Shown here piece by piece: positions 1 to 55,401 of a stretch of DNA of 55,401 nt. Where the stretch lies: assembly GCA_025352065.1 (NCBI GenBank), contig JANXUC010000073.1:1-55401 (forward strand). Reading direction: 5' to 3'. Made by a program: the position numbers and the translations under genes. The stretch comes from Acidobacteriaceae bacterium (GTDB lineage: Bacteria > Acidobacteriota > Terriglobia > Terriglobales > Acidobacteriaceae). The notes beneath the pieces are model-generated. The model saw nothing but the letters and a program-made list of their open reading frames with translations. It was not told the origin of the DNA and searched no databases. Position 1 is the stretch's first letter, and every line of letters begins with the position of its first letter.

Positions 1-2
1 AA

Positions 3-161
3 AAGGGGAGAGGCGAAAGGAAAACCACCGTAGTCGGCAACGCTGGGATCGTCGAAATCGAGCCCGCCCCGCCGAAACGCAAAGAAACTTTGCCAACTGG
101 CAAGGCGGAAGCCAATAAAGTCACAGGCTCTCGGAATGACAAGTTTCGAGTTGATAGCTAA
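3..161 (+). CDS. C-terminal end of an unidentified protein (partial)
   Basis: An open frame enters from the left edge and runs 52 codons to a TAA. It has coding-like codon use (GTC, GGC, ATC, GAG, CCC, GCC) and a Lys/Glu/Pro-rich tail around the segment IVEIEPAPPKRKETLPTGKA. The last codons overlap a half copy of the 'TCGGAATGACAA' intergenic repeat, so the natural end may have been changed by repeat insertion. No function can be assigned. It converges on lpdA and shares the hairpin at 170-200 with it. Confidence 0.4.
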   Translation, partial: KGRGERKTTVVGNAGIVEIEPAPPKRKETLPTGKAEANKVTGSRNDKFRVDS

Positions 162-169
162 GCTCAACG

Positions 170-200
170 AAGCAAGCCCCGTTGCCACACGGGCTTGCTT
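170..200. terminator. Bidirectional terminator-like hairpin between convergent genes
   Basis: A perfect 10-bp stem, AAGCAAGCCC paired with GGGCTTGCTT, has an 11-nt loop and lies between two convergent reading frames. There is no long T-run on either side, so it may act as a weak or Rho-assisted terminator. On the minus strand it follows the lpdA stop by about 20 nt. Confidence 0.5.
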
Positions 201-222
201 ACGTCGTGATCCTGCCAAGTTC

Positions 223-1641
223 TTACACGTTAATCGACAGCCCGTAGACGCTGTTGCTCGCGTCGAGCATGGCTTCCGCCAGGGTCGGGTGGGCGTGGAT
301 GGTAAACATCAGGTCTTCGACCGTGGCTTCGAGTTCCATGGCTGCAACGGCTTCGGCGATGAGCTCGGTGGCTTGCGGGCCGATGATGTGGACGCCGAGA
401 ATTTCGCCGTGTTTGGCGTCGGCTACAATTTTTACGAAGCCATCGTGGGAGCCAACAATCGAAGCGCGAGAGTTCGCGGTGAAGGGGAACTTGCCGACTT
501 TGAGTTCGTGTCCGGCTTCGCGAGCTTTCGCTTCGGTCAGACCTACGCTGCCGATTTCTGGGTGGCAGTAGGTTGCATTCGGAATGCGCAGAGGATTGAT
601 GGGCTTGGCGGTCTTGCCAGCAATCTTGGCGATGGCCACGATACCTTCCATCATGGCTACGTGTGCCAGTTGCGGCGTTCCGATTACGATATCGCCGATG
701 GCGTAGATGCCGGGCTCATCTGTTTGCATCCATTGATTGATTTTGATGAAGCCGCGGTCGGGCTTGATTTTCGTCTTTTCCAGGCCTACGTTTTCCGTGA
801 CGGGTTTGCGACCGACGGCGATCAGAATCTTTTCGGCATCGAGTTTCTGTTGCTTGCCATCAACGGTGAAGGTTACGGAAACACCGTCTTTGGTTTTGTC
901 GACCTTATCCATCTTGGCCGAGGTGTAACAGGTGATGCCGCGTTTGCGGTAGATACGAGCGAGTTCTTTGGAAATCTCTTCGTCTTCGACTGGGACGACG
1001 CGGGGCAGCATTTCCAGGACCGTCACTTCGGTGCCGAACGAATTGAAGATCGAAGCGAATTCCATGCCGACCGCGCCAGCACCGACCACGACTAGCGTCT
1101 TCGGGATCGAGGTCAGACTTAGGACTTCGATGTTGGTTAGGATTGTTGAATCTGCTTGCAGGCCGGGGATCATGCGGGCTTCGGAGCCAGTGGCGAGGAT
1201 CACGTTTTTCGCTTTCAGAATGCGAGTCTCGGCGCCGGTCTTTGCGACTTCGACCGAGAGGATGCCGTCTTTGGCGGGTCCGGTGAGGCGTCCCCAGCCG
1301 GAGACGACATCGACCTTGTTTTTCCGCATCAGGAATTCGAGGCCTTTGGTGTGCTTGGTGACGATCTTGGTCTTGCGCGACAGCACGGAGGTCCAGTTGA
1401 TCTTGGGCTCGCTGCTGAGATCGATGCCGTATTCCTTGGCTTCCTTCAGGTGATCCCACAACTCGGCGCTGAAGAGCATGGCTTTGGTGGGAATGCAGCC
1501 GACCTGGAGGCAGGTGCCGCCAAGGGCGCTGTCTTTTTCGATCATGGCGGTTTTCAGGCCGAACTGTCCGGCGCGAATGGCTGCGGTGTATCCACCGGGG
1601 CCGCTTCCGATAATGACGACGTCGTAAATTGTTTCAGGCAA
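223..1641 (-). CDS. lpdA: Dihydrolipoyl dehydrogenase (E3)
   Basis: Reoxidises dihydrolipoamide on the E2 subunits of 2-oxoacid dehydrogenase complexes (and glycine cleavage H protein), passing electrons through FAD to NAD+. At 472 residues it has the family length. The N-terminal FAD motif GSGPGG is at 12-17, the redox-active disulfide Cys44/Cys49 lies in GGTCLQVGCIPTKAM, the NAD-binding GAGAVG is near 190, and the dimer-interface catalytic His451-Glu456 pair lies in HAHPTLAE near the C-terminus. All catalytic residues are present. No E1/E2 gene is adjacent in the window, so the gene appears to stand alone. Upstream is a 100-nt gap to the next minus-strand gene. Confidence 0.96.
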   Translation of the reverse strand: MPETIYDVVIIGSGPGGYTAAIRAGQFGLKTAMIEKDSALGGTCLQVGCIPTKAMLFSAELWDHLKEAKEYGIDLSSEPKINWTSVLSRKTKIVTKHTKGLEFLMRKNKVDVVSGWGRLTGPAKDGILSVEVAKTGAETRILKAKNVILATGSEARMIPGLQADSTILTNIEVLSLTSIPKTLVVVGAGAVGMEFASIFNSFGTEVTVLEMLPRVVPVEDEEISKELARIYRKRGITCYTSAKMDKVDKTKDGVSVTFTVDGKQQKLDAEKILIAVGRKPVTENVGLEKTKIKPDRGFIKINQWMQTDEPGIYAIGDIVIGTPQLAHVAMMEGIVAIAKIAGKTAKPINPLRIPNATYCHPEIGSVGLTEAKAREAGHELKVGKFPFTANSRASIVGSHDGFVKIVADAKHGEILGVHIIGPQATELIAEAVAAMELEATVEDLMFTIHAHPTLAEAMLDASNSVYGLSINV

Positions 1642-1748
1642 GAGAGTGCTCCGTGGTCTTTATGAGTCGGTAATAGAGATGACAAATGGCGAACCTTAGA
1701 TTCTAGACCACGGGAAGGGTGGATGCGAAGGGCCAGCTGTAGCTAGTT

Positions 1749-2000
1749 TCAGTTTCGCCTATGCGCCCTGCTGATTAGAATATCGCCAACTCCATAAATG
1801 AGGAGAACAACACCGGGAGCGAGGCAATATACAAATGGAGCGAGACCCGCTCCCATGTATCTGTCGTCGGCCTCAAAATGTGATTCATTTGGCTTAGAGG
1901 TTCCGCGCAATGCCTCTTGACCGAAGTCGGATTCCCCAATGAAGAAGAGGCCGCAGAGAAAGGCAGAACAAGCGAGAACAGTTTTCTGTCGTAAATTCAT
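1749..2000 (-). CDS. Small two-segment membrane protein, unknown function
   Basis: An 83-residue protein not assigned to any family. Hydrophobic stretches lie at about 8-25 (a signal-like or anchoring segment ending before GESDFGQ) and about 50-70 (APFVYCLAPGVVLLIYGVGD), joined by a polar loop. It begins 9 nt after the hemB stop on the same strand, so it is probably co-transcribed and translationally coupled. No role in heme synthesis can be inferred from the sequence. The small size makes the coding call moderate rather than certain. Confidence 0.6.
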   Translation of the reverse strand: MNLRQKTVLACSAFLCGLFFIGESDFGQEALRGTSKPNESHFEADDRYMGAGLAPFVYCLAPGVVLLIYGVGDILISRAHRRN

Positions 2001-2009
2001 GACGGATTT

Positions 2010-3011
2010 CTACCCAAGCAGCTTTGCAACTTCTTTAGCGTAATACGTCAGAATAATGCTCGCCCCCGCGCGTCGAATCGATGTCAGCGATTCGAGGATG
2101 ACGCGTTCGCGCTCGATCCAGCCGTTGCGGGCGGCGGCTTCGATCATGGCGTACTCGCCGGAGACTTGGTAGGCGGCTAGGGGCAGATCGAAACTGTCGC
2201 GGGCGGCGGCTATTACGTCGAGGTAGGGAAGCGCGGGCTTGACCATAATCATGTCAGCTCCTTCTTCTACGTCGAGAGCGATCTCGTGCATGGCTTCGCG
2301 GAAGTTGGCCGGGTCCATCTGGTAGGAGCGGCGGTCTCCGAATTGCGGAGCGGAGTCAGCGGCTTCACGGAAGGGGCCGTAGTAGCCCGAAGCAAATTTT
2401 GCGGCGTAGGCGAGGATCGGAGTGTTCTCGAACTCGGCGGCGTCGAGGCCTTTGCGGATGGCGGCAACGCGACCGTCCATCATGTCGGATGGAGCTACGA
2501 TATCGATTCCTGCCTTCGCTTGCGAGACGGCGGTGCGGGCAAGAATTTCCAAAGTTGGATCGTTGAGGATTTCGTACTCTTGTGTCGCTCCCTTCGCCGA
2601 AGTTTTCTTCTGCACAATTCCGCAGTGGCCGTGCGACATGTATTCGCACAGGCAAACGTCGCCGATGAGCAGCATCCCCGGAACTTCGCTCTTCAACGCA
2701 CGAGCGGCGCGCTGGACGATGCCGTCATCCGCCCAGGCTCCGGTGGCGGTCTCATCTTTTGTTTCCGGCAAGCCAAATAAGATCAGAGCCTTCACGCCGA
2801 GCGCGAAGGCTTCCCGAGCTTCCTTTACGGCTTCGTCCACAGAAAGATTGAACACTCCCGGCATGGAGCCGATGGGCTTGCGCACACCCTCGCCCGGGCA
2901 GATAAACAAAGGATAGACAAAGGATTCGGGGGAAAGCCGAGTTTCACGGACTAGGGAGCGCAAAGCTTCGCTCTGGCGCAGGCGGCGTAGCCGCGTATCT
3001 GGGAAGGCCAT
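2010..3011 (-). CDS. hemB: Delta-aminolevulinic acid dehydratase (porphobilinogen synthase)
   Basis: Condenses two 5-aminolevulinate molecules to porphobilinogen in the cytoplasm, the second common step of tetrapyrrole synthesis. It has 333 residues, the normal length. Two Schiff-base lysines are recognisable: Lys205 in the AAKFAS segment and Lys258 in MVKPALPY. Cys120, Cys122 and Cys130 in [14 protein letters not shown] form the triad of the zinc-dependent subclass, so this enzyme probably uses active-site zinc rather than only magnesium. It diverges from the histidine kinase gene, leaving about 166 nt for both promoters. Confidence 0.96.
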
Positions 3012-3177
3012 GCAGGGATTCTACAACTCGCGACGAGGGGATACGCAGCCGCAACTTGATTTAGGTTGTCACTGGCATATCGAATCTTCCAAAGAACGAA
3101 GCACTTTGGTAACAGCCCTGCATGGGTTCTTACAGCAAAGGAGGCTGTCACCATTTAGATTTATGGGAGGTATGCGC

Positions 3178-4920
3178 ATGCAGTCCCGTATCGTTTTTTG
3201 GCTTTTGGCTGGCATCGCCCTGGTGCATGCGGTGGCCTCCTGCATTTTGCACAAGGGATATCCGGCTAGAGTTGTGGGCGATATTGCGCCAATGCTTGGG
3301 GGTGCCATTGGCGTGTATGCGATGGCGCGCAACACCTGGCGCGCGCAAGGAGTTGTTCGGGCGTTCTGGGGACTGCTTGGACTGGGCTGCTTGATGTGGA
3401 TGTTTAACCAGGGAGCCTGGACTTGGTACGAAGTGATTGTGAGGGAGCCTCTACCGGAACCGTTCTACGCCGACCCAGTGATCTTCTTGCACATCGCGCC
3501 GTTCATCGCGGCGGTTGGATTGCTGCCGCAGCTACCGGAAGAGAGCCGGAAGTTGTATTTCAGCACGTTCAATACGGTGATCCTCACCGTTTGGTGGCTC
3601 TTTGTTTACATGTTCGTGGTGGTGCCCGACCAGTTTGTAGTGTTCAACGCAAAAAGATATGGCGTGAGTTTCGACCACCTCTATCTGATTGAGAATTTGA
3701 TATTCATGGGAGTGCTCGCGCTGGCAGTCTGGGCGACACACGCGCACTGGCGCAAGCTTTACCTGCACATGTTTTGGGCGACGGGTTTTTACACGTTGGG
3801 CTCGTTCTGGTTGAACGTGGCAATTGATAAAGGTAAGTACTACAGCGGCAGCCTGTATGACATTCCGTACATCGTGGCTGTCTGCTGGTTTGCCTGGATC
3901 GGTGTTTTCGGTGGAACGCTGCCGCTGGCCAACGAAGCTCCCAGCCTACGAACACAGGAATGGATCAAGCTCTCGCCGCGGCTCACGATGTTGGCTGTGC
4001 TGTCGCTCCCATTGTTTGGTGGCTGGACTCTGCTGTGGGATGGCAGCGCTTCTGAGTTGCGTCGCTTTCGCCTGGAATTGACCATGATCTTCATGATCGT
4101 TCTGGGTATCTGCGTGTTCTTTAAACAGTATTTGCTGGATCGCGCGCTGCTGAAGATGGTGGAAGTGGAACAGCGCAACGTGGAACAGTTAAAGTGTCTG
4201 CAGAGTAAATTGGTGCAGAAAGAAAAGCTGGCGTCCTTGGGGCAGCTTGTGGCGGGGGCGGCGCACGAAATTAACAATCCGCTTACCGCGATACTGGGCT
4301 ATTCGGAAATGCTGTCGTCGGACCCGGCGGTGTCAGTGAGTGCGCAGCAGATTGCTCAGAAAATTGCCCAGCAAGCGCGCCGGACTGGACATCTGGTCGC
4401 GGACCTACAGTCTTTTTCTCAAGCTACGGCGTCGGAGCGGGCGCTGGTAGATGTGGCTTCGCTGGTGAATCGAGCTTTGCAAATGCAAATCCCGCGCACG
4501 GATGGCCAAGGCATTCGCGTGGAAGCTGATTTGGAGTCCGGGCTGCCGCGCATCTGGGGCAACGCGAATGGCCTGTTTCAAGTCTTTTCGCACATTGCGG
4601 AAAATGCTTGCGACGCGCTGGAAGAAAATGGTGGAGGCTCGATGTATGTGCGGCTGCGGAGAACGGCTTCCGATCTGGTGCTGGATTTTGCGGACTCCGG
4701 CAAGGGGATTCGTGACCCGCAACGCGTTTTCGATCCCTTCTACACCACCAAGGCCGTGGGCCAAGGTACGGGCCTCGGCCTGAGCGCGGCCTACGGCATT
4801 ATTCAGGAGCACGGCGGAGAAATTTCCTGCTCGAACCGTCCGGAAGGCGGAGCAGTTTTTACGGTGCGGCTGCCATTGACATCGGGGCATGCGCAGGCTG
4901 CGGCGAATATTGTCGGCTAG
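3178..4920 (+). CDS. Membrane-bound sensor histidine kinase
   Basis: An orphan two-component sensor of 580 residues. The N-terminal half is polytopic, with about eight hydrophobic segments between 5 and 330. A short coiled coil (VEVEQRNVEQLKCLQSKLVQ) leads to the phospho-acceptor helix, with His363 in AGAAHEINNPLTAILGY. The ATPase domain has an N box (HIAENACDAL), G1 (DSGKGI) and G2 (GTGLGLSAAYG). The sensed signal is unknown and no response regulator is next to it. The frame is open back to 3010, but ATG 3178 is preceded by GGGAGG with 7-nt spacing; ATG 3163 and 3172 are alternatives. It probably phosphorylates a regulator encoded elsewhere. Confidence 0.9.
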   Translation: MQSRIVFWLLAGIALVHAVASCILHKGYPARVVGDIAPMLGGAIGVYAMARNTWRAQGVVRAFWGLLGLGCLMWMFNQGAWTWYEVIVREPLPEPFYADPVIFLHIAPFIAAVGLLPQLPEESRKLYFSTFNTVILTVWWLFVYMFVVVPDQFVVFNAKRYGVSFDHLYLIENLIFMGVLALAVWATHAHWRKLYLHMFWATGFYTLGSFWLNVAIDKGKYYSGSLYDIPYIVAVCWFAWIGVFGGTLPLANEAPSLRTQEWIKLSPRLTMLAVLSLPLFGGWTLLWDGSASELRRFRLELTMIFMIVLGICVFFKQYLLDRALLKMVEVEQRNVEQLKCLQSKLVQKEKLASLGQLVAGAAHEINNPLTAILGYSEMLSSDPAVSVSAQQIAQKIAQQARRTGHLVADLQSFSQATASERALVDVASLVNRALQMQIPRTDGQGIRVEADLESGLPRIWGNANGLFQVFSHIAENACDALEENGGGSMYVRLRRTASDLVLDFADSGKGIRDPQRVFDPFYTTKAVGQGTGLGLSAAYGIIQEHGGEISCSNRPEGGAVFTVRLPLTSGHAQAAANIVG

Positions 4921-4956
4921 TTCGTTCATTGCGATCTTCATCTGCATCGCGGTGGG

Positions 4957-7416
4957 ATGCCGCTCCTGGGATACGATTACGGGAGCATGTCCTCCGCACT
5001 TCAGCACAGCAGTGCCAAGCTTCTTGAGTTCGAGCCGTTTCGCGAACTGCTGCTGGGCTATGCCTCATCGCCGCTGGGCAAGATGCGAATTTCGCAATTG
5101 GAACCTTGCCGCGATCGGGCTTGGATCGTCGAACAGCAGGAACTTACGTCGGAGATTGCCGAATTCCGAAGGGCCGGCGGACGGCTCGAGTTTGGTGGGT
5201 TGCTGGATGTCACGCAGCTCGTTACACTGGCGCGGATTGAAGGCGCGGCGCTGGAGACGGCTGAAATTCGCGACGTAATCCTTGTCGTGGATCGGGCAGC
5301 CGAGTGGAGACAAATTTCCCTGCGCCCTCCCGCAGCGATGAAGAAAGACTTCCGCGCCGTGGCAAAGCTTTCCGAACGGATTGCGGATTTCGACGAATTT
5401 CTGCGTGGCTTTCGCAACAAGATTCTGCCCGACGGCACATTGGAAGATAAAGCTTCGCCAGCGCTGTCGGCCATTCGGCGCGAGATTGAGAAGCAGCGGC
5501 GGTCGATTCAGGAATCGCTGCGCGGCTATCTGCGGCGCTTGTCGGAGGGCGGAGCGGCGCAGGACGAACTCGTCACCATTCGCGGAGAGCGTTTCGTCAT
5601 TCCGGTCAAGGTGGAACAGAAGCGCCGCGTGCAAGGCGTGGTGCATGGCACGAGCTCGAGCGGGCAAACGGTTTTTGTCGAGCCTCTGGAGACTATCGAA
5701 CAAAACAATGAGTTAGTGCGGCTTCTCGACGAAGAGCTGGCTGAAGTTCATCGTATTCTGGTGGAGATGACGCGGCGGATTGGGGAGAACTCCGCTGCGA
5801 TTTTGGCGGCGATCAAAGCTCTGGCGGAGTTGGAATTGCAGTTCGCGAAAGCACGATTTGCCGAAGACTACAATTGCGTGCCCGCGGTGTTGTCGGAGGG
5901 CAATCGCCTGATTCTGCACAACGCGCGGCATCCACTTCTGGAACGCAACCTTAAGCTCAAGGGCGGCAAGATCGTTCCCACAACGCTGGAGCTCGAAGGC
6001 GTGCGCCGCGAGCTGATTATTACGGGACCCAATACGGGCGGTAAGACGGTTGCTCTCAAGACAACAGGCCTGCTTGCTTTGATGGCCCTGTCCGGAGTTC
6101 CTATTCCCGCGGATCGAGCGGAGTTCCCGCTTTTCGATGCCGTCCTTGCCGACATTGGCGACTATCAATCGATTGAGCAGAATCTCTCGACTTTTTCCGC
6201 GCATGTCACGAATATCGATTTCATCTCGCGAACCGCGACGGCGAATTCGCTGGTGCTGCTTGACGAACTTGGCTCGGCCACGGATCCCGAAGAGGGCGCG
6301 GCGCTGGCGGTGGCGATTGCTGCGCACTTCGGTCGCATCGGCGCCATGACAATTATTTCCACGCATCACACGTCGCTGAAAGTTTATGCGGCGAACGCCC
6401 TTGGAGTGATCAACGCAGCCGTCGGCTTCAATGAGACGACGCTGCAGCCGACTTACGAGCTGCGAATTGGAGTGCCGGGTGCGTCTGCTGGTCTGAACAT
6501 TGCACAACGGCTCGGCTTGAACCCGGAAATTATCGAAGCAGCTCGCGCAAAACTCAGCACGCAAGCTATCGACATCGCAAACTTTCTGGATCGCCTGCAC
6601 GCCGACTTGCGCCAAGCGGAAGAAGAGAGAGCACGCCTGCACCGACTCGAGACGGAGGTCGAAAAAGAACGCGCTCGCCTGGCCGCAGAAGGCCTTCGCG
6701 AACAGCGAGAAAAGGTTCGTGAGCTCGAAAAGAAAATGGAATCGCTGTTGCGCGATTTCGAATATCACGCCCGTGAGGCGGTGAGTGCCATTCAAGACCG
6801 GGCCGCCGCCCAAAAGTTGACGAAAGATGCCGACCGCCGCGTGGCCAAACTGCGCCGCGAATTTCGCGAACAATTTGATTCCACAGTTGTCGCGCATGCT
6901 ACCGGCGCTGATCGCGGCGATCCCAACGCGCAGCCCCAGGTGGTAAAGCTGGTTTCCGAAGGTGACACGGTCAAACTGAAATCCATGGGCCGTAACGCGC
7001 TCATCAAACGCAAAATTGACGAGAATCAGTTTGAAGTCGAAATCGGCTCCATGAAAATGAAGATTGCCCGCGACGATATTGCCGAGGTCGTCGTCCGTTC
7101 GTCGAGTTCACCGATCGAGGCCGCTCGCGCGCGAGGCATTTCCGTGACACTGCAAAAACAAGACTCCAGCGCGCCGATGGAAATCAACGTCATCGGCCAG
7201 AATGTCGACGATGCTACCCGGGAGGTTGAAAAGTTTCTTGATCGCGCGTTCCTGGCAGGCCTGCCGCGTGTGCGCATCGTCCACGGCAGCGGCATGGGAA
7301 TCTTGCGTAAAGCCCTGCGCCAGTATTTGCAGAAGCATGAGCATGTGGCTACAGTCGCCGAACCTCCCCACAACGAAGGCGGCGGCGGTGCGACGGTGGT
7401 GGAGTTAAAGGGCTGA
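4957..7416 (+). CDS. mutS2: MutS2 family ATPase/endonuclease
   Basis: MutS2 proteins lack the mismatch-recognition domain of MutS. They act on branched DNA to limit homologous recombination and, in some bacteria, rescue collided ribosomes. The protein has 819 residues. It has an N-terminal core/lever region with long coiled coils (505-640, many E/R/K), a MutS-type ATPase with Walker A GPNTGGKT near 357 and Walker B VLLDELGSATDPEEG, and a C-terminal Smr domain (about 735-819) with the IVHGSGMGILRKALR motif. ATG 4987 is an alternative start. It starts 36 nt after the kinase gene; the two may share a transcript without any evident functional link. Confidence 0.93.
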   Translation: MPLLGYDYGSMSSALQHSSAKLLEFEPFRELLLGYASSPLGKMRISQLEPCRDRAWIVEQQELTSEIAEFRRAGGRLEFGGLLDVTQLVTLARIEGAALETAEIRDVILVVDRAAEWRQISLRPPAAMKKDFRAVAKLSERIADFDEFLRGFRNKILPDGTLEDKASPALSAIRREIEKQRRSIQESLRGYLRRLSEGGAAQDELVTIRGERFVIPVKVEQKRRVQGVVHGTSSSGQTVFVEPLETIEQNNELVRLLDEELAEVHRILVEMTRRIGENSAAILAAIKALAELELQFAKARFAEDYNCVPAVLSEGNRLILHNARHPLLERNLKLKGGKIVPTTLELEGVRRELIITGPNTGGKTVALKTTGLLALMALSGVPIPADRAEFPLFDAVLADIGDYQSIEQNLSTFSAHVTNIDFISRTATANSLVLLDELGSATDPEEGAALAVAIAAHFGRIGAMTIISTHHTSLKVYAANALGVINAAVGFNETTLQPTYELRIGVPGASAGLNIAQRLGLNPEIIEAARAKLSTQAIDIANFLDRLHADLRQAEEERARLHRLETEVEKERARLAAEGLREQREKVRELEKKMESLLRDFEYHAREAVSAIQDRAAAQKLTKDADRRVAKLRREFREQFDSTVVAHATGADRGDPNAQPQVVKLVSEGDTVKLKSMGRNALIKRKIDENQFEVEIGSMKMKIARDDIAEVVVRSSSSPIEAARARGISVTLQKQDSSAPMEINVIGQNVDDATREVEKFLDRAFLAGLPRVRIVHGSGMGILRKALRQYLQKHEHVATVAEPPHNEGGGGATVVELKG

Positions 7417-7424
7417 CGCAAGTC

Positions 7425-7453
7425 ACGTAGCCACAGGCGCCTCGCCGGTGCGT
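7425..7453. repeat. Short palindromic intergenic repeat, copy 1 (TCACGTAGCC type)
   Basis: The segment beginning TCACGTAGCC and continuing CAGGCGCCTCGCC closely matches a second copy at 53573-53602, with a few substitutions in the arms. In the second copy the inverted repeat is intact. Both lie just outside coding sequence. Confidence 0.55.
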
Positions 7454-7468
7454 GCTCTGTGAATCAGA

Positions 7469-7487
7469 CTGTGGAGCGATTCCACAG
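7469..7487. terminator. Hairpin downstream of mutS2
   Basis: CTGTGG and CCACAG flank a 7-nt loop about 55 nt after the mutS2 stop. There is no T-run, so termination activity is uncertain. Confidence 0.25.
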
Positions 7488-7596
7488 AATCTCCCCGCGT
7501 GGCGCTTGATTTCTGAGATGTGTTCCAATAGATTTACACTTCCCGGAGTGGGCGAGGAAAACGAACTCTAGAGTTTGCCTTGCAGGAGTGATTCCA

Positions 7597-8253
7597 ATGA
7601 ACCAAGGCTGGTTGCGGTACCTATTGAGCGCGGTTGTGCTACTCGCGGCGATGAATTTCCTGAGCTGTGGCAATCAACGCAAGCTAGTGAGCATTGATGT
7701 CCATCCTGCCACTTTCACGTTCTTCACTCCAGACCCTCAGAGCTTGGCTGTTTTCACCGCTCTAGGCACCTACAAGCATCCCCCGGACACCAGAGACATT
7801 ACAGGCCAGGTAACATGGAAAACCGATAATCCACAAGTGATCTTGGTCAACAAGGGCGTGGTGTCCCCACAGCCCGGCGGCGTTTGTGGTTTCGGTGACA
7901 TCTCAGCGAGCTTTAACGAAGGTGGGAACCTGATCACTGGATACGCGACGGTTATAGTCAATGACCCGACGAGATCAATTTGTCCGGGAGGCGGCACAAC
8001 GCAAGGCGTGGTATCCGTGACTCTGGCACCCGCATCTGACGACGGCTCCGTGGCCAGTGCGCCGGCTGGGATCGCCTGCCCCTCGGGACCTTGTATCACG
8101 CAGTTCCCCGTCGGTACCACGGTTGGACTCAATGCGGTACCGACTGCGGGGCATACTTTCGTTGGTTGGACAGGTGGATGCACGGGCTCACAAACTACTT
8201 GCTCATTTACCGTGCCGACTGGCAGCACGAACGTGACCGCGACCTTTAATTGA
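7597..8253 (+). CDS. Lipoprotein with divergent InlB-like repeat domain
   Basis: A 218-residue exported protein. The hydrophobic N-terminus ends in the lipobox-like FLSC, so it is probably lipidated at that cysteine and envelope-anchored. The middle resembles a bacterial Ig-like fold (TGQVTWKTDNPQVILVNKGVV). The end matches the divergent InlB B-repeat type (TAGHTFVGWTGGCTGSQTTC), common in secreted proteins of this phylum, with a Cys pair that could form a disulfide. GCAGGAG lies 8 nt before ATG 7597, which decides the start over the GTG at 7588. Role unknown; cell-surface binding or structure is only a guess. Confidence 0.75.
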   Translation: MNQGWLRYLLSAVVLLAAMNFLSCGNQRKLVSIDVHPATFTFFTPDPQSLAVFTALGTYKHPPDTRDITGQVTWKTDNPQVILVNKGVVSPQPGGVCGFGDISASFNEGGNLITGYATVIVNDPTRSICPGGGTTQGVVSVTLAPASDDGSVASAPAGIACPSGPCITQFPVGTTVGLNAVPTAGHTFVGWTGGCTGSQTTCSFTVPTGSTNVTATFN

Positions 8254-8590
8254 GAGGCTCCGATGGATTCCGAGATTCCCGCCGGAGTTCGACTCACCTT
8301 CTCGCAGCACGTTTGCGTGCCGAAGAGAAAGGTCTGGCGTTCGATACCGTCGTCTATTTCGACCGCCTCTCTCCTGAAGCTGTTGCGGAAGAAGCAATGC
8401 TGGAAAGCTTTTTGACAACCAACATCCGTCACGTCGATAGTCGATCAAGTACCCTGAAGGTCAGCTTGCTTTGAGTTTGCGGAATTGGAGCGTTAGACCC
8501 TCATCTTCCACAGCTTCTCCACAAGAATCCGGCGCGGCGCGCTTCCCGCAGTAGGCGGCATGACCGACAATTAAACTAGCATCGTCTTCC
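8254..8590 (+). pseudogene. Intergenic stretch with a possible frameshifted gene remnant
   Basis: This 337-nt gap holds no intact gene. From ATG 8263 one frame reads MDSEIPAGVRLT. A second frame then carries the protein-like segment AEEKGLAFDTVVYFDRLSPE up to a TGA at 8472-8474. A single-base shift would join them into a polypeptide of about 70 residues. The codon choice of the second segment (GTC, TTC, GAC, CTC) is coding-like. It may be a decayed gene or chance. The rest of the gap shows no clear element apart from CTTCCACAGCTTCTCCACAA near 8507, two TCCACA-type motifs. Confidence 0.25.
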
Positions 8591-10507
8591 ATGTCCAACC
8601 CCGGCGATTTCGCGTATACCGTCAAGCAGCAGGCCGACATTGTCCGCATTGTCGGTGACTACATCAAGCTGCGCAAGACCGGTGCGCAAAATTTCTCAGG
8701 GCTGTGTCCGTTCCACAACGAGAAGAGTCCCTCGTTTTCGGTGCATGCCACCCGGCAGTTTTATCACTGCTTCGGCTGTCAGGCTTCGGGAGACGTTTTC
8801 AGTTTCGTGCAGAAGATTGAAAACATAACCTTCCCAGAAGCCGTTCGTGCGGTGGCGCAAAAGCTGGGTATCCCTCTGCCGAAGGCCACCTACAACACGC
8901 CCGCAGAAGCCCAGGAAGCCCGCCAGCGCGGCTTTTTGCTCGACATGAACGAACAGGCCTGCGAATTCTTTCGCGACCAATTACGCCGTCCGGAGGGTGC
9001 CCGAGCCCGCGAATACCTCGCTGGGCGCGGATTGAACGACGAAATGATCCAGCGTTTCCGCATCGGATTCGCCCCCGATTCCGGTTTTGTGCTGAAAGAC
9101 TTCTTCAAGGGAAAATTCGACGAAGAATTGCTCCGGCAGAGCGGCTTATTTTCCTGGAAAACAGAAGACATTAGAACCGACGCCAGCCCGGCGAGCAATA
9201 GTTCGACGAATCAAAGCTCTGAAAACGAAGCCGCCAAGTCTGCGCCTCCCATCTACTCAAAATTCCGCAACCGCGTCATGTTTCCCATCGCCAGCGAACA
9301 AGGCAAGGTCATTGCCTTCACCGGGCGCACGCTGGTGACCGACGAGAAATCCGGTCCGAAATACTTAAATTCGCCCGAAACCGCCGTTTATTCGAAATCA
9401 AAAGTCCTTTTCAATCTCGACCTCGCCAAAGAAGCCATCCGCAAACTCGGCTACGCCATCCTCGTCGAAGGCCAAATGGATTGCATCTCCGTCTACGCGG
9501 CGGGATTCAACAACGTGATCGCGAGTTCCGGCACAGCCTTTACCGAGCTGCAAGCCAAGCTGCTCGGGCGTTTCACGAAGAACGTTGTCGTGAATTTTGA
9601 TCCCGACACCGCCGGTGCCGCCGCTACCGAACGCACTCTGGGCCTCCTGATCGAAGAAGATTTCCAAGTGAAAGTCTTAACTCTCGAGTCCGGATTCGAT
9701 CCCGATCTCTACATCCGCCGCCAGGGCAAAGAAGCTTACGAAAAGGCTCTCGGCGGCTCGCAGAAGTATTTTGACTACTTGATCGAGCGCGCCCGCACGC
9801 AATTCCCGGTCCGCAGCGCCGAGGGCAAGGTCAAAGCGCTGAATTACCTGCTGCCGCACATCCAGCGTGTCCCCAGCCGCATTGTTCGCGACGAACTCGC
9901 CCAGGAAATCGCTCACCGCGTCGGAATCGACTCGGCAGTCTTAAGGCAGGAGTTGCGCCACGCCGCTACGGATCGCGCAGCGGCCAAGGTCAAATCTGCG
10001 CCAGAAGGCCAGATCACCCAGGCCGAGCGCCTCTTGATCCGAGCGCTAGCCTCCGCCGGAGAAGTCCAAAGCAATGGCACCCACGCCTCGTCCCGCGACG
10101 GCGCAGACGTCGAATTCGATCCCGCCCGCCAAGCCAGATTCGCCCTCCATCACGAGCATCTGCACGAAGGTCTAGCCGCCGAGTCGCTCCTGCAAGCATT
10201 GCTCGACGCCGGCCCCGAAAGCGGCCACCCCATGGATCTTCCGCTCTCTGAAGGCGACCGCAAGCTCCTGGCCTCCGTCCTAATGAACGAAGAGGAGGAC
10301 CTTACGCCCGAACTCCTGGAAGGCGGGGTCAATGCGCTGCGCCGAAATTCCGTCCGTCGTCGCCTAGAACAGGTCCAGCGCGACATCGTCGAAGCTAGCC
10401 GAAGGGATGACGCCGCCAGAGTTGCCGAATTGACCGCCGAAAAACTTCGCCTCAAGCGCCTTTTGGGTGCCGCCAAGATGGCTTCCGACGTGGACGCAGC
10501 TGATTAA
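8591..10507 (+). CDS. dnaG: DNA primase
   Basis: Synthesises RNA primers at the replication fork in partnership with DnaB. It has 638 residues. The CHC2 zinc-binding domain uses Cys39, His42, Cys60 and Cys63. A catalytic core follows, and a Toprim domain has the acidic motif VEGQMDCIS near 291 and the DPDTAG segment near 335. The C-terminal helicase-interaction region is alanine- and glutamate-rich. A low-complexity Ser/Asn-rich insert lies near 198-215. It is followed by rpoD in the same orientation, the classic dnaG-rpoD (macromolecular synthesis) order but without rpsU in front. No strong Shine-Dalgarno is visible. Confidence 0.96.
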   Translation: MSNPGDFAYTVKQQADIVRIVGDYIKLRKTGAQNFSGLCPFHNEKSPSFSVHATRQFYHCFGCQASGDVFSFVQKIENITFPEAVRAVAQKLGIPLPKATYNTPAEAQEARQRGFLLDMNEQACEFFRDQLRRPEGARAREYLAGRGLNDEMIQRFRIGFAPDSGFVLKDFFKGKFDEELLRQSGLFSWKTEDIRTDASPASNSSTNQSSENEAAKSAPPIYSKFRNRVMFPIASEQGKVIAFTGRTLVTDEKSGPKYLNSPETAVYSKSKVLFNLDLAKEAIRKLGYAILVEGQMDCISVYAAGFNNVIASSGTAFTELQAKLLGRFTKNVVVNFDPDTAGAAATERTLGLLIEEDFQVKVLTLESGFDPDLYIRRQGKEAYEKALGGSQKYFDYLIERARTQFPVRSAEGKVKALNYLLPHIQRVPSRIVRDELAQEIAHRVGIDSAVLRQELRHAATDRAAAKVKSAPEGQITQAERLLIRALASAGEVQSNGTHASSRDGADVEFDPARQARFALHHEHLHEGLAAESLLQALLDAGPESGHPMDLPLSEGDRKLLASVLMNEEEDLTPELLEGGVNALRRNSVRRRLEQVQRDIVEASRRDDAARVAELTAEKLRLKRLLGAAKMASDVDAAD

Positions 10508-10742
10508 CGTCATGAAACTAAATAGCTCTTGCTGCCATCTAAGTATTTAGCAAAAGTGATGAATTAGGTGAGACAGGCTCCGGAGCCCTTGGCTTCATTT
10601 AGGCAGAGTCCACTGAGACATGCTAAACTTATAAGGTTTTGGCTATGGCGCAATCCGCCGCCTGCGTTTCCCACCATTACGGTCCGAAAATCCGATTGAG
10701 AGTAGTTGTCCACACGCCCCGGGACACAAAGAGGGAGAGCCT

Positions 10743-12419
10743 TTGGCTTTAGAAGACAAATTTGACGACATCAAGAAGTTGATTGATGCAGGGAAAGAAA
10801 AGGGTTACCTCACCTATGGTGAAGTCAACGACCTCATTCCCCAAGATGTGCAGTCGCCCGACGATTTAGATGATTTGCTCACCACCATCGGCACTCAAGG
10901 GATCGACATTCTTGAGGGCCCGGCCAAAGAACGTAAGTTCGACGACGAAGAAGCTGGCGACGATGTAGAACTCGACCTCACACCCGGCGCCATGGAGAAG
11001 ACGAACGACCCCGTCCGCATGTATTTGCGTGAAATGGGTACGGTTCCTCTGCTCACGCGCGAAGGCGAAGTCGAAATCGCTAAACGTATCGAACGCGGCC
11101 AAAACCGCGTGCTGAAGGCCCTTTCCCGTTCCCCGATCGTCATTCGCGAACTTCTCGCCATGGGCGAGGACCTGAAGAAGGGCGTTCGTTCGATCAAGGA
11201 AGTTGTCACCTTCGACGAAGAAGAAATCACAGAAGAAATTCTGCAAAACCGTCTGAAGGCCTTCACCGGCAAGATCGACGACGTTGGCAAGCTCTACAAG
11301 AAGACGCAGCTCTTGGAGGAAAAGTATCGCGCGATTTCTCAAAAGAAGAAGCCGCGTGATCACCGCAAGGCTCGCCGATTGCTGGGCCGCGCCATCATTG
11401 CCACGTCGAAAGCCGTGCGTAAGTTGGGCTTCACCAACAACGAACGCAAGCGACTCATCGAGCGCGTCAGCAAAACCGTCGAGTCCATGCGTTCGCTGGA
11501 CCGTCAAGCCCAGAACTACGACAAAAAAGCCGATGCCACCCGCAACGAAGAGCAGAAAAAGGAATACAAACGCCAGGCAAAGCACCTCCATGCGGAACTG
11601 GAAAAGCATGAGATGGAAACTTCCGTTTTGTTCGCAGAACTCAAGCGGACGCAGCGCGAAATCATCCAGGGCGACATGGATGCCGAGCTGGCCAAGCGCG
11701 AGCTTATCGAGGCCAACTTGCGTCTGGTAGTTTCTATCGCCAAGAAATACACGAACCGCGGCCTGCAATTCCTCGATCTGATTCAGGAAGGCAACATCGG
11801 CCTGATGAAGGCCGTCGACAAGTTCGAGTACCGCCGCGGCTACAAGTTCTCCACCTACGCCACCTGGTGGATTCGTCAGGCCATCACGCGCGCCATCGCC
11901 GATCAGGCCCGCACCATCCGTATCCCGGTGCACATGATCGAAACCATCAACAAGCTGATTCGCACCTCGCGACAGCTGGTCCAGGAACTTGGCCGCGAAC
12001 CCACCTCGGAAGAAATTGCGAAGCGGATGGATATCCCGGTCGCCAAGGTCCGTAAAGTCCTCAAGATCGCGCAAGAGCCTATTTCACTCGAAACGCCGAT
12101 CGGCGAAGAGGAAGATTCGCATCTAGGCGACTTCATCGAAGACCGCGCCATCGTGTCTCCGGCTGAAGCCGTGATCAACGTGAACCTGAAAGACCAGACG
12201 GCCCACGTCCTCCGCACGCTAACCCCGCGCGAAGAGCGTGTCATCAAAATGCGCTTCGGCCTGGAAGACGGCTCCGAGCACACGCTAGAAGAAGTTGGCC
12301 AGTCGTTCGCAGTCACCCGCGAACGCATCCGCCAAATCGAAGCGAAGGCGCTTCGCAAGCTGCGCCACCCGTCGAGGTCACGCAAACTGCGCGCCTTCAT
12401 GGATGGCGTCAGGGACTAA
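10743..12419 (+). CDS. rpoD: Primary RNA polymerase sigma factor, sigma-70/RpoD
   Basis: The housekeeping sigma factor that directs RNA polymerase to -35/-10 promoters. It has 558 residues. Region 1.1 is present ([20 protein letters not shown]). A charged, Lys-rich non-conserved region spans 180-300. Region 2 (about 328-385) includes [19 protein letters not shown], which melts and reads the -10 box. Region 3 follows. Region 4.2 has the helix-turn-helix [20 protein letters not shown] near the C-terminus. The start is a TTG preceded by GAGGGAG with 5-nt spacing. A 236-nt gap after dnaG leaves room for an independent promoter. Transcription ends at the strong hairpin at 12428-12457. Confidence 0.96.
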
Positions 12420-12427
12420 GAAAATGT

Positions 12428-12457
12428 AGGGCGGACACTACTGTCCGCCCTTTCTTT
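12428..12457 (+). terminator. Rho-independent terminator of rpoD built from a palindromic repeat
   Basis: A perfect 10-bp stem (AGGGCGGACA / TGTCCGCCCT) with a CTAC loop is followed by TTCTTTT, 8 nt after the rpoD stop. The same stem sequence recurs as an intergenic repeat elsewhere (29118-29135), so a mobile or spreading palindrome appears to serve as terminator here. Confidence 0.85.
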
Positions 12458-12471
12458 TATTGCTCGTGTAG

Positions 12472-12491
12472 GGCGAGCATTCCTGCTCGCC
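12472..12491. repeat. GGCGAGCA-type palindrome
   Basis: GGCGAGCA, loop TTCC, TGCTCGCC. A second copy in the opposite orientation with one arm mismatch lies at 40423-40442. Both are preceded or followed by the same GTAGG context. Confidence 0.7.
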
Positions 12492-12642
12492 AGGGGGTCG
12501 AAGGTTTTTCAGCCATCAACCCCCAACTTAGCGGCCGGCGCCTCGCCTGCCCAGCCCTTAGGCGTGTTTCATAAACGCTCTGCGGGTAGGGCGCGACTTC
12601 ACAGGCTGCGGAAAAAGTCGATTGAACGCTTGTTTTGGGTGG

Positions 12643-12662
12643 CGCAGCGCTTCAGCGCTGCG
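12643..12662. repeat. CGCAGCGC palindrome
   Basis: A perfect 8-bp inverted repeat CGCAGCGC / GCGCTGCG with a TTCA loop, 225 nt after rpoD. No T-run follows. Confidence 0.6.
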
Positions 12663-12787
12663 ATAAGTTATTTGTTTTGAACATCGGCTTTAGCCGCTGA
12701 GGTAAGGGGTTACCGCACCGACCGGCTTTTCCGCAGGCGGGTGAACCAGTCTTTGATCTTGATTTCCATTTTCATAACCAAGAAAAA

Positions 12788-12961
12788 GGGTGCCCCGTGC
12801 TTGCGTTTTGTGCAAGGGCGGGTGTAAACACGCTCGATTCTACAGCGATGGAGACGAGGAGAATGATTTCGTTCCGAGACCACCCGGTGCGACACGTGTT
12901 CTATTGCGTAAACAGCGTGAAATTCCCGTCCTTTGCAAAAACCGCAAAGGACGGGGCACCC
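12788..12961. repeat. Nested long inverted repeat (GGGTGCCCCGT ... ACGGGGCACCC)
   Basis: Outer arms GGGTGCCCCGT (12788-12798) and ACGGGGCACCC (12951-12961) are perfect inverted repeats 150 nt apart. Inside the right arm is a 12-bp hairpin, CCCGTCCTTTGC / GCAAAGGACGGG, with a 7-nt loop (12925-12955). The whole could fold as one long hairpin or be a small non-autonomous mobile element. No transposase is nearby. Confidence 0.6.
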
Positions 12962-13005
12962 CCCGACTTACTCGTGCCGGAGAAATCAAAATCTGGGCCA
13001 CCCGC

Positions 13006-13644
13006 CTAGTGAGCCGATTCATCTTCAACGATCTGAAATGTCTTGTGTGCTGCTCGCGCCTTCTTCACACTTACAGCATCCCCCAGAGAACCAAGTGTCA
13101 GCTTAACCTCTTCAGTCGTAACCTTACAGTCAGTGCCAATGATCACTTCTGCCAACTGAAGTACCTCGCCGAAATCGAAGAACTCTTCCTCTAAGTCCGT
13201 CCACGTCCTGATCTCGTGCTCGTATTCCCAGTTGCGATACTTGGTGCACATCATTTTCTTAACCATCTCCTTCCTTGTCCTATCATCCAGACGAGCAAAG
13301 TCAGCGGGAAATGGCAGAGGGTTGGAGATGTATTCAACTCTCTGGGTTTGATTTCCCACAACTTCGTGAGGGATTTCGAACCCTAGGCACAGCCCTCGAT
13401 GTTTGTCACTGTAGTGCGCCCAGATAACCGGATCATTCCAATCGGCGCTAAAACACAGTAAGCCAAAGTGTCGCGCTAGTTCGTTGCGAGTTATGAGGAA
13501 AGCGCAGCGCTCACTCGGGTTTGTGAGATCGTAGGGACGAAGCTCGAAAGGATCGTTAAGTTCGCTAATTCGTGTTCGCCTCAGCCGCCTTTCGTGAAGG
13601 CTCTTGAGAGCGAATTGTTGATTCAAGAATTTATAAACTCTCAT
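13006..13644 (-). CDS. DUF2971 domain protein
   Basis: A 212-residue soluble protein resembling the DUF2971 family. It shows the RLRRTRISELNDPFELRP segment near 20-40, LLCFSADWNDPVIWAHYSD near 62-80 and RGLCLGFEI after it, then a KYRNWEYEHEIRTW block near 135-148. These are the usual conserved blocks; the last recalls a WxxExEwR motif. The biochemical activity of the family is not established. Members are often sporadically distributed and found in accessory regions. It stands alone between palindrome-rich stretches, which fits a recently acquired gene. No clear ribosome-binding site is seen before the ATG. Confidence 0.75.
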   Translation of the reverse strand: MRVYKFLNQQFALKSLHERRLRRTRISELNDPFELRPYDLTNPSERCAFLITRNELARHFGLLCFSADWNDPVIWAHYSDKHRGLCLGFEIPHEVVGNQTQRVEYISNPLPFPADFARLDDRTRKEMVKKMMCTKYRNWEYEHEIRTWTDLEEEFFDFGEVLQLAEVIIGTDCKVTTEEVKLTLGSLGDAVSVKKARAAHKTFQIVEDESAH

Positions 13645-14365
13645 TGTGCCAGCCCCGTCCTCCGTTACACCCTCAATCCTAAGTCATTGGAACCCTGCTC
13701 TTCTCCGTGTCTCCGCAGTAAACATTCCCTTTTTTCCAACATCTTCCACAGCAATTCGCAACTACCCACAACTTTCCCACAGCCCAGTCGCGATTCTCTC
13801 TTGTACCGAGTTTCCATCTCAGGCAAAGTGCTTGCAGACGAAGCGAGGAATGTCCTGAGCCCTTGGACAACATCGCGCGGCGGACGAGACACGCAGTCCC
13901 TTCGAGGGTGACTGCGGAAGGCGTATCGAGTGTTCGCATTCGAGATGGCCTTGGCAGAGTCTCCCTGCAAAGGGAACTCACTCGACCGCAGGCCGGTGTC
14001 GCGGGATGCGAGTCCCGCGCAACGCCGCGTGGCGCAAGCCACCTCAGGCAGATAGGGGCCCGGAGGGACAGACTTCGTTTCCTGCGGCCCGGGCGGCTGG
14101 CCCGGGCCGTAGCCATTTCTGGCGGTGCTGTTTTAACGAACCACGGACGATAGTCGCGTGGAAATGTTTATTCGTTATTTCTTCTATACTTTTTAGCAGC
14201 ACTAGTTGCATAGATGCTGAAAATAAAACTTGTCATTCCGAGCGTAGCGAGGAATCCCTTTCCTTCCCGTACATTCGCTACGAGGCAGGGATTCCTCGCC
14301 ACGCTCGGAATGACAAATCATAGTTTGTGAAACACGCCGCAAGACGAACTATTTAGGGTGACTCC
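13645..14365. other. Long intergenic region upstream of dnaB
   Basis: These 721 nt hold no frame I would defend; those present are Arg/Ser-rich and lack coding character. The stretch contains clustered CCACA motifs (13745-13790), GC-rich imperfect palindromes between 13990 and 14115 (for example CGGGATGCGAGTCCCG and GGCCCGGGCGGCTGGCCCGG), and a complete copy of the 'GTCATTCCGAGCG' inverted repeat. It probably holds the dnaB promoter, but I cannot place it. Confidence 0.6.
14231..14315. repeat. 'GTCATTCCGAGCG' inverted-repeat element, copy A
   Basis: Left arm TGTCATTCCGAGCGTAGCGA, then GGAATCCCTTT; right arm AGGGATTCCTCG, then CACGCTCGGAATGACA. The unit is about 85 nt and can form a long imperfect hairpin. 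Other copies: 20790-20872, 22226-22312, 42990-43073, 52410-52509. Confidence 0.85.
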
Positions 14366-15739
14366 TTGGCCACCACGAATTACAACGCGATCAGCAGTCT
14401 CCCCGCCAACATCGACGCCGAGCGCTCGATTCTAGGCGCCATCCTCCTCGATAACTTCGCTTACAACGAAGCCGCGGAGCACCTTCGCGCGGAGGACTTT
14501 TCTCTCGACGCTCATCGCCGCGTTTACTCGCGCATGATGGATCTGGCAGAATCCTCGCGGCCCATCGATCTGGTAACGCTGGCCGAAGAGCTCGACCGTC
14601 ATCGCGAACTGCAATCCGTCGGCGACATGGCGTATTTGTCCGCGTTGCTCGACGGCATCCCCGACCGTCCCAGCATTGAGCACTACGTCAAAATCGTCCG
14701 CGACAAGGCCATGTTGCGGAATCTGATTCACGCCGCGAACACCGCTATTGCCCGGGCCAGCGAACAAGCCGATCCGGCCTCGGAGATTCTCGACTCGGCC
14801 GAAGCCGCATTATTTCAGATATCGGAACAGCGTATTGGACGCGGTTTCGTAGGTATCGAAGAAATCATCCGAGAGGACTTCGGTTCCGTTGATGCCCTGA
14901 TGCAGCGCGGCCAGCGTATCACCGGCCTTGAAACGCACTACGAAATTCTGGATGAAATGACCAGCGGCTTCCAGCCTGCCGACTTGGTGATTATTGCCGC
15001 CCGCCCGTCCATGGGAAAAACCGCTTTCGCCATGAACATCGCGGAGAACGTCGCGATCCTCGACGGCAAAGTCGTTGGCGTGTTCTCTCTCGAAATGTCG
15101 CGCGAAGCTTTGTTGGGCCGTCTGCTCTGCTCCTGGTCGCGCGTCGACTCACACAAATGGCGCACCGGCTCACTCTGGAGAGAAGACCAGGAAAAAATTG
15201 TTCGAGCCATGGACCAGCTCGGCCCCGCCCCCATCTTCATCGACGACACGCCCGGAATTTCCCTCGGCGAAATGCGCGCCAAAGCCCGCCGTCTCAAGCA
15301 GTCCAAGGGACGCCTCGACCTACTCATCGTGGACTATCTCCAGCTCATGACCGCCACAGCCGGCCGACGCTATGAAAACAGAACGCAGGAAGTGTCGGCG
15401 ATCTCTCGCGGACTCAAAGCCATTGCCAAGGAACTCCGCGTCCCCATCGTCGCCCTCTCGCAGCTCAGCCGCGCCCCTGAAAGCCGTGGCGGTGATCACC
15501 GCCCTCAGCTCTCCGACCTGCGTGAATCCGGCTCCATCGAGCAGGATGCCGACCTGGTTGCTTTCATCTTCCGCGAAGAAGTCTACAAACAGGACGATCC
15601 CGACCTCGAAGGCAAGGCCGAAATCATCATCGCCAAACAGCGTAACGGCCCCATCGGCAAGGTGGAGCTAGCGTTCATCAAGCGCTCCACCCGTTTCGAA
15701 AACATGTCTCGCGAGTCTCAGGGCGGTTACGAGCAGTAG
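14366..15739 (+). CDS. dnaB: Replicative DNA helicase
   Basis: The ring helicase that unwinds the replication fork and recruits primase. It has 457 residues, the family norm, with no intein. The N-terminal DnaB domain (about 12-115, beginning LPANIDAERSILGAILLDN) is joined by a linker to the RecA-type motor. The motor has Walker A ARPSMGKTAFAMN near 211-223, Walker B LLIVDYLQLM near 318, and the GSIEQDADLVAFIFREEVY segment with the arginine finger region near 390-405. The start is a TTG preceded by AGGG. rplI, a frequent neighbour, is not adjacent. dnaG lies 4 kb upstream. Confidence 0.96.
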   Translation: MATTNYNAISSLPANIDAERSILGAILLDNFAYNEAAEHLRAEDFSLDAHRRVYSRMMDLAESSRPIDLVTLAEELDRHRELQSVGDMAYLSALLDGIPDRPSIEHYVKIVRDKAMLRNLIHAANTAIARASEQADPASEILDSAEAALFQISEQRIGRGFVGIEEIIREDFGSVDALMQRGQRITGLETHYEILDEMTSGFQPADLVIIAARPSMGKTAFAMNIAENVAILDGKVVGVFSLEMSREALLGRLLCSWSRVDSHKWRTGSLWREDQEKIVRAMDQLGPAPIFIDDTPGISLGEMRAKARRLKQSKGRLDLLIVDYLQLMTATAGRRYENRTQEVSAISRGLKAIAKELRVPIVALSQLSRAPESRGGDHRPQLSDLRESGSIEQDADLVAFIFREEVYKQDDPDLEGKAEIIIAKQRNGPIGKVELAFIKRSTRFENMSRESQGGYEQ

Positions 15740-16198
15740 ATTTTCGCAGGAAACCCCATAAGGCGCAGCGAAGATCGGTTCGCTGCCCAAATACCGGCCT
15801 CTCCGGTTCGGCAGGCCTCGACAGACGAAGCCCGCGCCTCATAAGCCTCCAAGCTGTGGAAAATACTGTGGAACGGCAAAACCGCTTAGCCGGGAATTCG
15901 GCACCGGTTTCTCTTGCCAATACCTCATTTTATTTCCCAACAGATTGATAACAAAAGTTTTAAATAGATTTTCCTACTAGGATTTCCCGCTTCCGCGAAG
16001 CCGCATCTCCCACATGCGCCGGGGAGATTTGCACACTTTGAGGGATCAAGATCACGGCTTGACAGGCTTGTCAAGATCGGTTTCTAAGGTTTCCGAGGCA
16101 ATTCCGTCGCCCGTTAGCCCGGACCGCAGCAAGGGCCCTCCTAGGCCCTCCCAGGCCCATCCCCTGACAGCCGCCACTACCCGGAAACTTAGGGCTTC
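15740..16198. other. Intergenic region with two hairpins
   Basis: No supported gene. An 8-bp hairpin GCAGCGAA / TTCGCTGC (15765-15786) lies 25 nt after dnaB and may end its transcript, although no T-run follows. A second inverted repeat CTTGACA / TGTCAAG with a GGCT spacer lies at 16053-16070. The remainder shows nothing I recognise. Confidence 0.5.
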
Positions 16199-16558
16199 TT
16201 AGACCCACCGCCTGATTCTGGACGACTCGGACGGACGCGCCTTGGCGGTTTCGGACGGGATATTTTCGGTGATGGAAATCTGCGGCACAGGAGCAGCGCT
16301 TGGCGCCTCTTCCTCCATGTACAACAGATGAGCTACTGGGCGGAGCGCGATTGCTGCCGCCTCAAGTCCTTGAATCTCCAGCGTAAGTTCCGCCAGTTGC
16401 ACTCGCTTATTGCGCAAAACCACATTGACTTCGTTCACAAACGCCTCCGAAAGCTTTCGAGATACAAGTCGGACATTGCATCTATCCCGCCAATGCGTTG
16501 GGAGGCCAACTGGCTGCGGAATTTTGCCAGCAGCGATACGAAAGAACTTAGAAGCCAT
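16199..16558 (-). CDS. Hypothetical protein
   Basis: A 119-residue frame with a protein-like core (LSEAFVNEVNVVLRNKRVQL followed by an amphipathic Glu/Leu/Ala segment) and a Pro/Ser/Arg-rich tail. No family is recognised and there is no signal peptide or membrane segment. The ribosome-binding site is weak. It sits alone between dnaB and the CHAD gene on the opposite strand. The coding call rests on composition and is moderate. Confidence 0.4.
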   Translation of the reverse strand: MASKFFRIAAGKIPQPVGLPTHWRDRCNVRLVSRKLSEAFVNEVNVVLRNKRVQLAELTLEIQGLEAAAIALRPVAHLLYMEEEAPSAAPVPQISITENIPSETAKARPSESSRIRRWV

Positions 16559-16749
16559 TGACCCAGAAGGGAATAGGTCGCTTGGCCTCTTGTGTTAGTC
16601 GCCGTGCGAAGACTTCAGTCTGGCGTGCCTTCTTTTCGCAGATTCTATTTCGAGTTCCGCCGCGACACTGGCTTCCCAAATTGGTCCACAATCTTGTTTC
16701 GCGCCAAGCCGGTTGTCGAAGTTGTTCGTAATCGTCGCGGCGGTTCATA

Positions 16750-18327
16750 ATGAAGCTGGAAATGACAACGCCGTCGAATTCCACCGCCTTAGCTCCTCGT
16801 CTCGGCTTCCGGCACTGGATGCAAATCGTTCTCGATGAGGCTCGAAATGCCGAGTCGGGATTTGCGTCTGGCCCTGTCCACGATCTTCGTGTGGCCATCC
16901 GTCGCTGCCGCTCCATGGCGGATGGTTTGCGGCACATTGATCCCGACCCAGCCTGGCGCGCCATGAAGCGGGCTGGCGGACGTGTCTTCCGAAGTCTTGG
17001 GGACCTTCGCGACGTGCAGGTGATGCGCGAGTGGATCCAACAACTTGCGCCTCCCGGCGATCCTTTAGCCCAGATTCTGGATGATTCGCTGGCCGAGCGG
17101 GAAGAGTCTCTGAAGCGTGAAGCTCAAACCACGCTCGGCCGGCTGGATCATGGGCAGTGGCGCAAGTGGGCCGATCACCTGGCCGCCCGCGCCGCCCGCG
17201 TTCCGCTCGGTGGCGCCGCGTTTCAATACCTGGCTTTGCAGCGCTGGCATGAGGCGAGGGAACTCCAGCGTCTGGCGTTGCGCAACCGCAGCCAGGCGTC
17301 CTGGCACGCACTACGTATCGGCATCAAGCGCCTGCGCTACACGGTGGAAAATTTTCTACCGGAGCACCATGAGCGTTGGGGTAAGGATCTGAAGGCGCTG
17401 CAGGATTCGCTGGGCGAGATTCACGATTTCGATGTGCTTTGGGGACACATCCGCGCGTACGGTTTTGAGGCCAAGCCTGAGGGACGTACCGAGAGCGGCC
17501 CCGACGCAAACTCCGCAGTCAGTTCAGACGATGGCGAAATCATCTCGCATTGGCGCACCCGCATCCGGGAAGAACGCGCGCGTCGGCTGGAAGACTACCG
17601 CAAGAAAATGGTAGGGCCTGATTCTTTGTGGCTCGTGTGGCGCGCGGAATTGCCGCAGGGACCTGCCCAACATAAGGCTCTAACGACCACGGCTCAGACT
17701 TTGGCAAAGTTTGCCGGGTCGAATCTGGTGCATGTACGTCACGTAACCAGCCTGGCTCTGCAGCTCTACGATGGCTTGGCGAAGACGGGCATTTTACGCC
17801 ACGCGGAAATAGAACACCGCAGGGTTCTCGAACTTGCGGCGATTCTGCAAGACGTCGGCCACTTTCGTCCGAGTCGGGCCTCTGGTCGAGGTAAAGACGG
17901 GCACGGCCATCACAAACGTTCCTACCGCATGCTGATGCAAATCGCTCCGCCCCCGGGGTGGACCGCGGAAGAATGGGCTGAGGTTGCGGCACTCGCACGC
18001 TATCATCGCGGTGCAATTCCTCGCTCAGAGCACGAAAGCTACCAGCGAATTCCAGCCGCAAAGCGGCGCAGGTTTTTGTTGCAGGCTGCGATTTTGCGCC
18101 TGGCGAACGCACTGGATGCCGGGCATACCCGCGCCGTCCGCTCGCTGAAGGTGGAGAAAACGGCAGAAACGATCCTGCTGGTGGTCGCCGGTTACTCCGA
18201 AGACCCTGTCACCTTGCCACAAATTGCAATTGCGAAACACCTTTTGGAAATTGCCTGTGGGCTGCCGCTGATGATTCGCTCGGTAGACGAGGAGAAGCCG
18301 CCCACGCGAATGCGGCGAGCGGCGTAG
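16750..18327 (+). CDS. CHAD domain fused to an HD/Ppx-GppA C-terminal-like domain
   Basis: A 525-residue cytoplasmic protein. The first part (about 10-290) is a CHAD domain: helical, rich in conserved His/Arg/Lys, with VHDLRVAIRRCRSM near 38-51, WHALRIGIKRLRYTVENF near 180, and LQDSLGEIHDFDVL. CHAD domains bind polyphosphate. The second part (about 315-515) resembles the HD-type C-terminal domain of exopolyphosphatase/GppA: HVRHVTSLALQLYDGL, HHKRSYRML, ALARYHRGAIP and LRLANALDAGHTR. The usual His-Asp pair is Gln-Asp here (LQDVGHF), suggesting weakened or lost hydrolysis. The sugar-kinase-like Ppx core is absent. Probable role: polyphosphate binding or signalling (inference). Confidence 0.8.
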   Translation: MKLEMTTPSNSTALAPRLGFRHWMQIVLDEARNAESGFASGPVHDLRVAIRRCRSMADGLRHIDPDPAWRAMKRAGGRVFRSLGDLRDVQVMREWIQQLAPPGDPLAQILDDSLAEREESLKREAQTTLGRLDHGQWRKWADHLAARAARVPLGGAAFQYLALQRWHEARELQRLALRNRSQASWHALRIGIKRLRYTVENFLPEHHERWGKDLKALQDSLGEIHDFDVLWGHIRAYGFEAKPEGRTESGPDANSAVSSDDGEIISHWRTRIREERARRLEDYRKKMVGPDSLWLVWRAELPQGPAQHKALTTTAQTLAKFAGSNLVHVRHVTSLALQLYDGLAKTGILRHAEIEHRRVLELAAILQDVGHFRPSRASGRGKDGHGHHKRSYRMLMQIAPPPGWTAEEWAEVAALARYHRGAIPRSEHESYQRIPAAKRRRFLLQAAILRLANALDAGHTRAVRSLKVEKTAETILLVVAGYSEDPVTLPQIAIAKHLLEIACGLPLMIRSVDEEKPPTRMRRAA

Positions 18328-18437
18328 TTTTTCGCACTTTTTGGGTCCGTCCGGCCTTAATCCTGTCCCAGGACCGCCAACCGCGTTATCATCAGAGAAG
18401 CCGCAGGCATCCCTAAAGCCAGCGGCCCGCTTCCCCC

Positions 18438-19283
18438 ATGCTCAACGGCAAACGCATCGCAGTCGTCCTTCCCGCTTACAACGCGGCTAAAACGTTGGAG
18501 GCCACCATTCGGGAGCTTCCCGATCTGGTCGACATCCGCATTCTCGTGGACGACCACAGCAAGGACGATACCGTTGCGGTTGCGAAGAAACTTGGCCTCC
18601 AGGTTTTCGTGCATGATCGCAACTACGGGTACGGGCGCAACCAGCAGACCTGCTACCGCGAAGCTCTGGCGGCGGGCGCGGATGTCGTCATCATGGTCCA
18701 TCCCGATTACCAATACACGCCGCTTCTCGCCACCGCGATGGCCAGCATGATCGCCTACGACGTCTACGACGTTGTGTTGGGTTCTCGGATCATCGGAGGG
18801 CAGGCGCGGCAGGGCGGGATGCCCTTGTGGAAGTACATCGCCAACCGGTTTTTAACTTTATTTGAAAACACCCTATTGGGCGCCAAGCTGTCCGAGTATC
18901 ACACGGGATATCGGGCTTTCAGCCGCAAGGTGTTGACTGATATTCCGCTATTGGAAAACTCCGACGATTTTGTTTTCGATAACCAGATGTTGGCGCAGTG
19001 CGTGTATTTCGGATTCCGCCTCGGCGAAGTGTCCTGCCCGACGAAGTATTTCCCGGAAGCGTCGTCCATCAATTTCCGTCGCAGTGTGAAATATGGACTC
19101 GGTGTGCTGCTGACTTCGGTGCAGTTTCTGCTGCAAAAATTGGGGCTCGCGCATCTTCGCATCTTCAGCGCGGAGGGACGGCGGCTCGATCTCGGCTACT
19201 ACGGTGGCTACTACTCGCCCGGCGGCCCCGGCGAAAAGACGGCTGCCGAAATTCCTGCCGAAGCGCCTTCGCGTGCCTCCTAG
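18438..19283 (+). CDS. Glycosyltransferase family 2
   Basis: A 281-residue GT-A-fold transferase. It starts with the typical [18 protein letters not shown] nucleotide-sugar-binding strand. Asp-rich motifs include VDDHSKDDT near 37 and the HPDYQYTP block (a DxD-like metal site) near 92. [20 protein letters not shown] segment resembles dolichol/undecaprenyl-phosphate mannose synthase-type enzymes. There is a weak amphipathic C-terminus but no clear transmembrane tail. It overlaps the downstream membrane protein gene. The likely role is transfer of a sugar to a lipid or glycan for the envelope; the donor is not determined. Confidence 0.87.
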
Positions 19284-20769
19284 CGGGGCTGACGCCGAGA
19301 CTTTGCGCTCGAGCCGCCTCAGCCTCCGGCAGCTCGCCCTTCTTCTGCTGACAACGTTGGCTGCTTTCCTGATTCACGGCTATCATCCTGCCGTTGAAGA
19401 TGCCGAGATTTATCTTCCTGGGATTAAGAAGGCGTTGAACCCGAATCTCTATCCCTACAACAATCAGTTTTTCGCCGCCCATGCCAGCCGCACATTATTT
19501 CCAAATTTGATTGCGGCGTCGGTCAAGCTCACGCACATTCCGCTGGACTATGCGCTACTGTTGTGGCATTTGGCGTCAATCTTCTTTCTGCTGCTGGCGT
19601 GCTGGAAGATCGGAAAGCTGTGCTTCGACGACGAGCGCGCGCAATGGGGCGGAGTACTTCTGGTCGCCGCGCTGTTGACGATTCCGGTGGCGGGGACTGC
19701 GCTATACATCCTGGACGAGTACCTCAATCCGCGTTCTATTTCCACGGTGACGATCTTGTTCGCTCTGATTGCCGTGGTCGAGCGCCGGTACGTTCGAGCT
19801 GTGCTGTGGTGCGCGTTTACGGCGGTGATTCACCCGTTGATGGTGGTGTTTGGGGTTTCCTATTTTGCGTTGCTGCTTTGGTTGCGGAGAAGCCAGCATT
19901 CGTTTGTGAATGCGGCATTTCTGCCTGTGGGTTTGCTCCTGCCGTTCCTTCAGCCAGTGACGGGCGCTTACCGCGAAGCTCTGCAAGCGCATTCGTACTT
20001 CTTTCTCTTACGGTGGGAGTGGTATGAGTGGCTCGGCATCTTTGGTCCCATTGTGCTGTTGTTCTGGTTTAAGAGCATTGCGCGACGCCGGGCGCTTGCG
20101 AACTTTGAACTGCTGGCCAATGCCACGATCTGGTTCGCCATTTTCTATTTCGCCGCAGGTCTGTTGATCACGATTCCAGACAGGTTCGCCCGACTTACGC
20201 TTTTCCAGCCCATGCGAGCGCTACATCTTGTTTACATTTTGCTCTTTGTTTTCAGTGGCGCCCTGCTGGCTCGATGTGTTCTCAAGACAGAACTTTGGCG
20301 TTGGTGCGTTCTCTTGGTGCCGCTGTGTGCGGGAATGTTTTACGCCCAACGACAACTGTTTCCGGCGACGCCTCACATCGAGTGGCCCGGCGTGACGCCT
20401 GCCAACGATTGGCTACAGGCTTTTGCCTGGATTCGCGAGAACACTCCGGTGGACGCTTATTTTGCGCTCGATCCTCAGCACATGGTGTTGCCGGGGGAAG
20501 ACCAGCACGGTTTTCGGGCGGTGGCCGAGCGCAGCATGTTGGCCGACAACGTGAAAGACGACGGCGCAGTGACCATGTTTCCAAGAATGGCGGATGAGTG
20601 GCAGCGTCAGGTTCGGGCGCAGGCGGGATGGAAGAACTTTCGGCTCGACGACTATCGCCGGCTGCAGACAAAGTTTGGGCTTACCTGGGTGCTTGTCGGG
20701 CAGCCTGGTTCGGAGGGGCTTCTGTGCCAATATGAGAACGAAACGTTGAAGGTGTGTCGGTTGAACTAA
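19204..20769 (+). CDS. Polytopic membrane protein (DUF6798-like), glycosylation-associated
   Basis: About 10-12 hydrophobic segments in 521 residues, with a luminal/periplasmic loop [20 protein letters not shown] near 60-80 and a soluble C-terminal portion (about 390-521). The acidic first loop is like that of lipid-linked-sugar (GT-C) transferases, and the sequence recalls the DUF6798 family, though I cannot check this. The annotated GTG would overlap the GT2 gene by 80 nt; GTG 19273 and TTG 19303 are alternatives, and no good ribosome-binding site decides. Tight linkage to the GT2 gene suggests both act on the same glycan. Confidence 0.75.
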
Positions 20770-20789
20770 CTCTGCATTTAGAACTCTTT

Positions 20790-20872
20790 GTTATTCTGAG
20801 CCACAGAGAACATCCTGTTGCATGAAGCTGGTTTCCAGCGAAAGGGATTCCTCGCTGCGCTCGGAATGACAA
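20790..20872. repeat. 'GTCATTCCGAGCG' inverted-repeat element, copy B (left arm decayed)
   Basis: The right arm, AAAGGGATTCCTCGCTGCGC followed by TCGGAATGACA, is intact. The left arm is reduced to TTATTCTGAGC. The element lies between convergent genes. Confidence 0.7.
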
Positions 20873-20873
20873 A

Positions 20874-22172
20874 TCATGTTTTTAGAGCGTTGCTCTTAAA
20901 CCACGGCAACACTCCATATACTGCCAGCACCACCATCTGCGGATCGACTTGGCGCCGGTAATAGACTTCCACGTGCGTGAAATAGAACACGACGGGAAAA
21001 ACTAAAAGCATCGTCGCATACAGCGCAGCGACCGGGAAGTGCTCTCGAAACGCACGGCGCAGACCGATCAGCGCCAGCACGGTCAAACCTGTGCTAAAGA
21101 AAATGTTGGCTGGATCCAGCGGCTCTTCCGCCAAATAGCGCGGGTCCAGACTCCAGTATCCCGTCCAGATATAGACGAACCTTCGCACAGTGACCCAGGC
21201 AAACCAACTCTTGTGTCCGCGAATGTATTCCAGTGCCTGCACTTTCTTTTCGTCCATGTAGGCGATCTCGCCCATTTGCTTGAATTTCTGCCAATCGGCG
21301 TCGTTATGCCAGGGGCCGATTTGTCGCGGGCGCCAGTGAAAGGTGTCGCCATTGTTGCCAATCATCAACTCCAGGCCCATGGTGTCGCGAAAGGGCACGA
21401 AGCGGTGAAACACTTCGTAGTTGCGAAGGAACCACGGCGTGACGAAGAGAATAATGGTGAGAGAAGCGACGCTGAGCGGAATGAACCAGGCTTGTTTCTT
21501 TTGGAGCAGGCGAATGCCAATCCAACCTAGAAGGATTGGCAGTACAGTCAACACGATCGGTTCGGTGAGTGCAGTGAATCCCCAGAGCAGTCCGTATCCG
21601 ATCCATGCTTTTATGCTGACGGGCCGCTCAAATCGCAGCGTCAGCAGGAACAGAATTGCCAGTAGCAGTGTCGACAGCCAGGTGGCCCATATGCGCTCGA
21701 CGGAGAAATAAATGGCGTAAGGGAAGAACGCCCACGCCCAGCCGGACCAAACGGCCACTTTGTCGCCGAAGGTCTTCCGGGCAAAGAAAAATACAGGTAT
21801 GCACGTTAGCGCGGAAATCAGGGCATTCGACGAGAGCAGCACAAAGGCCGAAGTCGTGCTGTAGATGCCGAAAATCTTGAAAATTCCCGCGATGAAATAA
21901 GGATAGACAGGAGTCAGAAAGCCCGTGAGTCCAGTGTCTTGGAAAAGAGGGCTGCTGAACCCGTGTCCGGTGACGATGGAGCGCGCAATGCGTCCATTCT
22001 CGTAGGCGAAGCGCCAGTGGTCTCGATCTGGATCGAGTTGCTCCTGATAGAGAAATCCCATCACCGTGAGTCGAATTGCGAGCGCGACGAGGACCATGCA
22101 CCATTTGCTGTTGAGGCAAGCGCTGAAGCGTCCGCGAGTGGGAGGATTGTGCTGCTCGAGTGGAGTTTCCAT
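20874..22172 (-). CDS. GT39/ArnT-like membrane glycosyltransferase
   Basis: A 432-residue polytopic protein of the dolichyl-phosphate-mannose/ArnT (GT-C) type. The N-terminal cytoplasmic tail is followed by a first transmembrane helix near 27-45 and a periplasmic loop with acidic residues (DPDRDHWRFAYENGRIARSI), where the catalytic Asp of the class is expected. About ten further hydrophobic helices follow. It transfers a sugar from a polyprenyl-phosphate carrier to an envelope acceptor; the acceptor is unknown. It is convergent with the preceding membrane gene and is flanked on both sides by 'GTCATTCCGAGCG' elements. Confidence 0.83.
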   Translation of the reverse strand: METPLEQHNPPTRGRFSACLNSKWCMVLVALAIRLTVMGFLYQEQLDPDRDHWRFAYENGRIARSIVTGHGFSSPLFQDTGLTGFLTPVYPYFIAGIFKIFGIYSTTSAFVLLSSNALISALTCIPVFFFARKTFGDKVAVWSGWAWAFFPYAIYFSVERIWATWLSTLLLAILFLLTLRFERPVSIKAWIGYGLLWGFTALTEPIVLTVLPILLGWIGIRLLQKKQAWFIPLSVASLTIILFVTPWFLRNYEVFHRFVPFRDTMGLELMIGNNGDTFHWRPRQIGPWHNDADWQKFKQMGEIAYMDEKKVQALEYIRGHKSWFAWVTVRRFVYIWTGYWSLDPRYLAEEPLDPANIFFSTGLTVLALIGLRRAFREHFPVAALYATMLLVFPVVFYFTHVEVYYRRQVDPQMVVLAVYGVLPWFKSNALKT

Positions 22173-22225
22173 TTAGCGGGGAGCTTACCCGCCCGGATTC
22201 TAACAGAGGAAGTGCATGGAAAATT

Positions 22226-22312
22226 TGTCATTCCGAGCGGCAGCGAGGAATCCCTTTCACGACGAGCAGTTTTGCCAGCGAAAGGGATTCCTCGCTGCCG
22301 CTCAGCATGACA
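22226..22312. repeat. 'GTCATTCCGAGCG' inverted-repeat element, copy C
   Basis: Left TGTCATTCCGAGCGGCAGCG with AGGAATCCCTTTC; right GAAAGGGATTCCTCGCTGCC with GCTCAGCATGACA. The arms are almost perfect complements around a 25-nt centre. Confidence 0.85.
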
Positions 22313-22402
22313 AACCGGGTTTTCGCATCGGGCTTGGTTTACTGGAAACGTCCAAAATTGCGCTTAACACCCCATCCTGAGTAGCATCTAAAAGAAGAAC
22401 CT

Positions 22403-23650
22403 ATGGCAACTTCCACTACGACCGCTTCTCCCGGACGCTCCCCCCTGGCTTTTGGAGAAATCCTGTCGTTTTCCTACGACACTTTTTGCCAAAACAAGGT
22501 CCGTTTCGCGCTCACCGCCCTCGGCATGGTGATTGGAACGGCTTCCTTGATTTTGGTGGTCACGATTGGCATGACGGGCCGGCAGTATATCCTGAACCAG
22601 ATTCAGGCTATCGGCGCGAATCTTGTGTTCGCGGAATATGAGGGCGGAGCGCCGCGCATTACGGCCACTGCTCCCGATCCGCTGACCGTGGCCGATATTG
22701 ATGCCGTTCGCGCTCAGGTGCCTGCCGTCGTTTCGGCTTCGCCGTTCATGAATTTGAATGAGCGCATCAGCGTCGGAAATGGAAAGCAGCAGGATATTCT
22801 GGTCCTCGGCGTTTATCCGGAGTACCGTGCAGTGCGAAATCTCACGGTCCTCTCTGGACGTTTTTTTGATCAGGAAGACTATCTGGCGCGCAATAAGGTT
22901 GGCGTGATTACCGATAAGCTCGCGCGCAAGCTTTACGGTTCGCCGGAAGCCGCTCCAGGCCGCGTCCTCAAGCTCAGCGGGCTGCCGTTCACCGTGATTG
23001 GAACTTTCAAGGAAAGTGTGGAGACGTTCGGCCAATCCGAGGTGCAAGACAACACCATGGCGATTCCATACTCGGTCACGCGCTCGTTCATGGATACGCC
23101 CGTCGTGCGGCAAATTTATTTTTCCGTCGCGGACCCGTCGATGGTTGTGCCTGTTACCGCCCAAATCCGTAGCGTGATCCAGGCGCGACACCGCCCCGAA
23201 TCCGTGTATAACATCGAGAACTTCACTCAGCTATTGCAATTGGCTGATCGCAGTGCCACCGCTCTCACTCTGGTTTTATTGCTGGTTGCCGCCGTAGTTC
23301 TGCTGGTCAGCGGAATCGGAATTATGAACATCATGCTGGCGACCGTCAGTGCGCGTATTCGGGAAATTGGTATTCGCAAGGCGCTGGGCGCCACCAATCG
23401 GGAAATTCGCTTTCAGTTTCTCGCGGAAGCGATCCTGATTTCTTTGGTGGGCGGGGTTATCGGGATTGTTATCGGGTTGGCCATCCCGTTCTCGGTACGC
23501 TTCTTCTTTGACGACTTCCACATCCCAATCTCGGGATTGTCGGCCATCATCGCCATCATTGTTTCGTCGCTGGTGGGGATTATCTTTGGGACGGTTCCCG
23601 CAACCAGAGCCGCGCAGATGGACCCAGTGGAGAGCTTGCGGTACGAGTAG
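22403..23650 (+). CDS. MacB-like ABC transporter permease
   Basis: A 415-residue permease of the FtsX/MacB type: one N-terminal transmembrane helix (about 38-60), a large periplasmic MacB_PCD domain (about 61-275), then three helices (about 290-312, 335-362, 372-395) with the IGIRKALGATNREIRFQF loop that couples to the ATPase. There is no ATP-binding domain in this protein and no ATPase gene beside it, so its partner is elsewhere. Such systems act as mechanotransmission exporters of lipoproteins, peptides or drugs. The ATG follows a weak ribosome-binding site. Confidence 0.9.
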   Translation: MATSTTTASPGRSPLAFGEILSFSYDTFCQNKVRFALTALGMVIGTASLILVVTIGMTGRQYILNQIQAIGANLVFAEYEGGAPRITATAPDPLTVADIDAVRAQVPAVVSASPFMNLNERISVGNGKQQDILVLGVYPEYRAVRNLTVLSGRFFDQEDYLARNKVGVITDKLARKLYGSPEAAPGRVLKLSGLPFTVIGTFKESVETFGQSEVQDNTMAIPYSVTRSFMDTPVVRQIYFSVADPSMVVPVTAQIRSVIQARHRPESVYNIENFTQLLQLADRSATALTLVLLLVAAVVLLVSGIGIMNIMLATVSARIREIGIRKALGATNREIRFQFLAEAILISLVGGVIGIVIGLAIPFSVRFFFDDFHIPISGLSAIIAIIVSSLVGIIFGTVPATRAAQMDPVESLRYE

Positions 23651-23670
23651 GGCGGCTCTCAGTACGAATA

Positions 23671-23755
23671 GTGCGGCTGTCGGCTCTCATCTGTCAGCTA
23701 AACCGGAACCGCATGCAGAGCCAGCACTCGCCGAAAGCTGACAGCCGATAGCCGC
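23671..23755. repeat. Imperfect inverted repeat downstream of the permease gene
   Basis: CGGCTGTCGGCT with TGTCAGCT on the left pairs with AGCTGACAGCCGATAGCCG on the right around a centre of about 35 nt. Typical intergenic palindrome; function unknown. Confidence 0.6.
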
Positions 23756-23773
23756 TCCACGCTCCACAAACAG

Positions 23774-23798
23774 AAAAGCCGGGCAGTTTCGCCCGGCT
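23774..23798 (-). terminator. Rho-independent terminator of the 76-residue protein gene
   Basis: Read on the minus strand: AGCCGGGC, loop GAAACT, GCCCGGCT, then TTTC. An 8-bp GC-rich stem with a short T-run, about 145 nt after the stop at 23943. On the plus strand no T-run follows. Confidence 0.6.
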
Positions 23799-23942
23799 TC
23801 GCAATACCCCTGATCGTAAGTCTTAAGTTGTAGCTCGCGTTCAGTTTGTGCCACCTAGTTGAAACGCCGCGTAAGGGTGACATACTTTCGCGGTGAACTT
23901 GTTTATAAATTACCAGCTAGGCCAATTCCGGCCCGGCTGCGC

Positions 23943-24173
23943 TTACATGACGAGCGCCAGTCTCTCCAATTCCTTGCGAATCACGACCATGGAGCAGCCG
24001 GAACCCTCCACGCGGCAGGCTGAATCAAGCGCCGCCGACGGGGAGACGCCGAAGCCACGCCCCATCAGAAATACCTGCATTAGCTCCGCAGCATCGCGCG
24101 AGTCCATCCCGCCCTGCAAGAGGTCATTTCTAAGCGACGCCACTTCCATTACCGAGAACCTGTCGATCATCAT
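23943..24173 (-). CDS. Small conserved-looking protein, unknown function
   Basis: A 76-residue protein. GGAGGTGA lies exactly 7 nt before the ATG at 24173, one of the strongest ribosome-binding sites in the window, so the start is clear (an upstream in-frame start is much weaker). The sequence is soluble and helical, with a segment RNDLLQGGMDSRDAAELMQV and a short Cys-containing part (ACRVEGSGCSMVVIRKELER). The optimal site suggests high expression. No family recognised. It ends upstream of the hairpin at 23774-23798. Confidence 0.65.
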   Translation of the reverse strand: MMIDRFSVMEVASLRNDLLQGGMDSRDAAELMQVFLMGRGFGVSPSAALDSACRVEGSGCSMVVIRKELERLALVM

Positions 24174-24341
24174 GCTTTGGTCACCTCCGACCTTGGCTTT
24201 ATACATTGGACTACCCAACCTGCTGTTTGGTTGCATGCAATCCGCGTGCCGTACTGCGCCCTACCTAACAGTACGTATAAAAAGGCCTTTTGGTTTCCTA
24301 AACTGTTATCGGCAATATAGGTTGCGGGTCCTGAGAGATCC

Positions 24342-24366
24342 CTAGCACGAAAGTGCTAAGCACCTT
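24342..24366. terminator. Hairpin cluster with T-run
   Basis: CTAGCACGAAAGTGCTAAGC contains a 6-bp stem TAGCAC / GTGCTA with a GAAA tetraloop, and the overlapping palindrome GTGCTAAGCAC is followed by CTTTTT. It may end transcription from either side. It lies about 70 nt past the end of the Trm112-like gene. Confidence 0.35.
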
Positions 24367-24434
24367 TTTCGTCATCACTTTGACACGTTGTGTCGTTTTG
24401 GGATGAGAAGAAACGGCAGTTGCGACAAACTCAG

Positions 24435-24620
24435 CTATAGTTTTCCGGAGGTTGGGGCTGCTGGACCCATCGTCGCCTGGTCCACCAAAAGGATAGGGAT
24501 GCCATCCCGAACCGGATAGTTCCTTCCGCAACTGGCACACAGAAGGACATCGTCTTTCGCGGCGAGTGCCCCTCGGCACGCTGGACAGGCCAGAATCTCA
24601 AGCAGATCAGCGGGAATCAT
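24435..24620 (-). CDS. Trm112-like zinc-ribbon protein
   Basis: A 61-residue protein of the Trm112p/UPF0434 (YcaR) type: LLEILACPACRGAL at the start, then LLCASCGRNYPVRDGIPILL, giving two CxxC pairs for one zinc ion followed by the conserved PVRDGIP block. In eukaryotes Trm112 activates methyltransferases; bacterial members are small proteins of uncertain role. It is divergent from folD with about 90 nt between starts. Confidence 0.85.
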   Translation of the reverse strand: MIPADLLEILACPACRGALAAKDDVLLCASCGRNYPVRDGIPILLVDQATMGPAAPTSGKL

Positions 24621-24711
24621 CTTGAGAAGTGTAACTCTTCCTCCTCTTGGGGGCCACCTGCTCTAGCGGCCACAGTATTAGAATGGTGTTTTGCCCTATT
24701 CAGGAGTCTTT

Positions 24712-25641
24712 ATGCCCGCCACTATTCTCGACGGAACCAAAATCGCCAGTGATATCCGCGCCGAACTTGCTGCCGAAGTGAAATCCATGACTGCTGCCGG
24801 TGCGCGCCCGGGGCTTGCCGTGATCCTGGTCGGCGAAAATCCAGCCTCCGAAATCTATGTTCGCGGCAAGGTCAAGAGCTGCGAGGAACTCGGCATCTAC
24901 AGCGAGAAAATCACGCCGCCCACCACAATTACTACACTAGAACTTTGCCAGATGGTCGAAGGCCTGAATCGCCGCGACGAGATTGACGGTATCCTGGTTC
25001 AGCTTCCGCTGCCCGACCAGGTCGATGCCAAGAAGGTTTTGATGACGGTGCATCCTACCAAGGACGTTGACGGTTTCCATCCCATGAATGTGGGTTATCT
25101 TTCCACGCAGCGTCCCGGGCTGGTACCCTGCACCCCGGCGGGAGCGATGGAGGTTCTTCGCCGCAGCGGCATCGCTGTTGCTGGCAAGGAATCCGTGGTG
25201 GTTGGACGCAGCGACATTGTGGGCAAGCCCGCCGCCATGTTGCTGCTGAACGCGAATGCGACGGTGACGGTCTGCCACTCGAAGACGCACGACCTCGCAG
25301 CGGTTTGTCGCCGCGCCGATATTTTGGTTGCCGCCATCGGGCGCGCGGGCATGATCACCCGCGATTTCGTCAAGCCGGGAGCTACGGTGCTCGACGTTGG
25401 CATCAACAAGGTGACCGAGCGAGCCGAGTTTGAAAAATTCTTTGCTGGTAACAAGAAACGCGAAGAGAAATTCGCCGCGAAGGGTTCAACGCTGGTTGGC
25501 GACGTCCATCCCGAAGTCGCCGAGATCGCTGGAGCGATCACGCCAGTTCCCGGAGGCCTGGGGCCGCTCACCATTGCCATGCTGATGTCGAACACCGTGA
25601 AAGCCGCGAGGATGCGGCGCGGAAGCCCTGTGACGGTCTAA
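24712..25641 (+). CDS. folD: Methylene-THF dehydrogenase/methenyl-THF cyclohydrolase
   Basis: Interconverts 5,10-methylene-, methenyl- and 10-formyl-tetrahydrofolate with NADP+, supplying one-carbon units to purine synthesis (purH is also in this window) and to PanB. It has 309 residues. The catalytic Lys lies in the YVRGKVKSCEELGI region (about 50-63), with QLPLPDQ and KDVDGFHPMNVG as family signatures. The Rossmann segment VVVGRSDIVGKPAAMLLL is near 165-182 and the PVPGGLGPLTIAMLM block near 285. ATG 24712 has CAGGAG 5 nt upstream and is preferred over an upstream in-frame start at 24691. coaE starts 2 nt after its stop. Confidence 0.96.
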   Translation: MPATILDGTKIASDIRAELAAEVKSMTAAGARPGLAVILVGENPASEIYVRGKVKSCEELGIYSEKITPPTTITTLELCQMVEGLNRRDEIDGILVQLPLPDQVDAKKVLMTVHPTKDVDGFHPMNVGYLSTQRPGLVPCTPAGAMEVLRRSGIAVAGKESVVVGRSDIVGKPAAMLLLNANATVTVCHSKTHDLAAVCRRADILVAAIGRAGMITRDFVKPGATVLDVGINKVTERAEFEKFFAGNKKREEKFAAKGSTLVGDVHPEVAEIAGAITPVPGGLGPLTIAMLMSNTVKAARMRRGSPVTV

Positions 25642-25643
25642 GC

Positions 25644-26276
25644 GTGGCTTCCGTCAAGGTAGGGCTCACAGGCGCGATTGGCAGCGGGAAGTCATCCGTC
25701 GGCAAGATGTTTGCCGCACTCGGCGCCTATGTGACGGAAGCCGACCAGATTGCCCACGACTTAAGGCGTCCCGGCCAACCTGTCTACGAAGAAATCCTTC
25801 GCCATTTTGGGCGCGACATCTTGAGCCCCGATAGAACCATCGACAGAAAGAAACTGGCGGACGCGGCCTTCGGTACGTCGGACCATCCGAGCAATCGGAT
25901 CCAGGAACTCAACGCGATCGTGCATCCTGCGGTTGCCCAATATCAAAACAAGTGGATGGCCGACATCGCGAGCGAGCATCCCGGCGCAATCACCATTGTG
26001 GAAGCCGCGCTGATTTTCGAAGCGAATCTGCAATCCCACTTCGACCGCATCGTCGTGGTGACCTGCCCATTCGAAATTCGTGTGCAGCGCTGGATGTTGT
26101 GCAACCATGTGGACGAAAAGGCTGCGCGCCAGGAGCTGGAGCGGCGCATGGCGACACAGTGGCCGGAAGTAAAGAAGACCAACGCGGCTGATTACGTGAT
26201 CGACAATGCAGGGACTCAGGAGGAAACGGAGCAACAGGTGCGCCAGGTTTTCAGCCAGCTGAATTCGGGCAGGTAA
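25644..26276 (+). CDS. coaE: Dephospho-CoA kinase
   Basis: Phosphorylates the 3'-hydroxyl of dephospho-CoA, the last step of coenzyme A synthesis. It has 210 residues. The P-loop GAIGSGKSS is at 9-17, the substrate segment is EADQIAHDLRRPGQP, and the lid-like helix has VDEKAARQELERRMATQWP. The GTG start lies 2 nt after the folD stop, so the two are translationally coupled. panB and panC lie 1-2.6 kb downstream, so this is a partial CoA cluster. Confidence 0.94.
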   Translation: MASVKVGLTGAIGSGKSSVGKMFAALGAYVTEADQIAHDLRRPGQPVYEEILRHFGRDILSPDRTIDRKKLADAAFGTSDHPSNRIQELNAIVHPAVAQYQNKWMADIASEHPGAITIVEAALIFEANLQSHFDRIVVVTCPFEIRVQRWMLCNHVDEKAARQELERRMATQWPEVKKTNAADYVIDNAGTQEETEQQVRQVFSQLNSGR

Positions 26277-26383
26277 CGCGCCCTAGCCTGCAAAAATCGG
26301 CCCAATGTACTGTTAACTCTTCCCGCAATTGTCATTCGCGGGAATGCGCGATATTCTTCACAAGACTTACGAACCTCCCCTTC

Positions 26384-27049
26384 ATGGCCAAACTTTTCGA
26401 GAGCCCTCGTTACATAGCAGTGGAAGGGCCGATTCGCGTCGGCAAAAGTACCTTGACGCAGATTCTGGCTGAGCGCATGAATGCGCAGCGCATCAGCGAG
26501 CCGGAGGACAATCCTTTCCTGAAGGCGTTCTACGAGGGCGAGCCCGGCGCGGCTTTCCAGGCGCAACTGGCTTTCCTGATTCGCCGCTTTGAAAGCTTGC
26601 GCGCGCTGGATTTGGCAGCCCGTTCGCAGAAAATTGTGATCACCGACTTTATCTTTGAGAAAGACAAGCTTTTCGCCTGCCTCAACCTGAACGACGCCGA
26701 ACTGGAAACCTACAACCGCTATTTCAATTTCTTCCGTGAACAGTTGCCCACGCCGGATCTCGTGATCTATTTACAGGCAACTCCCGAAGTTTTGAAGAAG
26801 CGGCTGCGCAAGAAGAACTCACCCGCCGAGAGCGGCGTCAGCGACGACTACATTGAAGAAGTATCAAAGGCCTACGAGCATTTCTTTTTTCACTACACCC
26901 AGTCGGACCTGCTGATTGTGAACACCTCCGAAATTGATTTTGTTGATCGCAATCAGGATTTACAGGAGCTGCTGAAGAAGGTTTCCGAGCCCATTCGGGG
27001 CACGCAGTACTTCCTGCCCTTGGGGTCAGACGACGCGGCCAGCGCTTAG
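26384..27049 (+). CDS. Deoxynucleoside kinase
   Basis: A 221-residue kinase of the dNK (dCK/dGK/TK2-like) family that phosphorylates salvaged deoxynucleosides. The P-loop GPIRVGKSTL is near 15-24. The ISEPEDNPFLKAFYEG segment places the substrate-binding Glu. The conserved block FIFEKDKLFACLNL stands where many members have DRSxxSD, so the usual 'DRS' is altered. The arginine-rich LID, VLKKRLRKKN, is near 140. Substrate preference cannot be read from the sequence. It lies 108 nt after coaE in the same direction. Confidence 0.88.
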   Translation: MAKLFESPRYIAVEGPIRVGKSTLTQILAERMNAQRISEPEDNPFLKAFYEGEPGAAFQAQLAFLIRRFESLRALDLAARSQKIVITDFIFEKDKLFACLNLNDAELETYNRYFNFFREQLPTPDLVIYLQATPEVLKKRLRKKNSPAESGVSDDYIEEVSKAYEHFFFHYTQSDLLIVNTSEIDFVDRNQDLQELLKKVSEPIRGTQYFLPLGSDDAASA

Positions 27050-27215
27050 ATCACTCGCATTAAGCTCCTTTATTTGCCTATAGATACAGGTTGCCTGCAG
27101 GCCATTACCGCAAGCCACTGGTCAATTCTCAGATTTGTAACTAGAATCTCCCTCACAGCATCTAAGTTGCTGTATCGGGTTCTATCCGCGCTGCGGAAGG
27201 ACACTGGAGGAAGTA

Positions 27216-28127
27216 ATGAAGATCGCTGCCATCGGCCAGACATCAGCCTCGTCCCAGCCGCCTCGCGCCAAGATCCGCATCGGCACACTACAAGAAAAGA
27301 AGACGCAGCACGAGCCGATCTCGTCGGTGTCTCTCGGCGACTTTGCGAGCGCTCGGCTGGCGGATGAAGCCGGGATCGACTTCATCCTGGTGGGCGATTC
27401 GCTTGCCATGACTCTGCTGGGCTATGAGACTACGTTGCCCATCACCATGGACGAGATGATGCACCACACACGAGCGGTGCGTCGCGGCGTGCGCTATGCC
27501 CTGGTTGTGGCGGATATGCCATTCGCGTCCTACACGATCAACCTTGAGGAAGGCGTTAGAAATGCCACGCGCTTCATGAAAGACGCGGGAGCCGAAGCGG
27601 TGAAAATTGAAGGCGGCGAAAAGCGCTCGGATCTGGTACGCCGCATTGTCGATGCCGAAGTTCCAGTTATGGGTCACATTGGATTGACGCCGCAGTCGGT
27701 GAACGTGATGAGCGGCTACAAGGTGCAGGGCAAGAGCTTGGAAGCGGCGGAGAACCTCATGCGCGATGCAGTCGCGCTAGAGCGTGCGGGAGCGTTTGCT
27801 GTGCTGCTGGAAGGCGTACCGCGCGAAGTGGCCGCCAAGATTACCGCTGAATTAAGCGTGCCTACGATCGGTATTGGCGCTGGCCCGGATTGCGATGGCC
27901 AGATTCTGGTATTCCACGACCTGATGGGACTTTCTACCGAGCCCCCGGCGAAGTTCGTGCGCAAATATGCGGATGGGGCCGCCATCGTTTCCAACGCCTT
28001 GCGGGCCTACAAGGCCGACTTGGAGTCTCGAAAATTTCCGTCCGACGAAGAGTCGTATCATTTGCCGAAGGAAGCGCAATTGGCGTTGGCGCCGGTACTT
28101 ACCCGCAAGCGAGCAGTGGTGCAGTAA
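27216..28127 (+). CDS. panB: 3-methyl-2-oxobutanoate hydroxymethyltransferase
   Basis: Transfers a hydroxymethyl group from methylene-THF (made by the FolD branch nearby) to ketoisovalerate, giving ketopantoate, the first committed step of pantothenate synthesis. It has 303 residues. Signatures: VGDSLAMTLLGYETTLPITM near 60-79, VADMPFASY, AVKIEGG with the metal ligands, GHIGLTPQS, the catalytic Glu in VLLEGVPREVA, and GIGAGPDCDGQILV. An N-terminal extension of about 25 residues precedes the core. TGGAGG lies 5 nt before the ATG. It pairs with panC downstream. Confidence 0.96.
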   Translation: MKIAAIGQTSASSQPPRAKIRIGTLQEKKTQHEPISSVSLGDFASARLADEAGIDFILVGDSLAMTLLGYETTLPITMDEMMHHTRAVRRGVRYALVVADMPFASYTINLEEGVRNATRFMKDAGAEAVKIEGGEKRSDLVRRIVDAEVPVMGHIGLTPQSVNVMSGYKVQGKSLEAAENLMRDAVALERAGAFAVLLEGVPREVAAKITAELSVPTIGIGAGPDCDGQILVFHDLMGLSTEPPAKFVRKYADGAAIVSNALRAYKADLESRKFPSDEESYHLPKEAQLALAPVLTRKRAVVQ

Positions 28128-28132
28128 ATCAA

Positions 28133-28231
28133 ATGGAGCGATGGGCGTCTCGCCCGTTTGTGCCCAATCTTGCTTGTCCTGTGAGAGCACTCATGAAGCT
28201 GCACGGGCGAGGACGCCCGCGCCTCCATCGT
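28133..28231. repeat. Long inverted repeat between panB and panC
   Basis: The left arm ATGGAGCGATGGGCGTCTCG with CCCGT is the inverse complement, with a few mismatches, of the right arm ACGGGCGAGGACGCCCGCGC with CTCCAT. The centre is about 50 nt. It may attenuate panC or be an inert palindromic element of the same family type as the GC-rich repeats elsewhere. Confidence 0.65.
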
Positions 28232-28263
28232 AAGGAGTTGGTATAAGTTCATTCCTAGCGCCC

Positions 28264-29106
28264 ATGCAAATTTGCACCACAATCTCCGAAATGCGCACTG
28301 TTAGTGGCGCCACACGCAGCACCGGAAAGAGCGCGGGCCTTGTGCCGACCATGGGCGCGCTTCATGAGGGCCATCTTTCTCTGGTCCGCGCAGCGCGCGC
28401 GAAGTGTGATGTTCTTGTAGTTTCCATTTTCGTAAATCCGACCCAATTCGGCCCCAATGAAGATCTGACCAAGTATCCGCGTCCGTTCACCCGCGATTGT
28501 GAACTCTTACGCAACGAGAAAGTCGATTTTGTCTTCGCGCCGACCGTGGAAGAGATGTATCCGCCGGGGGCCGCAACTTTCGTGAACGTCCAAAATCTCA
28601 GCGACAGACTATGTGGAAAATCGCGCCCCGGACATTTCCGCGGAGTCACCACCGTCGTCAGCAAGCTTTTCAACATAGTCAGCCCAGACGTGGCGTTCTT
28701 CGGACAGAAGGACGCGGCGCAAGTTGCCGTGATCCGCGCCATGGTGCGCGATCTTAATTTCCCCGTGGAGATTGTAGCCGGCCCAATCGTGCGCGAGCCC
28801 GACGGCTTGGCGATGAGTTCGCGGAATGCCTACTTAACGCCGCAGCAGCGCAACCAGGCTCTGGTACTGTCCCGCACCCTTTCCCGTGTGCGGGAGCTCT
28901 ATGACCTTGGGGAACGGGATTCGGAACATCTGATCGGTGCTGGTAAGAGGACGTTCGAGCGGGAACCTGCGGCTCGGCTGGACTACCTTGAAATTGTCCA
29001 TCTAGATACGCTGGCACCACTCGAAGATTCTAAGTCCGGCGCTTTGGTGGCGATAGCAGGTGTTCTGGGGACGACGCGGCTGATCGACAATATTGTGTTG
29101 CCCTAG
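28264..29106 (+). CDS. panC: Pantothenate synthetase
   Basis: ATP-dependent ligation of pantoate and beta-alanine to give pantothenate. It has 280 residues. HIGH-type motifs are present: VPTMGALHEGHLSL near 28-41 and FVNPTQFGPNEDL. KSRPGHFRGVTTVVSKLFNI follows, along with FGQKDAAQ and AMSSRNAYLTPQQR. All active-site elements are intact. The gene follows panB across a palindromic spacer and ends before another palindrome. panD is not in the window. Confidence 0.96.
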   Translation: MQICTTISEMRTVSGATRSTGKSAGLVPTMGALHEGHLSLVRAARAKCDVLVVSIFVNPTQFGPNEDLTKYPRPFTRDCELLRNEKVDFVFAPTVEEMYPPGAATFVNVQNLSDRLCGKSRPGHFRGVTTVVSKLFNIVSPDVAFFGQKDAAQVAVIRAMVRDLNFPVEIVAGPIVREPDGLAMSSRNAYLTPQQRNQALVLSRTLSRVRELYDLGERDSEHLIGAGKRTFEREPAARLDYLEIVHLDTLAPLEDSKSGALVAIAGVLGTTRLIDNIVLP

Positions 29107-29117
29107 CTTATGTGGCA

Positions 29118-29135
29118 GCGGACACTCTTGTCCGC
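29118..29135. repeat. GCGGACA-type palindrome after panC
   Basis: GCGGACA, loop CTCT, TGTCCGC, 11 nt after the panC stop. The same stem as the rpoD terminator at 12428-12457 but followed by GAAAAGC rather than a T-run. Confidence 0.7.
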
Positions 29136-29193
29136 GAAAAGCGGAAGCAATAGCAAATCTCGCGGGCAACAATTGCCCCCTCACACAGCACTC

Positions 29194-29886
29194 TTACCGC
29201 GACACAAAAAGATTCCCGTCCACCAAGTAACGCAACTTCTTCTCGACGGCCTCAGAAATCCCCACCCGCGGCGTGCTGCGAATCTTCTTTGGTTTGAAGC
29301 CATCATCCTCAAGCCACAGGCTCTGCGCCGGATCGCTCAGGTCGACCCCGTTGTGGTCGCCGCGCGTGATCCCAAGAGCCTGCGCAAGACGCGAAGGTCC
29401 GCTGGTGAGGAGCCGCACCTGCTTTTCTCCGAGAGGCTTGCCGGCGAACCCTCGAGCCTTCGCCATAGCCTCCAATCCCGCAACCGGCTCCAAAGCGCGA
29501 AACAGGACGCATCCCGCCACTCCCTCTGGCAAACAAGAAACGTTCAGGCAGAAGTATCTTCCATAAATGAAATATACATAAGCATGCCCCGGCGGCCCAA
29601 AGATCACCGCATTGCGCGCCGTAGGTCCCGACGCGGAGTGCGCCGCCGGGTCGCCCTTGCCCAGATACGCTTCGGTTTCAACAATGCGCCCCAAAAGAAT
29701 TTGGCTGCCATACCGCCGCACCAGCAATTTGCCCAAGAGCTCTTTGCCGACGATGCGGGGATCGCGTTCGAAGAACCCTCTAGGTAGAACGCTGGGTTCG
29801 ATATTCGCGAGTTGCGCCGCCCTCTTTTTCAACACTACAGGCCCAGCATTCGCCACGGATTTTTGATATCGTGAGATTGTATCCAC
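29194..29886 (-). CDS. DNA-3-methyladenine glycosylase (Mpg/AAG family)
   Basis: A base-excision repair enzyme that removes alkylated purines. It has 230 residues. The family blocks are visible: VETEAYLGKGDPAAHSASG near 85-103 with the catalytic Glu, ARNAVIFGPPGHAYVYFIYG with the intercalating Tyr region, and LNVSCLPEGVAGCVLFRALEP. The C-terminal block has LGITRGDHNGVDLSD. It converges on panC and is divergent from the glycine-zipper gene. A second alkylation-repair gene (ogt) lies 1.3 kb away. Confidence 0.93.
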   Translation of the reverse strand: MDTISRYQKSVANAGPVVLKKRAAQLANIEPSVLPRGFFERDPRIVGKELLGKLLVRRYGSQILLGRIVETEAYLGKGDPAAHSASGPTARNAVIFGPPGHAYVYFIYGRYFCLNVSCLPEGVAGCVLFRALEPVAGLEAMAKARGFAGKPLGEKQVRLLTSGPSRLAQALGITRGDHNGVDLSDPAQSLWLEDDGFKPKKIRSTPRVGISEAVEKKLRYLVDGNLFVSR

Positions 29887-29901
29887 CCTTTAGGAGGCAC
29901 C

Positions 29902-30471
29902 ATGCTTGGGAAAACAATTAAGTTTACAAGTTTGCTCGTTCTATTCGCTGCTTTGGCCGTCGCGCAAAGCATTCCGGCTGGCACCAAGATCACCGTGCGT
30001 TGCAGCTCAGAACTGAGTTCGGCGACCGCCAAGGCTGGAGAAAAGTGGGACGGCGTGCTCGCCCACGATCTCAAAGTAGGCGGCAAGACTCTCGCCAAAT
30101 CCGGCGATCCGGTGCGCGGAACCGTTACATCGGCAAAATCCAGCGGACGCCTGCACGCTCCCGGACAGCTCACCGTGCGCTTGTCGTCCGTGCAAGTTGA
30201 CGGCAAGAGCATCGCAGTGCAGAGCTCCTCCTTCCACGTAGCTGGCAAGGATCAAACCAAGAGCTCAGCCATCAAGGCGGGTGGCGGGACGGTAGCAGGA
30301 GCACTGATTGGAGGCCTCGCAGGCGGCGGGAAAGGTGCGGCAATTGGTGCACTGGCTGGCGCAGGTGCCGGTACGGGTCTCGCAGCTGCGACAGGGAAGC
30401 GCGAAGCCGTGATCAAGGCTGAGAGTGTAATTACATTCACAACAACGGTTGCGGCTGCCGCCAAGAAGTAA
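29902..30471 (+). CDS. Exported glycine-zipper protein, unknown function
   Basis: A 189-residue protein with an N-terminal signal peptide (KFTSLLVLFAALAVAQS, cleavage after VAQ or nearby). A beta-rich domain with a SAKSSGRLHAPGQLTVRLSS segment follows, then a Gly/Ala-rich stretch at about 132-168 (GGTVAGALIGGLAGGGKGAA) of the glycine-zipper type seen in outer-membrane-associated proteins. An AGGAGG ribosome-binding site precedes the ATG. The role is unknown; envelope location is well supported. Its 3' end overlaps the convergent gene. Confidence 0.8.
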   Translation: MLGKTIKFTSLLVLFAALAVAQSIPAGTKITVRCSSELSSATAKAGEKWDGVLAHDLKVGGKTLAKSGDPVRGTVTSAKSSGRLHAPGQLTVRLSSVQVDGKSIAVQSSSFHVAGKDQTKSSAIKAGGGTVAGALIGGLAGGGKGAAIGALAGAGAGTGLAAATGKREAVIKAESVITFTTTVAAAAKK

Positions 30472-31012
30472 TTAAACCACGCACCGGCAGCACAACCGGT
30501 TGGCCCAGAATTACGTGATAGTTCGGCGAGACTTTAGTGACGGAGGAGCAAAAATTCGCCCTTTGGAACGCATCAATATATTGCGTATTGCCAACATTGA
30601 TTTTTCCCGCCTTGAAGGGCGCATCTTGGAAAATGGGCGAAGCTTGCACGGCCTGCACCACGGATTGCGTGAGTCCAATCATCGGCGCGGTGGCGTCAAA
30701 CACAGTTCCGCTATCGGCAAACGCCAGCTTCAGCGGAACGATGTAAACCGGAACGACCGTGTTGATCGAGCCTTTCGCCGGGTCTGTGCCGACCATTACA
30801 TACTTGTAGGTCTTTCCCGCGTGGGTGAAGGATCCTGTCCAGGTGGGCAGGCCCGTGCCAGCCGCCTGGACATCTTCCACCGTAAAGCGCCGTGGCCGTA
30901 TGCCGTCGCGCCGGATCGTAGGTTGAGCAACCTTGTCGCTTTGCGCCCAAGCCGTCGACGCCATCAAGCCCGGGACAACCAGGGCAAGCAGAATGCTCGT
31001 TCGGAACTTCAT
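30437..31012 (-). pseudogene. 3'-truncated gene for a secreted protein
   Basis: A 191-residue frame with a clear signal peptide (SILLALVVPGLMASTAWAQ). A conserved-looking domain follows: GTGLPTWTGSFTHAGKTYKY, VPVYIVPLKLAF, GNTQYIDAFQRANF and SPNYHVILGQPVVLPV. From memory, relatives in this phylum continue well beyond this last block. Here the frame runs into the 3' end of the opposing glycine-zipper gene and stops after about 14 unrelated residues (GLITSWRQPQPLL). The gene probably lost its C-terminal half by a deletion or rearrangement at about 30475. It may still yield a short secreted protein. Confidence 0.5.
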
Positions 31013-31164
31013 GCGGTATCCTTCAAAAGCTAGACGTGTGAATTTTTGTTACGAGATGGCGTTGTCTTGAAGACCTTTGAAGCGTGTCGCGAACTAACAG
31101 TCGATCGACACAATTTCCGCAATACGCATACATTCCCCATCCTGCGAAGTGATATTCTCCCCGA

Positions 31165-31695
31165 ATGGAGACTTTACTTTACTCCCGGATCGAATCGCCT
31201 GTGGGAGCTTTAGTGCTCGGCGTATCGCGGACAGGCTTGGCTCTGATTGAGTTCGCAAAAGAATGCACACAGCCATCGCCGCATGTCATAACCCGTGGAG
31301 CCGATGGCAAGAAGACACGAATCGAATGGGAAGAATCGGCCTCGGAAACTCGCCCCTATGAGCGCGAGCTGGCCGAATACTTTGCTGGCAATCGCCGCGA
31401 CTTTTCCTTCGATCTTGATCTGCGTGGCACGGATTTCCAAAAGCGCTGCTGGCAGGCGTTACTCGAAATTCCTTATGGCGAAACCCGCAGCTACCGCGAT
31501 ATCGCCGCCCGCGTCGGCACCACCGGATACCGTGCCGTGGGCATGGCCAATCACACGAATCCCATTCCAATCGTCGTTCCGTGCCACCGCGTGATCGCCG
31601 CCGATGGCACCCTCTGCGGCTACGGCGGCGGACTCGATATGAAGCGCTGGCTCCTGCACCTCGAGGGAGCGGCTTTCCGCGAGTGTGCCGCGTAA
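31165..31695 (+). CDS. ogt: Methylated-DNA--protein-cysteine S-methyltransferase
   Basis: Repairs O6-methylguanine by irreversible transfer of the alkyl group to its own cysteine. It has 176 residues. An N-terminal ribonuclease-H-like domain precedes the helix-turn-helix DNA-binding domain (about 85-165). That domain has FQKRCWQALLEIPYGETRSY, the RAVGMANHTNPIPIVVPCHRV active site (acceptor Cys in PCHR) and GYGGGLDMKRWLLHLEG. Here the PCHR cysteine is a normal TGC codon. It stands alone. Confidence 0.95.
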   Translation: METLLYSRIESPVGALVLGVSRTGLALIEFAKECTQPSPHVITRGADGKKTRIEWEESASETRPYERELAEYFAGNRRDFSFDLDLRGTDFQKRCWQALLEIPYGETRSYRDIAARVGTTGYRAVGMANHTNPIPIVVPCHRVIAADGTLCGYGGGLDMKRWLLHLEGAAFRECAA

Positions 31696-31710
31696 AAGCT
31701 CGTGTGGCGG

Positions 31711-31724
31711 CGGAGCTTGCTCCG
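31711..31724. repeat. CGGAG/CTCCG palindrome after ogt
   Basis: CGGAGCTTGCTCCG, preceded by GTGTGGCGG. A near-copy in opposite orientation lies at 32596-32612, so the pair brackets the glutaminyl cyclase gene. Confidence 0.6.
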
Positions 31725-31739
31725 TCGGAGCGCGGCACT

Positions 31740-32528
31740 TCAATGCAAAGACTCTTCCGTCGGTTTCGAGGCGACCTTGATTTGAAACACCCAAGGCCAC
31801 TGCTTCCCTGTAACGAATATACGATCATGCCGAGCATCGTAGGCGATGCCGTTCAAGACCGACTCGCCGTCGACTCTGTCCTTCAAGGGCAACAACCCGG
31901 AGAGGTCAATCCACGCGATTACGTGGCCGTCCGCAGGCGATATACGCGCGATCCTGTCGGAATGCCAAATGTTCGCATAGATCTCACCCTGGATGAATTC
32001 CAGTTCATTCAGTTGGTCCACAATAACCGGACCATCGTGAACTTCAATAGAACGACTCGGCTTGAAAGTCTTCGGGTCGCGAAAGACAAGCTTCGCTGAG
32101 CCGTCACTCGTCACAATCCGATCGCTCGTCCGCGTCATGCCCCAGCCCTCTCCATCGTACGAGAGCCGCTTCACCACCCGCAGAGTCGAGCGGTCATACA
32201 CGAAGCAGCTATGCGATTTCCAAGTCCACTCGTAAATGTAAGGGCCCCAATCCACGATGCCTTCGCCGAAATACTGAGGAGGCAACTTCACGCTCTTGAT
32301 TGGCTCGCCAGTTTTCGGCTGAATTGCAAGCAACGCAGACTGGCCTTCCAAGCCCGTGCCTTCATAAAACACGCCGTTGAGGTAGAAAAAGCCTTCCGTG
32401 TAACTGGATGTCGAGTGTGGATATCGTGCCACGACGGTGTAGCCTTGCACCGCCGCCGCCTGCATATCGGGTACACCTAGAATGCTCACGAACAGGGAAA
32501 ATAGGCTGATACTGCAAAGGTGCGGAAT
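31740..32528 (-). CDS. Glutaminyl-peptide cyclotransferase-like protein with a probable ATT start
   Basis: Resembles the plant/bacterial glutamine cyclotransferase family (beta-propeller) that converts N-terminal Gln to pyroglutamate in exported proteins. Blocks: YTEGFFYLNGVFYEGTGLEG, LPPQYFGEGIVDWGPYIYEW, GEGWGMTRTSDRIVTSDGS and LNELEFIQGEIYANIW. The only canonical start (GTG 32489) leaves a stub SILGVPDMQA. The frame continues upstream to a TGA with no ATG/GTG/TTG but encodes PHLCSISLFSLFVSILGVP, a good signal peptide. An ATT at 32526-32528 has AGAGG 7 nt before it. I therefore propose ATT initiation (262 residues); otherwise the export signal is lost. Confidence 0.75.
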   Translation of the reverse strand: MPHLCSISLFSLFVSILGVPDMQAAAVQGYTVVARYPHSTSSYTEGFFYLNGVFYEGTGLEGQSALLAIQPKTGEPIKSVKLPPQYFGEGIVDWGPYIYEWTWKSHSCFVYDRSTLRVVKRLSYDGEGWGMTRTSDRIVTSDGSAKLVFRDPKTFKPSRSIEVHDGPVIVDQLNELEFIQGEIYANIWHSDRIARISPADGHVIAWIDLSGLLPLKDRVDGESVLNGIAYDARHDRIFVTGKQWPWVFQIKVASKPTEESLH

Positions 32529-32595
32529 GGAGGTGCCTCTCGCAAGAATTAAGTTCCCTCAGAAGGCATTGTAGTTTGAAGCGGTCGCAGTCCAG

Positions 32596-32612
32596 CGGAG
32601 CAAGCTCCTCTG
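32596..32612. repeat. GGAG/CTCC palindrome upstream of the CDF gene
   Basis: On the minus strand the context reads GGCAGAGGAGCTTGCTCCGC, matching the element at 31711-31724. Confidence 0.5.
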
Positions 32613-32666
32613 CCATACGTCGCCCACCGCCTTGAACCAGCCTTCCAAGCCCCGTACACTAGTGTT

Positions 32667-33614
32667 GTGCATGCTCATGTTCACTACGGCCATCAGGAAG
32701 AGAACGCCGCTGCGGCCCATGTCCTGCGTCTCTCGCTCTTCATCACTCTGGCCTATGTAGCGCTGCTTGTTGTAGCGGGAATCCGCGCGCACAGCTTGGC
32801 TTTGCTTTCCGAAGCCGGACACAATCTCTCGGACTTTATCGCGCTGGGCCTCTCGTGGTTCGCTGTTTATCTGGAGAGCCGTCCCGCCAGCACCACCAAG
32901 ACTTTCGGATGGCGCCGCGCTGGCGTGCTCGCAGCCTTCGCGAACGCGGCAACTCTTGTGGCGGTAGCGTTTTTCATTTTTTACGAAGCCTTCAGCCGAC
33001 TGCGCACTCCCCATGAAGTTCACGCCAACATGGTCATCTGGGTCGCTGCCACAGGCTTTGTGCTGAACGGCATCATCGCGATCATGCTCTTCCGCACCAG
33101 CCGCGACGTGAATCTGCGCAGCGCTTTCCTCCACCAGATGGGCGATGCGCTTTCCACCGCCGCCGTCATCGTCGGAGGCATTGCAATTCTTCTCACCGGC
33201 CAGTCTTGGATCGATCCGGCGCTGTCTGTCGGCATTGGCGTGCTGATTCTATGGTCGTCGTTCGGAATCCTACGAGAAACTCTGAACATCCTTTTGGAAG
33301 GCACACCGCGCGGAGTCAGCCTCGAAAAGGTCGAAGCCGCCGTTCTCACTGTTGCAGGGGTGAAATACGTTCACGATCTCCATGTGTGGAGCATCGGCTC
33401 GGAGACGCACGCCCTTTCCTGTCACATCGGCATTGAAGATATTCCGCCTTCTGAGAGCGAGTGCATTCTTCGCAAGGTCAACGAAAGACTTCGCCACGAC
33501 TTCGGCATCGGCCATACCACGATTCAGTTCGAACACCTGGCCTGCGATGTTGCCGACGGCTGTGTGATGCCCGCCGGAGAAACCCTCGCCCACGGGCATA
33601 GCCACAGCCACTAA
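32667..33614 (+). CDS. Cation diffusion facilitator (CzcD/ZitB-like)
   Basis: A 315-residue Zn/Co/Cd-proton antiporter. A His-rich N-terminus (HAHVHYGHQ) precedes six transmembrane helices. Helix II carries the metal site with SEAGHNLSDFIALGLSW, and helix V the second HxxxD pair, HQMGDALSTA. The cytoplasmic C-terminal domain has VKYVHDLHVWSIGSETHALS, and the tail HGHSHSH is again His-rich. The start is a GTG. The gene converges on the large exoprotein gene with 21 nt between stops. Confidence 0.93.
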   Translation: MHAHVHYGHQEENAAAAHVLRLSLFITLAYVALLVVAGIRAHSLALLSEAGHNLSDFIALGLSWFAVYLESRPASTTKTFGWRRAGVLAAFANAATLVAVAFFIFYEAFSRLRTPHEVHANMVIWVAATGFVLNGIIAIMLFRTSRDVNLRSAFLHQMGDALSTAAVIVGGIAILLTGQSWIDPALSVGIGVLILWSSFGILRETLNILLEGTPRGVSLEKVEAAVLTVAGVKYVHDLHVWSIGSETHALSCHIGIEDIPPSESECILRKVNERLRHDFGIGHTTIQFEHLACDVADGCVMPAGETLAHGHSHSH

Positions 33615-33635
33615 GAATCTTCGGTATCGCGCGCA

Positions 33636-36600
33636 TTACGGCAGCGGTAAAGTCACAGTTTGACCCGCTGCCACATCCACGTGAGAGATTGTCTGACCCG
33701 CATACGTTTCCGCAGTCGCGCTCGGCAGGCCTGTAACGGGCACCGTCGCCGCTTGTGCCGCCGTGATCATCACGCGCTGGTGCGGAATGAAGCTGGCCGT
33801 AACTCCCGCCGCGTTGTACTGCGCGCGGCTCGCCATCTTCGCTCCGATCGCATTCTCAGTGAGAGACAAAACCGGGAAGTTGACTAAGTTGCCATACTTG
33901 GTTGTCGTCGTATCGATCAGGTCGCCAAGGATACTGTGCGTTCCGTCGTAGGCGCGCAGGTTTGGCTGATGAAACATTTCCGGATCAATATCTCCCTTGA
34001 GCATATTGGCGACAAACGTGTCGCTGATGTTGTCGAGAATCTGGGTGTAGCTATAGGCCAGTTGCGGATAGATGCAGCCATACTCAGCTTGCCATCCATC
34101 CGGCGTGGAAACGTTGAAGAACAAATTATTTGGATGCCGCGGCAGCATCAGAATCGAAGGCTGGAACGGATTCGGAATTCCCGTATTTGGCGTTGGATTG
34201 TCGTAGCCTGCGCGCGACGTATCCGTTACCAAATAGCGAATACCATTATCGACAGCAGCTTGCAGGAAGTTAGGATTCAACAACCCGGAAATATCTGGTG
34301 TAACCATGTTGCGCTGGTCGAAGAAGGTAAGCCCGAGTGCCGCTGCCGCGTCGTTGTTTTGTGTGATCTCGGTCGTGGCCACCGCGTTGGAAACGCCGTC
34401 GAGGTTCCTGTGGTTGAACGTGTGATTGATCCACTTGAACGACGCCTGACTAGCTTGCGTCGCAGGCGTCAAGTCATCCGGCGTGTAGCTTCCGGGTTGC
34501 GCTCCAAAGCCGTTGTAGGCCATAGAAAGCACAAAATTGGAAGTCAAAGGTTGACCCTGCACTCCAGTCTGCCAGTTGATCAAAGACGACAAATCCGCTG
34601 CGTTCATGCGATAGGTCGCGCCCGTCGCATCCGGATTGGTTCCGCACGGGGTGCTTGGCAGCCAATCGGCGTCCTCAATAAAGTAGTCATCCACCTGCGG
34701 CGTCAAGTACGCATGGTGTTCGCCCAGGTACAAGCCTTGTGTAACCCAATTGATTAGGCCATGACTCAAGACAAGATCGTGAGTCAGGTATGGGTTGCTA
34801 TCAAAGGTCAGCGTCAATTGCTGATACGAACCCCACGGAGTGTTGTAGACGACTGCGAGTGCATTTCCCGAGGCATCAGTCAGCAAAGGCGTAGCTCCAC
34901 CCACGGCCGTCGATAAGTAGACGGTCGAGAAGTTAATTGTAAGTGGGTTCGCTGTGTTCGCGTATGGGAACACCGAGGAGGCAGCCGCAGTGTAGCTTGC
35001 CGGATAAGGAGTCGGAGGAACGGCCGGTATCGAGCCTGTAGGCGCACTTAGACCGAAGTCGGTGCCAGGGAATGCGAACCAGTTCAGGTGGCGAACCTGG
35101 AAGTCATGTTCATACTGATCCAGGTTTCCAATTCCGGTGATGCCGTAGCGATACCCTGCGATCGCGAAGATCACGCCCTGGAAGTTTCCGTGGCAACCAC
35201 TTGCCAGGTAGTCTTTCGTGATGGTCGCTCCAGGGGTGCCCATATCGAACACTGAGTACGGCGTGCCAAGGTAGTTGAGCGACTGCGTGATCGCCGGGAA
35301 GCCCGGCTCGGTCCCGCCACTCGTGACAACAAGGACCTTCATGTCGAGGACGCGCGCATCGCAGTCCACAAACCCGCCAGCAATACTGCTCATGGTTGCG
35401 GAACCGCTGATGGACCCGGCATTTGCCGTAAAGGTCGCCACGCCATCACCCGTGGCTGTGCCCAAACCATAACTATCCACGGTGGCGAAGGACGGGTTGC
35501 TGGAAGTCCAAAGCACGGACCGCGTCAAATCCTTCGTGCTGCCATCATTGAACATACCTAGAGCGGTGTATTGGCGATTGCTGCCCACGCCAACGAAGAC
35601 GAGCCCTGGCGACACAGCAATGGAAGTCAACGTTACTGGCTGGACGGTCAGCAGCGCCGAACCCGTCACTGACCCCAGAGTCGCAGTGATCGCTGTCTGC
35701 CCAGCGGATGCCGTCGCAGCTAGACCGGAAGCTCCGATCGAAGCTACGACCGGGTTGGAAGAGCTCCATGCTACCGAGGCGGTCAGGTTCTTCTGAGTCC
35801 CGTCGTTGTAGTTGCCTGTCGCAGTAAATTGCTGCGGCGTTCCTGCAATGACGGAAGGCGCTCCCGGAGTTACTACAATCGAAGTAAGCACGGGCACAAC
35901 CGTCGCGGTAGTTAACCCTGTCACGGATGTTGACCCGGTTGTCTGCTTGGCGGAAATCGTCGTAGCTCCCACCGTCACCGCAGTCAGCAAACCCTTCGTT
36001 CCCGAGGCATTGCTGATCGTAGCGACAGCGGTGGCGGAAGAGGTCCAAGTTGCGCTAGCCGTCAGATTTTGTGTTGTGTTGTTGTTGTAGGAGCCGATTG
36101 CCTGAAATTGCTGACTCGTCCCAAGCGAGATGGAACTTGCGGCAGGAATAACCGAAATCGACAGAAGTTTTATGGCCAGCCCTGAGCCGGTTAGCTTCAG
36201 TATCTGCGTGGTAGGATTCGCGCTATCTGTGATCGTAACCTGCCCATTTCTGGTGCCTACCGCCGAAGGCGTGAAGGTTACAGTCAAAGAGCAGTTACCT
36301 TTCGCCGGAACCTGCGAGCCACATCCGCTTAGCACGGAGTAATCGACACTAGAAGAAACAACGCTTGAGATATTCAGCGGCACAGCCAGGTTATTCGTCA
36401 GCGTGATAGCTTTTGGCGCGCTCGGCACACCAACCACAATACTGCCGAAGGAAAGAGCTGTAGCCGAGAGAAAGACCTGCGGAACTCCTGATCCTTTCAA
36501 AGCGACGCTCTGGGTTCCAGTGCCAGCGTTATCTGTGATGACCAAGCTTCCGGTACGCGCTCCGGTAACCGTCGGCGTAAAGGTTACCAGGATCGTGCAC

Positions 36601-36857
36601 TTGGCATTCTTGGCCAACGACGCCGGACAGTTATTGGTCTGCGCGAAGTCGCCCGTCACCGAAATGCCAGTAATGTTCAACGCAACCGCACTGGTGTTAG
36701 TCAGCGTGACCGTTTTTGAGGTAGACGTCGTGTTGATGGACAGATTCCCGAACGAAAGAGTAGTCGGGGTAAGAGCGGCAGTCTGCGCCTGACCGGCAGC
36801 AGAAAAAATTGCAGAGGCAAGGATCGCAAGAGCGATTGAAAGAACACGGGTAGGCAT
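33636..36857 (-). CDS. Large secreted protein: HYDIN-like and BIG2-like domains plus a CE18-like deacetylase region
   Basis: A 1073-residue exoprotein. The signal peptide is VLSIALAILASAIFSAAGQA. Two ASPM-SPD2-Hydin-type domains follow (about 30-220; repeated LSFGxxxxxT and TFTPxxxGxRxG blocks), then three BIG2-like Ig domains (about 222-490). The C-terminal half (about 500-1073) has HHAYLTPQVDDYFIED, KWINHTFNHRNLDG, VTPDISGLLNPNFLQAAVDN and ILMLPRHPNN, resembling NodB-fold polysaccharide deacetylases of the CE18/Agd3 kind (VDD and HxxxH metal-site-like residues). The start is fixed by AAGGAG 6 nt before ATG 36857. Likely a cell-surface or matrix-glycan enzyme; the enzyme assignment is inference. 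Confidence 0.75.
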   Translation of the reverse strand: MPTRVLSIALAILASAIFSAAGQAQTAALTPTTLSFGNLSINTTSTSKTVTLTNTSAVALNITGISVTGDFAQTNNCPASLAKNAKCTILVTFTPTVTGARTGSLVITDNAGTGTQSVALKGSGVPQVFLSATALSFGSIVVGVPSAPKAITLTNNLAVPLNISSVVSSSVDYSVLSGCGSQVPAKGNCSLTVTFTPSAVGTRNGQVTITDSANPTTQILKLTGSGLAIKLLSISVIPAASSISLGTSQQFQAIGSYNNNTTQNLTASATWTSSATAVATISNASGTKGLLTAVTVGATTISAKQTTGSTSVTGLTTATVVPVLTSIVVTPGAPSVIAGTPQQFTATGNYNDGTQKNLTASVAWSSSNPVVASIGASGLAATASAGQTAITATLGSVTGSALLTVQPVTLTSIAVSPGLVFVGVGSNRQYTALGMFNDGSTKDLTRSVLWTSSNPSFATVDSYGLGTATGDGVATFTANAGSISGSATMSSIAGGFVDCDARVLDMKVLVVTSGGTEPGFPAITQSLNYLGTPYSVFDMGTPGATITKDYLASGCHGNFQGVIFAIAGYRYGITGIGNLDQYEHDFQVRHLNWFAFPGTDFGLSAPTGSIPAVPPTPYPASYTAAASSVFPYANTANPLTINFSTVYLSTAVGGATPLLTDASGNALAVVYNTPWGSYQQLTLTFDSNPYLTHDLVLSHGLINWVTQGLYLGEHHAYLTPQVDDYFIEDADWLPSTPCGTNPDATGATYRMNAADLSSLINWQTGVQGQPLTSNFVLSMAYNGFGAQPGSYTPDDLTPATQASQASFKWINHTFNHRNLDGVSNAVATTEITQNNDAAAALGLTFFDQRNMVTPDISGLLNPNFLQAAVDNGIRYLVTDTSRAGYDNPTPNTGIPNPFQPSILMLPRHPNNLFFNVSTPDGWQAEYGCIYPQLAYSYTQILDNISDTFVANMLKGDIDPEMFHQPNLRAYDGTHSILGDLIDTTTTKYGNLVNFPVLSLTENAIGAKMASRAQYNAAGVTASFIPHQRVMITAAQAATVPVTGLPSATAETYAGQTISHVDVAAGQTVTLPLP

Positions 36858-36996
36858 CAAGCACTCCTTGGGCAAAAAAGTGAGGTTTTACGCGCGGCAG
36901 TCCGGGGGGAGGACTTACAATTGCGATTATAACGGTACAGGTTAAACGCAACCGTTGCAATGGCCCAGTCTGCTAGGGGGGGGGAATCAGCCAAGC

Positions 36997-37021
36997 AAAA
37001 AGGCCTCTCTTTCGAGAGGCC
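36997..37021 (-). terminator. Rho-independent terminator of the OmpA-like gene
   Basis: On the minus strand: GGCCTCTC, loop GAAA, GAGAGGCC, then TTTTT. An 8-bp stem with a GNRA tetraloop about 70 nt after the stop at 37092. One of the clearest terminators in the window. Confidence 0.9.
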
Positions 37022-37091
37022 CTTCCTTGGACGGGGAGGATTGTCCGAGCGACAACGCCGACGTACTTCGCCGGAATCCTTTTAATTCAAA

Positions 37092-37922
37092 CTACTTGGC
37101 TTGCGTGCCATCCGCCGGAGCGGTGGTGGACGCCATCTGGTCGAGGTTATTCTTCAGCATGCTGACTTCGACGCGTCCGCCATTGATGCGAACCGTCTTG
37201 CCATCGGCATCCGTCTTCGGAGCGTTGCCCATACCGACCACGAAGATCCGATAGACAGGAATCTCATGGCTCAGGACTAGGTAACGAACCACGGCATCGG
37301 CCATCTTCTGCGAATTGCCGATCGCAGTCTGTCCCTTACCGGACGAAAAGCCTTGCACTTCAACCACATAGCCGCGCTGATTCTTCAGCGTGGTGGCCAT
37401 GCCGTCGAGCGCTTCCTTGGCATTCTTGCTCAGAACGTTCTGCCCCGGGCGGAAGAGGATCTCAGCCTGGTTGATGGCGTGATACTGGTCAATGTTGCCA
37501 ACCGCGGTTTCGACGCCCGTCAAGCGGGTGTTGGCCTGCTGCGCGGTGGTCTGAGCGGCATTGGCGCGGTTGCCCGCGTCGATGGCATGCTGATCGGCTT
37601 CACTGGCGCGATCCGCAGCCAGCTTGATGCCAGATTGGGCGCGACCGTCAACGTCCTTGATCGAACGAGTGTTGGTGGCGGTCAGCTCATCCAATTCGTT
37701 CAGGCGGCCCGCAACTGGCGTCAGTTGACGCTGCACATACTTTTTGCGAGCAAAGGGGTTCACGCGTCCCCAGAAGCCTTCCTTGGTTTCGATGGTCAAA
37801 GGCTGCTTGCCAGTCGCGGTGGCGGCTGCAGGGGCTGCTGGGGCGGTTGTAGGGGCGGTCTGCGCCAAGGCTGGCAAGGTGAACAGGCTGGCGAGCAGGA
37901 TAGATGCGATACGATTCTTCAT
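37092..37922 (-). CDS. OmpA-family outer-membrane/peptidoglycan-associated protein
   Basis: A 276-residue exported protein. The signal peptide (IASILLASLFTLPALAQ) is followed by an Ala/Thr/Pro linker. A coiled-coil-like region rich in Ala/Asp/Asn comes next (about 75-150; RASEADQHAIDAGNRANAAQ), then an OmpA C-terminal-like domain (about 155-255): ILFRPGQNVLSKNAKEALDG, GYVVEVQGFSSGKG, and SQKMADAVVRYLV. The usual Asp of the OmpA signature is substituted (VQGFSS where GHTDxxG is typical), so peptidoglycan binding may be altered. GGAGGA lies 9 nt before the ATG. It has its own terminator and an upstream palindrome that may be an operator. Confidence 0.82.
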   Translation of the reverse strand: MKNRIASILLASLFTLPALAQTAPTTAPAAPAAATATGKQPLTIETKEGFWGRVNPFARKKYVQRQLTPVAGRLNELDELTATNTRSIKDVDGRAQSGIKLAADRASEADQHAIDAGNRANAAQTTAQQANTRLTGVETAVGNIDQYHAINQAEILFRPGQNVLSKNAKEALDGMATTLKNQRGYVVEVQGFSSGKGQTAIGNSQKMADAVVRYLVLSHEIPVYRIFVVGMGNAPKTDADGKTVRINGGRVEVSMLKNNLDQMASTTAPADGTQAK

Positions 37923-38031
37923 GGTTAAATTTCCTCCGAGAGGCGGGCGGCGCTTACGCCTCCCGCAAAAGCCTTCTAAGGCTATGAATTAGTGACTTAT
38001 TAGCTTGCGGACGGAATTGCTATCGCCGTCC

Positions 38032-38055
38032 TCACATGAGATTAATATCATGTGA
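38032..38055. promoter_or_regulatory. Candidate operator, TCACATGA-N8-TCATGTGA
   Basis: A perfect 8-bp inverted repeat with an AT-rich 8-nt spacer, with spacing typical of a dimeric helix-turn-helix regulator site. No regulator gene is adjacent, so the binding protein is unknown. Confidence 0.45.
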
Positions 38056-38187
38056 CATGCCAAACTCAGTTTGAGACGGGCGTCTGTAACCGCTTAGTTT
38101 TCAACAGGATTCTATCGCGCCAGAGCGGTTTTTCCCAGCGAAAAGTTGTGCGCACGGTAAATTTGGCGATTCTGATATAAAAACTAC

Positions 38188-38252
38188 GACCCTTCGGGTG
38201 GGCCGTTATGCCAGCGCTATCTGGCGGGCAGGCAATGAGTTAGTGCCTCGTT
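38188..38252 (+). ncRNA. Candidate structured 5' leader of the arginase-like gene
   Basis: Three consecutive hairpins: ACCC-TTC-GGGT (38189-38199), GCCAG-CGCTAT-CTGGC (38210-38225) and AGGCA-ATGAGTTAG-TGCCT (38230-38248). The last is followed by CGTTTT, and the ATG comes 32 nt later. The arrangement suggests an attenuator or riboswitch-like leader, but it matches no class I can name. The loops do not show guanidine-II motifs. Confidence 0.35.
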
Positions 38253-38284
38253 TTGGGTGTGTTCGCCGACAAGTTTGAGTACTT

Positions 38285-39166
38285 ATGCATATTCATGTGA
38301 TTTGCGTGCCTTATCAACTGGATGTGGCTCGCTGGGCTTACGCGCTGGGGCCACAAGCGTTCCTGGACCAAGGCTTGGGTTCCGTGTGCGAAAAAGCAGG
38401 TCACCGGATGGCTAAGACTACATATGTAGAGTTACCTCGAAAAGAGCGCACGCGGGACACAGTAACGAACTTGGGAAACATCGCTCGGAGGACTTCGCAG
38501 GCTGTGGTTGAAGCGGTGCAAGCGGACGGCAATTTGGCAATTGTGCTGGAGGGGGACTGCTCGCACGCCGTCGGAGCGATTGGCGGGCTGGCTTCGGAGA
38601 CCTTTGGCGCTCCCGGGGTAATCTGGTTTGATGCGCATGGCGACCTGCATACTTACGCCACCACTGGAACAGGGTACGTTGGCGGCATGCCATTTGCGGT
38701 TGCTCTAGGATGGGACTTGGAAGATTGGTGGCGCGCCGCTGGGCTCATTACGCCGGTGCGCCCGGAGGCGGCGGCGTTGATTGGAGCCAGCGATCTTGAT
38801 CCGGAAGAAATTGCGGCTTTGGAAGCGCATCCGATTGCTCGGCTGGATGCCGCCCAGCTGGCAAAAAAGCCAAGCCAGGTAGCCGAATTGTTGGCAGTGC
38901 GGGCGCAGGAGGCCGAGTCCTGGTACTTGCATCTGGACGTTGACGTTGCCGGTCCAGCGGAAGTTCCGGGTGGACTGACGCCGACTCCGAATGCACCGAG
39001 TCGTGATGTTTTGCGGGCAGCCATTCGGGCAGCCTCGGGTGCGGTTAACGTGAGGGCAGTGTCTCTGGCAACTTATAATCCGTCGAGCGACCCTGATGGC
39101 CGTGGCGCACGGTTTGGACTGGACATGTTGGGCGCGATGCTGGCTGGGATTGGGGAACGGAGGTAA
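38285..39166 (+). CDS. Arginase/ureohydrolase-fold protein with a substituted metal ligand
   Basis: A 293-residue member of the arginase-agmatinase-formiminoglutamase superfamily, whose enzymes use a binuclear metal site to hydrolyse guanidino or amidino groups. Ligand motifs: WFDAHGDLHT near 115-124 (Asp, His, Asp present) and LHLDVDVAGP near 216-225 (the two Asp present). The N-terminal GGDHS motif reads EGDCSHA, so the usual metal-binding His is Cys. GTGYVGGMPFAVALG follows. Substrate is unknown; a redox- or metal-tuned ureohydrolase is possible. It has a structured leader upstream and no arginine-pathway neighbours. Confidence 0.82.
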   Translation: MHIHVICVPYQLDVARWAYALGPQAFLDQGLGSVCEKAGHRMAKTTYVELPRKERTRDTVTNLGNIARRTSQAVVEAVQADGNLAIVLEGDCSHAVGAIGGLASETFGAPGVIWFDAHGDLHTYATTGTGYVGGMPFAVALGWDLEDWWRAAGLITPVRPEAAALIGASDLDPEEIAALEAHPIARLDAAQLAKKPSQVAELLAVRAQEAESWYLHLDVDVAGPAEVPGGLTPTPNAPSRDVLRAAIRAASGAVNVRAVSLATYNPSSDPDGRGARFGLDMLGAMLAGIGERR

Positions 39167-39169
39167 CTC

Positions 39170-39260
39170 TGCAGTGTCCGCGCCACATTGAGGGCATGCG
39201 CCCCTGCCTGCGTGGGCGGGACGCCCCCGCGACTGCCAGCGGGACGCCAGCGCTACAAGA
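39170..39260. repeat. GC-rich palindromic intergenic segment
   Basis: Between the arginase-like and sorbosone-dehydrogenase-like genes: GGGCATGCGCCC, GGGCGGGACGCCC and AGCGGGACGCCAGCGCT follow one another. They look like degenerate members of the GC-rich palindrome families. No gene. Confidence 0.5.
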
Positions 39261-39306
39261 TCAGACTCACATGACAACTTCGAGAGACCTGCGGTAGCCT
39301 TTCAGT

Positions 39307-40419
39307 ATGACTACACGCTTCCCAGCAATTCTCCCCCTTCTCCTCTTGCTTACTTCCTGCGCTCACGCTGAAAAGCTGGATCAGGAGCGGCTTAAATTGC
39401 CGCCGGGATTCCACATCAGCGTGTTCGGCAAGACGACTGAGCCGCGCATGATGGTGTTCAGCCCGGGCGGCGTGCTGCTGGTCTCGGACACGCACGACGA
39501 TAAGGTGCTTGCGCTTCCTGATCCGAAACATACTGGCACGGCCGAGCGAGTCGTCACTGTGGCGGAGGGGTTGCGCCAGCCGCATGGACTCGCATTCCAC
39601 AACGGCAAGCTCTATGTTGCGGAAACGCATCAGGTGCAACGCTTTGACTGGGATGAAGCCACGCTAAAGGCTTCTAACGGCAAAGTATTGGCGCAACTTC
39701 CCACTGGAGGGGGTCACTCGACGCGAACCATCGTATTCCATAACGGCAAGATGTACGTCTCGGCCGGATCGAGCTGTAACATTTGCGACGAGAAAGATCC
39801 TCGGCGCGCTACAGTTCTCGAATTCAACGACGACGGTACGGGGCAGAAAATATTTGCCAGCGGCGTGCGCAACACCGTTGGTTTGGCCGTGAATCCGAAA
39901 ACGAATACCATCTGGGGCACCAATAACGAACGCGACAACCTGGGCGACGACTTGCCGCCGGAAAAGATTAACGACCTGGGAAGTGGCGGCGATTTTGGCT
40001 GGCCAGCTTGTTATGGAAGCCGCATCCCTGACCCCGCAGGGTTGGGTGGTGGAGCAAAACGTTGCCCCAATACGATTCCTCCGAAGGTGCAGATTCAGGC
40101 GCATTCCGCGCCGCTGGGGCTCGCGTTCTATGAAGGGAACATGTTTCCGGCGGAATACAAAGGCGACTTGTTTGTCGCTCTGCATGGTTCCTGGGACCGG
40201 CATATCCCGACGGGATACAAAATCATTCGTGTTCGCATCGACGACAAGGGTGAACCTAAGGGCGTGGAAGACTTCATCACAGGCTGGCTGCGTCCGGGTG
40301 AAACGAAGCATGGTGTATGGATGGGACGTCCTGTGGGAATTGTGTTTGGAGGGGACGGGTCGATGTACATCAGCGACGATTCGGGCGGGCTGATCTACAG
40401 AGTGACGTGGAGCAAGTAG
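39307..40419 (+). CDS. Sorbosone dehydrogenase-like (PQQ-type sugar dehydrogenase) beta-propeller protein
   Basis: A 370-residue exported protein. Its signal sequence FPAILPLLLLLTSC ends in a lipobox-like LTSC, so it may be a lipoprotein. The propeller shows repeated blocks: KLPPGFHISVFGKTTEPRMM, GVLLVSDTHDDKVLAL, GLRQPHGLAFHNGKLYVAET, GGGHSTRTIVFHNGKMYVSA, FASGVRNTVGLAVNPKT, TNNERDNLGDDLPPEKIN and LFVALHGSWDRHIPTGYKI. This is the usual pattern of the GSDH/L-sorbosone dehydrogenase family, which oxidises sugars or related alcohols with PQQ. Cofactor and substrate are not proven by the sequence. It stands alone. Confidence 0.85.
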   Translation: MTTRFPAILPLLLLLTSCAHAEKLDQERLKLPPGFHISVFGKTTEPRMMVFSPGGVLLVSDTHDDKVLALPDPKHTGTAERVVTVAEGLRQPHGLAFHNGKLYVAETHQVQRFDWDEATLKASNGKVLAQLPTGGGHSTRTIVFHNGKMYVSAGSSCNICDEKDPRRATVLEFNDDGTGQKIFASGVRNTVGLAVNPKTNTIWGTNNERDNLGDDLPPEKINDLGSGGDFGWPACYGSRIPDPAGLGGGAKRCPNTIPPKVQIQAHSAPLGLAFYEGNMFPAEYKGDLFVALHGSWDRHIPTGYKIIRVRIDDKGEPKGVEDFITGWLRPGETKHGVWMGRPVGIVFGGDGSMYISDDSGGLIYRVTWSK

Positions 40420-40422
40420 AGC

Positions 40423-40442
40423 GGCGGGCAGGAATGCTCGCC
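40423..40442. repeat. GGCGAGCA-type palindrome, inverted copy
   Basis: GGCGGGCA, loop GGAA, TGCTCGCC, then CTACAC. Inverse orientation of the element at 12472-12491 with one G-T arm mismatch. It lies between convergent genes. Confidence 0.65.
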
Positions 40443-40462
40443 CTACACGGTCAGATGCGCGA

Positions 40463-41572
40463 CTAACAAAATCTCTTGTGCTGTTCCAGAATAAAGTTGT
40501 CGGTCATGCCAGCGATGTAATCGCAGAGGACGCGCGGCAGCGGTTCCTGCTGAGATTTTTCACGGTAGGCCGAAGGTAAATCACCGGGCCTCCGCATCCA
40601 GTGCGCGAAAAGGTCACGGATAACGCGCTCGGCTTCCTCTTTTTCTGGCTCCAAAGCTTTGCTGAAATAAAGATTCGTGTGCAGGAACTCCTTGCAGGCG
40701 AGGCGGTCGACGTCGATTCCTTTGGGAAAGCCCACTAAACGTTCAGGGTGGCGCCGCACATCGTCCACGCTTTGAATGCTGGTCTGCTTGATGTTGAAGG
40801 TCGTGCCCTCAATTAATCCAGTGACGAAGCGGTTGAGGACAAGTTTGAGCGCTTCATTGAATTTAAGTTTTTCCGGGGCGTCGGGATATTTGAGTTGGAC
40901 CTCGCGGAAGAACGCTTCGAAGACTGGAAGGCTCGCGCGAATCATGGGAAGCGTGATGAGGTGCGCTTCGAATCCGTCGTCGAGGTCGGCGGTGTTGTAG
41001 GCGATTTCGTCGGCCAGGTCGATGAGTTGCGCTTCGAGCGGCGGGCGTTGGTCCAGGAGATACTCGGCCAGTTCGGGGTGCTCGTTAATGGAATAGTCGT
41101 GCGAGTGTTTGATAATGCCTTCGCGGATCTCGAACGTCAGGTTCAGCCCGCGGAACGCTGCATACCGCATTTCGAAATCCTCAACGATGCGCAGCGCGTG
41201 CAGGTTGTGATCGAAGAAATGTCCGTGTTCGCGCATGGCGCCGTCGAGCGCGCGTTCTCCGGCATGGCCGAAAGGCGGATGGCCGACATCGTGGACCAGG
41301 GCGAGTGCTTCTACCAAATCCACATTCAGGCCGAGCTGGCCCGCGATGGTTCGCGCAATCTGCGTGACTTCAATGGTGTGGGTGAGGCGGTTGCGGAAGT
41401 GGTCGGAGTAGCGGCGAGAGAAAACCTGCGTCTTGGCTTCCAGACGGCGAAAGGCGCGGGCATGGACTACGCGGTCGCGGTCGCGTTGATAGTCGTTGCG
41501 GTAAGGATGCGGAGCCTCGGGGTGACGGCGTCCTTGAGAAGTTTCGACGCGCACGGCGTAGGGGGCGAGCAT
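40463..41572 (-). CDS. Deoxyguanosinetriphosphate triphosphohydrolase-like HD protein
   Basis: A 369-residue dNTP triphosphohydrolase of the dGTPase-like type 2 group. It shows the N-terminal RNDYQRDRDRVVHARAFRRL block and the HD motif: HTIEVTQIARTIA, then LALVHDVGHPPFGHAGERAL near 105-124, and LADEIAYNTADLDDGFEAHL carrying the last metal Asp. It degrades dNTPs and so balances the nucleotide pool; the deoxynucleoside kinase in this window acts in the opposite direction. Cytoplasmic. Divergent from the toxin-antitoxin pair. Confidence 0.92.
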   Translation of the reverse strand: MLAPYAVRVETSQGRRHPEAPHPYRNDYQRDRDRVVHARAFRRLEAKTQVFSRRYSDHFRNRLTHTIEVTQIARTIAGQLGLNVDLVEALALVHDVGHPPFGHAGERALDGAMREHGHFFDHNLHALRIVEDFEMRYAAFRGLNLTFEIREGIIKHSHDYSINEHPELAEYLLDQRPPLEAQLIDLADEIAYNTADLDDGFEAHLITLPMIRASLPVFEAFFREVQLKYPDAPEKLKFNEALKLVLNRFVTGLIEGTTFNIKQTSIQSVDDVRRHPERLVGFPKGIDVDRLACKEFLHTNLYFSKALEPEKEEAERVIRDLFAHWMRRPGDLPSAYREKSQQEPLPRVLCDYIAGMTDNFILEQHKRFC

Positions 41573-41615
41573 GGGGAGAGTTTAGCAGTTCAGCTCAGAA
41601 GCTGCGGGCGTCGGA

Positions 41616-41667
41616 TTGACGGAAGTACGCCATTAGCGTATAGTTTGGTTTGTACGCTATTAGCGTA
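41616..41667 (+). promoter_or_regulatory. Promoter and twin operators of the higBA-type operon
   Basis: A -35 box TTGACG (41616-41621) and -10 box TATAGT (41639-41644) are separated by 17 nt. Two 15-bp palindromes, TACGCCATTAGCGTA (41626-41640) and TACGCTATTAGCGTA (41653-41667), differ at one central base and lie 27 bp apart centre to centre. The first fills the -35/-10 spacer and the second covers the start of transcription. Binding of the antitoxin would block RNA polymerase, as known for HigA-type autoregulation. Confidence 0.85.
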
Positions 41668-42056
41668 TGACGCGATATTGTCATGAATTCATGGAAGCTC
41701 CGGCATTTACGCGCCATATTTCGGAATATCTGACTGACGACGCGTACCGCATATTGCAAACCGAGTTGACGAGCAGCCCGGAACTCGGAGACGTGATGCC
41801 GGGGACGGGCGGTTTCCGGAAGCTTCGCTGGGCGGACGTAAGACGTGGTAAGGGTCGCAGGGGCGGCTTGCGAATTATTTACTACTATTTTTTGTCCAAT
41901 CACCAAATTTGGCTGATGACGCTCTACGGCAAGAACGAGGCAGTAGATCTTTCGCCAACTGAAAAGAAGGCACTCAAGGCTGCCATTGATGCGGAATTGA
42001 AGATGCGTGAAACGAAACGAGTTGTGGAAAAGCGAAGGTCACGGAGGCCCAGATAA
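41667..42056 (+). CDS. HigB-2/RelE-like toxin
   Basis: A predicted ribosome-dependent mRNA interferase of 129 residues (121 if ATG 41691 is used). Family blocks: FRKLRWADVRRGKGRRGGLR near 52-71, IIYYYFLSNHQIWLMTLYGK and EAVDLSPTEKKALKAAID. The basic Arg/Lys surface typical of RelE-fold toxins is evident, with a basic tail (KRRSRRPR). ATG 41667 overlaps the second operator and would give a very short leader, so ATG 41691 may be the real start; neither has a Shine-Dalgarno. The stop overlaps the antitoxin ATG (TAATG). Confidence 0.85.
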   Translation: MTRYCHEFMEAPAFTRHISEYLTDDAYRILQTELTSSPELGDVMPGTGGFRKLRWADVRRGKGRRGGLRIIYYYFLSNHQIWLMTLYGKNEAVDLSPTEKKALKAAIDAELKMRETKRVVEKRRSRRPR

Positions 42057-42382
42057 TGGCAAAGCGAGATGTTTTTGGCGAACTCACTGAAGGCGTAGCT
42101 GCCATGAAAGCTCATCGCGAGGGCAAGATCACGCTGCGGAGCTACAAGGTTGAGCCGTTACCCTTGCCCAAGGTAGATGCCAAGCTAATTCGAGATACGC
42201 GAAAGAAACTTGCCTGCTCCAGAGCTGTGTTTGCAAGGAAGCTGCGGATCAATGAGAGGACTCTGGAGAAGTGGGAGCAAGGGCGCGCGCGACCCAATCC
42301 TCAGGCCGCTGTGCTCATGCTACTTGTCCGCAAATACCCCGACACCCTTGAGAGGCTGGAGAAGATGGGAGCTGGGAAGTAG
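42056..42382 (+). CDS. HigA-2-like antitoxin, HTH regulator
   Basis: A 108-residue antitoxin that neutralises the upstream toxin and probably represses the operon. The N-terminus (KRDVFGELTEGVAAMKAHRE, then GKITLRSYKVEP) is the toxin-neutralising region. The C-terminal helix-turn-helix (about 45-100) has CSRAVFARKLRINERTLEKW followed by EQGRARPNPQAAVLMLLVRK. The toxin-first order is that of higBA. ATG overlaps the toxin stop by one base, so translation is coupled. The twin palindromes upstream are its likely targets. Confidence 0.88.
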   Translation: MAKRDVFGELTEGVAAMKAHREGKITLRSYKVEPLPLPKVDAKLIRDTRKKLACSRAVFARKLRINERTLEKWEQGRARPNPQAAVLMLLVRKYPDTLERLEKMGAGK

Positions 42383-42390
42383 CGGTCGGG

Positions 42391-42969
42391 CTACTTCGTG
42401 TTCCGAATTCGCTCCAAAACTTCTGCCGCTTTCGGAATGTCGGGGACAGTTTCGCTGACTCGGCGCCAACGTTCCACGCCTTGTTCGTCAATCAGTATTG
42501 TGGTTCGGATAGCGATGTCGGCGTCGCCTTTGCCGTTGGCGTGGAGCAAGCCGTACTTGCGGATGACCTGCGCTCCGGGGTCGCTGAGGATCGGAAACTG
42601 CTTTTGAACGGCCTTTTCCCACACCGAATGAGCGTGCTCTGTGTCATCCACGCTGATAGCGACTAGGCGTGTATCGATCTTGTCGAACTCTGCTTTTTGC
42701 CGCGCGAACTCGCGCAGTTGCATCACGCAGAACGGTCACCAATAGCCTCGGTAGAAGATGACGAGGACGCGATGGCCCTTCTGGTCGGCAAGATGGTAGG
42801 GCTGAGCGTTTTCGTCGGAGAGCGTGAAGTCGGGGGCTGGAGTTCCCGTCGCCGAGGCGATCTGCGGCTTGGGCAGCTTCATTTTCTGAGCGAGTACCAC
42901 GGTGCCGATGACTGCGACCGCGAGGAGGGCAATTAGAGGGATCGCGAACCTGCGTCGAAAAAATGCCAT
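42391..42969 (-). CDS. Membrane-anchored peroxiredoxin, candidate selenoprotein (TGA at residue 78)
   Basis: Reading through one in-frame TGA (42736-42738) gives a 192-residue AhpC/TSA-type peroxiredoxin. It has an N-terminal membrane anchor FAIPLIALLAVAVIGTVVLA, the entry block TPAPDFTLSDENAQPYHLAD, then VLVIFYRGYW-U78-PFC81 and LVAISVDDTEHAHSVWEKA. TGA falls exactly where family members have the peroxidatic Cys (FYRGxWCPFC), leaving a UxxC redox pair. A SECIS-like hairpin follows (42700-42717). ATG 42969 is preferred; the longer frame to 43029 reads through a repeat element. Expected role: periplasmic-side peroxide reduction. The alternative is a one-base nonsense mutation (TGC to TGA). Usual callers would split the gene. 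Confidence 0.75.
42690..42738 (-). promoter_or_regulatory. Candidate bacterial SECIS element of the peroxiredoxin gene
   Basis: Starting at the TGA, a 7-bp stem CTGCGCG / CGCGCGG with loop AGTT begins 19 nt downstream, and the apical loop starts 26 nt after TGA. G is the second loop base. A lower helix, CTGC / GCAG (nt 6-9 with 43-46), closes below an internal loop. Distance, stem length and loop G fit the general bacterial SECIS model (loop 16-37 nt from UGA, G among the first two loop bases). Confidence 0.6.
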
Positions 42970-42989
42970 AGCGTAGGTCTTGGGTGCCT

Positions 42990-43073
42990 GGTCATTCCGA
43001 GCGAAGCGAAAAATCCCTTTGACTACCAACAGTCTCTCGGTGATAGGGATTCTTCGCTTCGCTCAGAATGACA
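42990..43073. repeat. 'GTCATTCCGAGCG' inverted-repeat element, copy D
   Basis: Left GGTCATTCCGAGCGAAGCGA with AAAATCCCTTT; right ATAGGGATTCTTCGCTTCGC with TCAGAATGACA. It lies just upstream of the peroxiredoxin start and extends its frame spuriously. Confidence 0.85.
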
Positions 43074-43106
43074 GTTGGTACCATACAGCGAAACGAAGCA
43101 AAATTT

Positions 43107-45197
43107 CTAACGGCGCTCGGGCGTTTCCTTGGCCAATTTTACCCGTGCCGCGTCGAGCTTCTTCTGCACGCGCGTCACATCAGCGGGATCTACTTCGACG
43201 CCGATCGTTTTGTTCCATTCCGAGATTGAGCGTTCCCAGTGCGTGGCAGCCAGCTTCAAGCGGCCGGTTTTCTGATAGAGGTCGGCCAGATGCTCGTTGA
43301 TTGTGGGATCGGATTCCGAACGTTGCGAAGCGCGCAGGAGATGCTGTTCTGCCAAATCATACTTGCCGAGCTTGAAGTAGGCCCAGCCCAGCGAGTCGAG
43401 ATAGGCACCATTCGCGGGATCGAGTTCGACCGCCTTCTTGATGTAGGTGAGCGCGTCTTCAAGGCGTACGCCGCGATCTGCCAGCATGTAGCCCAGATAG
43501 TTGAGCGTCATACCGCTGTGGGGGTCAAGCGCAAGAATTTTACTGAAGGATGCTTCCGCCTGCTCATACTTCTTTTCGCGTTCAAAGACCGATCCGGCCA
43601 CGAAGTTTGCATAGATCAATTCGTCTTGCTTGGTGGAAAGGCCGAGAGCCTTCGCGGCGGCCTCTTCGGCTTCCGGCCAGCGACGCAAGCGGCTCAGCAT
43701 TTGCGCCAGCGAGATGTAGACTTCGCGATCATCGGCATCGCCTTTCAGCAGCGAGCGGACTTGAGCCAGGGCCTTGTCGGGCTCGCCGGAGTCTGCGAGT
43801 TGCGAAGCTAGAACCATCTTGAGGCCGCGGTCGTTCGGCATCTTCTGCACAGCTTCGCGGGCGGTTGCGGTGGCCTTGGTCCAATCTTTTGCTTCGCGAT
43901 AGGTGTCGATGATTTCCTGATATCCGCGTACCGCGTTCTCATCGCCCAGCGTCAACATCTTGCGGAAGGTTTCCATTGCCGCGTCGTCTTTGTGCTGATC
44001 GCGCTGGATCATGCCAAGCCGTTCCAGGAAAATTGCGCGATTGTTCTGTTCGCCCTGGGTCGGATTGCCGTCTATTTTTTCCGAGCGTTGCAGCAGCTTC
44101 TGCAATTCGGTTACGGCGTCGGCATCTTTGCCCTGGGCCTGATAGACCGCAGCTACGTTGAAAGGAACTTCCAGCGAATCTGGAACCAGAGCCTCAGCTT
44201 TCTTGAGCGTGCTCAGCGCGAGATCAAACTTGCCGGTGCGGCGATAAATCTCCGCCATCCGAAGATAGGTTTGTGCGTCTTCGGGATTCGCTTCCGCAAT
44301 GACTTTGAACTGCTCCAGCGAGGCATTCAATTGGCCGTCGTTCAGGAGATTCTGTGCCAGGCCGCGCACCGCATCCAGGTTTTCGCGGTCGAGCTCAGTC
44401 GCTTTCTGATAAGCCTTGATCGCTTCTTTGTATTGCTTCTGCTGCTCGTAAGTGAAAGCCAGTGCGGCGTAAAGCTTTGCCGAGCGCGCCGCGTCGGGAA
44501 GGGAATTCAGCGTCTCCACTGCACGCTTGTTGTCGCCTTCTTCGTTATAGAGATAGGCCAGCAGGGTCACGGCTTCTTCGGAGTCGGGCTGCAATTTCAC
44601 CGCAGCCTTGAATGCTCCCTCCGCTTTTTGCAGGTCGTTATTCAGCTTGTAGAGGCGGCCCAGCAACAGGTGTCCGTCAATCCCTTTGGGCTCTAGCTTG
44701 ACGATCTGTTCGTATTGTTCAATCGCGCTCTTGAGCACATCCTGGGATCCGGAGCCCGATTGCATGTCGCCCAGGGAACGCAGGTAAATCCGTCCCAGCA
44801 ACTTATGTGCTTCCAGGTTGTTGGGATCGCGCTTGATCATGTCCTGGGCTTCCTGAATGGCGTCGCGAATTCGACCGGTGCGAGCGTAAAGCTCCGCTAG
44901 TCCTGTATTCAAGTACTCCGAGCCGGGATCGTTTTCGAGGGCCAGCCGGTACTCGTCGATCGCCTTGCTGGCGGCCTTGGTGTCCCCGTAGGCCGTAACC
45001 TGCTCTTCGTAGATATGCGCCATCGCGTAGTGGTAATAGGCGGCAGCCTTGTCGGGCGTCTTCACGGGAGCGCTCGTCGAAGACGAAGCACTGGCGTCTG
45101 GCGTTGCCTTCGCGGGGGCTTGCTGCCCGAGGGCGGCCACGGAAAAAGCGGCCGACATGAATGCCAGCATGAACAACGAGCGCACGGATCGAATCAT
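43107..45197 (-). CDS. Exported TPR-repeat protein
   Basis: A 696-residue protein of tandem tetratricopeptide repeats. The signal peptide is RSLFMLAFMSAAFSVAALGQ, followed by an Ala/Ser/Thr/Pro linker. At least twelve TPR-like helical pairs then run from about 50 to 670, with typical motifs such as AIEQYEQIVKLEPKGIDGHL, AIKAYQKATELDRENLDAVR and ALTYIKKAVELDPANGAYLD. It is probably a periplasmic or outer-membrane scaffold; partners are unknown. ATG 45197 is chosen because it opens directly on the signal peptide; an upstream in-frame GTG-type start would add 16 residues. A purine synthesis gene lies upstream with no functional link evident. Confidence 0.88.
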   Translation of the reverse strand: MIRSVRSLFMLAFMSAAFSVAALGQQAPAKATPDASASSSTSAPVKTPDKAAAYYHYAMAHIYEEQVTAYGDTKAASKAIDEYRLALENDPGSEYLNTGLAELYARTGRIRDAIQEAQDMIKRDPNNLEAHKLLGRIYLRSLGDMQSGSGSQDVLKSAIEQYEQIVKLEPKGIDGHLLLGRLYKLNNDLQKAEGAFKAAVKLQPDSEEAVTLLAYLYNEEGDNKRAVETLNSLPDAARSAKLYAALAFTYEQQKQYKEAIKAYQKATELDRENLDAVRGLAQNLLNDGQLNASLEQFKVIAEANPEDAQTYLRMAEIYRRTGKFDLALSTLKKAEALVPDSLEVPFNVAAVYQAQGKDADAVTELQKLLQRSEKIDGNPTQGEQNNRAIFLERLGMIQRDQHKDDAAMETFRKMLTLGDENAVRGYQEIIDTYREAKDWTKATATAREAVQKMPNDRGLKMVLASQLADSGEPDKALAQVRSLLKGDADDREVYISLAQMLSRLRRWPEAEEAAAKALGLSTKQDELIYANFVAGSVFEREKKYEQAEASFSKILALDPHSGMTLNYLGYMLADRGVRLEDALTYIKKAVELDPANGAYLDSLGWAYFKLGKYDLAEQHLLRASQRSESDPTINEHLADLYQKTGRLKLAATHWERSISEWNKTIGVEVDPADVTRVQKKLDAARVKLAKETPERR

Positions 45198-45374
45198 TCG
45201 AAGAATACCTTTTCTTCCTAGTAAAGAGCTGCTTCCAAGAACCACTGCCCTTTAGATGCGGATTCACTGGAGCGGACTGCCTTATTTTACGCCGGGAAAT
45301 TGCCTCTCCGCAGAAAAAGACGGGCGGGTACCGGACTGACTGGCAACACGGAAGTTCAGGTACTGCTGAATGTG

Positions 45375-45465
45375 TGATTTGGCGATTTGTAATTTGGTGA
45401 TTTAGGGGCCAAACCGCAGATTTCTCGTTTTTGACTTCAAATCACCAATCGCCAAATCACAATTC
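45375..45465. repeat. GTGATTTGGCGATT inverted repeat between purH and the TPR gene
   Basis: Left TGTGATTTGGCGATTTG with GGTGATTT; right AAATCACCAATCGCCAAATC with ACA. The arms are complementary apart from an extra TGTAATTT in the left. It lies directly after the purH stop and could terminate it. Confidence 0.75.
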
Positions 45466-47019
45466 TTAGTGCCGGAAATGCCTTACGCCCGTAAACACCA
45501 TCGCCAGACCTAATCGGTCGGCAGCTTCGATCACTTCGGGATCGCGCACGGAGCCGCCGGGTTGGATAATTGCCGTCGATCCAGCTTTCGCAATCTCTTC
45601 CACGCCATCGGGGAAGGGAAAGAAGGCGTCGGAGGCGGCAACGGTGCCTTGGGTCGGGAGAACGGCCTTCATGGCGCCGAAGCGGCAGGAATCTACGCGG
45701 CTCATCTGCCCCGCGCCGATGCCTACGCTTTGACCATCGCGCGAATAGACGACGGCGTTCGACTTTACGTGTTTACAGATCTTCCACGCGAAGAGCAGCG
45801 CTCGCATTTCCTCGGGGGTTGGCTGGCGCTTGGTGACAACTTTGAGTTCGGATGGTTGTAAAGGACGTATGTCATTATCCTGCAATAAGATACCGCCCGA
45901 AACGTTCTTCAAAACCCACTTCTGCGGAAGATGTTTGATTTCGACCAGCCGCAGGTTCTTCTTGGCGGCAAACTTCTCCAGCGCGGCAGGTTCAAACCCA
46001 GGCGCTGCAATAGCTTCCACGAAGAGTTTTGCCATTTCGTCGGCCGTGGCTGCGTCGATCACGCGATTGACCCCAATCACGCCACCAAACGCCGAAACAG
46101 GATCGCATTCCAGAGCTTTCTTATAAGCGTCAACGAGGGCCGTAGCCGTCGCCGTGCCGCACGGGTTCGTGTGCTTGACGATGGTGCAGACGGTTTCTTC
46201 GAACTCCTGCGCCAGATCCCACGCCGCTTGCAGATCGACTATGTTGTTGTAAGAGAGCTCTTTGCCCTGAATCTGCTGTCCGTTGGCGACGCCTGTACCG
46301 GAGCCGTCGCTATAGAGGGCCGCAGTCTGGTGCGGATTCTCTCCATACCGTAAGTCATTGACTTTATTGAACGACATGCGCAAGATCTGCGGGAAGAGAG
46401 TCTCCAGGCCGAGCTCAAACTCCTCCGGCGAAATGCGTTCCAGGGTCGAAGCAATCGCCGAATCGTAAGCTGCCGTTGTCGCAAAGGCCTTTTGCGCCAG
46501 CCGCCAGTTGGTGTCGAGAGAAAGCGATCCGTTGTGCGCCTTCATTTCCTTGGCGATGGCTTCGTAGTCGCTGGTGGAGGTCACGACCGCGACGTCCTGA
46601 AAATTCTTGGCCGCCGAGCGAATCATCGACGGTCCGCCAATGTCGATGTTTTCGATGATCTCCTCGAAATGCACGCCCTGTTTGGCCGCGGTCTTCTCGA
46701 ACGCATAAAGATTCACGACAATCATGTCGATGGGCGCGATGCCATGCTCTTCAATCGAACTCACGTGCGCCGGATTCTCGCGGCGATGCAGGATGCCGCC
46801 ATGGACCATGGGATGCAGCGTTTTCACGCGCCCGTCGAGCATTTCGGGGAAGCCGGTGAGCTCGGAAATATCTTTCACCGCGATGCCAGCATCGCGCAGC
46901 AGTTTGGCTGTGCCTCCTGTCGAAACCAGCTCGACATCCATCGCGGCAAGCTCTTTGGCGAACTCGACAAGTCCGGTCTTGTCCGTGACGGAAAGGATGG
47001 CACGCTGAATCTTCGACAT
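45466..47019 (-). CDS. purH: Bifunctional AICAR transformylase/IMP cyclohydrolase
   Basis: Catalyses the last two steps of IMP synthesis, using 10-formyl-THF from the FolD branch. It has 517 residues. The N-terminal IMPCH/MGS-like domain (1-195) has LVEFAKELAAMDVELVSTGG, VKTLHPMVHGGILHRRENPA and IDIGGPSMIRSAAKNF. The C-terminal AICARFT domain has LRYGENPHQTAALYSD, the KHTNPCGTATA catalytic block, and SDAFFPFPDGVEEIAKAGST near the end. Both domains are intact. Confidence 0.97.
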   Translation of the reverse strand: MSKIQRAILSVTDKTGLVEFAKELAAMDVELVSTGGTAKLLRDAGIAVKDISELTGFPEMLDGRVKTLHPMVHGGILHRRENPAHVSSIEEHGIAPIDMIVVNLYAFEKTAAKQGVHFEEIIENIDIGGPSMIRSAAKNFQDVAVVTSTSDYEAIAKEMKAHNGSLSLDTNWRLAQKAFATTAAYDSAIASTLERISPEEFELGLETLFPQILRMSFNKVNDLRYGENPHQTAALYSDGSGTGVANGQQIQGKELSYNNIVDLQAAWDLAQEFEETVCTIVKHTNPCGTATATALVDAYKKALECDPVSAFGGVIGVNRVIDAATADEMAKLFVEAIAAPGFEPAALEKFAAKKNLRLVEIKHLPQKWVLKNVSGGILLQDNDIRPLQPSELKVVTKRQPTPEEMRALLFAWKICKHVKSNAVVYSRDGQSVGIGAGQMSRVDSCRFGAMKAVLPTQGTVAASDAFFPFPDGVEEIAKAGSTAIIQPGGSVRDPEVIEAADRLGLAMVFTGVRHFRH

Positions 47020-47178
47020 AGGTAGCCTCGGTTGGAATGGGGATGATTTAGGAACTTATGGACTTTTGATTTTAGCAAGAGAGGAGCATTTCACCACGGA
47101 GAGACTGAGACGCGGAGGAAAACTTGAAGGGCGCGAAAATGATCGCGCCCCTGGAAATTTTGGTTATCAACTACTGAG

Positions 47179-47985
47179 CTACCATTTACCTGAGAGCACA
47201 AAGTTAGCGGTTGTTGCCGCGTCTTTGGCGACTGTGATCTTCTTCTCCCAAGTCTTCGGCTCACTGAAGATGGGCCGCCCCACGCGCTGCTGGGTCAACA
47301 CATCGACAGTATTTTCCTGCCGAATGATCGTTCAGCCCTCGTGCCACGCCACCAGCTCATATTCGCCGGGAGGCACGTCGGTCAGTTCGAAGCTTCCGCT
47401 CGGGCCTGTGACTGCATAGTACGGATGCTGCACCACGAACATCTCCGCGTTCATCCATACGTGACCGCCGTTGCAGCGCAGATGCGCCTCGCCCAAGCCA
47501 GGTAGTTTTCTGGCTGTGACTTGATTCTTGAACGGAAATGGCAAATTCAGGGTTGCTGCGCCCGTCATGTGAACCGTGTGCAGGGTGGCGTCGGAACTCA
47601 TTATTTTGAGTTCTTCGTCCAATGGAACCAGCAGGATGTGGGGCTCGTAACGACAGCGCTTTTGATCGAGGAACCGCCGTTCTTCGGGGAGGATTACCGC
47701 TTTCCCGCGGGAAATGTCCTTGAGGTAAACCACCGTATTGGCCACGCCGCCTTGCGGGCCAACAAGCAATCGATCAAGGTCGGCACGGTGGAGCGAATTC
47801 GGATCGCAGATCGAAATGTCTTTTGTGATGGCAAAGTCCGGCGCTAGTGGAGCGGGCCCCGACCACTTGACCGTTCCCTTGATGGATCCGCCATCGCTAA
47901 CAGTAATGACCCGATAGCCGCTCTGCGCTCCAGCGAGGGAGCTTAAAAGTATTGCCAGAATTACGAACTTAAAGACACGAAACAT
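47179..47985 (-). CDS. Exported carboxypeptidase-regulatory-like protein, candidate selenoprotein (TGA at residue 218)
   Basis: The frame is interrupted by one TGA (47332-47334) 50 codons before a TAG. Reading through gives 268 residues. The signal peptide (FKFVILAILLSSLAGAQSG) is followed by a beta-sandwich of the carboxypeptidase-regulatory type: GGSIKGTVKWSGPAPL, VYLKDI, AHLRCNGGHVWMNAEM, HPYYAVTGPSGSFELTDVPP and GEYELVAWHEG-U218-TIIRQ. Post-TGA residues WEKKITVAKDAATTANFVLS complete the last strands, so they are clearly coding. Three Cys, several His and the TGA residue could bind metal or do redox chemistry outside the cytoplasm. GAGGGG precedes the ATG. The alternative is a TGG to TGA nonsense change, since Trp may occupy this position in relatives. 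Confidence 0.65.
47301..47334 (-). promoter_or_regulatory. Candidate bacterial SECIS element of the exported protein gene
   Basis: After the TGA, nt 6-15 pair with nt 23-31: CA-(bulged T)-TCGGCAG with CTGTCGA-TG, nine base pairs with a single bulged U (one G-U pair). The loop is GAAAATA, beginning with G 16 nt after TGA. A G at the loop start and a bulged U in the stem are features of the E. coli fdhF SECIS. Confidence 0.6.
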
Positions 47986-48068
47986 CCGAACTACCCCTCG
48001 TTTTTATAAAGGCTATGCATGCCCTTGAGGCTTTACAAGTTACTAATGTCACAGATCAGCGAACGGAA

Positions 48069-49025
48069 CTAGTTCTTCAGCGCTGCCTTTGCTTTCAGCT
48101 TCACCTTGCCCGCTTCCAGCTCGACGGAATACTCCACGGTTTCACAGGCATACTGCTTGCGAATCTGGTCCGTCTTTTTCTTGACGAAAGACGAAAACGA
48201 GTCGAAGTTCGCTGCATCGCCCAGTTTCTCTCCAGCGCTTTTCTTGGCCTCGACCAAAGCGTGATAGAGAGACTCAACGCTCTGCTTGTCCATCTCCACG
48301 TCTCGAAGCTGCGCGCTATAAGGTGCTTTACGAGCTGCCGCAGCAGCCGCGGGAGCGGCGACCTTGACGGCTGTAGCCTTGGCATTAACCTGAATTGCAG
48401 GAATAGCTTGGGCGATGATCGGCGATTCTGCTTTAGCGCCCTCTGGCGGGGCCGCCATCGGCCACGGAGCGGCCTGTGCGACCGGGCTCACGGCAGCTGC
48501 CGTGGTAGATTCCAGGGAATCGTTGTCTGTTTCGTCAATTGCATGCTCAAGAGCCATGGGCGCAGGTGCCGGGTTATCCGCATTGTCCTGGAAATCGCGC
48601 ACGCCCTGCACGCCAAGCAAAGCATCTGCGGGGCGGCGGTAGCCTTCTTCCCGGATCCGCGCTTTCTTACGCCACAGATCGCTCTGCACCGCGTAGCGCT
48701 GCGCCATTTCGTTGTAGCGGAAACGTTGGCTGAAACTAATGCGGGCACCGTCGGAAAACTTCCGCAGAAGGGATAGGACCTTCCACTCAACATCGGTGGG
48801 CGGCCGTTTTTTGGGGTTATTGAAGTAAATTTCGTACTCGATCTTCAGCCGGCGAAGCTGCTGGTCGAGGAGATTCAGTTCCTCATCTATGGTCAACGGG
48901 CCTCGCTTTTTCCTACCGCGGCCGGGCGAGGGAAATCGCGCGACTAGAATGACCTGGTTATGCGCAAAGAGTAATGAGCCAACGTACCACGGGAGGCGCG
49001 CTGAGGCACAGGTACCGATGGGCAA
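48069..49025 (-). CDS. Hypothetical protein with charged N-terminal and Ala-rich central regions
   Basis: Not recognised. The first confident block is RGPLTIDEELNLLDQQLRRL, then IEYEIYFNNPKKRPPTDVEW and FSDGARISFSQRFRYNEMAQ (about 40-120), a compact helical domain. An Ala/Pro-rich linker (about 150-245) leads to a C-terminal helical domain (about 250-318; VESLYHALVEAKKSAGEKLG). The only early start in frame is a TTG at 49025, whose first 30 residues look non-conserved, so the true start is uncertain. No export signal. Divergence of composition between core and linker suggests a two-domain regulatory or scaffold protein; this is inference. Confidence 0.7.
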   Translation of the reverse strand: MPIGTCASARLPWYVGSLLFAHNQVILVARFPSPGRGRKKRGPLTIDEELNLLDQQLRRLKIEYEIYFNNPKKRPPTDVEWKVLSLLRKFSDGARISFSQRFRYNEMAQRYAVQSDLWRKKARIREEGYRRPADALLGVQGVRDFQDNADNPAPAPMALEHAIDETDNDSLESTTAAAVSPVAQAAPWPMAAPPEGAKAESPIIAQAIPAIQVNAKATAVKVAAPAAAAAARKAPYSAQLRDVEMDKQSVESLYHALVEAKKSAGEKLGDAANFDSFSSFVKKKTDQIRKQYACETVEYSVELEAGKVKLKAKAALKN

Positions 49026-49074
49026 TTACTTTGGGTACTTTGGGGAGGTTACCTTCGGGGAGAACGGGGCTGTC

Positions 49075-49425
49075 CTACCGAGCCGGAGCGCCCGCCATCT
49101 TCTTAACCATGGCCAGCACCAGCTTGCGGTCGCTGTCGTTGAGCTGCGCGGTATAGCGGCGCATCTGGGTCAGGAAGCGGACTTCGTCCTCGGTGAGCTG
49201 GGGCAGGCCCTTAGAGCCATTTTCGCGACCGTTTTCCATAAAGAATTGCGACAGGGGCAGTTCCATGGCGCCGGCGATTTTGGCCAGAGTGTCGAGCGAC
49301 GGAACGGTGTGACCGTTTTCGACGCGCGAGAGATAGCAGCGAAGCAAGCCCGTGCGTTTCTCAATGTCGCCCTGGGACATGCCTTTTTGTAAGCGATAAT
49401 CTTTTATGGTTTGACCGATATTCAT
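49075..49425 (-). CDS. XRE-family transcriptional regulator
   Basis: A 116-residue cytoplasmic regulator. The lambda-Cro-type helix-turn-helix occupies about 1-62: IGQTIKDYRLQKGMSQGDIE, then LLRCYLSRVENGHTVPSLDT and LAKIAGAMELPLSQFF. A C-terminal helix (LTEDEVRFLTQMRRYTAQLN) probably mediates dimerisation. The frame is open upstream to 49551, but ATG 49425 matches family N-termini. Its target is not visible; no palindrome is evident before its own start. It follows the hypothetical gene's direction and lies between it and a dienelactone hydrolase gene. Confidence 0.88.
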   Translation of the reverse strand: MNIGQTIKDYRLQKGMSQGDIEKRTGLLRCYLSRVENGHTVPSLDTLAKIAGAMELPLSQFFMENGRENGSKGLPQLTEDEVRFLTQMRRYTAQLNDSDRKLVLAMVKKMAGAPAR

Positions 49426-49588
49426 AAGAGCCCGAGAGTAAAATTCGCGAAACCCAAGCAGAGTCGCATAGTAATCAGTTTGGTACCGTCTGGCAAGTAA
49501 AAATTGATTGCGGCGCAAATGATGCTGCGCTGAAAGGCGGAGCACCCACAAGAATGGAGCTTCTGAGTGGAAACGCTCAGGAGCATTT

Positions 49589-50341
49589 CTATTTCTTCAG
49601 GGTCGCCGCCAGGAATTTCACCGTGCGCTCCCACGCATCCGCCGTGTCCGCTGCACGATAGCCGTCTTTATTGTTCGGATTCTCGAAGCCGTGTCCGGCA
49701 TCCGGGTAGATTTTTGTGTCGACCTTCTTCCCGGCGGTCTTCATGGCCGCTTCAAACTTGCGGACGTCGTCCGGCGATATGCCTTGATCTTTTCCGCCGA
49801 AGAGTCCGAGAATCGGCGCGTTGATCTTCTTGATCGTGGCAGGCTCCGTCGCCAAGTGACCGTAGTTGATCACCGTGGCCGCCAGATCCGGGACTTCGAT
49901 CGCCGTTTGCAGCGAGTAGCCTCCACCCATACACCAGCCGATGGAGCCGACACGATCTTTCTTAACGTTGCTTTGCGACCGCAGGAACCCGACGGCGGCG
50001 ACCAAGTCGCGAGCGGCACGGTCATCCGGCACGCCGCGCATAATTTCGTGCGCCTGTTCCGGCGTGGTGGCTACTTTGCCGCGATAAAGGTCCACCGCCA
50101 GCGTGACGTAGCCTTCGTCAGCCAGCTTCGAGGCCTGTTCCTTCACCCAATCATTCAGCCCCCACCATTCGTGGATGACGACAAGGGCCGGGAACGGACC
50201 TTTGCCTTCCGGCGCATAGAGAATGCCCTGCACAGTTTCATCGCCGCTTTTGTAGGAAACAGGTTTCCCGGTCGCGGCGAAAGCAGAAGTGGCGCAAAGC
50301 AGAACTAGCGCAGCGGCAAATTTGATTTTCGATTTCGTCAT
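49589..50341 (-). CDS. Exported dienelactone hydrolase-family protein
   Basis: A 250-residue alpha/beta hydrolase. The signal peptide is IKFAAALVLLCATSAFA. The core has VIHEWWGLNDWVKEQASKLA, VTLAVDLYRGKVATTPEQA, the nucleophile elbow GSIGWCMGGGYSL (Cys as nucleophile, as in DLH), the acid in LFGGKDQGISPDD and the His in YPDAGHGFENP. The triad Cys-Asp-His is intact. Periplasmic location suggests action on esters or lactones taken from outside. It overlaps the GNAT gene by 4 nt (ATGA type). Confidence 0.9.
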   Translation of the reverse strand: MTKSKIKFAAALVLLCATSAFAATGKPVSYKSGDETVQGILYAPEGKGPFPALVVIHEWWGLNDWVKEQASKLADEGYVTLAVDLYRGKVATTPEQAHEIMRGVPDDRAARDLVAAVGFLRSQSNVKKDRVGSIGWCMGGGYSLQTAIEVPDLAATVINYGHLATEPATIKKINAPILGLFGGKDQGISPDDVRKFEAAMKTAGKKVDTKIYPDAGHGFENPNNKDGYRAADTADAWERTVKFLAATLKK

Positions 50342-50841
50342 AACGATAGCTCCATGTAAAGCACGCCCTGCATCGGATTCTCCCGGTAAGGATCAATTTC
50401 GCGGAAGCCCATCTGGTGATACATTACAGTCGCGTGATCCATTTTTCCGCCGACCGTGTCCAGACGCATGTAAGTGTATCCAATCGTACGCGCTTCGGCG
50501 ATGGCACGTTCTGCCAGGTTGCGTCCGATGTTCTGACCGCGAAAATCTGGTCGGACATAAAGGCGCTTCATTTCGCAAATATTCGCATTTGAGAGTTTGG
50601 CGTCGGAGGTGGTCGCAAGACGGCGCAGCGCGACGCAGCCCGCAAGCTTGCCCTCGGATTCCGCCAGCAACAGCCCCCCATTCGGAGGAACGTACTCTCC
50701 CGGCAGGTCCGCCAGCTCTTTGTCGAAATTCTGAAAGCAAAGGCTGAAGCCCAGCGACTGCGCGTACTCAAGAAACAGCTCCCGCGCTTGCTCGATCTGC
50801 GCCGAAGATTCCGCTGGAACGATATGGAGAGCGGTTGCCTT
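50338..50841 (-). CDS. GNAT N-acetyltransferase without a canonical start codon
   Basis: About 167 residues in frame. The N-terminus reads ATALHIVPAESSAQIEQARE and the acetyl-CoA-binding block MKRLYVRPDFRGQNIGRNLA (RGQNIG as the Q/RxxGxG/A signature), followed by YHQMGFREIDPYRENPMQGV. The frame opens inside the fabG 3' end and holds no ATG/GTG/TTG before a TTG deep in the protein. The natural start position reads AAG-GCA-ACC (50839-50841), one base away from ATG-GCA-ACC. ATA at 50842-50844 overlaps the fabG stop. Either a non-canonical start, coupled reinitiation or a start-codon mutation. Substrate unknown. Confidence 0.7.
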   Translation of the reverse strand, partial: KATALHIVPAESSAQIEQARELFLEYAQSLGFSLCFQNFDKELADLPGEYVPPNGGLLLAESEGKLAGCVALRRLATTSDAKLSNANICEMKRLYVRPDFRGQNIGRNLAERAIAEARTIGYTYMRLDTVGGKMDHATVMYHQMGFREIDPYRENPMQGVLYMELSL

Positions 50842-51584
50842 TATCCCATCAACATGCCTCCGTTGATATTGAGCACGTGCCCGGTAATGTAGCCCGCCTG
50901 TTCCGAGGCGAGAAACTCTACCGCGTGCGCCACTTCTTCTGGCGTCCCCGTCCGTCCGAGCGGAATCATCTTCAATGCGTTTTCTTTGAACTCGCCCGAG
51001 AGAACTTCCGTCATCGCGGTCTCAATAAATCCAGGAGCCACCGCATTGCAAGTGATGCTGCGCGACGCCAGTTCGCGCGCCACCGCCATCGTGAGCCCGA
51101 TCAGGCCTGCCTTCGACGCAGCGTAATTCGCCTGCCCAGCCTGCCCCGTCTGCCCAAAGACGCTGGCGATGTTGACGATCCTTCCCCAACGCTGCTTGAG
51201 CATGGGACTGATGACCTGCTGCGTACAAAGATAGGCCGAAGTCAGATTCGTATTGATCACCGAATCCCAATCCGCGCGTTTCATTCGCATAACGAGCTGA
51301 TCGTGAGTGATGCCCGCGTTGTTGACCAGAATGTCGATCTTGCCAAACCGCGCGATGGCCGCCTTGATAACGGTTTTAATCTGCTCTTCATCAGCGACAT
51401 CGAGCACAAACGCGGCGGCCGTTCCGCCCGCTGCGGTAATTTCCTGGACCACTTCGTCCAACTTTTGTTGGTTGCGAGCCGCCACGACGACCGTCGCACC
51501 CGATTTCGCCAAGCGCGCCGCACAAGCGCGTCCAATCCCTTGCGACGCACCTGTCACCAACGCTACCCGGCCCGAAAAAGTCAT
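50841..51584 (-). CDS. fabG: 3-oxoacyl-ACP reductase
   Basis: An NADPH-dependent short-chain dehydrogenase that reduces 3-oxoacyl-ACP in fatty-acid elongation. It has 247 residues, the family length. The cofactor motif TGASQGIGRACAARLA is near 12-27, NNAG near 87, the catalytic Ser in GRIVNIASVFGQTG, and YAASKAGLIGLT with Tyr and Lys. The C-terminal EQAGYITGHVLNINGGMLMG block is typical of FabG. No other fab gene is adjacent; the GNAT gene overlaps its stop. Confidence 0.93.
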   Translation of the reverse strand: MTFSGRVALVTGASQGIGRACAARLAKSGATVVVAARNQQKLDEVVQEITAAGGTAAAFVLDVADEEQIKTVIKAAIARFGKIDILVNNAGITHDQLVMRMKRADWDSVINTNLTSAYLCTQQVISPMLKQRWGRIVNIASVFGQTGQAGQANYAASKAGLIGLTMAVARELASRSITCNAVAPGFIETAMTEVLSGEFKENALKMIPLGRTGTPEEVAHAVEFLASEQAGYITGHVLNINGGMLMG

Positions 51585-51642
51585 GAAGAGCCTCCTTGCT
51601 TGATGTGCAAATTATAGCTGTCGCGGCACGTTCGCCGAGCGT

Positions 51643-52389
51643 TCAAAGAATTCTGCGAATCGGCCAGATCAGTACGCGCAATTGTTTCGCAAAGTGCAGC
51701 AGCGGTGCTCTCTGCGGCAATTCAATCCCGGCCACCGAAGCCATCGAGTTTTCTTCGATGCGCGCCTCTGCATCCTGCAGCGGCCACGGTTCGTGATGAA
51801 TTTCTCCGCGATACACTTTTTCATCTGCCACCGTGTACAGGCAGTAGCGTTCCGAAAGCCAATGCTCGATCGTCCCGGGTTGTCGCAGGCGAATAGGGCC
51901 GACAGGCTTGTAACTTCCGCGAAAGTTGGCCGGACGAGGATTGTGTATGCGCTCCGATGAGTAGCGAATCTCTTCGCCAAAAGCCTTCGATCTCATGCGC
52001 GCGTAATAATACGGCAAGCGATACGTCGCCCGCGCCGCCCAAACCGCAGGCAGATGGGCTGCATCCAAGCTGAAGAAATATACGCCCGGTTTTCCATCCA
52101 GGGTGACGTAAGTTCGCACATTCAATTCCGGAAAGCTCGAGAACCCTGGAACCGGCGGCAAAAAACGCGCACGAATCCCACTCATGCGAAAGGGAACTAC
52201 TCCAACCCAAGCCTGCCCATCAAATTGATCGAGAGGAAGTTGCGGAGGAACCAGAAGCCGAAGCTGCTCAACTGGAATCGGCCAATGAGCAAAAAGCAAA
52301 TCCCGCCAGTACTGCTCCATGATCCACGGCGAATCCGGCGGAGGATGCGTTCGGTGGCCAACCGACTTCAGCAAGACGTGCATACGCAA
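51643..52389 (-). CDS. DUF2071 (YqjF-like) protein
   Basis: A 248-residue protein of the DUF2071/COG3361 type: QYWRDLLFAHWPIPVEQLRL near 27-46, LPLDQFDGQAWVGVVPFRMS, FPELNVRTYVTLDGKPGVYF and a C-terminal RYCLYTVADEKVYRGEIHHE block. No signal peptide or membrane segment. The family is widespread but its function is not established. It stands alone, upstream of fabG on the same strand with a 58-nt gap. Confidence 0.85.
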   Translation of the reverse strand: MRMHVLLKSVGHRTHPPPDSPWIMEQYWRDLLFAHWPIPVEQLRLLVPPQLPLDQFDGQAWVGVVPFRMSGIRARFLPPVPGFSSFPELNVRTYVTLDGKPGVYFFSLDAAHLPAVWAARATYRLPYYYARMRSKAFGEEIRYSSERIHNPRPANFRGSYKPVGPIRLRQPGTIEHWLSERYCLYTVADEKVYRGEIHHEPWPLQDAEARIEENSMASVAGIELPQRAPLLHFAKQLRVLIWPIRRIL

Positions 52390-52409
52390 GTCTAAAGCAA
52401 ATAGCGACT

Positions 52410-52509
52410 GGTCATTTCAACCCTGAGCGTTCTTTGCGAAGGGGAGGAATCCCTTTCGCCGAAAATAGCCTCGTTCGGGCAAGGATGCTTCGATACGCTC
52501 AGCATGACA
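52410..52509. repeat. 'GTCATTCCGAGCG' inverted-repeat element, copy E (divergent)
   Basis: Left GGTCATTTCAACCCTGAGCG with AGGAATCCCTTTCGCC; right AAGGATGCTTCGATACGCTC with AGCATGACA. More divergent than the other copies. Confidence 0.7.
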
Positions 52510-52529
52510 AGACTAAAGCACTGAATGCG

Positions 52530-53387
52530 TTACTGGCTCTCGCCCTGGGCCGTCTGCAAGGTCCCCGGCACCACCTGATAGTCGCGGTGGTAGACATCGA
52601 TAATCGTCTTGCCCACAATGCTCGCCTTCGCTTCGGAATGCACATGCACGGGCAAAGTGAACGGACCGAAGTCTGCGTAATCCTGCTCCAGCTTAATCTT
52701 GCTCAGAAACACCGACGGTGACTTTGCTGGCACGCCTTCCAGTCGCACCAGGCTTCCAGTGCGCGCGTCCAGCAACATCGTTCCCTTGATCAATCCCAGC
52801 CGCTTCTTGTGCGGCTTTAATTGATAGATGTGTACGAGGCGACCATCGATTTCGCGCAGCCCTTTGTAGGAAAACTTGTAGTTCACGTCGGATACCGCCA
52901 CCAAACGCCCGTCGTCCTTCTGCACATGATCCACTTCCGACTGCATCAGCCGCAAAATCACGTTGGCCTTCACAAACGTATCTCCCGTGAAGTGCAGCGC
53001 CGTAAATAGCAAGGACTTCGGCGCCGAATACTGCCGCTTCACCTCATACTCCCCTTGCTGCTTGGTTTCCGGAAGTTCCGCGCGAATCACGGTCGTGGCC
53101 GTGTAGGAGGCCAAATCACTCGTCTGGCGCGCCGAACGCGATTGATAACTCTGCAGCGCCAACTCGGCAGACATCAAAGGCAACACAGCCGAGGGCGGCG
53201 TCAGCGGAGGCAGGGAATCATCCGCAGAGAAATCCGACTCCAGAATCGAGTTCATCAACGCAACATCTTCTGCGGAAAATAGGTCCGCAGGCACTGCGAC
53301 CGCAGGCGGAGCTATCGCCTGGGCCAAACCGTTTCCACTTAAACTAAACAAAATAATGGCTGCAACAGCTGAAAAGTATCGCATCAA
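52530..53387 (-). CDS. Exported LolA/LolB-like protein, unknown function
   Basis: A 285-residue protein with signal peptide SAVAAIILFSLSGNGLAQA. After a Ser/Pro-rich linker (about 28-70), a beta-rich domain resembles outer-membrane lipoprotein-sorting folds: YEVKRQYSAPKSLLFTALHF, VNYKFSYKGLREIDGRLVHI, then KGTMLLDARTGSLVRLEGVP and SKIKLEQDYADFGPFTLPVH, the strands expected of such a fold. Similarity is by pattern only; the protein may carry a lipid or be purely structural. It stands alone. Confidence 0.75.
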   Translation of the reverse strand: MMRYFSAVAAIILFSLSGNGLAQAIAPPAVAVPADLFSAEDVALMNSILESDFSADDSLPPLTPPSAVLPLMSAELALQSYQSRSARQTSDLASYTATTVIRAELPETKQQGEYEVKRQYSAPKSLLFTALHFTGDTFVKANVILRLMQSEVDHVQKDDGRLVAVSDVNYKFSYKGLREIDGRLVHIYQLKPHKKRLGLIKGTMLLDARTGSLVRLEGVPAKSPSVFLSKIKLEQDYADFGPFTLPVHVHSEAKASIVGKTIIDVYHRDYQVVPGTLQTAQGESQ

Positions 53388-53690
53388 GATTAATTAAGGA
53401 ACCCTTAACTTTATATAGGATGTTCGCCAAAAGCAAAAGTATCAACGCTCAGTAAAAGCGATACCCTAAAGTGCGTAAATCGCGACTCAAGAATACCTGA
53501 TACTGGCCGAAGTCCTTTCGACGCCAGCCCTCAATTTAAGATACGCGCCCTCCCACCCGCTGGTTCCCAATAATCACGTAGCCTCAGGCGACTCGCCTGA
53601 GGATCGGGCGCAGCCCGAAGCGAATTCCACCATCTCAAAATACGGGAATTGCCCCCGCCGCCTCCGCAAAGTAACATTGTGGATTCCATC
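53388..53690. other. Intergenic region upstream of the ThyX-like gene
   Basis: Contains no supported gene. The only clear structure is a TCACGTAGCC-type palindrome (53573-53602) with a perfect 9-bp stem. AT-rich sequence near 53405-53420 (TTAACTTTATATAGGATG) may belong to the promoter of the exported protein gene on the minus strand. Confidence 0.5.
53573..53602. repeat. Short palindromic intergenic repeat, copy 2 (TCACGTAGCC type)
   Basis: TCACGTAGCC leads into CCTCAGGCG, loop ACT, CGCCTGAGG (9-bp perfect stem). Related to the copy at 7425-7453. Confidence 0.65.
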
Positions 53691-55325
53691 ATGCCTCAAA
53701 CTTCATCCACCGCCGACGAGAAATTAGCGAACGCCATCCCCACCACTTCCGCGCAGGACCCTGCCACTACTCAACCCGCCATCGAGGTCTTCGCCATCCA
53801 CGGTGCCGAGCCCGAAGTCCAAGCCTATGCCATGGCGAAATACTCGCGCTCCGCTCTGTCGATGAAGGATTCCCTTCGCGAGATCAGTTCGCAGAAGGCT
53901 GAGAAATTTCTCAATACGTTCTATTTTCAGTACGGCCACCGCTCCATCGCGGATTTAGCGCACATCGTGCTAGCCGTAGAGAAGCTTTCCATCCTTGCCG
54001 CCATCGCTCTAGCCGACGAGACTCGCTGGGACGGACAGGAGCGCTCCACCCGCTACCAGGACTTCCGCAAAGGCGGCTACTTCACGCCGCAGTTTGGCTC
54101 TTCGGATTCCGGCAAAGCCGCGCAAGTTCTCTATCGCGAGACCGTCGATTTTCTTTTCGCCGAATATGAAGCCCTCTCCGAGCAGATGTTCCAGCACCTG
54201 ATGAGCCGCACGGCCAAGCCCGACGACATGAAGCAGGATGCCTATGAGCGCACCCTGCGCGCCCGCGCCTTCGATATCTCGCGCTATCTATTGCCGCTGG
54301 CCACCAACACTTCGCTGGGCCAAATCGTCAACGCCAGAACTTTGGAAACGCAAGTCTCGCGCCTGCTTTCGCACACCCACGCTGAAGTTCGCCATCTGGG
54401 CGTGTTGCTGAAGAAGGCTGCCCTCGAACCCGCCTACAATGTGAATCACGAGTCCTACCGCGAGTTAGTAGCCAAGATTCGCGAAGCAAGCCCCGAACTC
54501 GGCGATTACGCTGCCCAGGAATTACTCAGAGACGTCCGCGTCGCCCCCACGCTAGTAAAATACGCCGACTCCAGCAATTATGAAATTGAAACACGCCGCG
54601 AACTTCGACAAGCCGCCGCCGAATTCATGCAGGGCGCCACGGTTGCAAAAACCGAGCCGGTCGAACTCCTCGACGACGATCCTGTCGAAATCGAACTCGC
54701 CACCACGCTGCTCTACGAACACTGCCACTATTCCTATCGTCAGATTCGCGAAGCTGTCGCAGCCGCCGGAGAAACTCGTCGTAACGAAATCATCAACCTC
54801 GGCATGAAGCATCGCGGCAAGCACGACGAACTCCTGCGCGCCTATTCCAGCGGCCAGCGCTTCCGCTTCGATATCCTCATGGACATCGGCGGCTTCCGCG
54901 ACATGCACCGCCACCGCCGCTGCGTGCAAATCATTCAGGACTTCACCACCCAGCACGGCTACGACGCCCCCGAAGAACTCGAAGCCGCCGGACTCGTGGC
55001 TCGTTACCAGGCGACGATGCAGCGAGTCGCGGAGGCCGTAGCGAAAATGGAACATAGTGAAACGCCGGAAGGCACTCCGTTCGAAGAAGCCCGCGAATCC
55101 GCCCAGTATGCCATTCCGCTAGCCTTCAAAAAACGCACCCTCTTCAAAATGGACTTCGCCGAAGCCCTCTACATCTCCGAGCTCCGCACCACGCCCGCGG
55201 GCCACACCTCCTACCGCAACGTGGCCTACGCCATGTACGAAGCGGTCGCGCGGAAACACCCCGCCCTCGCGAGCTATTTCCGTGTGCATGATGTGAGGGA
55301 ACCAGTGGATTTGTTGAAGCGGTAG
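53691..55325 (+). CDS. Double-length ThyX-like (FAD-dependent thymidylate synthase) protein
   Basis: A 544-residue protein, about twice the size of ThyX (220-250), which makes dTMP from dUMP with FAD and methylene-THF. The first half has YFQYGHRSIADLAHIVLAVE near 80-99 and QERSTRYQDF (ExSxRY-like). The second half has HCHYSYRQIREAVAAAGE and FRDMHRHRRCVQIIQD, where the RHR of the ThyX signature occurs. The signature RHRxxSxNExSxRY thus appears split over the two halves. ATG 53691 follows an in-frame TTG at 53649; the ATG is preferred. dNTP-related neighbours in the window are the dGTPase-like and deoxynucleoside kinase genes. Confidence 0.8.
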   Translation: MPQTSSTADEKLANAIPTTSAQDPATTQPAIEVFAIHGAEPEVQAYAMAKYSRSALSMKDSLREISSQKAEKFLNTFYFQYGHRSIADLAHIVLAVEKLSILAAIALADETRWDGQERSTRYQDFRKGGYFTPQFGSSDSGKAAQVLYRETVDFLFAEYEALSEQMFQHLMSRTAKPDDMKQDAYERTLRARAFDISRYLLPLATNTSLGQIVNARTLETQVSRLLSHTHAEVRHLGVLLKKAALEPAYNVNHESYRELVAKIREASPELGDYAAQELLRDVRVAPTLVKYADSSNYEIETRRELRQAAAEFMQGATVAKTEPVELLDDDPVEIELATTLLYEHCHYSYRQIREAVAAAGETRRNEIINLGMKHRGKHDELLRAYSSGQRFRFDILMDIGGFRDMHRHRRCVQIIQDFTTQHGYDAPEELEAAGLVARYQATMQRVAEAVAKMEHSETPEGTPFEEARESAQYAIPLAFKKRTLFKMDFAEALYISELRTTPAGHTSYRNVAYAMYEAVARKHPALASYFRVHDVREPVDLLKR

Positions 55326-55342
55326 CGGAATTACGCCGATCA

Positions 55343-55371
55343 ACTTGAGGTCGCAATTTGCGACCTCAAGT
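55343..55371. repeat. Perfect 14-bp palindrome after the ThyX-like gene
   Basis: ACTTGAGGTCGCAA and TTGCGACCTCAAGT around a single central T, 18 nt after the stop. No T-run follows. It may act as a terminator hairpin or be an intergenic repeat. Confidence 0.7.
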
Positions 55372-55401
55372 CTAACGAGGGGGCGGCCAGTCAGTCGTTC
55401 T

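Follow-up and report, generated by a model that had tools for sequence, protein, structure and literature searches.

Introduction

Peroxiredoxin-like (Prx-like) selenoproteins with a UxxC motif, in which U is selenocysteine (Sec), have been named as a family since 2005 or earlier, on the basis of marine data (PMC1088965, in its accessible text; Sargasso Sea 2005, GOS 2008). The same text separates these Prx-like proteins (UXXC) from the Sec-peroxiredoxins (TXXU). In ocean data, the group called Prx-like 1 (pfam00578, UxxC) comprises 225 selenoproteins according to the available portion of PMC2398784, and the portions available of PMC1794560 and PMC13188914 name this kind the Prx-like thiol:disulfide oxidoreductase. 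A search of the accessible literature, with most subscription journals outside it, returned no specific report on the Acidobacteria clade described here.

We used computation to establish the frame, TGA conservation, SECIS hairpin, Sec decoding machinery, fold and UxxC placement of a redoxin gene in the window, by which we mean the whole 55,401-nucleotide stretch of DNA that was analysed. An earlier, sequence-only reading had proposed that this gene encodes a membrane-anchored selenocysteine peroxiredoxin with its TGA exactly at the peroxidatic cysteine.

Results

One redoxin frame contains a single in-frame TGA

The claim that a TGA splits one peroxiredoxin-like frame held, as did the other statements made about the sequence itself; the earlier reading was silent on the strand, and the gene lies on the minus strand. 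The frame runs from ATG at 42969 to TAG at 42391 and contains one in-frame TGA only, within the codons TGG TGA CCG TTC TGC. Its 192-residue product reads MAFFRRRF...VLVIFYRGYW-(TGA)-PFCVMQLREF...RNTK, then stop.

42391-42969, minus strand: predicted gene for a Prx-like redoxin with Sec, 192 aa when TGA is translated as Sec (translation, Pfam, AlphaFold2)
42736-42738, minus strand: in-frame TGA, predicted Sec78 of the UPFC (UxxC) motif (sequence; TGA in 92 of 116 named-genome stretches listed)

The window protein matches PF00578 (AhpC-TSA; 105.1 bits, cut-off 26) and PF08534 (Redoxin; 90.5 bits, cut-off 26.6), and no glutathione peroxidase (GPx) family was among its Pfam matches at E<=0.001. 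An AlphaFold2 model (mean pLDDT 90.8) consists of a hydrophobic N-terminal helix and a redoxin domain. The top solved folds listed for it are peroxiredoxins, such as Bcp4 (3hjp; Z 24.4, rmsd 1.8 over 154 residues) and AhpE (4x0x; Z 23.6, rmsd 1.7 over 150 residues), and peroxiredoxins fill the 50 best-ranked structures listed. ResA structures occur among the sequence matches of a profile-to-PDB comparison. GPx is absent from the 50 structure matches given in each list, which counts neither way on GPx membership. The window protein stays below the cut-off of every one of the 21 NCBIfam models listed, so genes of this kind may be at risk of truncation or pseudogene calls in annotation; it is plausible that usual gene calling would split this one in two.

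The N-terminal helix may serve as a signal peptide or as an anchor.

42889-42936, minus strand: hydrophobic N-terminal helix, residues 12-27, candidate signal peptide or anchor (predicted helix; V-L-A at 25-27 by eye)

Residues V-L-A (25-27) precede Q28, and two close homologues have L-F-A and A-F-A there (by eye). The sequence V-L-A before Q28 would, we assume, suit a signal peptidase I motif. Given this fit and the two homologues, a periplasmic protein appears as likely as the membrane-anchored one first proposed, and in either case we infer that the product is exported.

TGA is retained in close homologues and predominates in the family

A DNA scan of named genomes with the pattern FYRGYW-(TGN)-PxC found at least 116 stretches, in an uneven draw. 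Among the 116 listed, the codon at the site is TGA in 92, TGT in 17, TGC in 7 and TGG in none. Because the pattern is as open to Cys and Trp codons as to TGA, both the excess of TGA and the absence of TGG are informative. The in-frame TGA thus occupies a redox position that is Cys in homologues (92 TGA and 24 TGY in these stretches), the placement by which a selenoprotein is recognised, and the UxxC Prx-like family is mostly Sec among the matches listed. By their record titles, the genomes in the scan belong to Acidobacteria, Rokuibacteriota, Verrucomicrobia and other groups, and peat soil or groundwater is the source of some.

The four nearest homologues (L089, L079, L071 and L051; 48-61% identity) all keep the TGA and the hairpin described below. 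With the window gene they form a five-member clade from four assemblies, since L079 and L051 both seem to belong to G012. Residue 78 is thus encoded by TGA in 5/5 clade genes; close relatives with TGC and no hairpin, which the earlier reading had named as evidence against its claim, were not what we found. Protein identity between the window gene and these homologues is 53-64% after the TGA and 38-53% before it. After the TGA, pN/pS is 0.36 against L089, 0.35 against L079, 0.32 against L071 and 0.51 against L051, and the downstream part is under purifying selection.

Across 61 genomes (its own and 60 relatives), one TGA was read through in each of the ten best matches, which include the window gene; below these ten, TGA-bearing and TGA-free matches intermingle among those listed. 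One further redoxin match (G052:C87:21585-22049) has TAG as its sole internal stop; the other matches listed with an internal stop have TGA. A class-wide search of 399 genomes with a profile of the window's clade, in which at most eight candidates were scored per genome, gave 39 matches at E<=1e-30, spread over 37 genomes, and one TGA was read through in 39/39. We inspected 28 of these loci (L189-L216, a few of them already counted under other identifiers). The motif with TGA is present in 27, L207 being the one that did not fit the motif expression, and under looser limits a SECIS-type hairpin at <=-5 kcal/mol occurs in 26 of these 27. Loci L187, L188 and L052 were left out of the analysis.

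The genome encodes the machinery for Sec decoding

The host assembly (183 contigs, 98.5% complete) contains all four components that the sequence-only reading had suggested looking for. Profile searches found selB (383.6 bits, cut-off 242.25), selA (545.1 bits, cut-off 267.9) and selD (368.6 bits, cut-off 125), the last with an in-frame TGA of its own, and a tRNA-Sec scored 75.4 bits, with the anticodon tca assigned by ARAGORN. A genome lacking selB and selC, which would have spoken against Sec, is therefore not the case here.

Two further genes of this genome carry an in-frame TGA. In selD (L010, G000 contig C80, 71799-72731) it lies near the N-terminus (KAAG-TGA-ASK), and this protein is probably likewise a selenoprotein. 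The other is a second Prx-type gene (L186, 326-739 of G000 contig C14; FYIFAFTGG-TGA-TQQM), of the TxxU kind with Sec in the peroxidatic column.

Across genomes, all 11 with a TGA pattern match have a selA match, 10 of them over the cut-off (that of G048 lies just below it, at a contig edge), and a TGA pattern match occurs in 0 of 13 other genomes without selA over the cut-off. This co-occurrence favours Sec decoding. Its support is weak because a TGA pattern match is missing from 37 of the 47 genomes whose selA exceeds the cut-off, three Cys pattern matches come from selA-bearing genomes, and G046 runs counter to it. The latter (82% complete) has a FHRGYW-TGA-PFC redoxin (L049), outside the scan pattern, and no selA match; it is either an incomplete assembly or a selA-less decoder. 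As a separate observation, one selA match (G057:C56:5613-6755) has a TGA inside its frame and is a broken or split selA.

A SECIS-type hairpin follows the TGA and is enriched in TGA copies

The bSECIS model in the accessible text of PMC13188914 specifies an upper stem of 4-16 bp and a loop of 3-9 nt that has a G among its first two positions and lies 16-37 nt from the UGA, with an energy of <=-7.5 kcal/mol. The SECIS-like hairpin proposed at this locus falls within all of these published limits, as far as that text gives them.

42700-42717, minus strand: predicted bacterial SECIS apical hairpin, CTGCGCG-AGTT-CGCGCGG, 7 bp, loop AGUU (published limits; synonymous shuffles)

Its first nucleotide is the 19th beyond the TGA; it has 25 nt between TGA and loop and folds at -11.0 kcal/mol. 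The second helix said to close it is present in the window's minimum-energy fold (54 nt), but L089 lacks it (by eye). Against synonymous shuffles, the hairpin gave p 0.006 (1000 shuffles) and p 0.005 (20,000 shuffles). The fold of the whole region is unremarkable (z -1.3; 24/200 dinucleotide shuffles equal or better), as is that of 45 nt (p 0.16). Since a hairpin alone is insufficient proof at such a z value, we used comparative and synonymous-shuffle tests, and it is the comparison that provides the strong evidence against chance.

At <=-5 kcal/mol, a hairpin is found in 84 of the 92 TGA copies listed, where synonymous shuffles predict 12.6, and in 4 of the 24 Cys copies, where they predict 2.35. 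The Cys copies stay near their own shuffles and are a proper control. Fisher's test for TGA versus Cys copies gives 1.7e-12 at this threshold, a value that overstates the case because the sequences are related. At <=-7.5 kcal/mol, on hairpin energy alone, the counts among listed stretches are 51/92 TGA copies and 1/24 Cys copies, so that 8/92 TGA copies are without a hairpin at the looser threshold and 41/92 at the stricter one.

In the five-member clade, 35/35 pair cells are paired, with CG, UG or UA as the outer pair, and 15 consecutive nt (U GCGCG AGUU CGCGC) are invariant; third positions of both gene halves differ in 46-71% of pairwise clade comparisons. The alignment used here is ragged, the window's being the only one of its five rows to start at the TGA; the columns of the hairpin are nevertheless in register. 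Covariation within the clade was no better than in shuffles (1/7 pairs changed on both sides, which 196/500 shuffles reach), with little variation present.

The distance from TGA to the loop of the best hairpin is 16 nt in 63 of the 92 TGA copies listed (L053-L168), 21 nt in 8 and 24-25 nt in 14, and the loop is often GAGUU. Because this distance varies while the loop stays alike, the hairpin has apparently changed its place on the message, by a shift of ~9 nt relative to UGA between subfamilies.

With the machinery in the same genome, and with TGA and hairpin kept in the four closest homologues, the selenoprotein claim stands: we assign a probability of about 0.97 to the reading that this gene encodes a bacterial selenoprotein with UGA as Sec.

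Phylogeny and gene neighbourhood

A tree of 114 rows, built by a quick method, groups the window with L089, L079 and L071 (99), within an all-Sec group of 57 rows (89). Three Sec/Cys changes suffice on this tree, its Cys rows being an 18-row Bacteroidota group, four Acidobacteria (L066, L099, L134 and L161) and one Spongiibacteraceae row. As the tree is unrooted and has long branches (L100, L081, L132 and others), Sec gain and Sec loss are not separable on it, and we use it for the four-row clade and the three changes.

Two neighbouring genes recur in part of the clade.

43107-45245, minus strand: upstream TPR protein; L089 and L051 have a comparable neighbour (by eye), L079 and L071 do not
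40463-41572, minus strand: downstream HD-domain protein (PF13286, PF01966); likewise matched (by eye) beside the redoxin of L089 and L051, but not beside that of L079 or L071

Three of the five members thus have the redoxin gene between those of a TPR and an HD protein (assessed by eye outside the window), and L079 and L071 have other neighbours. We take the HD-domain protein to be dGTPase-like. In the window, positions 41667-42382 (plus strand), between the redoxin and HD protein genes, hold a RelE-like ORF (21.1 bits, Pfam cut-off 27) and then a helix-turn-helix ORF (HTH_3, 23.5 bits, cut-off 23), a candidate toxin-antitoxin pair. At this place there is hardly any space, or none, for such genes in L089 and L051.

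Just upstream of the redoxin gene lies a palindromic repeat (42991-43072) whose 33-nt arms are 88% complementary. It has at least 62 match rows at 72-100% identity in its own genome, with 40 of 103 candidates scored, and many places match on both strands; it looks like a dispersed element of the REP/MITE type. The only Rfam match at the locus, a sub-threshold mir-974 hit (30.8 bits, cut-off 90), falls on this repeat, and we judged it to be due to chance.

The predicted Sec lies three residues before the peroxidatic-cysteine column

The position of the TGA relative to the active site is where the sequence-only reading failed. In peroxiredoxin alignments, whose rows include four TxxU Sec-peroxiredoxins from relatives, Sec78 occupies a Thr/Ser column and residue 81 the invariant Cys/Sec column.

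42727-42729, minus strand: Cys81 (TGC), the C of UxxC; its column is that of the peroxidatic cysteine in peroxiredoxins (invariant in three alignments; aligned to Cys of 2ywn, 2cx3 and 1xvw)
42505-42507, minus strand: Arg155, in the Arg column of peroxiredoxins, mostly Pro in UxxC/CxxC relatives (alignment)

Opposite Sec78 is Thr in 4/4 TxxU peroxiredoxins, whose own Sec is in the residue-81 column, and Ser in 2/2 others. In the profile-to-PDB comparison, the first C of WCPFC is aligned with Thr in 2ywn, Ser in 2cx3 and Thr in 1xvw, and the second C with their conserved Cys. Since Sec78 aligns with Thr/Ser and Cys81 with Cys/Sec, the Sec is placed three residues before the peroxidatic cysteine, and not on it.

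Residue 155 sets the clade apart. We take its column to be that of the thioredoxin cis-proline, and an Arg there to be the peroxiredoxin active-site Arg; the title of 4xih (R116A mutant AhpE) fits the latter assignment. Within the clade the residue is Arg in 4/5 members and Asp in L071. It is Pro in 83, Ala in 5 and a gap in 1 of the other 89 Sec rows, and Pro in 21, Ala in 2 and a gap in 1 of the 24 Cys rows; among the other UxxC/CxxC rows with a letter, it is Pro in 104/111 and Ala in 7/111 (three short FYRGRWCPFC rows stop before this column). The peroxiredoxin rows have Arg in 5/5, and in 6/6 in a second alignment. The window protein thus joins a thioredoxin-type UxxC to a peroxiredoxin-type Arg, a combination that favours a peroxidase for this clade and leaves room for thiol-disulfide exchange. 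The Asp in L071 weakens the peroxidase reading.

Discussion

Proposed mechanism and alternative readings

We propose that the ribosome reads UGA 78 as selenocysteine by way of SelB, which would bind the nearby downstream SECIS hairpin with Sec-tRNA(UCA) as its cargo. The product would very probably be a selenoprotein with a working Sec78-Cys81 pair; we are less sure of which of the two residues attacks first, and of its target. Most likely Sec78, in the N-terminal (nucleophile) position of a thioredoxin-type motif, would attack a peroxide or a disulfide, Cys81 would then close a selenenylsulfide with Sec78, and a thiol partner would reduce it. For this clade Arg155 leans towards peroxide, which we consider slightly better than an even bet as the main substrate.

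A serious competitor, though one we hold at below even odds, is that the same selenoprotein naturally performs thiol-disulfide exchange in the manner of ResA or TlpA, without a peroxide step. The replacement of TxxC by UxxC and the ResA structures among the sequence matches fit this role, as does the name Prx-like thiol:disulfide oxidoreductase used in the accessible parts of PMC13188914 and PMC1794560. The 50 best-ranked structures listed are peroxiredoxins, however, and the usually Pro column is Arg in 4/5 clade rows, as it is in 5/5 peroxiredoxin rows.

The same pair could also work in the opposite sense, with Cys81 peroxidatic and Sec78 resolving by reaction with its sulfenic acid. Cys81 is in the invariant peroxidatic column and Arg155 is as in peroxiredoxins in 4/5 clade rows, but the Pro and Thr/Ser of the peroxiredoxin motif PxxxTxxC are replaced by Arg74 and Sec78, and a selenol that occupies the nucleophile position of the thioredoxin motif would be expected to react before the thiol, making this order of events unlikely. 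We favour Sec78 as the attacking residue.

It is very improbable that the TGA is read as tryptophan, is passed by unspecific read-through, or separates two proteins through re-initiation at a GTG or ATG after Cys81. An ORF of 111 aa does start at GTG 42726, but a start there would lose Cys81, TGG occurs in 0/116 listed copies where Cys codons occur in 24, a tRNA-Sec with tca is present, and the SECIS is enriched in TGA copies and hardly in Cys copies; we rejected these readings. Least probable of all, and likewise rejected, is a broken gene or sequencing error that made TGA from TGC or TGT in a dead frame, for which a single-base change would suffice, but which is already contradicted by TGA in 5/5 clade genes (four assemblies), 92/116 listed stretches and 39/39 class-wide matches, by purifying selection downstream of the TGA and by the hairpin.

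The selenoprotein with a Sec78-Cys81 pair could, tentatively and against our own expectation, be a mechanistic hybrid in the window's clade: a peroxiredoxin with peroxidatic Cys and active-site Arg that has Sec in the Thr position. If so, a vicinal Sec-Cys pair, and not one residue, would handle peroxide, and these Acidobacteria, represented here by metagenome assemblies only, would possess a fast two-chalcogen peroxidase whose recycling needs no distant resolving cysteine. The Sec/Cys split with matched SECIS loss, the hairpin shift and the Arg/Pro switch offer clean material on the evolution of SECIS position and Sec chemistry.

Comparison with known selenoprotein families

Sec-peroxiredoxins of the TxxU kind (PF00578) share the fold family and the Arg column, but their Sec is in the peroxidatic column, whereas the window protein has its predicted Sec three residues earlier and Cys81 in that column. 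Measured against peroxiredoxins in the strict sense (PxxxT/SxxC or TxxU), it has the Arg and a Cys in the peroxidatic column, and Sec78 instead of the Thr/Ser. The models NF040737 (PrxU; 50.4 of 270 bits) and NF045827 (Prx-SUH; 25.9 of 298 bits) both remain below cut-off.

SelL, whose motif we take to be UxxU with two Sec, differs in that the window gene has one TGA and would have one Sec; its protein scores 53 bits against the cut-off of 120 of the SelL-related NF040769, which places it outside SelL. Both are Prx-like redox proteins predicted to contain Sec, SelL being called "a Prx-like protein" in the available text of PMC2398784. Glutathione peroxidases with UxxT (motif from the accessible parts of PMC1088965 and PMC13188914) likewise have Sec at the first motif position, and have Thr where the window protein has Cys81.

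The closest match is the Prx-like thiol:disulfide oxidoreductase, or Prx-like 1, which in the available parts of PMC1088965, PMC1794560, PMC2398784 and PMC13188914 has the same PF00578 domain, UxxC, Cys homologues and a SECIS directly downstream. The window protein has that domain (105.1 bits) and UxxC, not TxxU (U78-P-F-C81). Its clade differs from this published kind, whose members we compared by description, in having Arg (4) or Asp (1) where the other UxxC/CxxC rows here have Pro or Ala. On the sequence evidence, this gene appears to be a further member of the known Prx-like UxxC selenoproteins, with an unusual Arg: real but not unprecedented.
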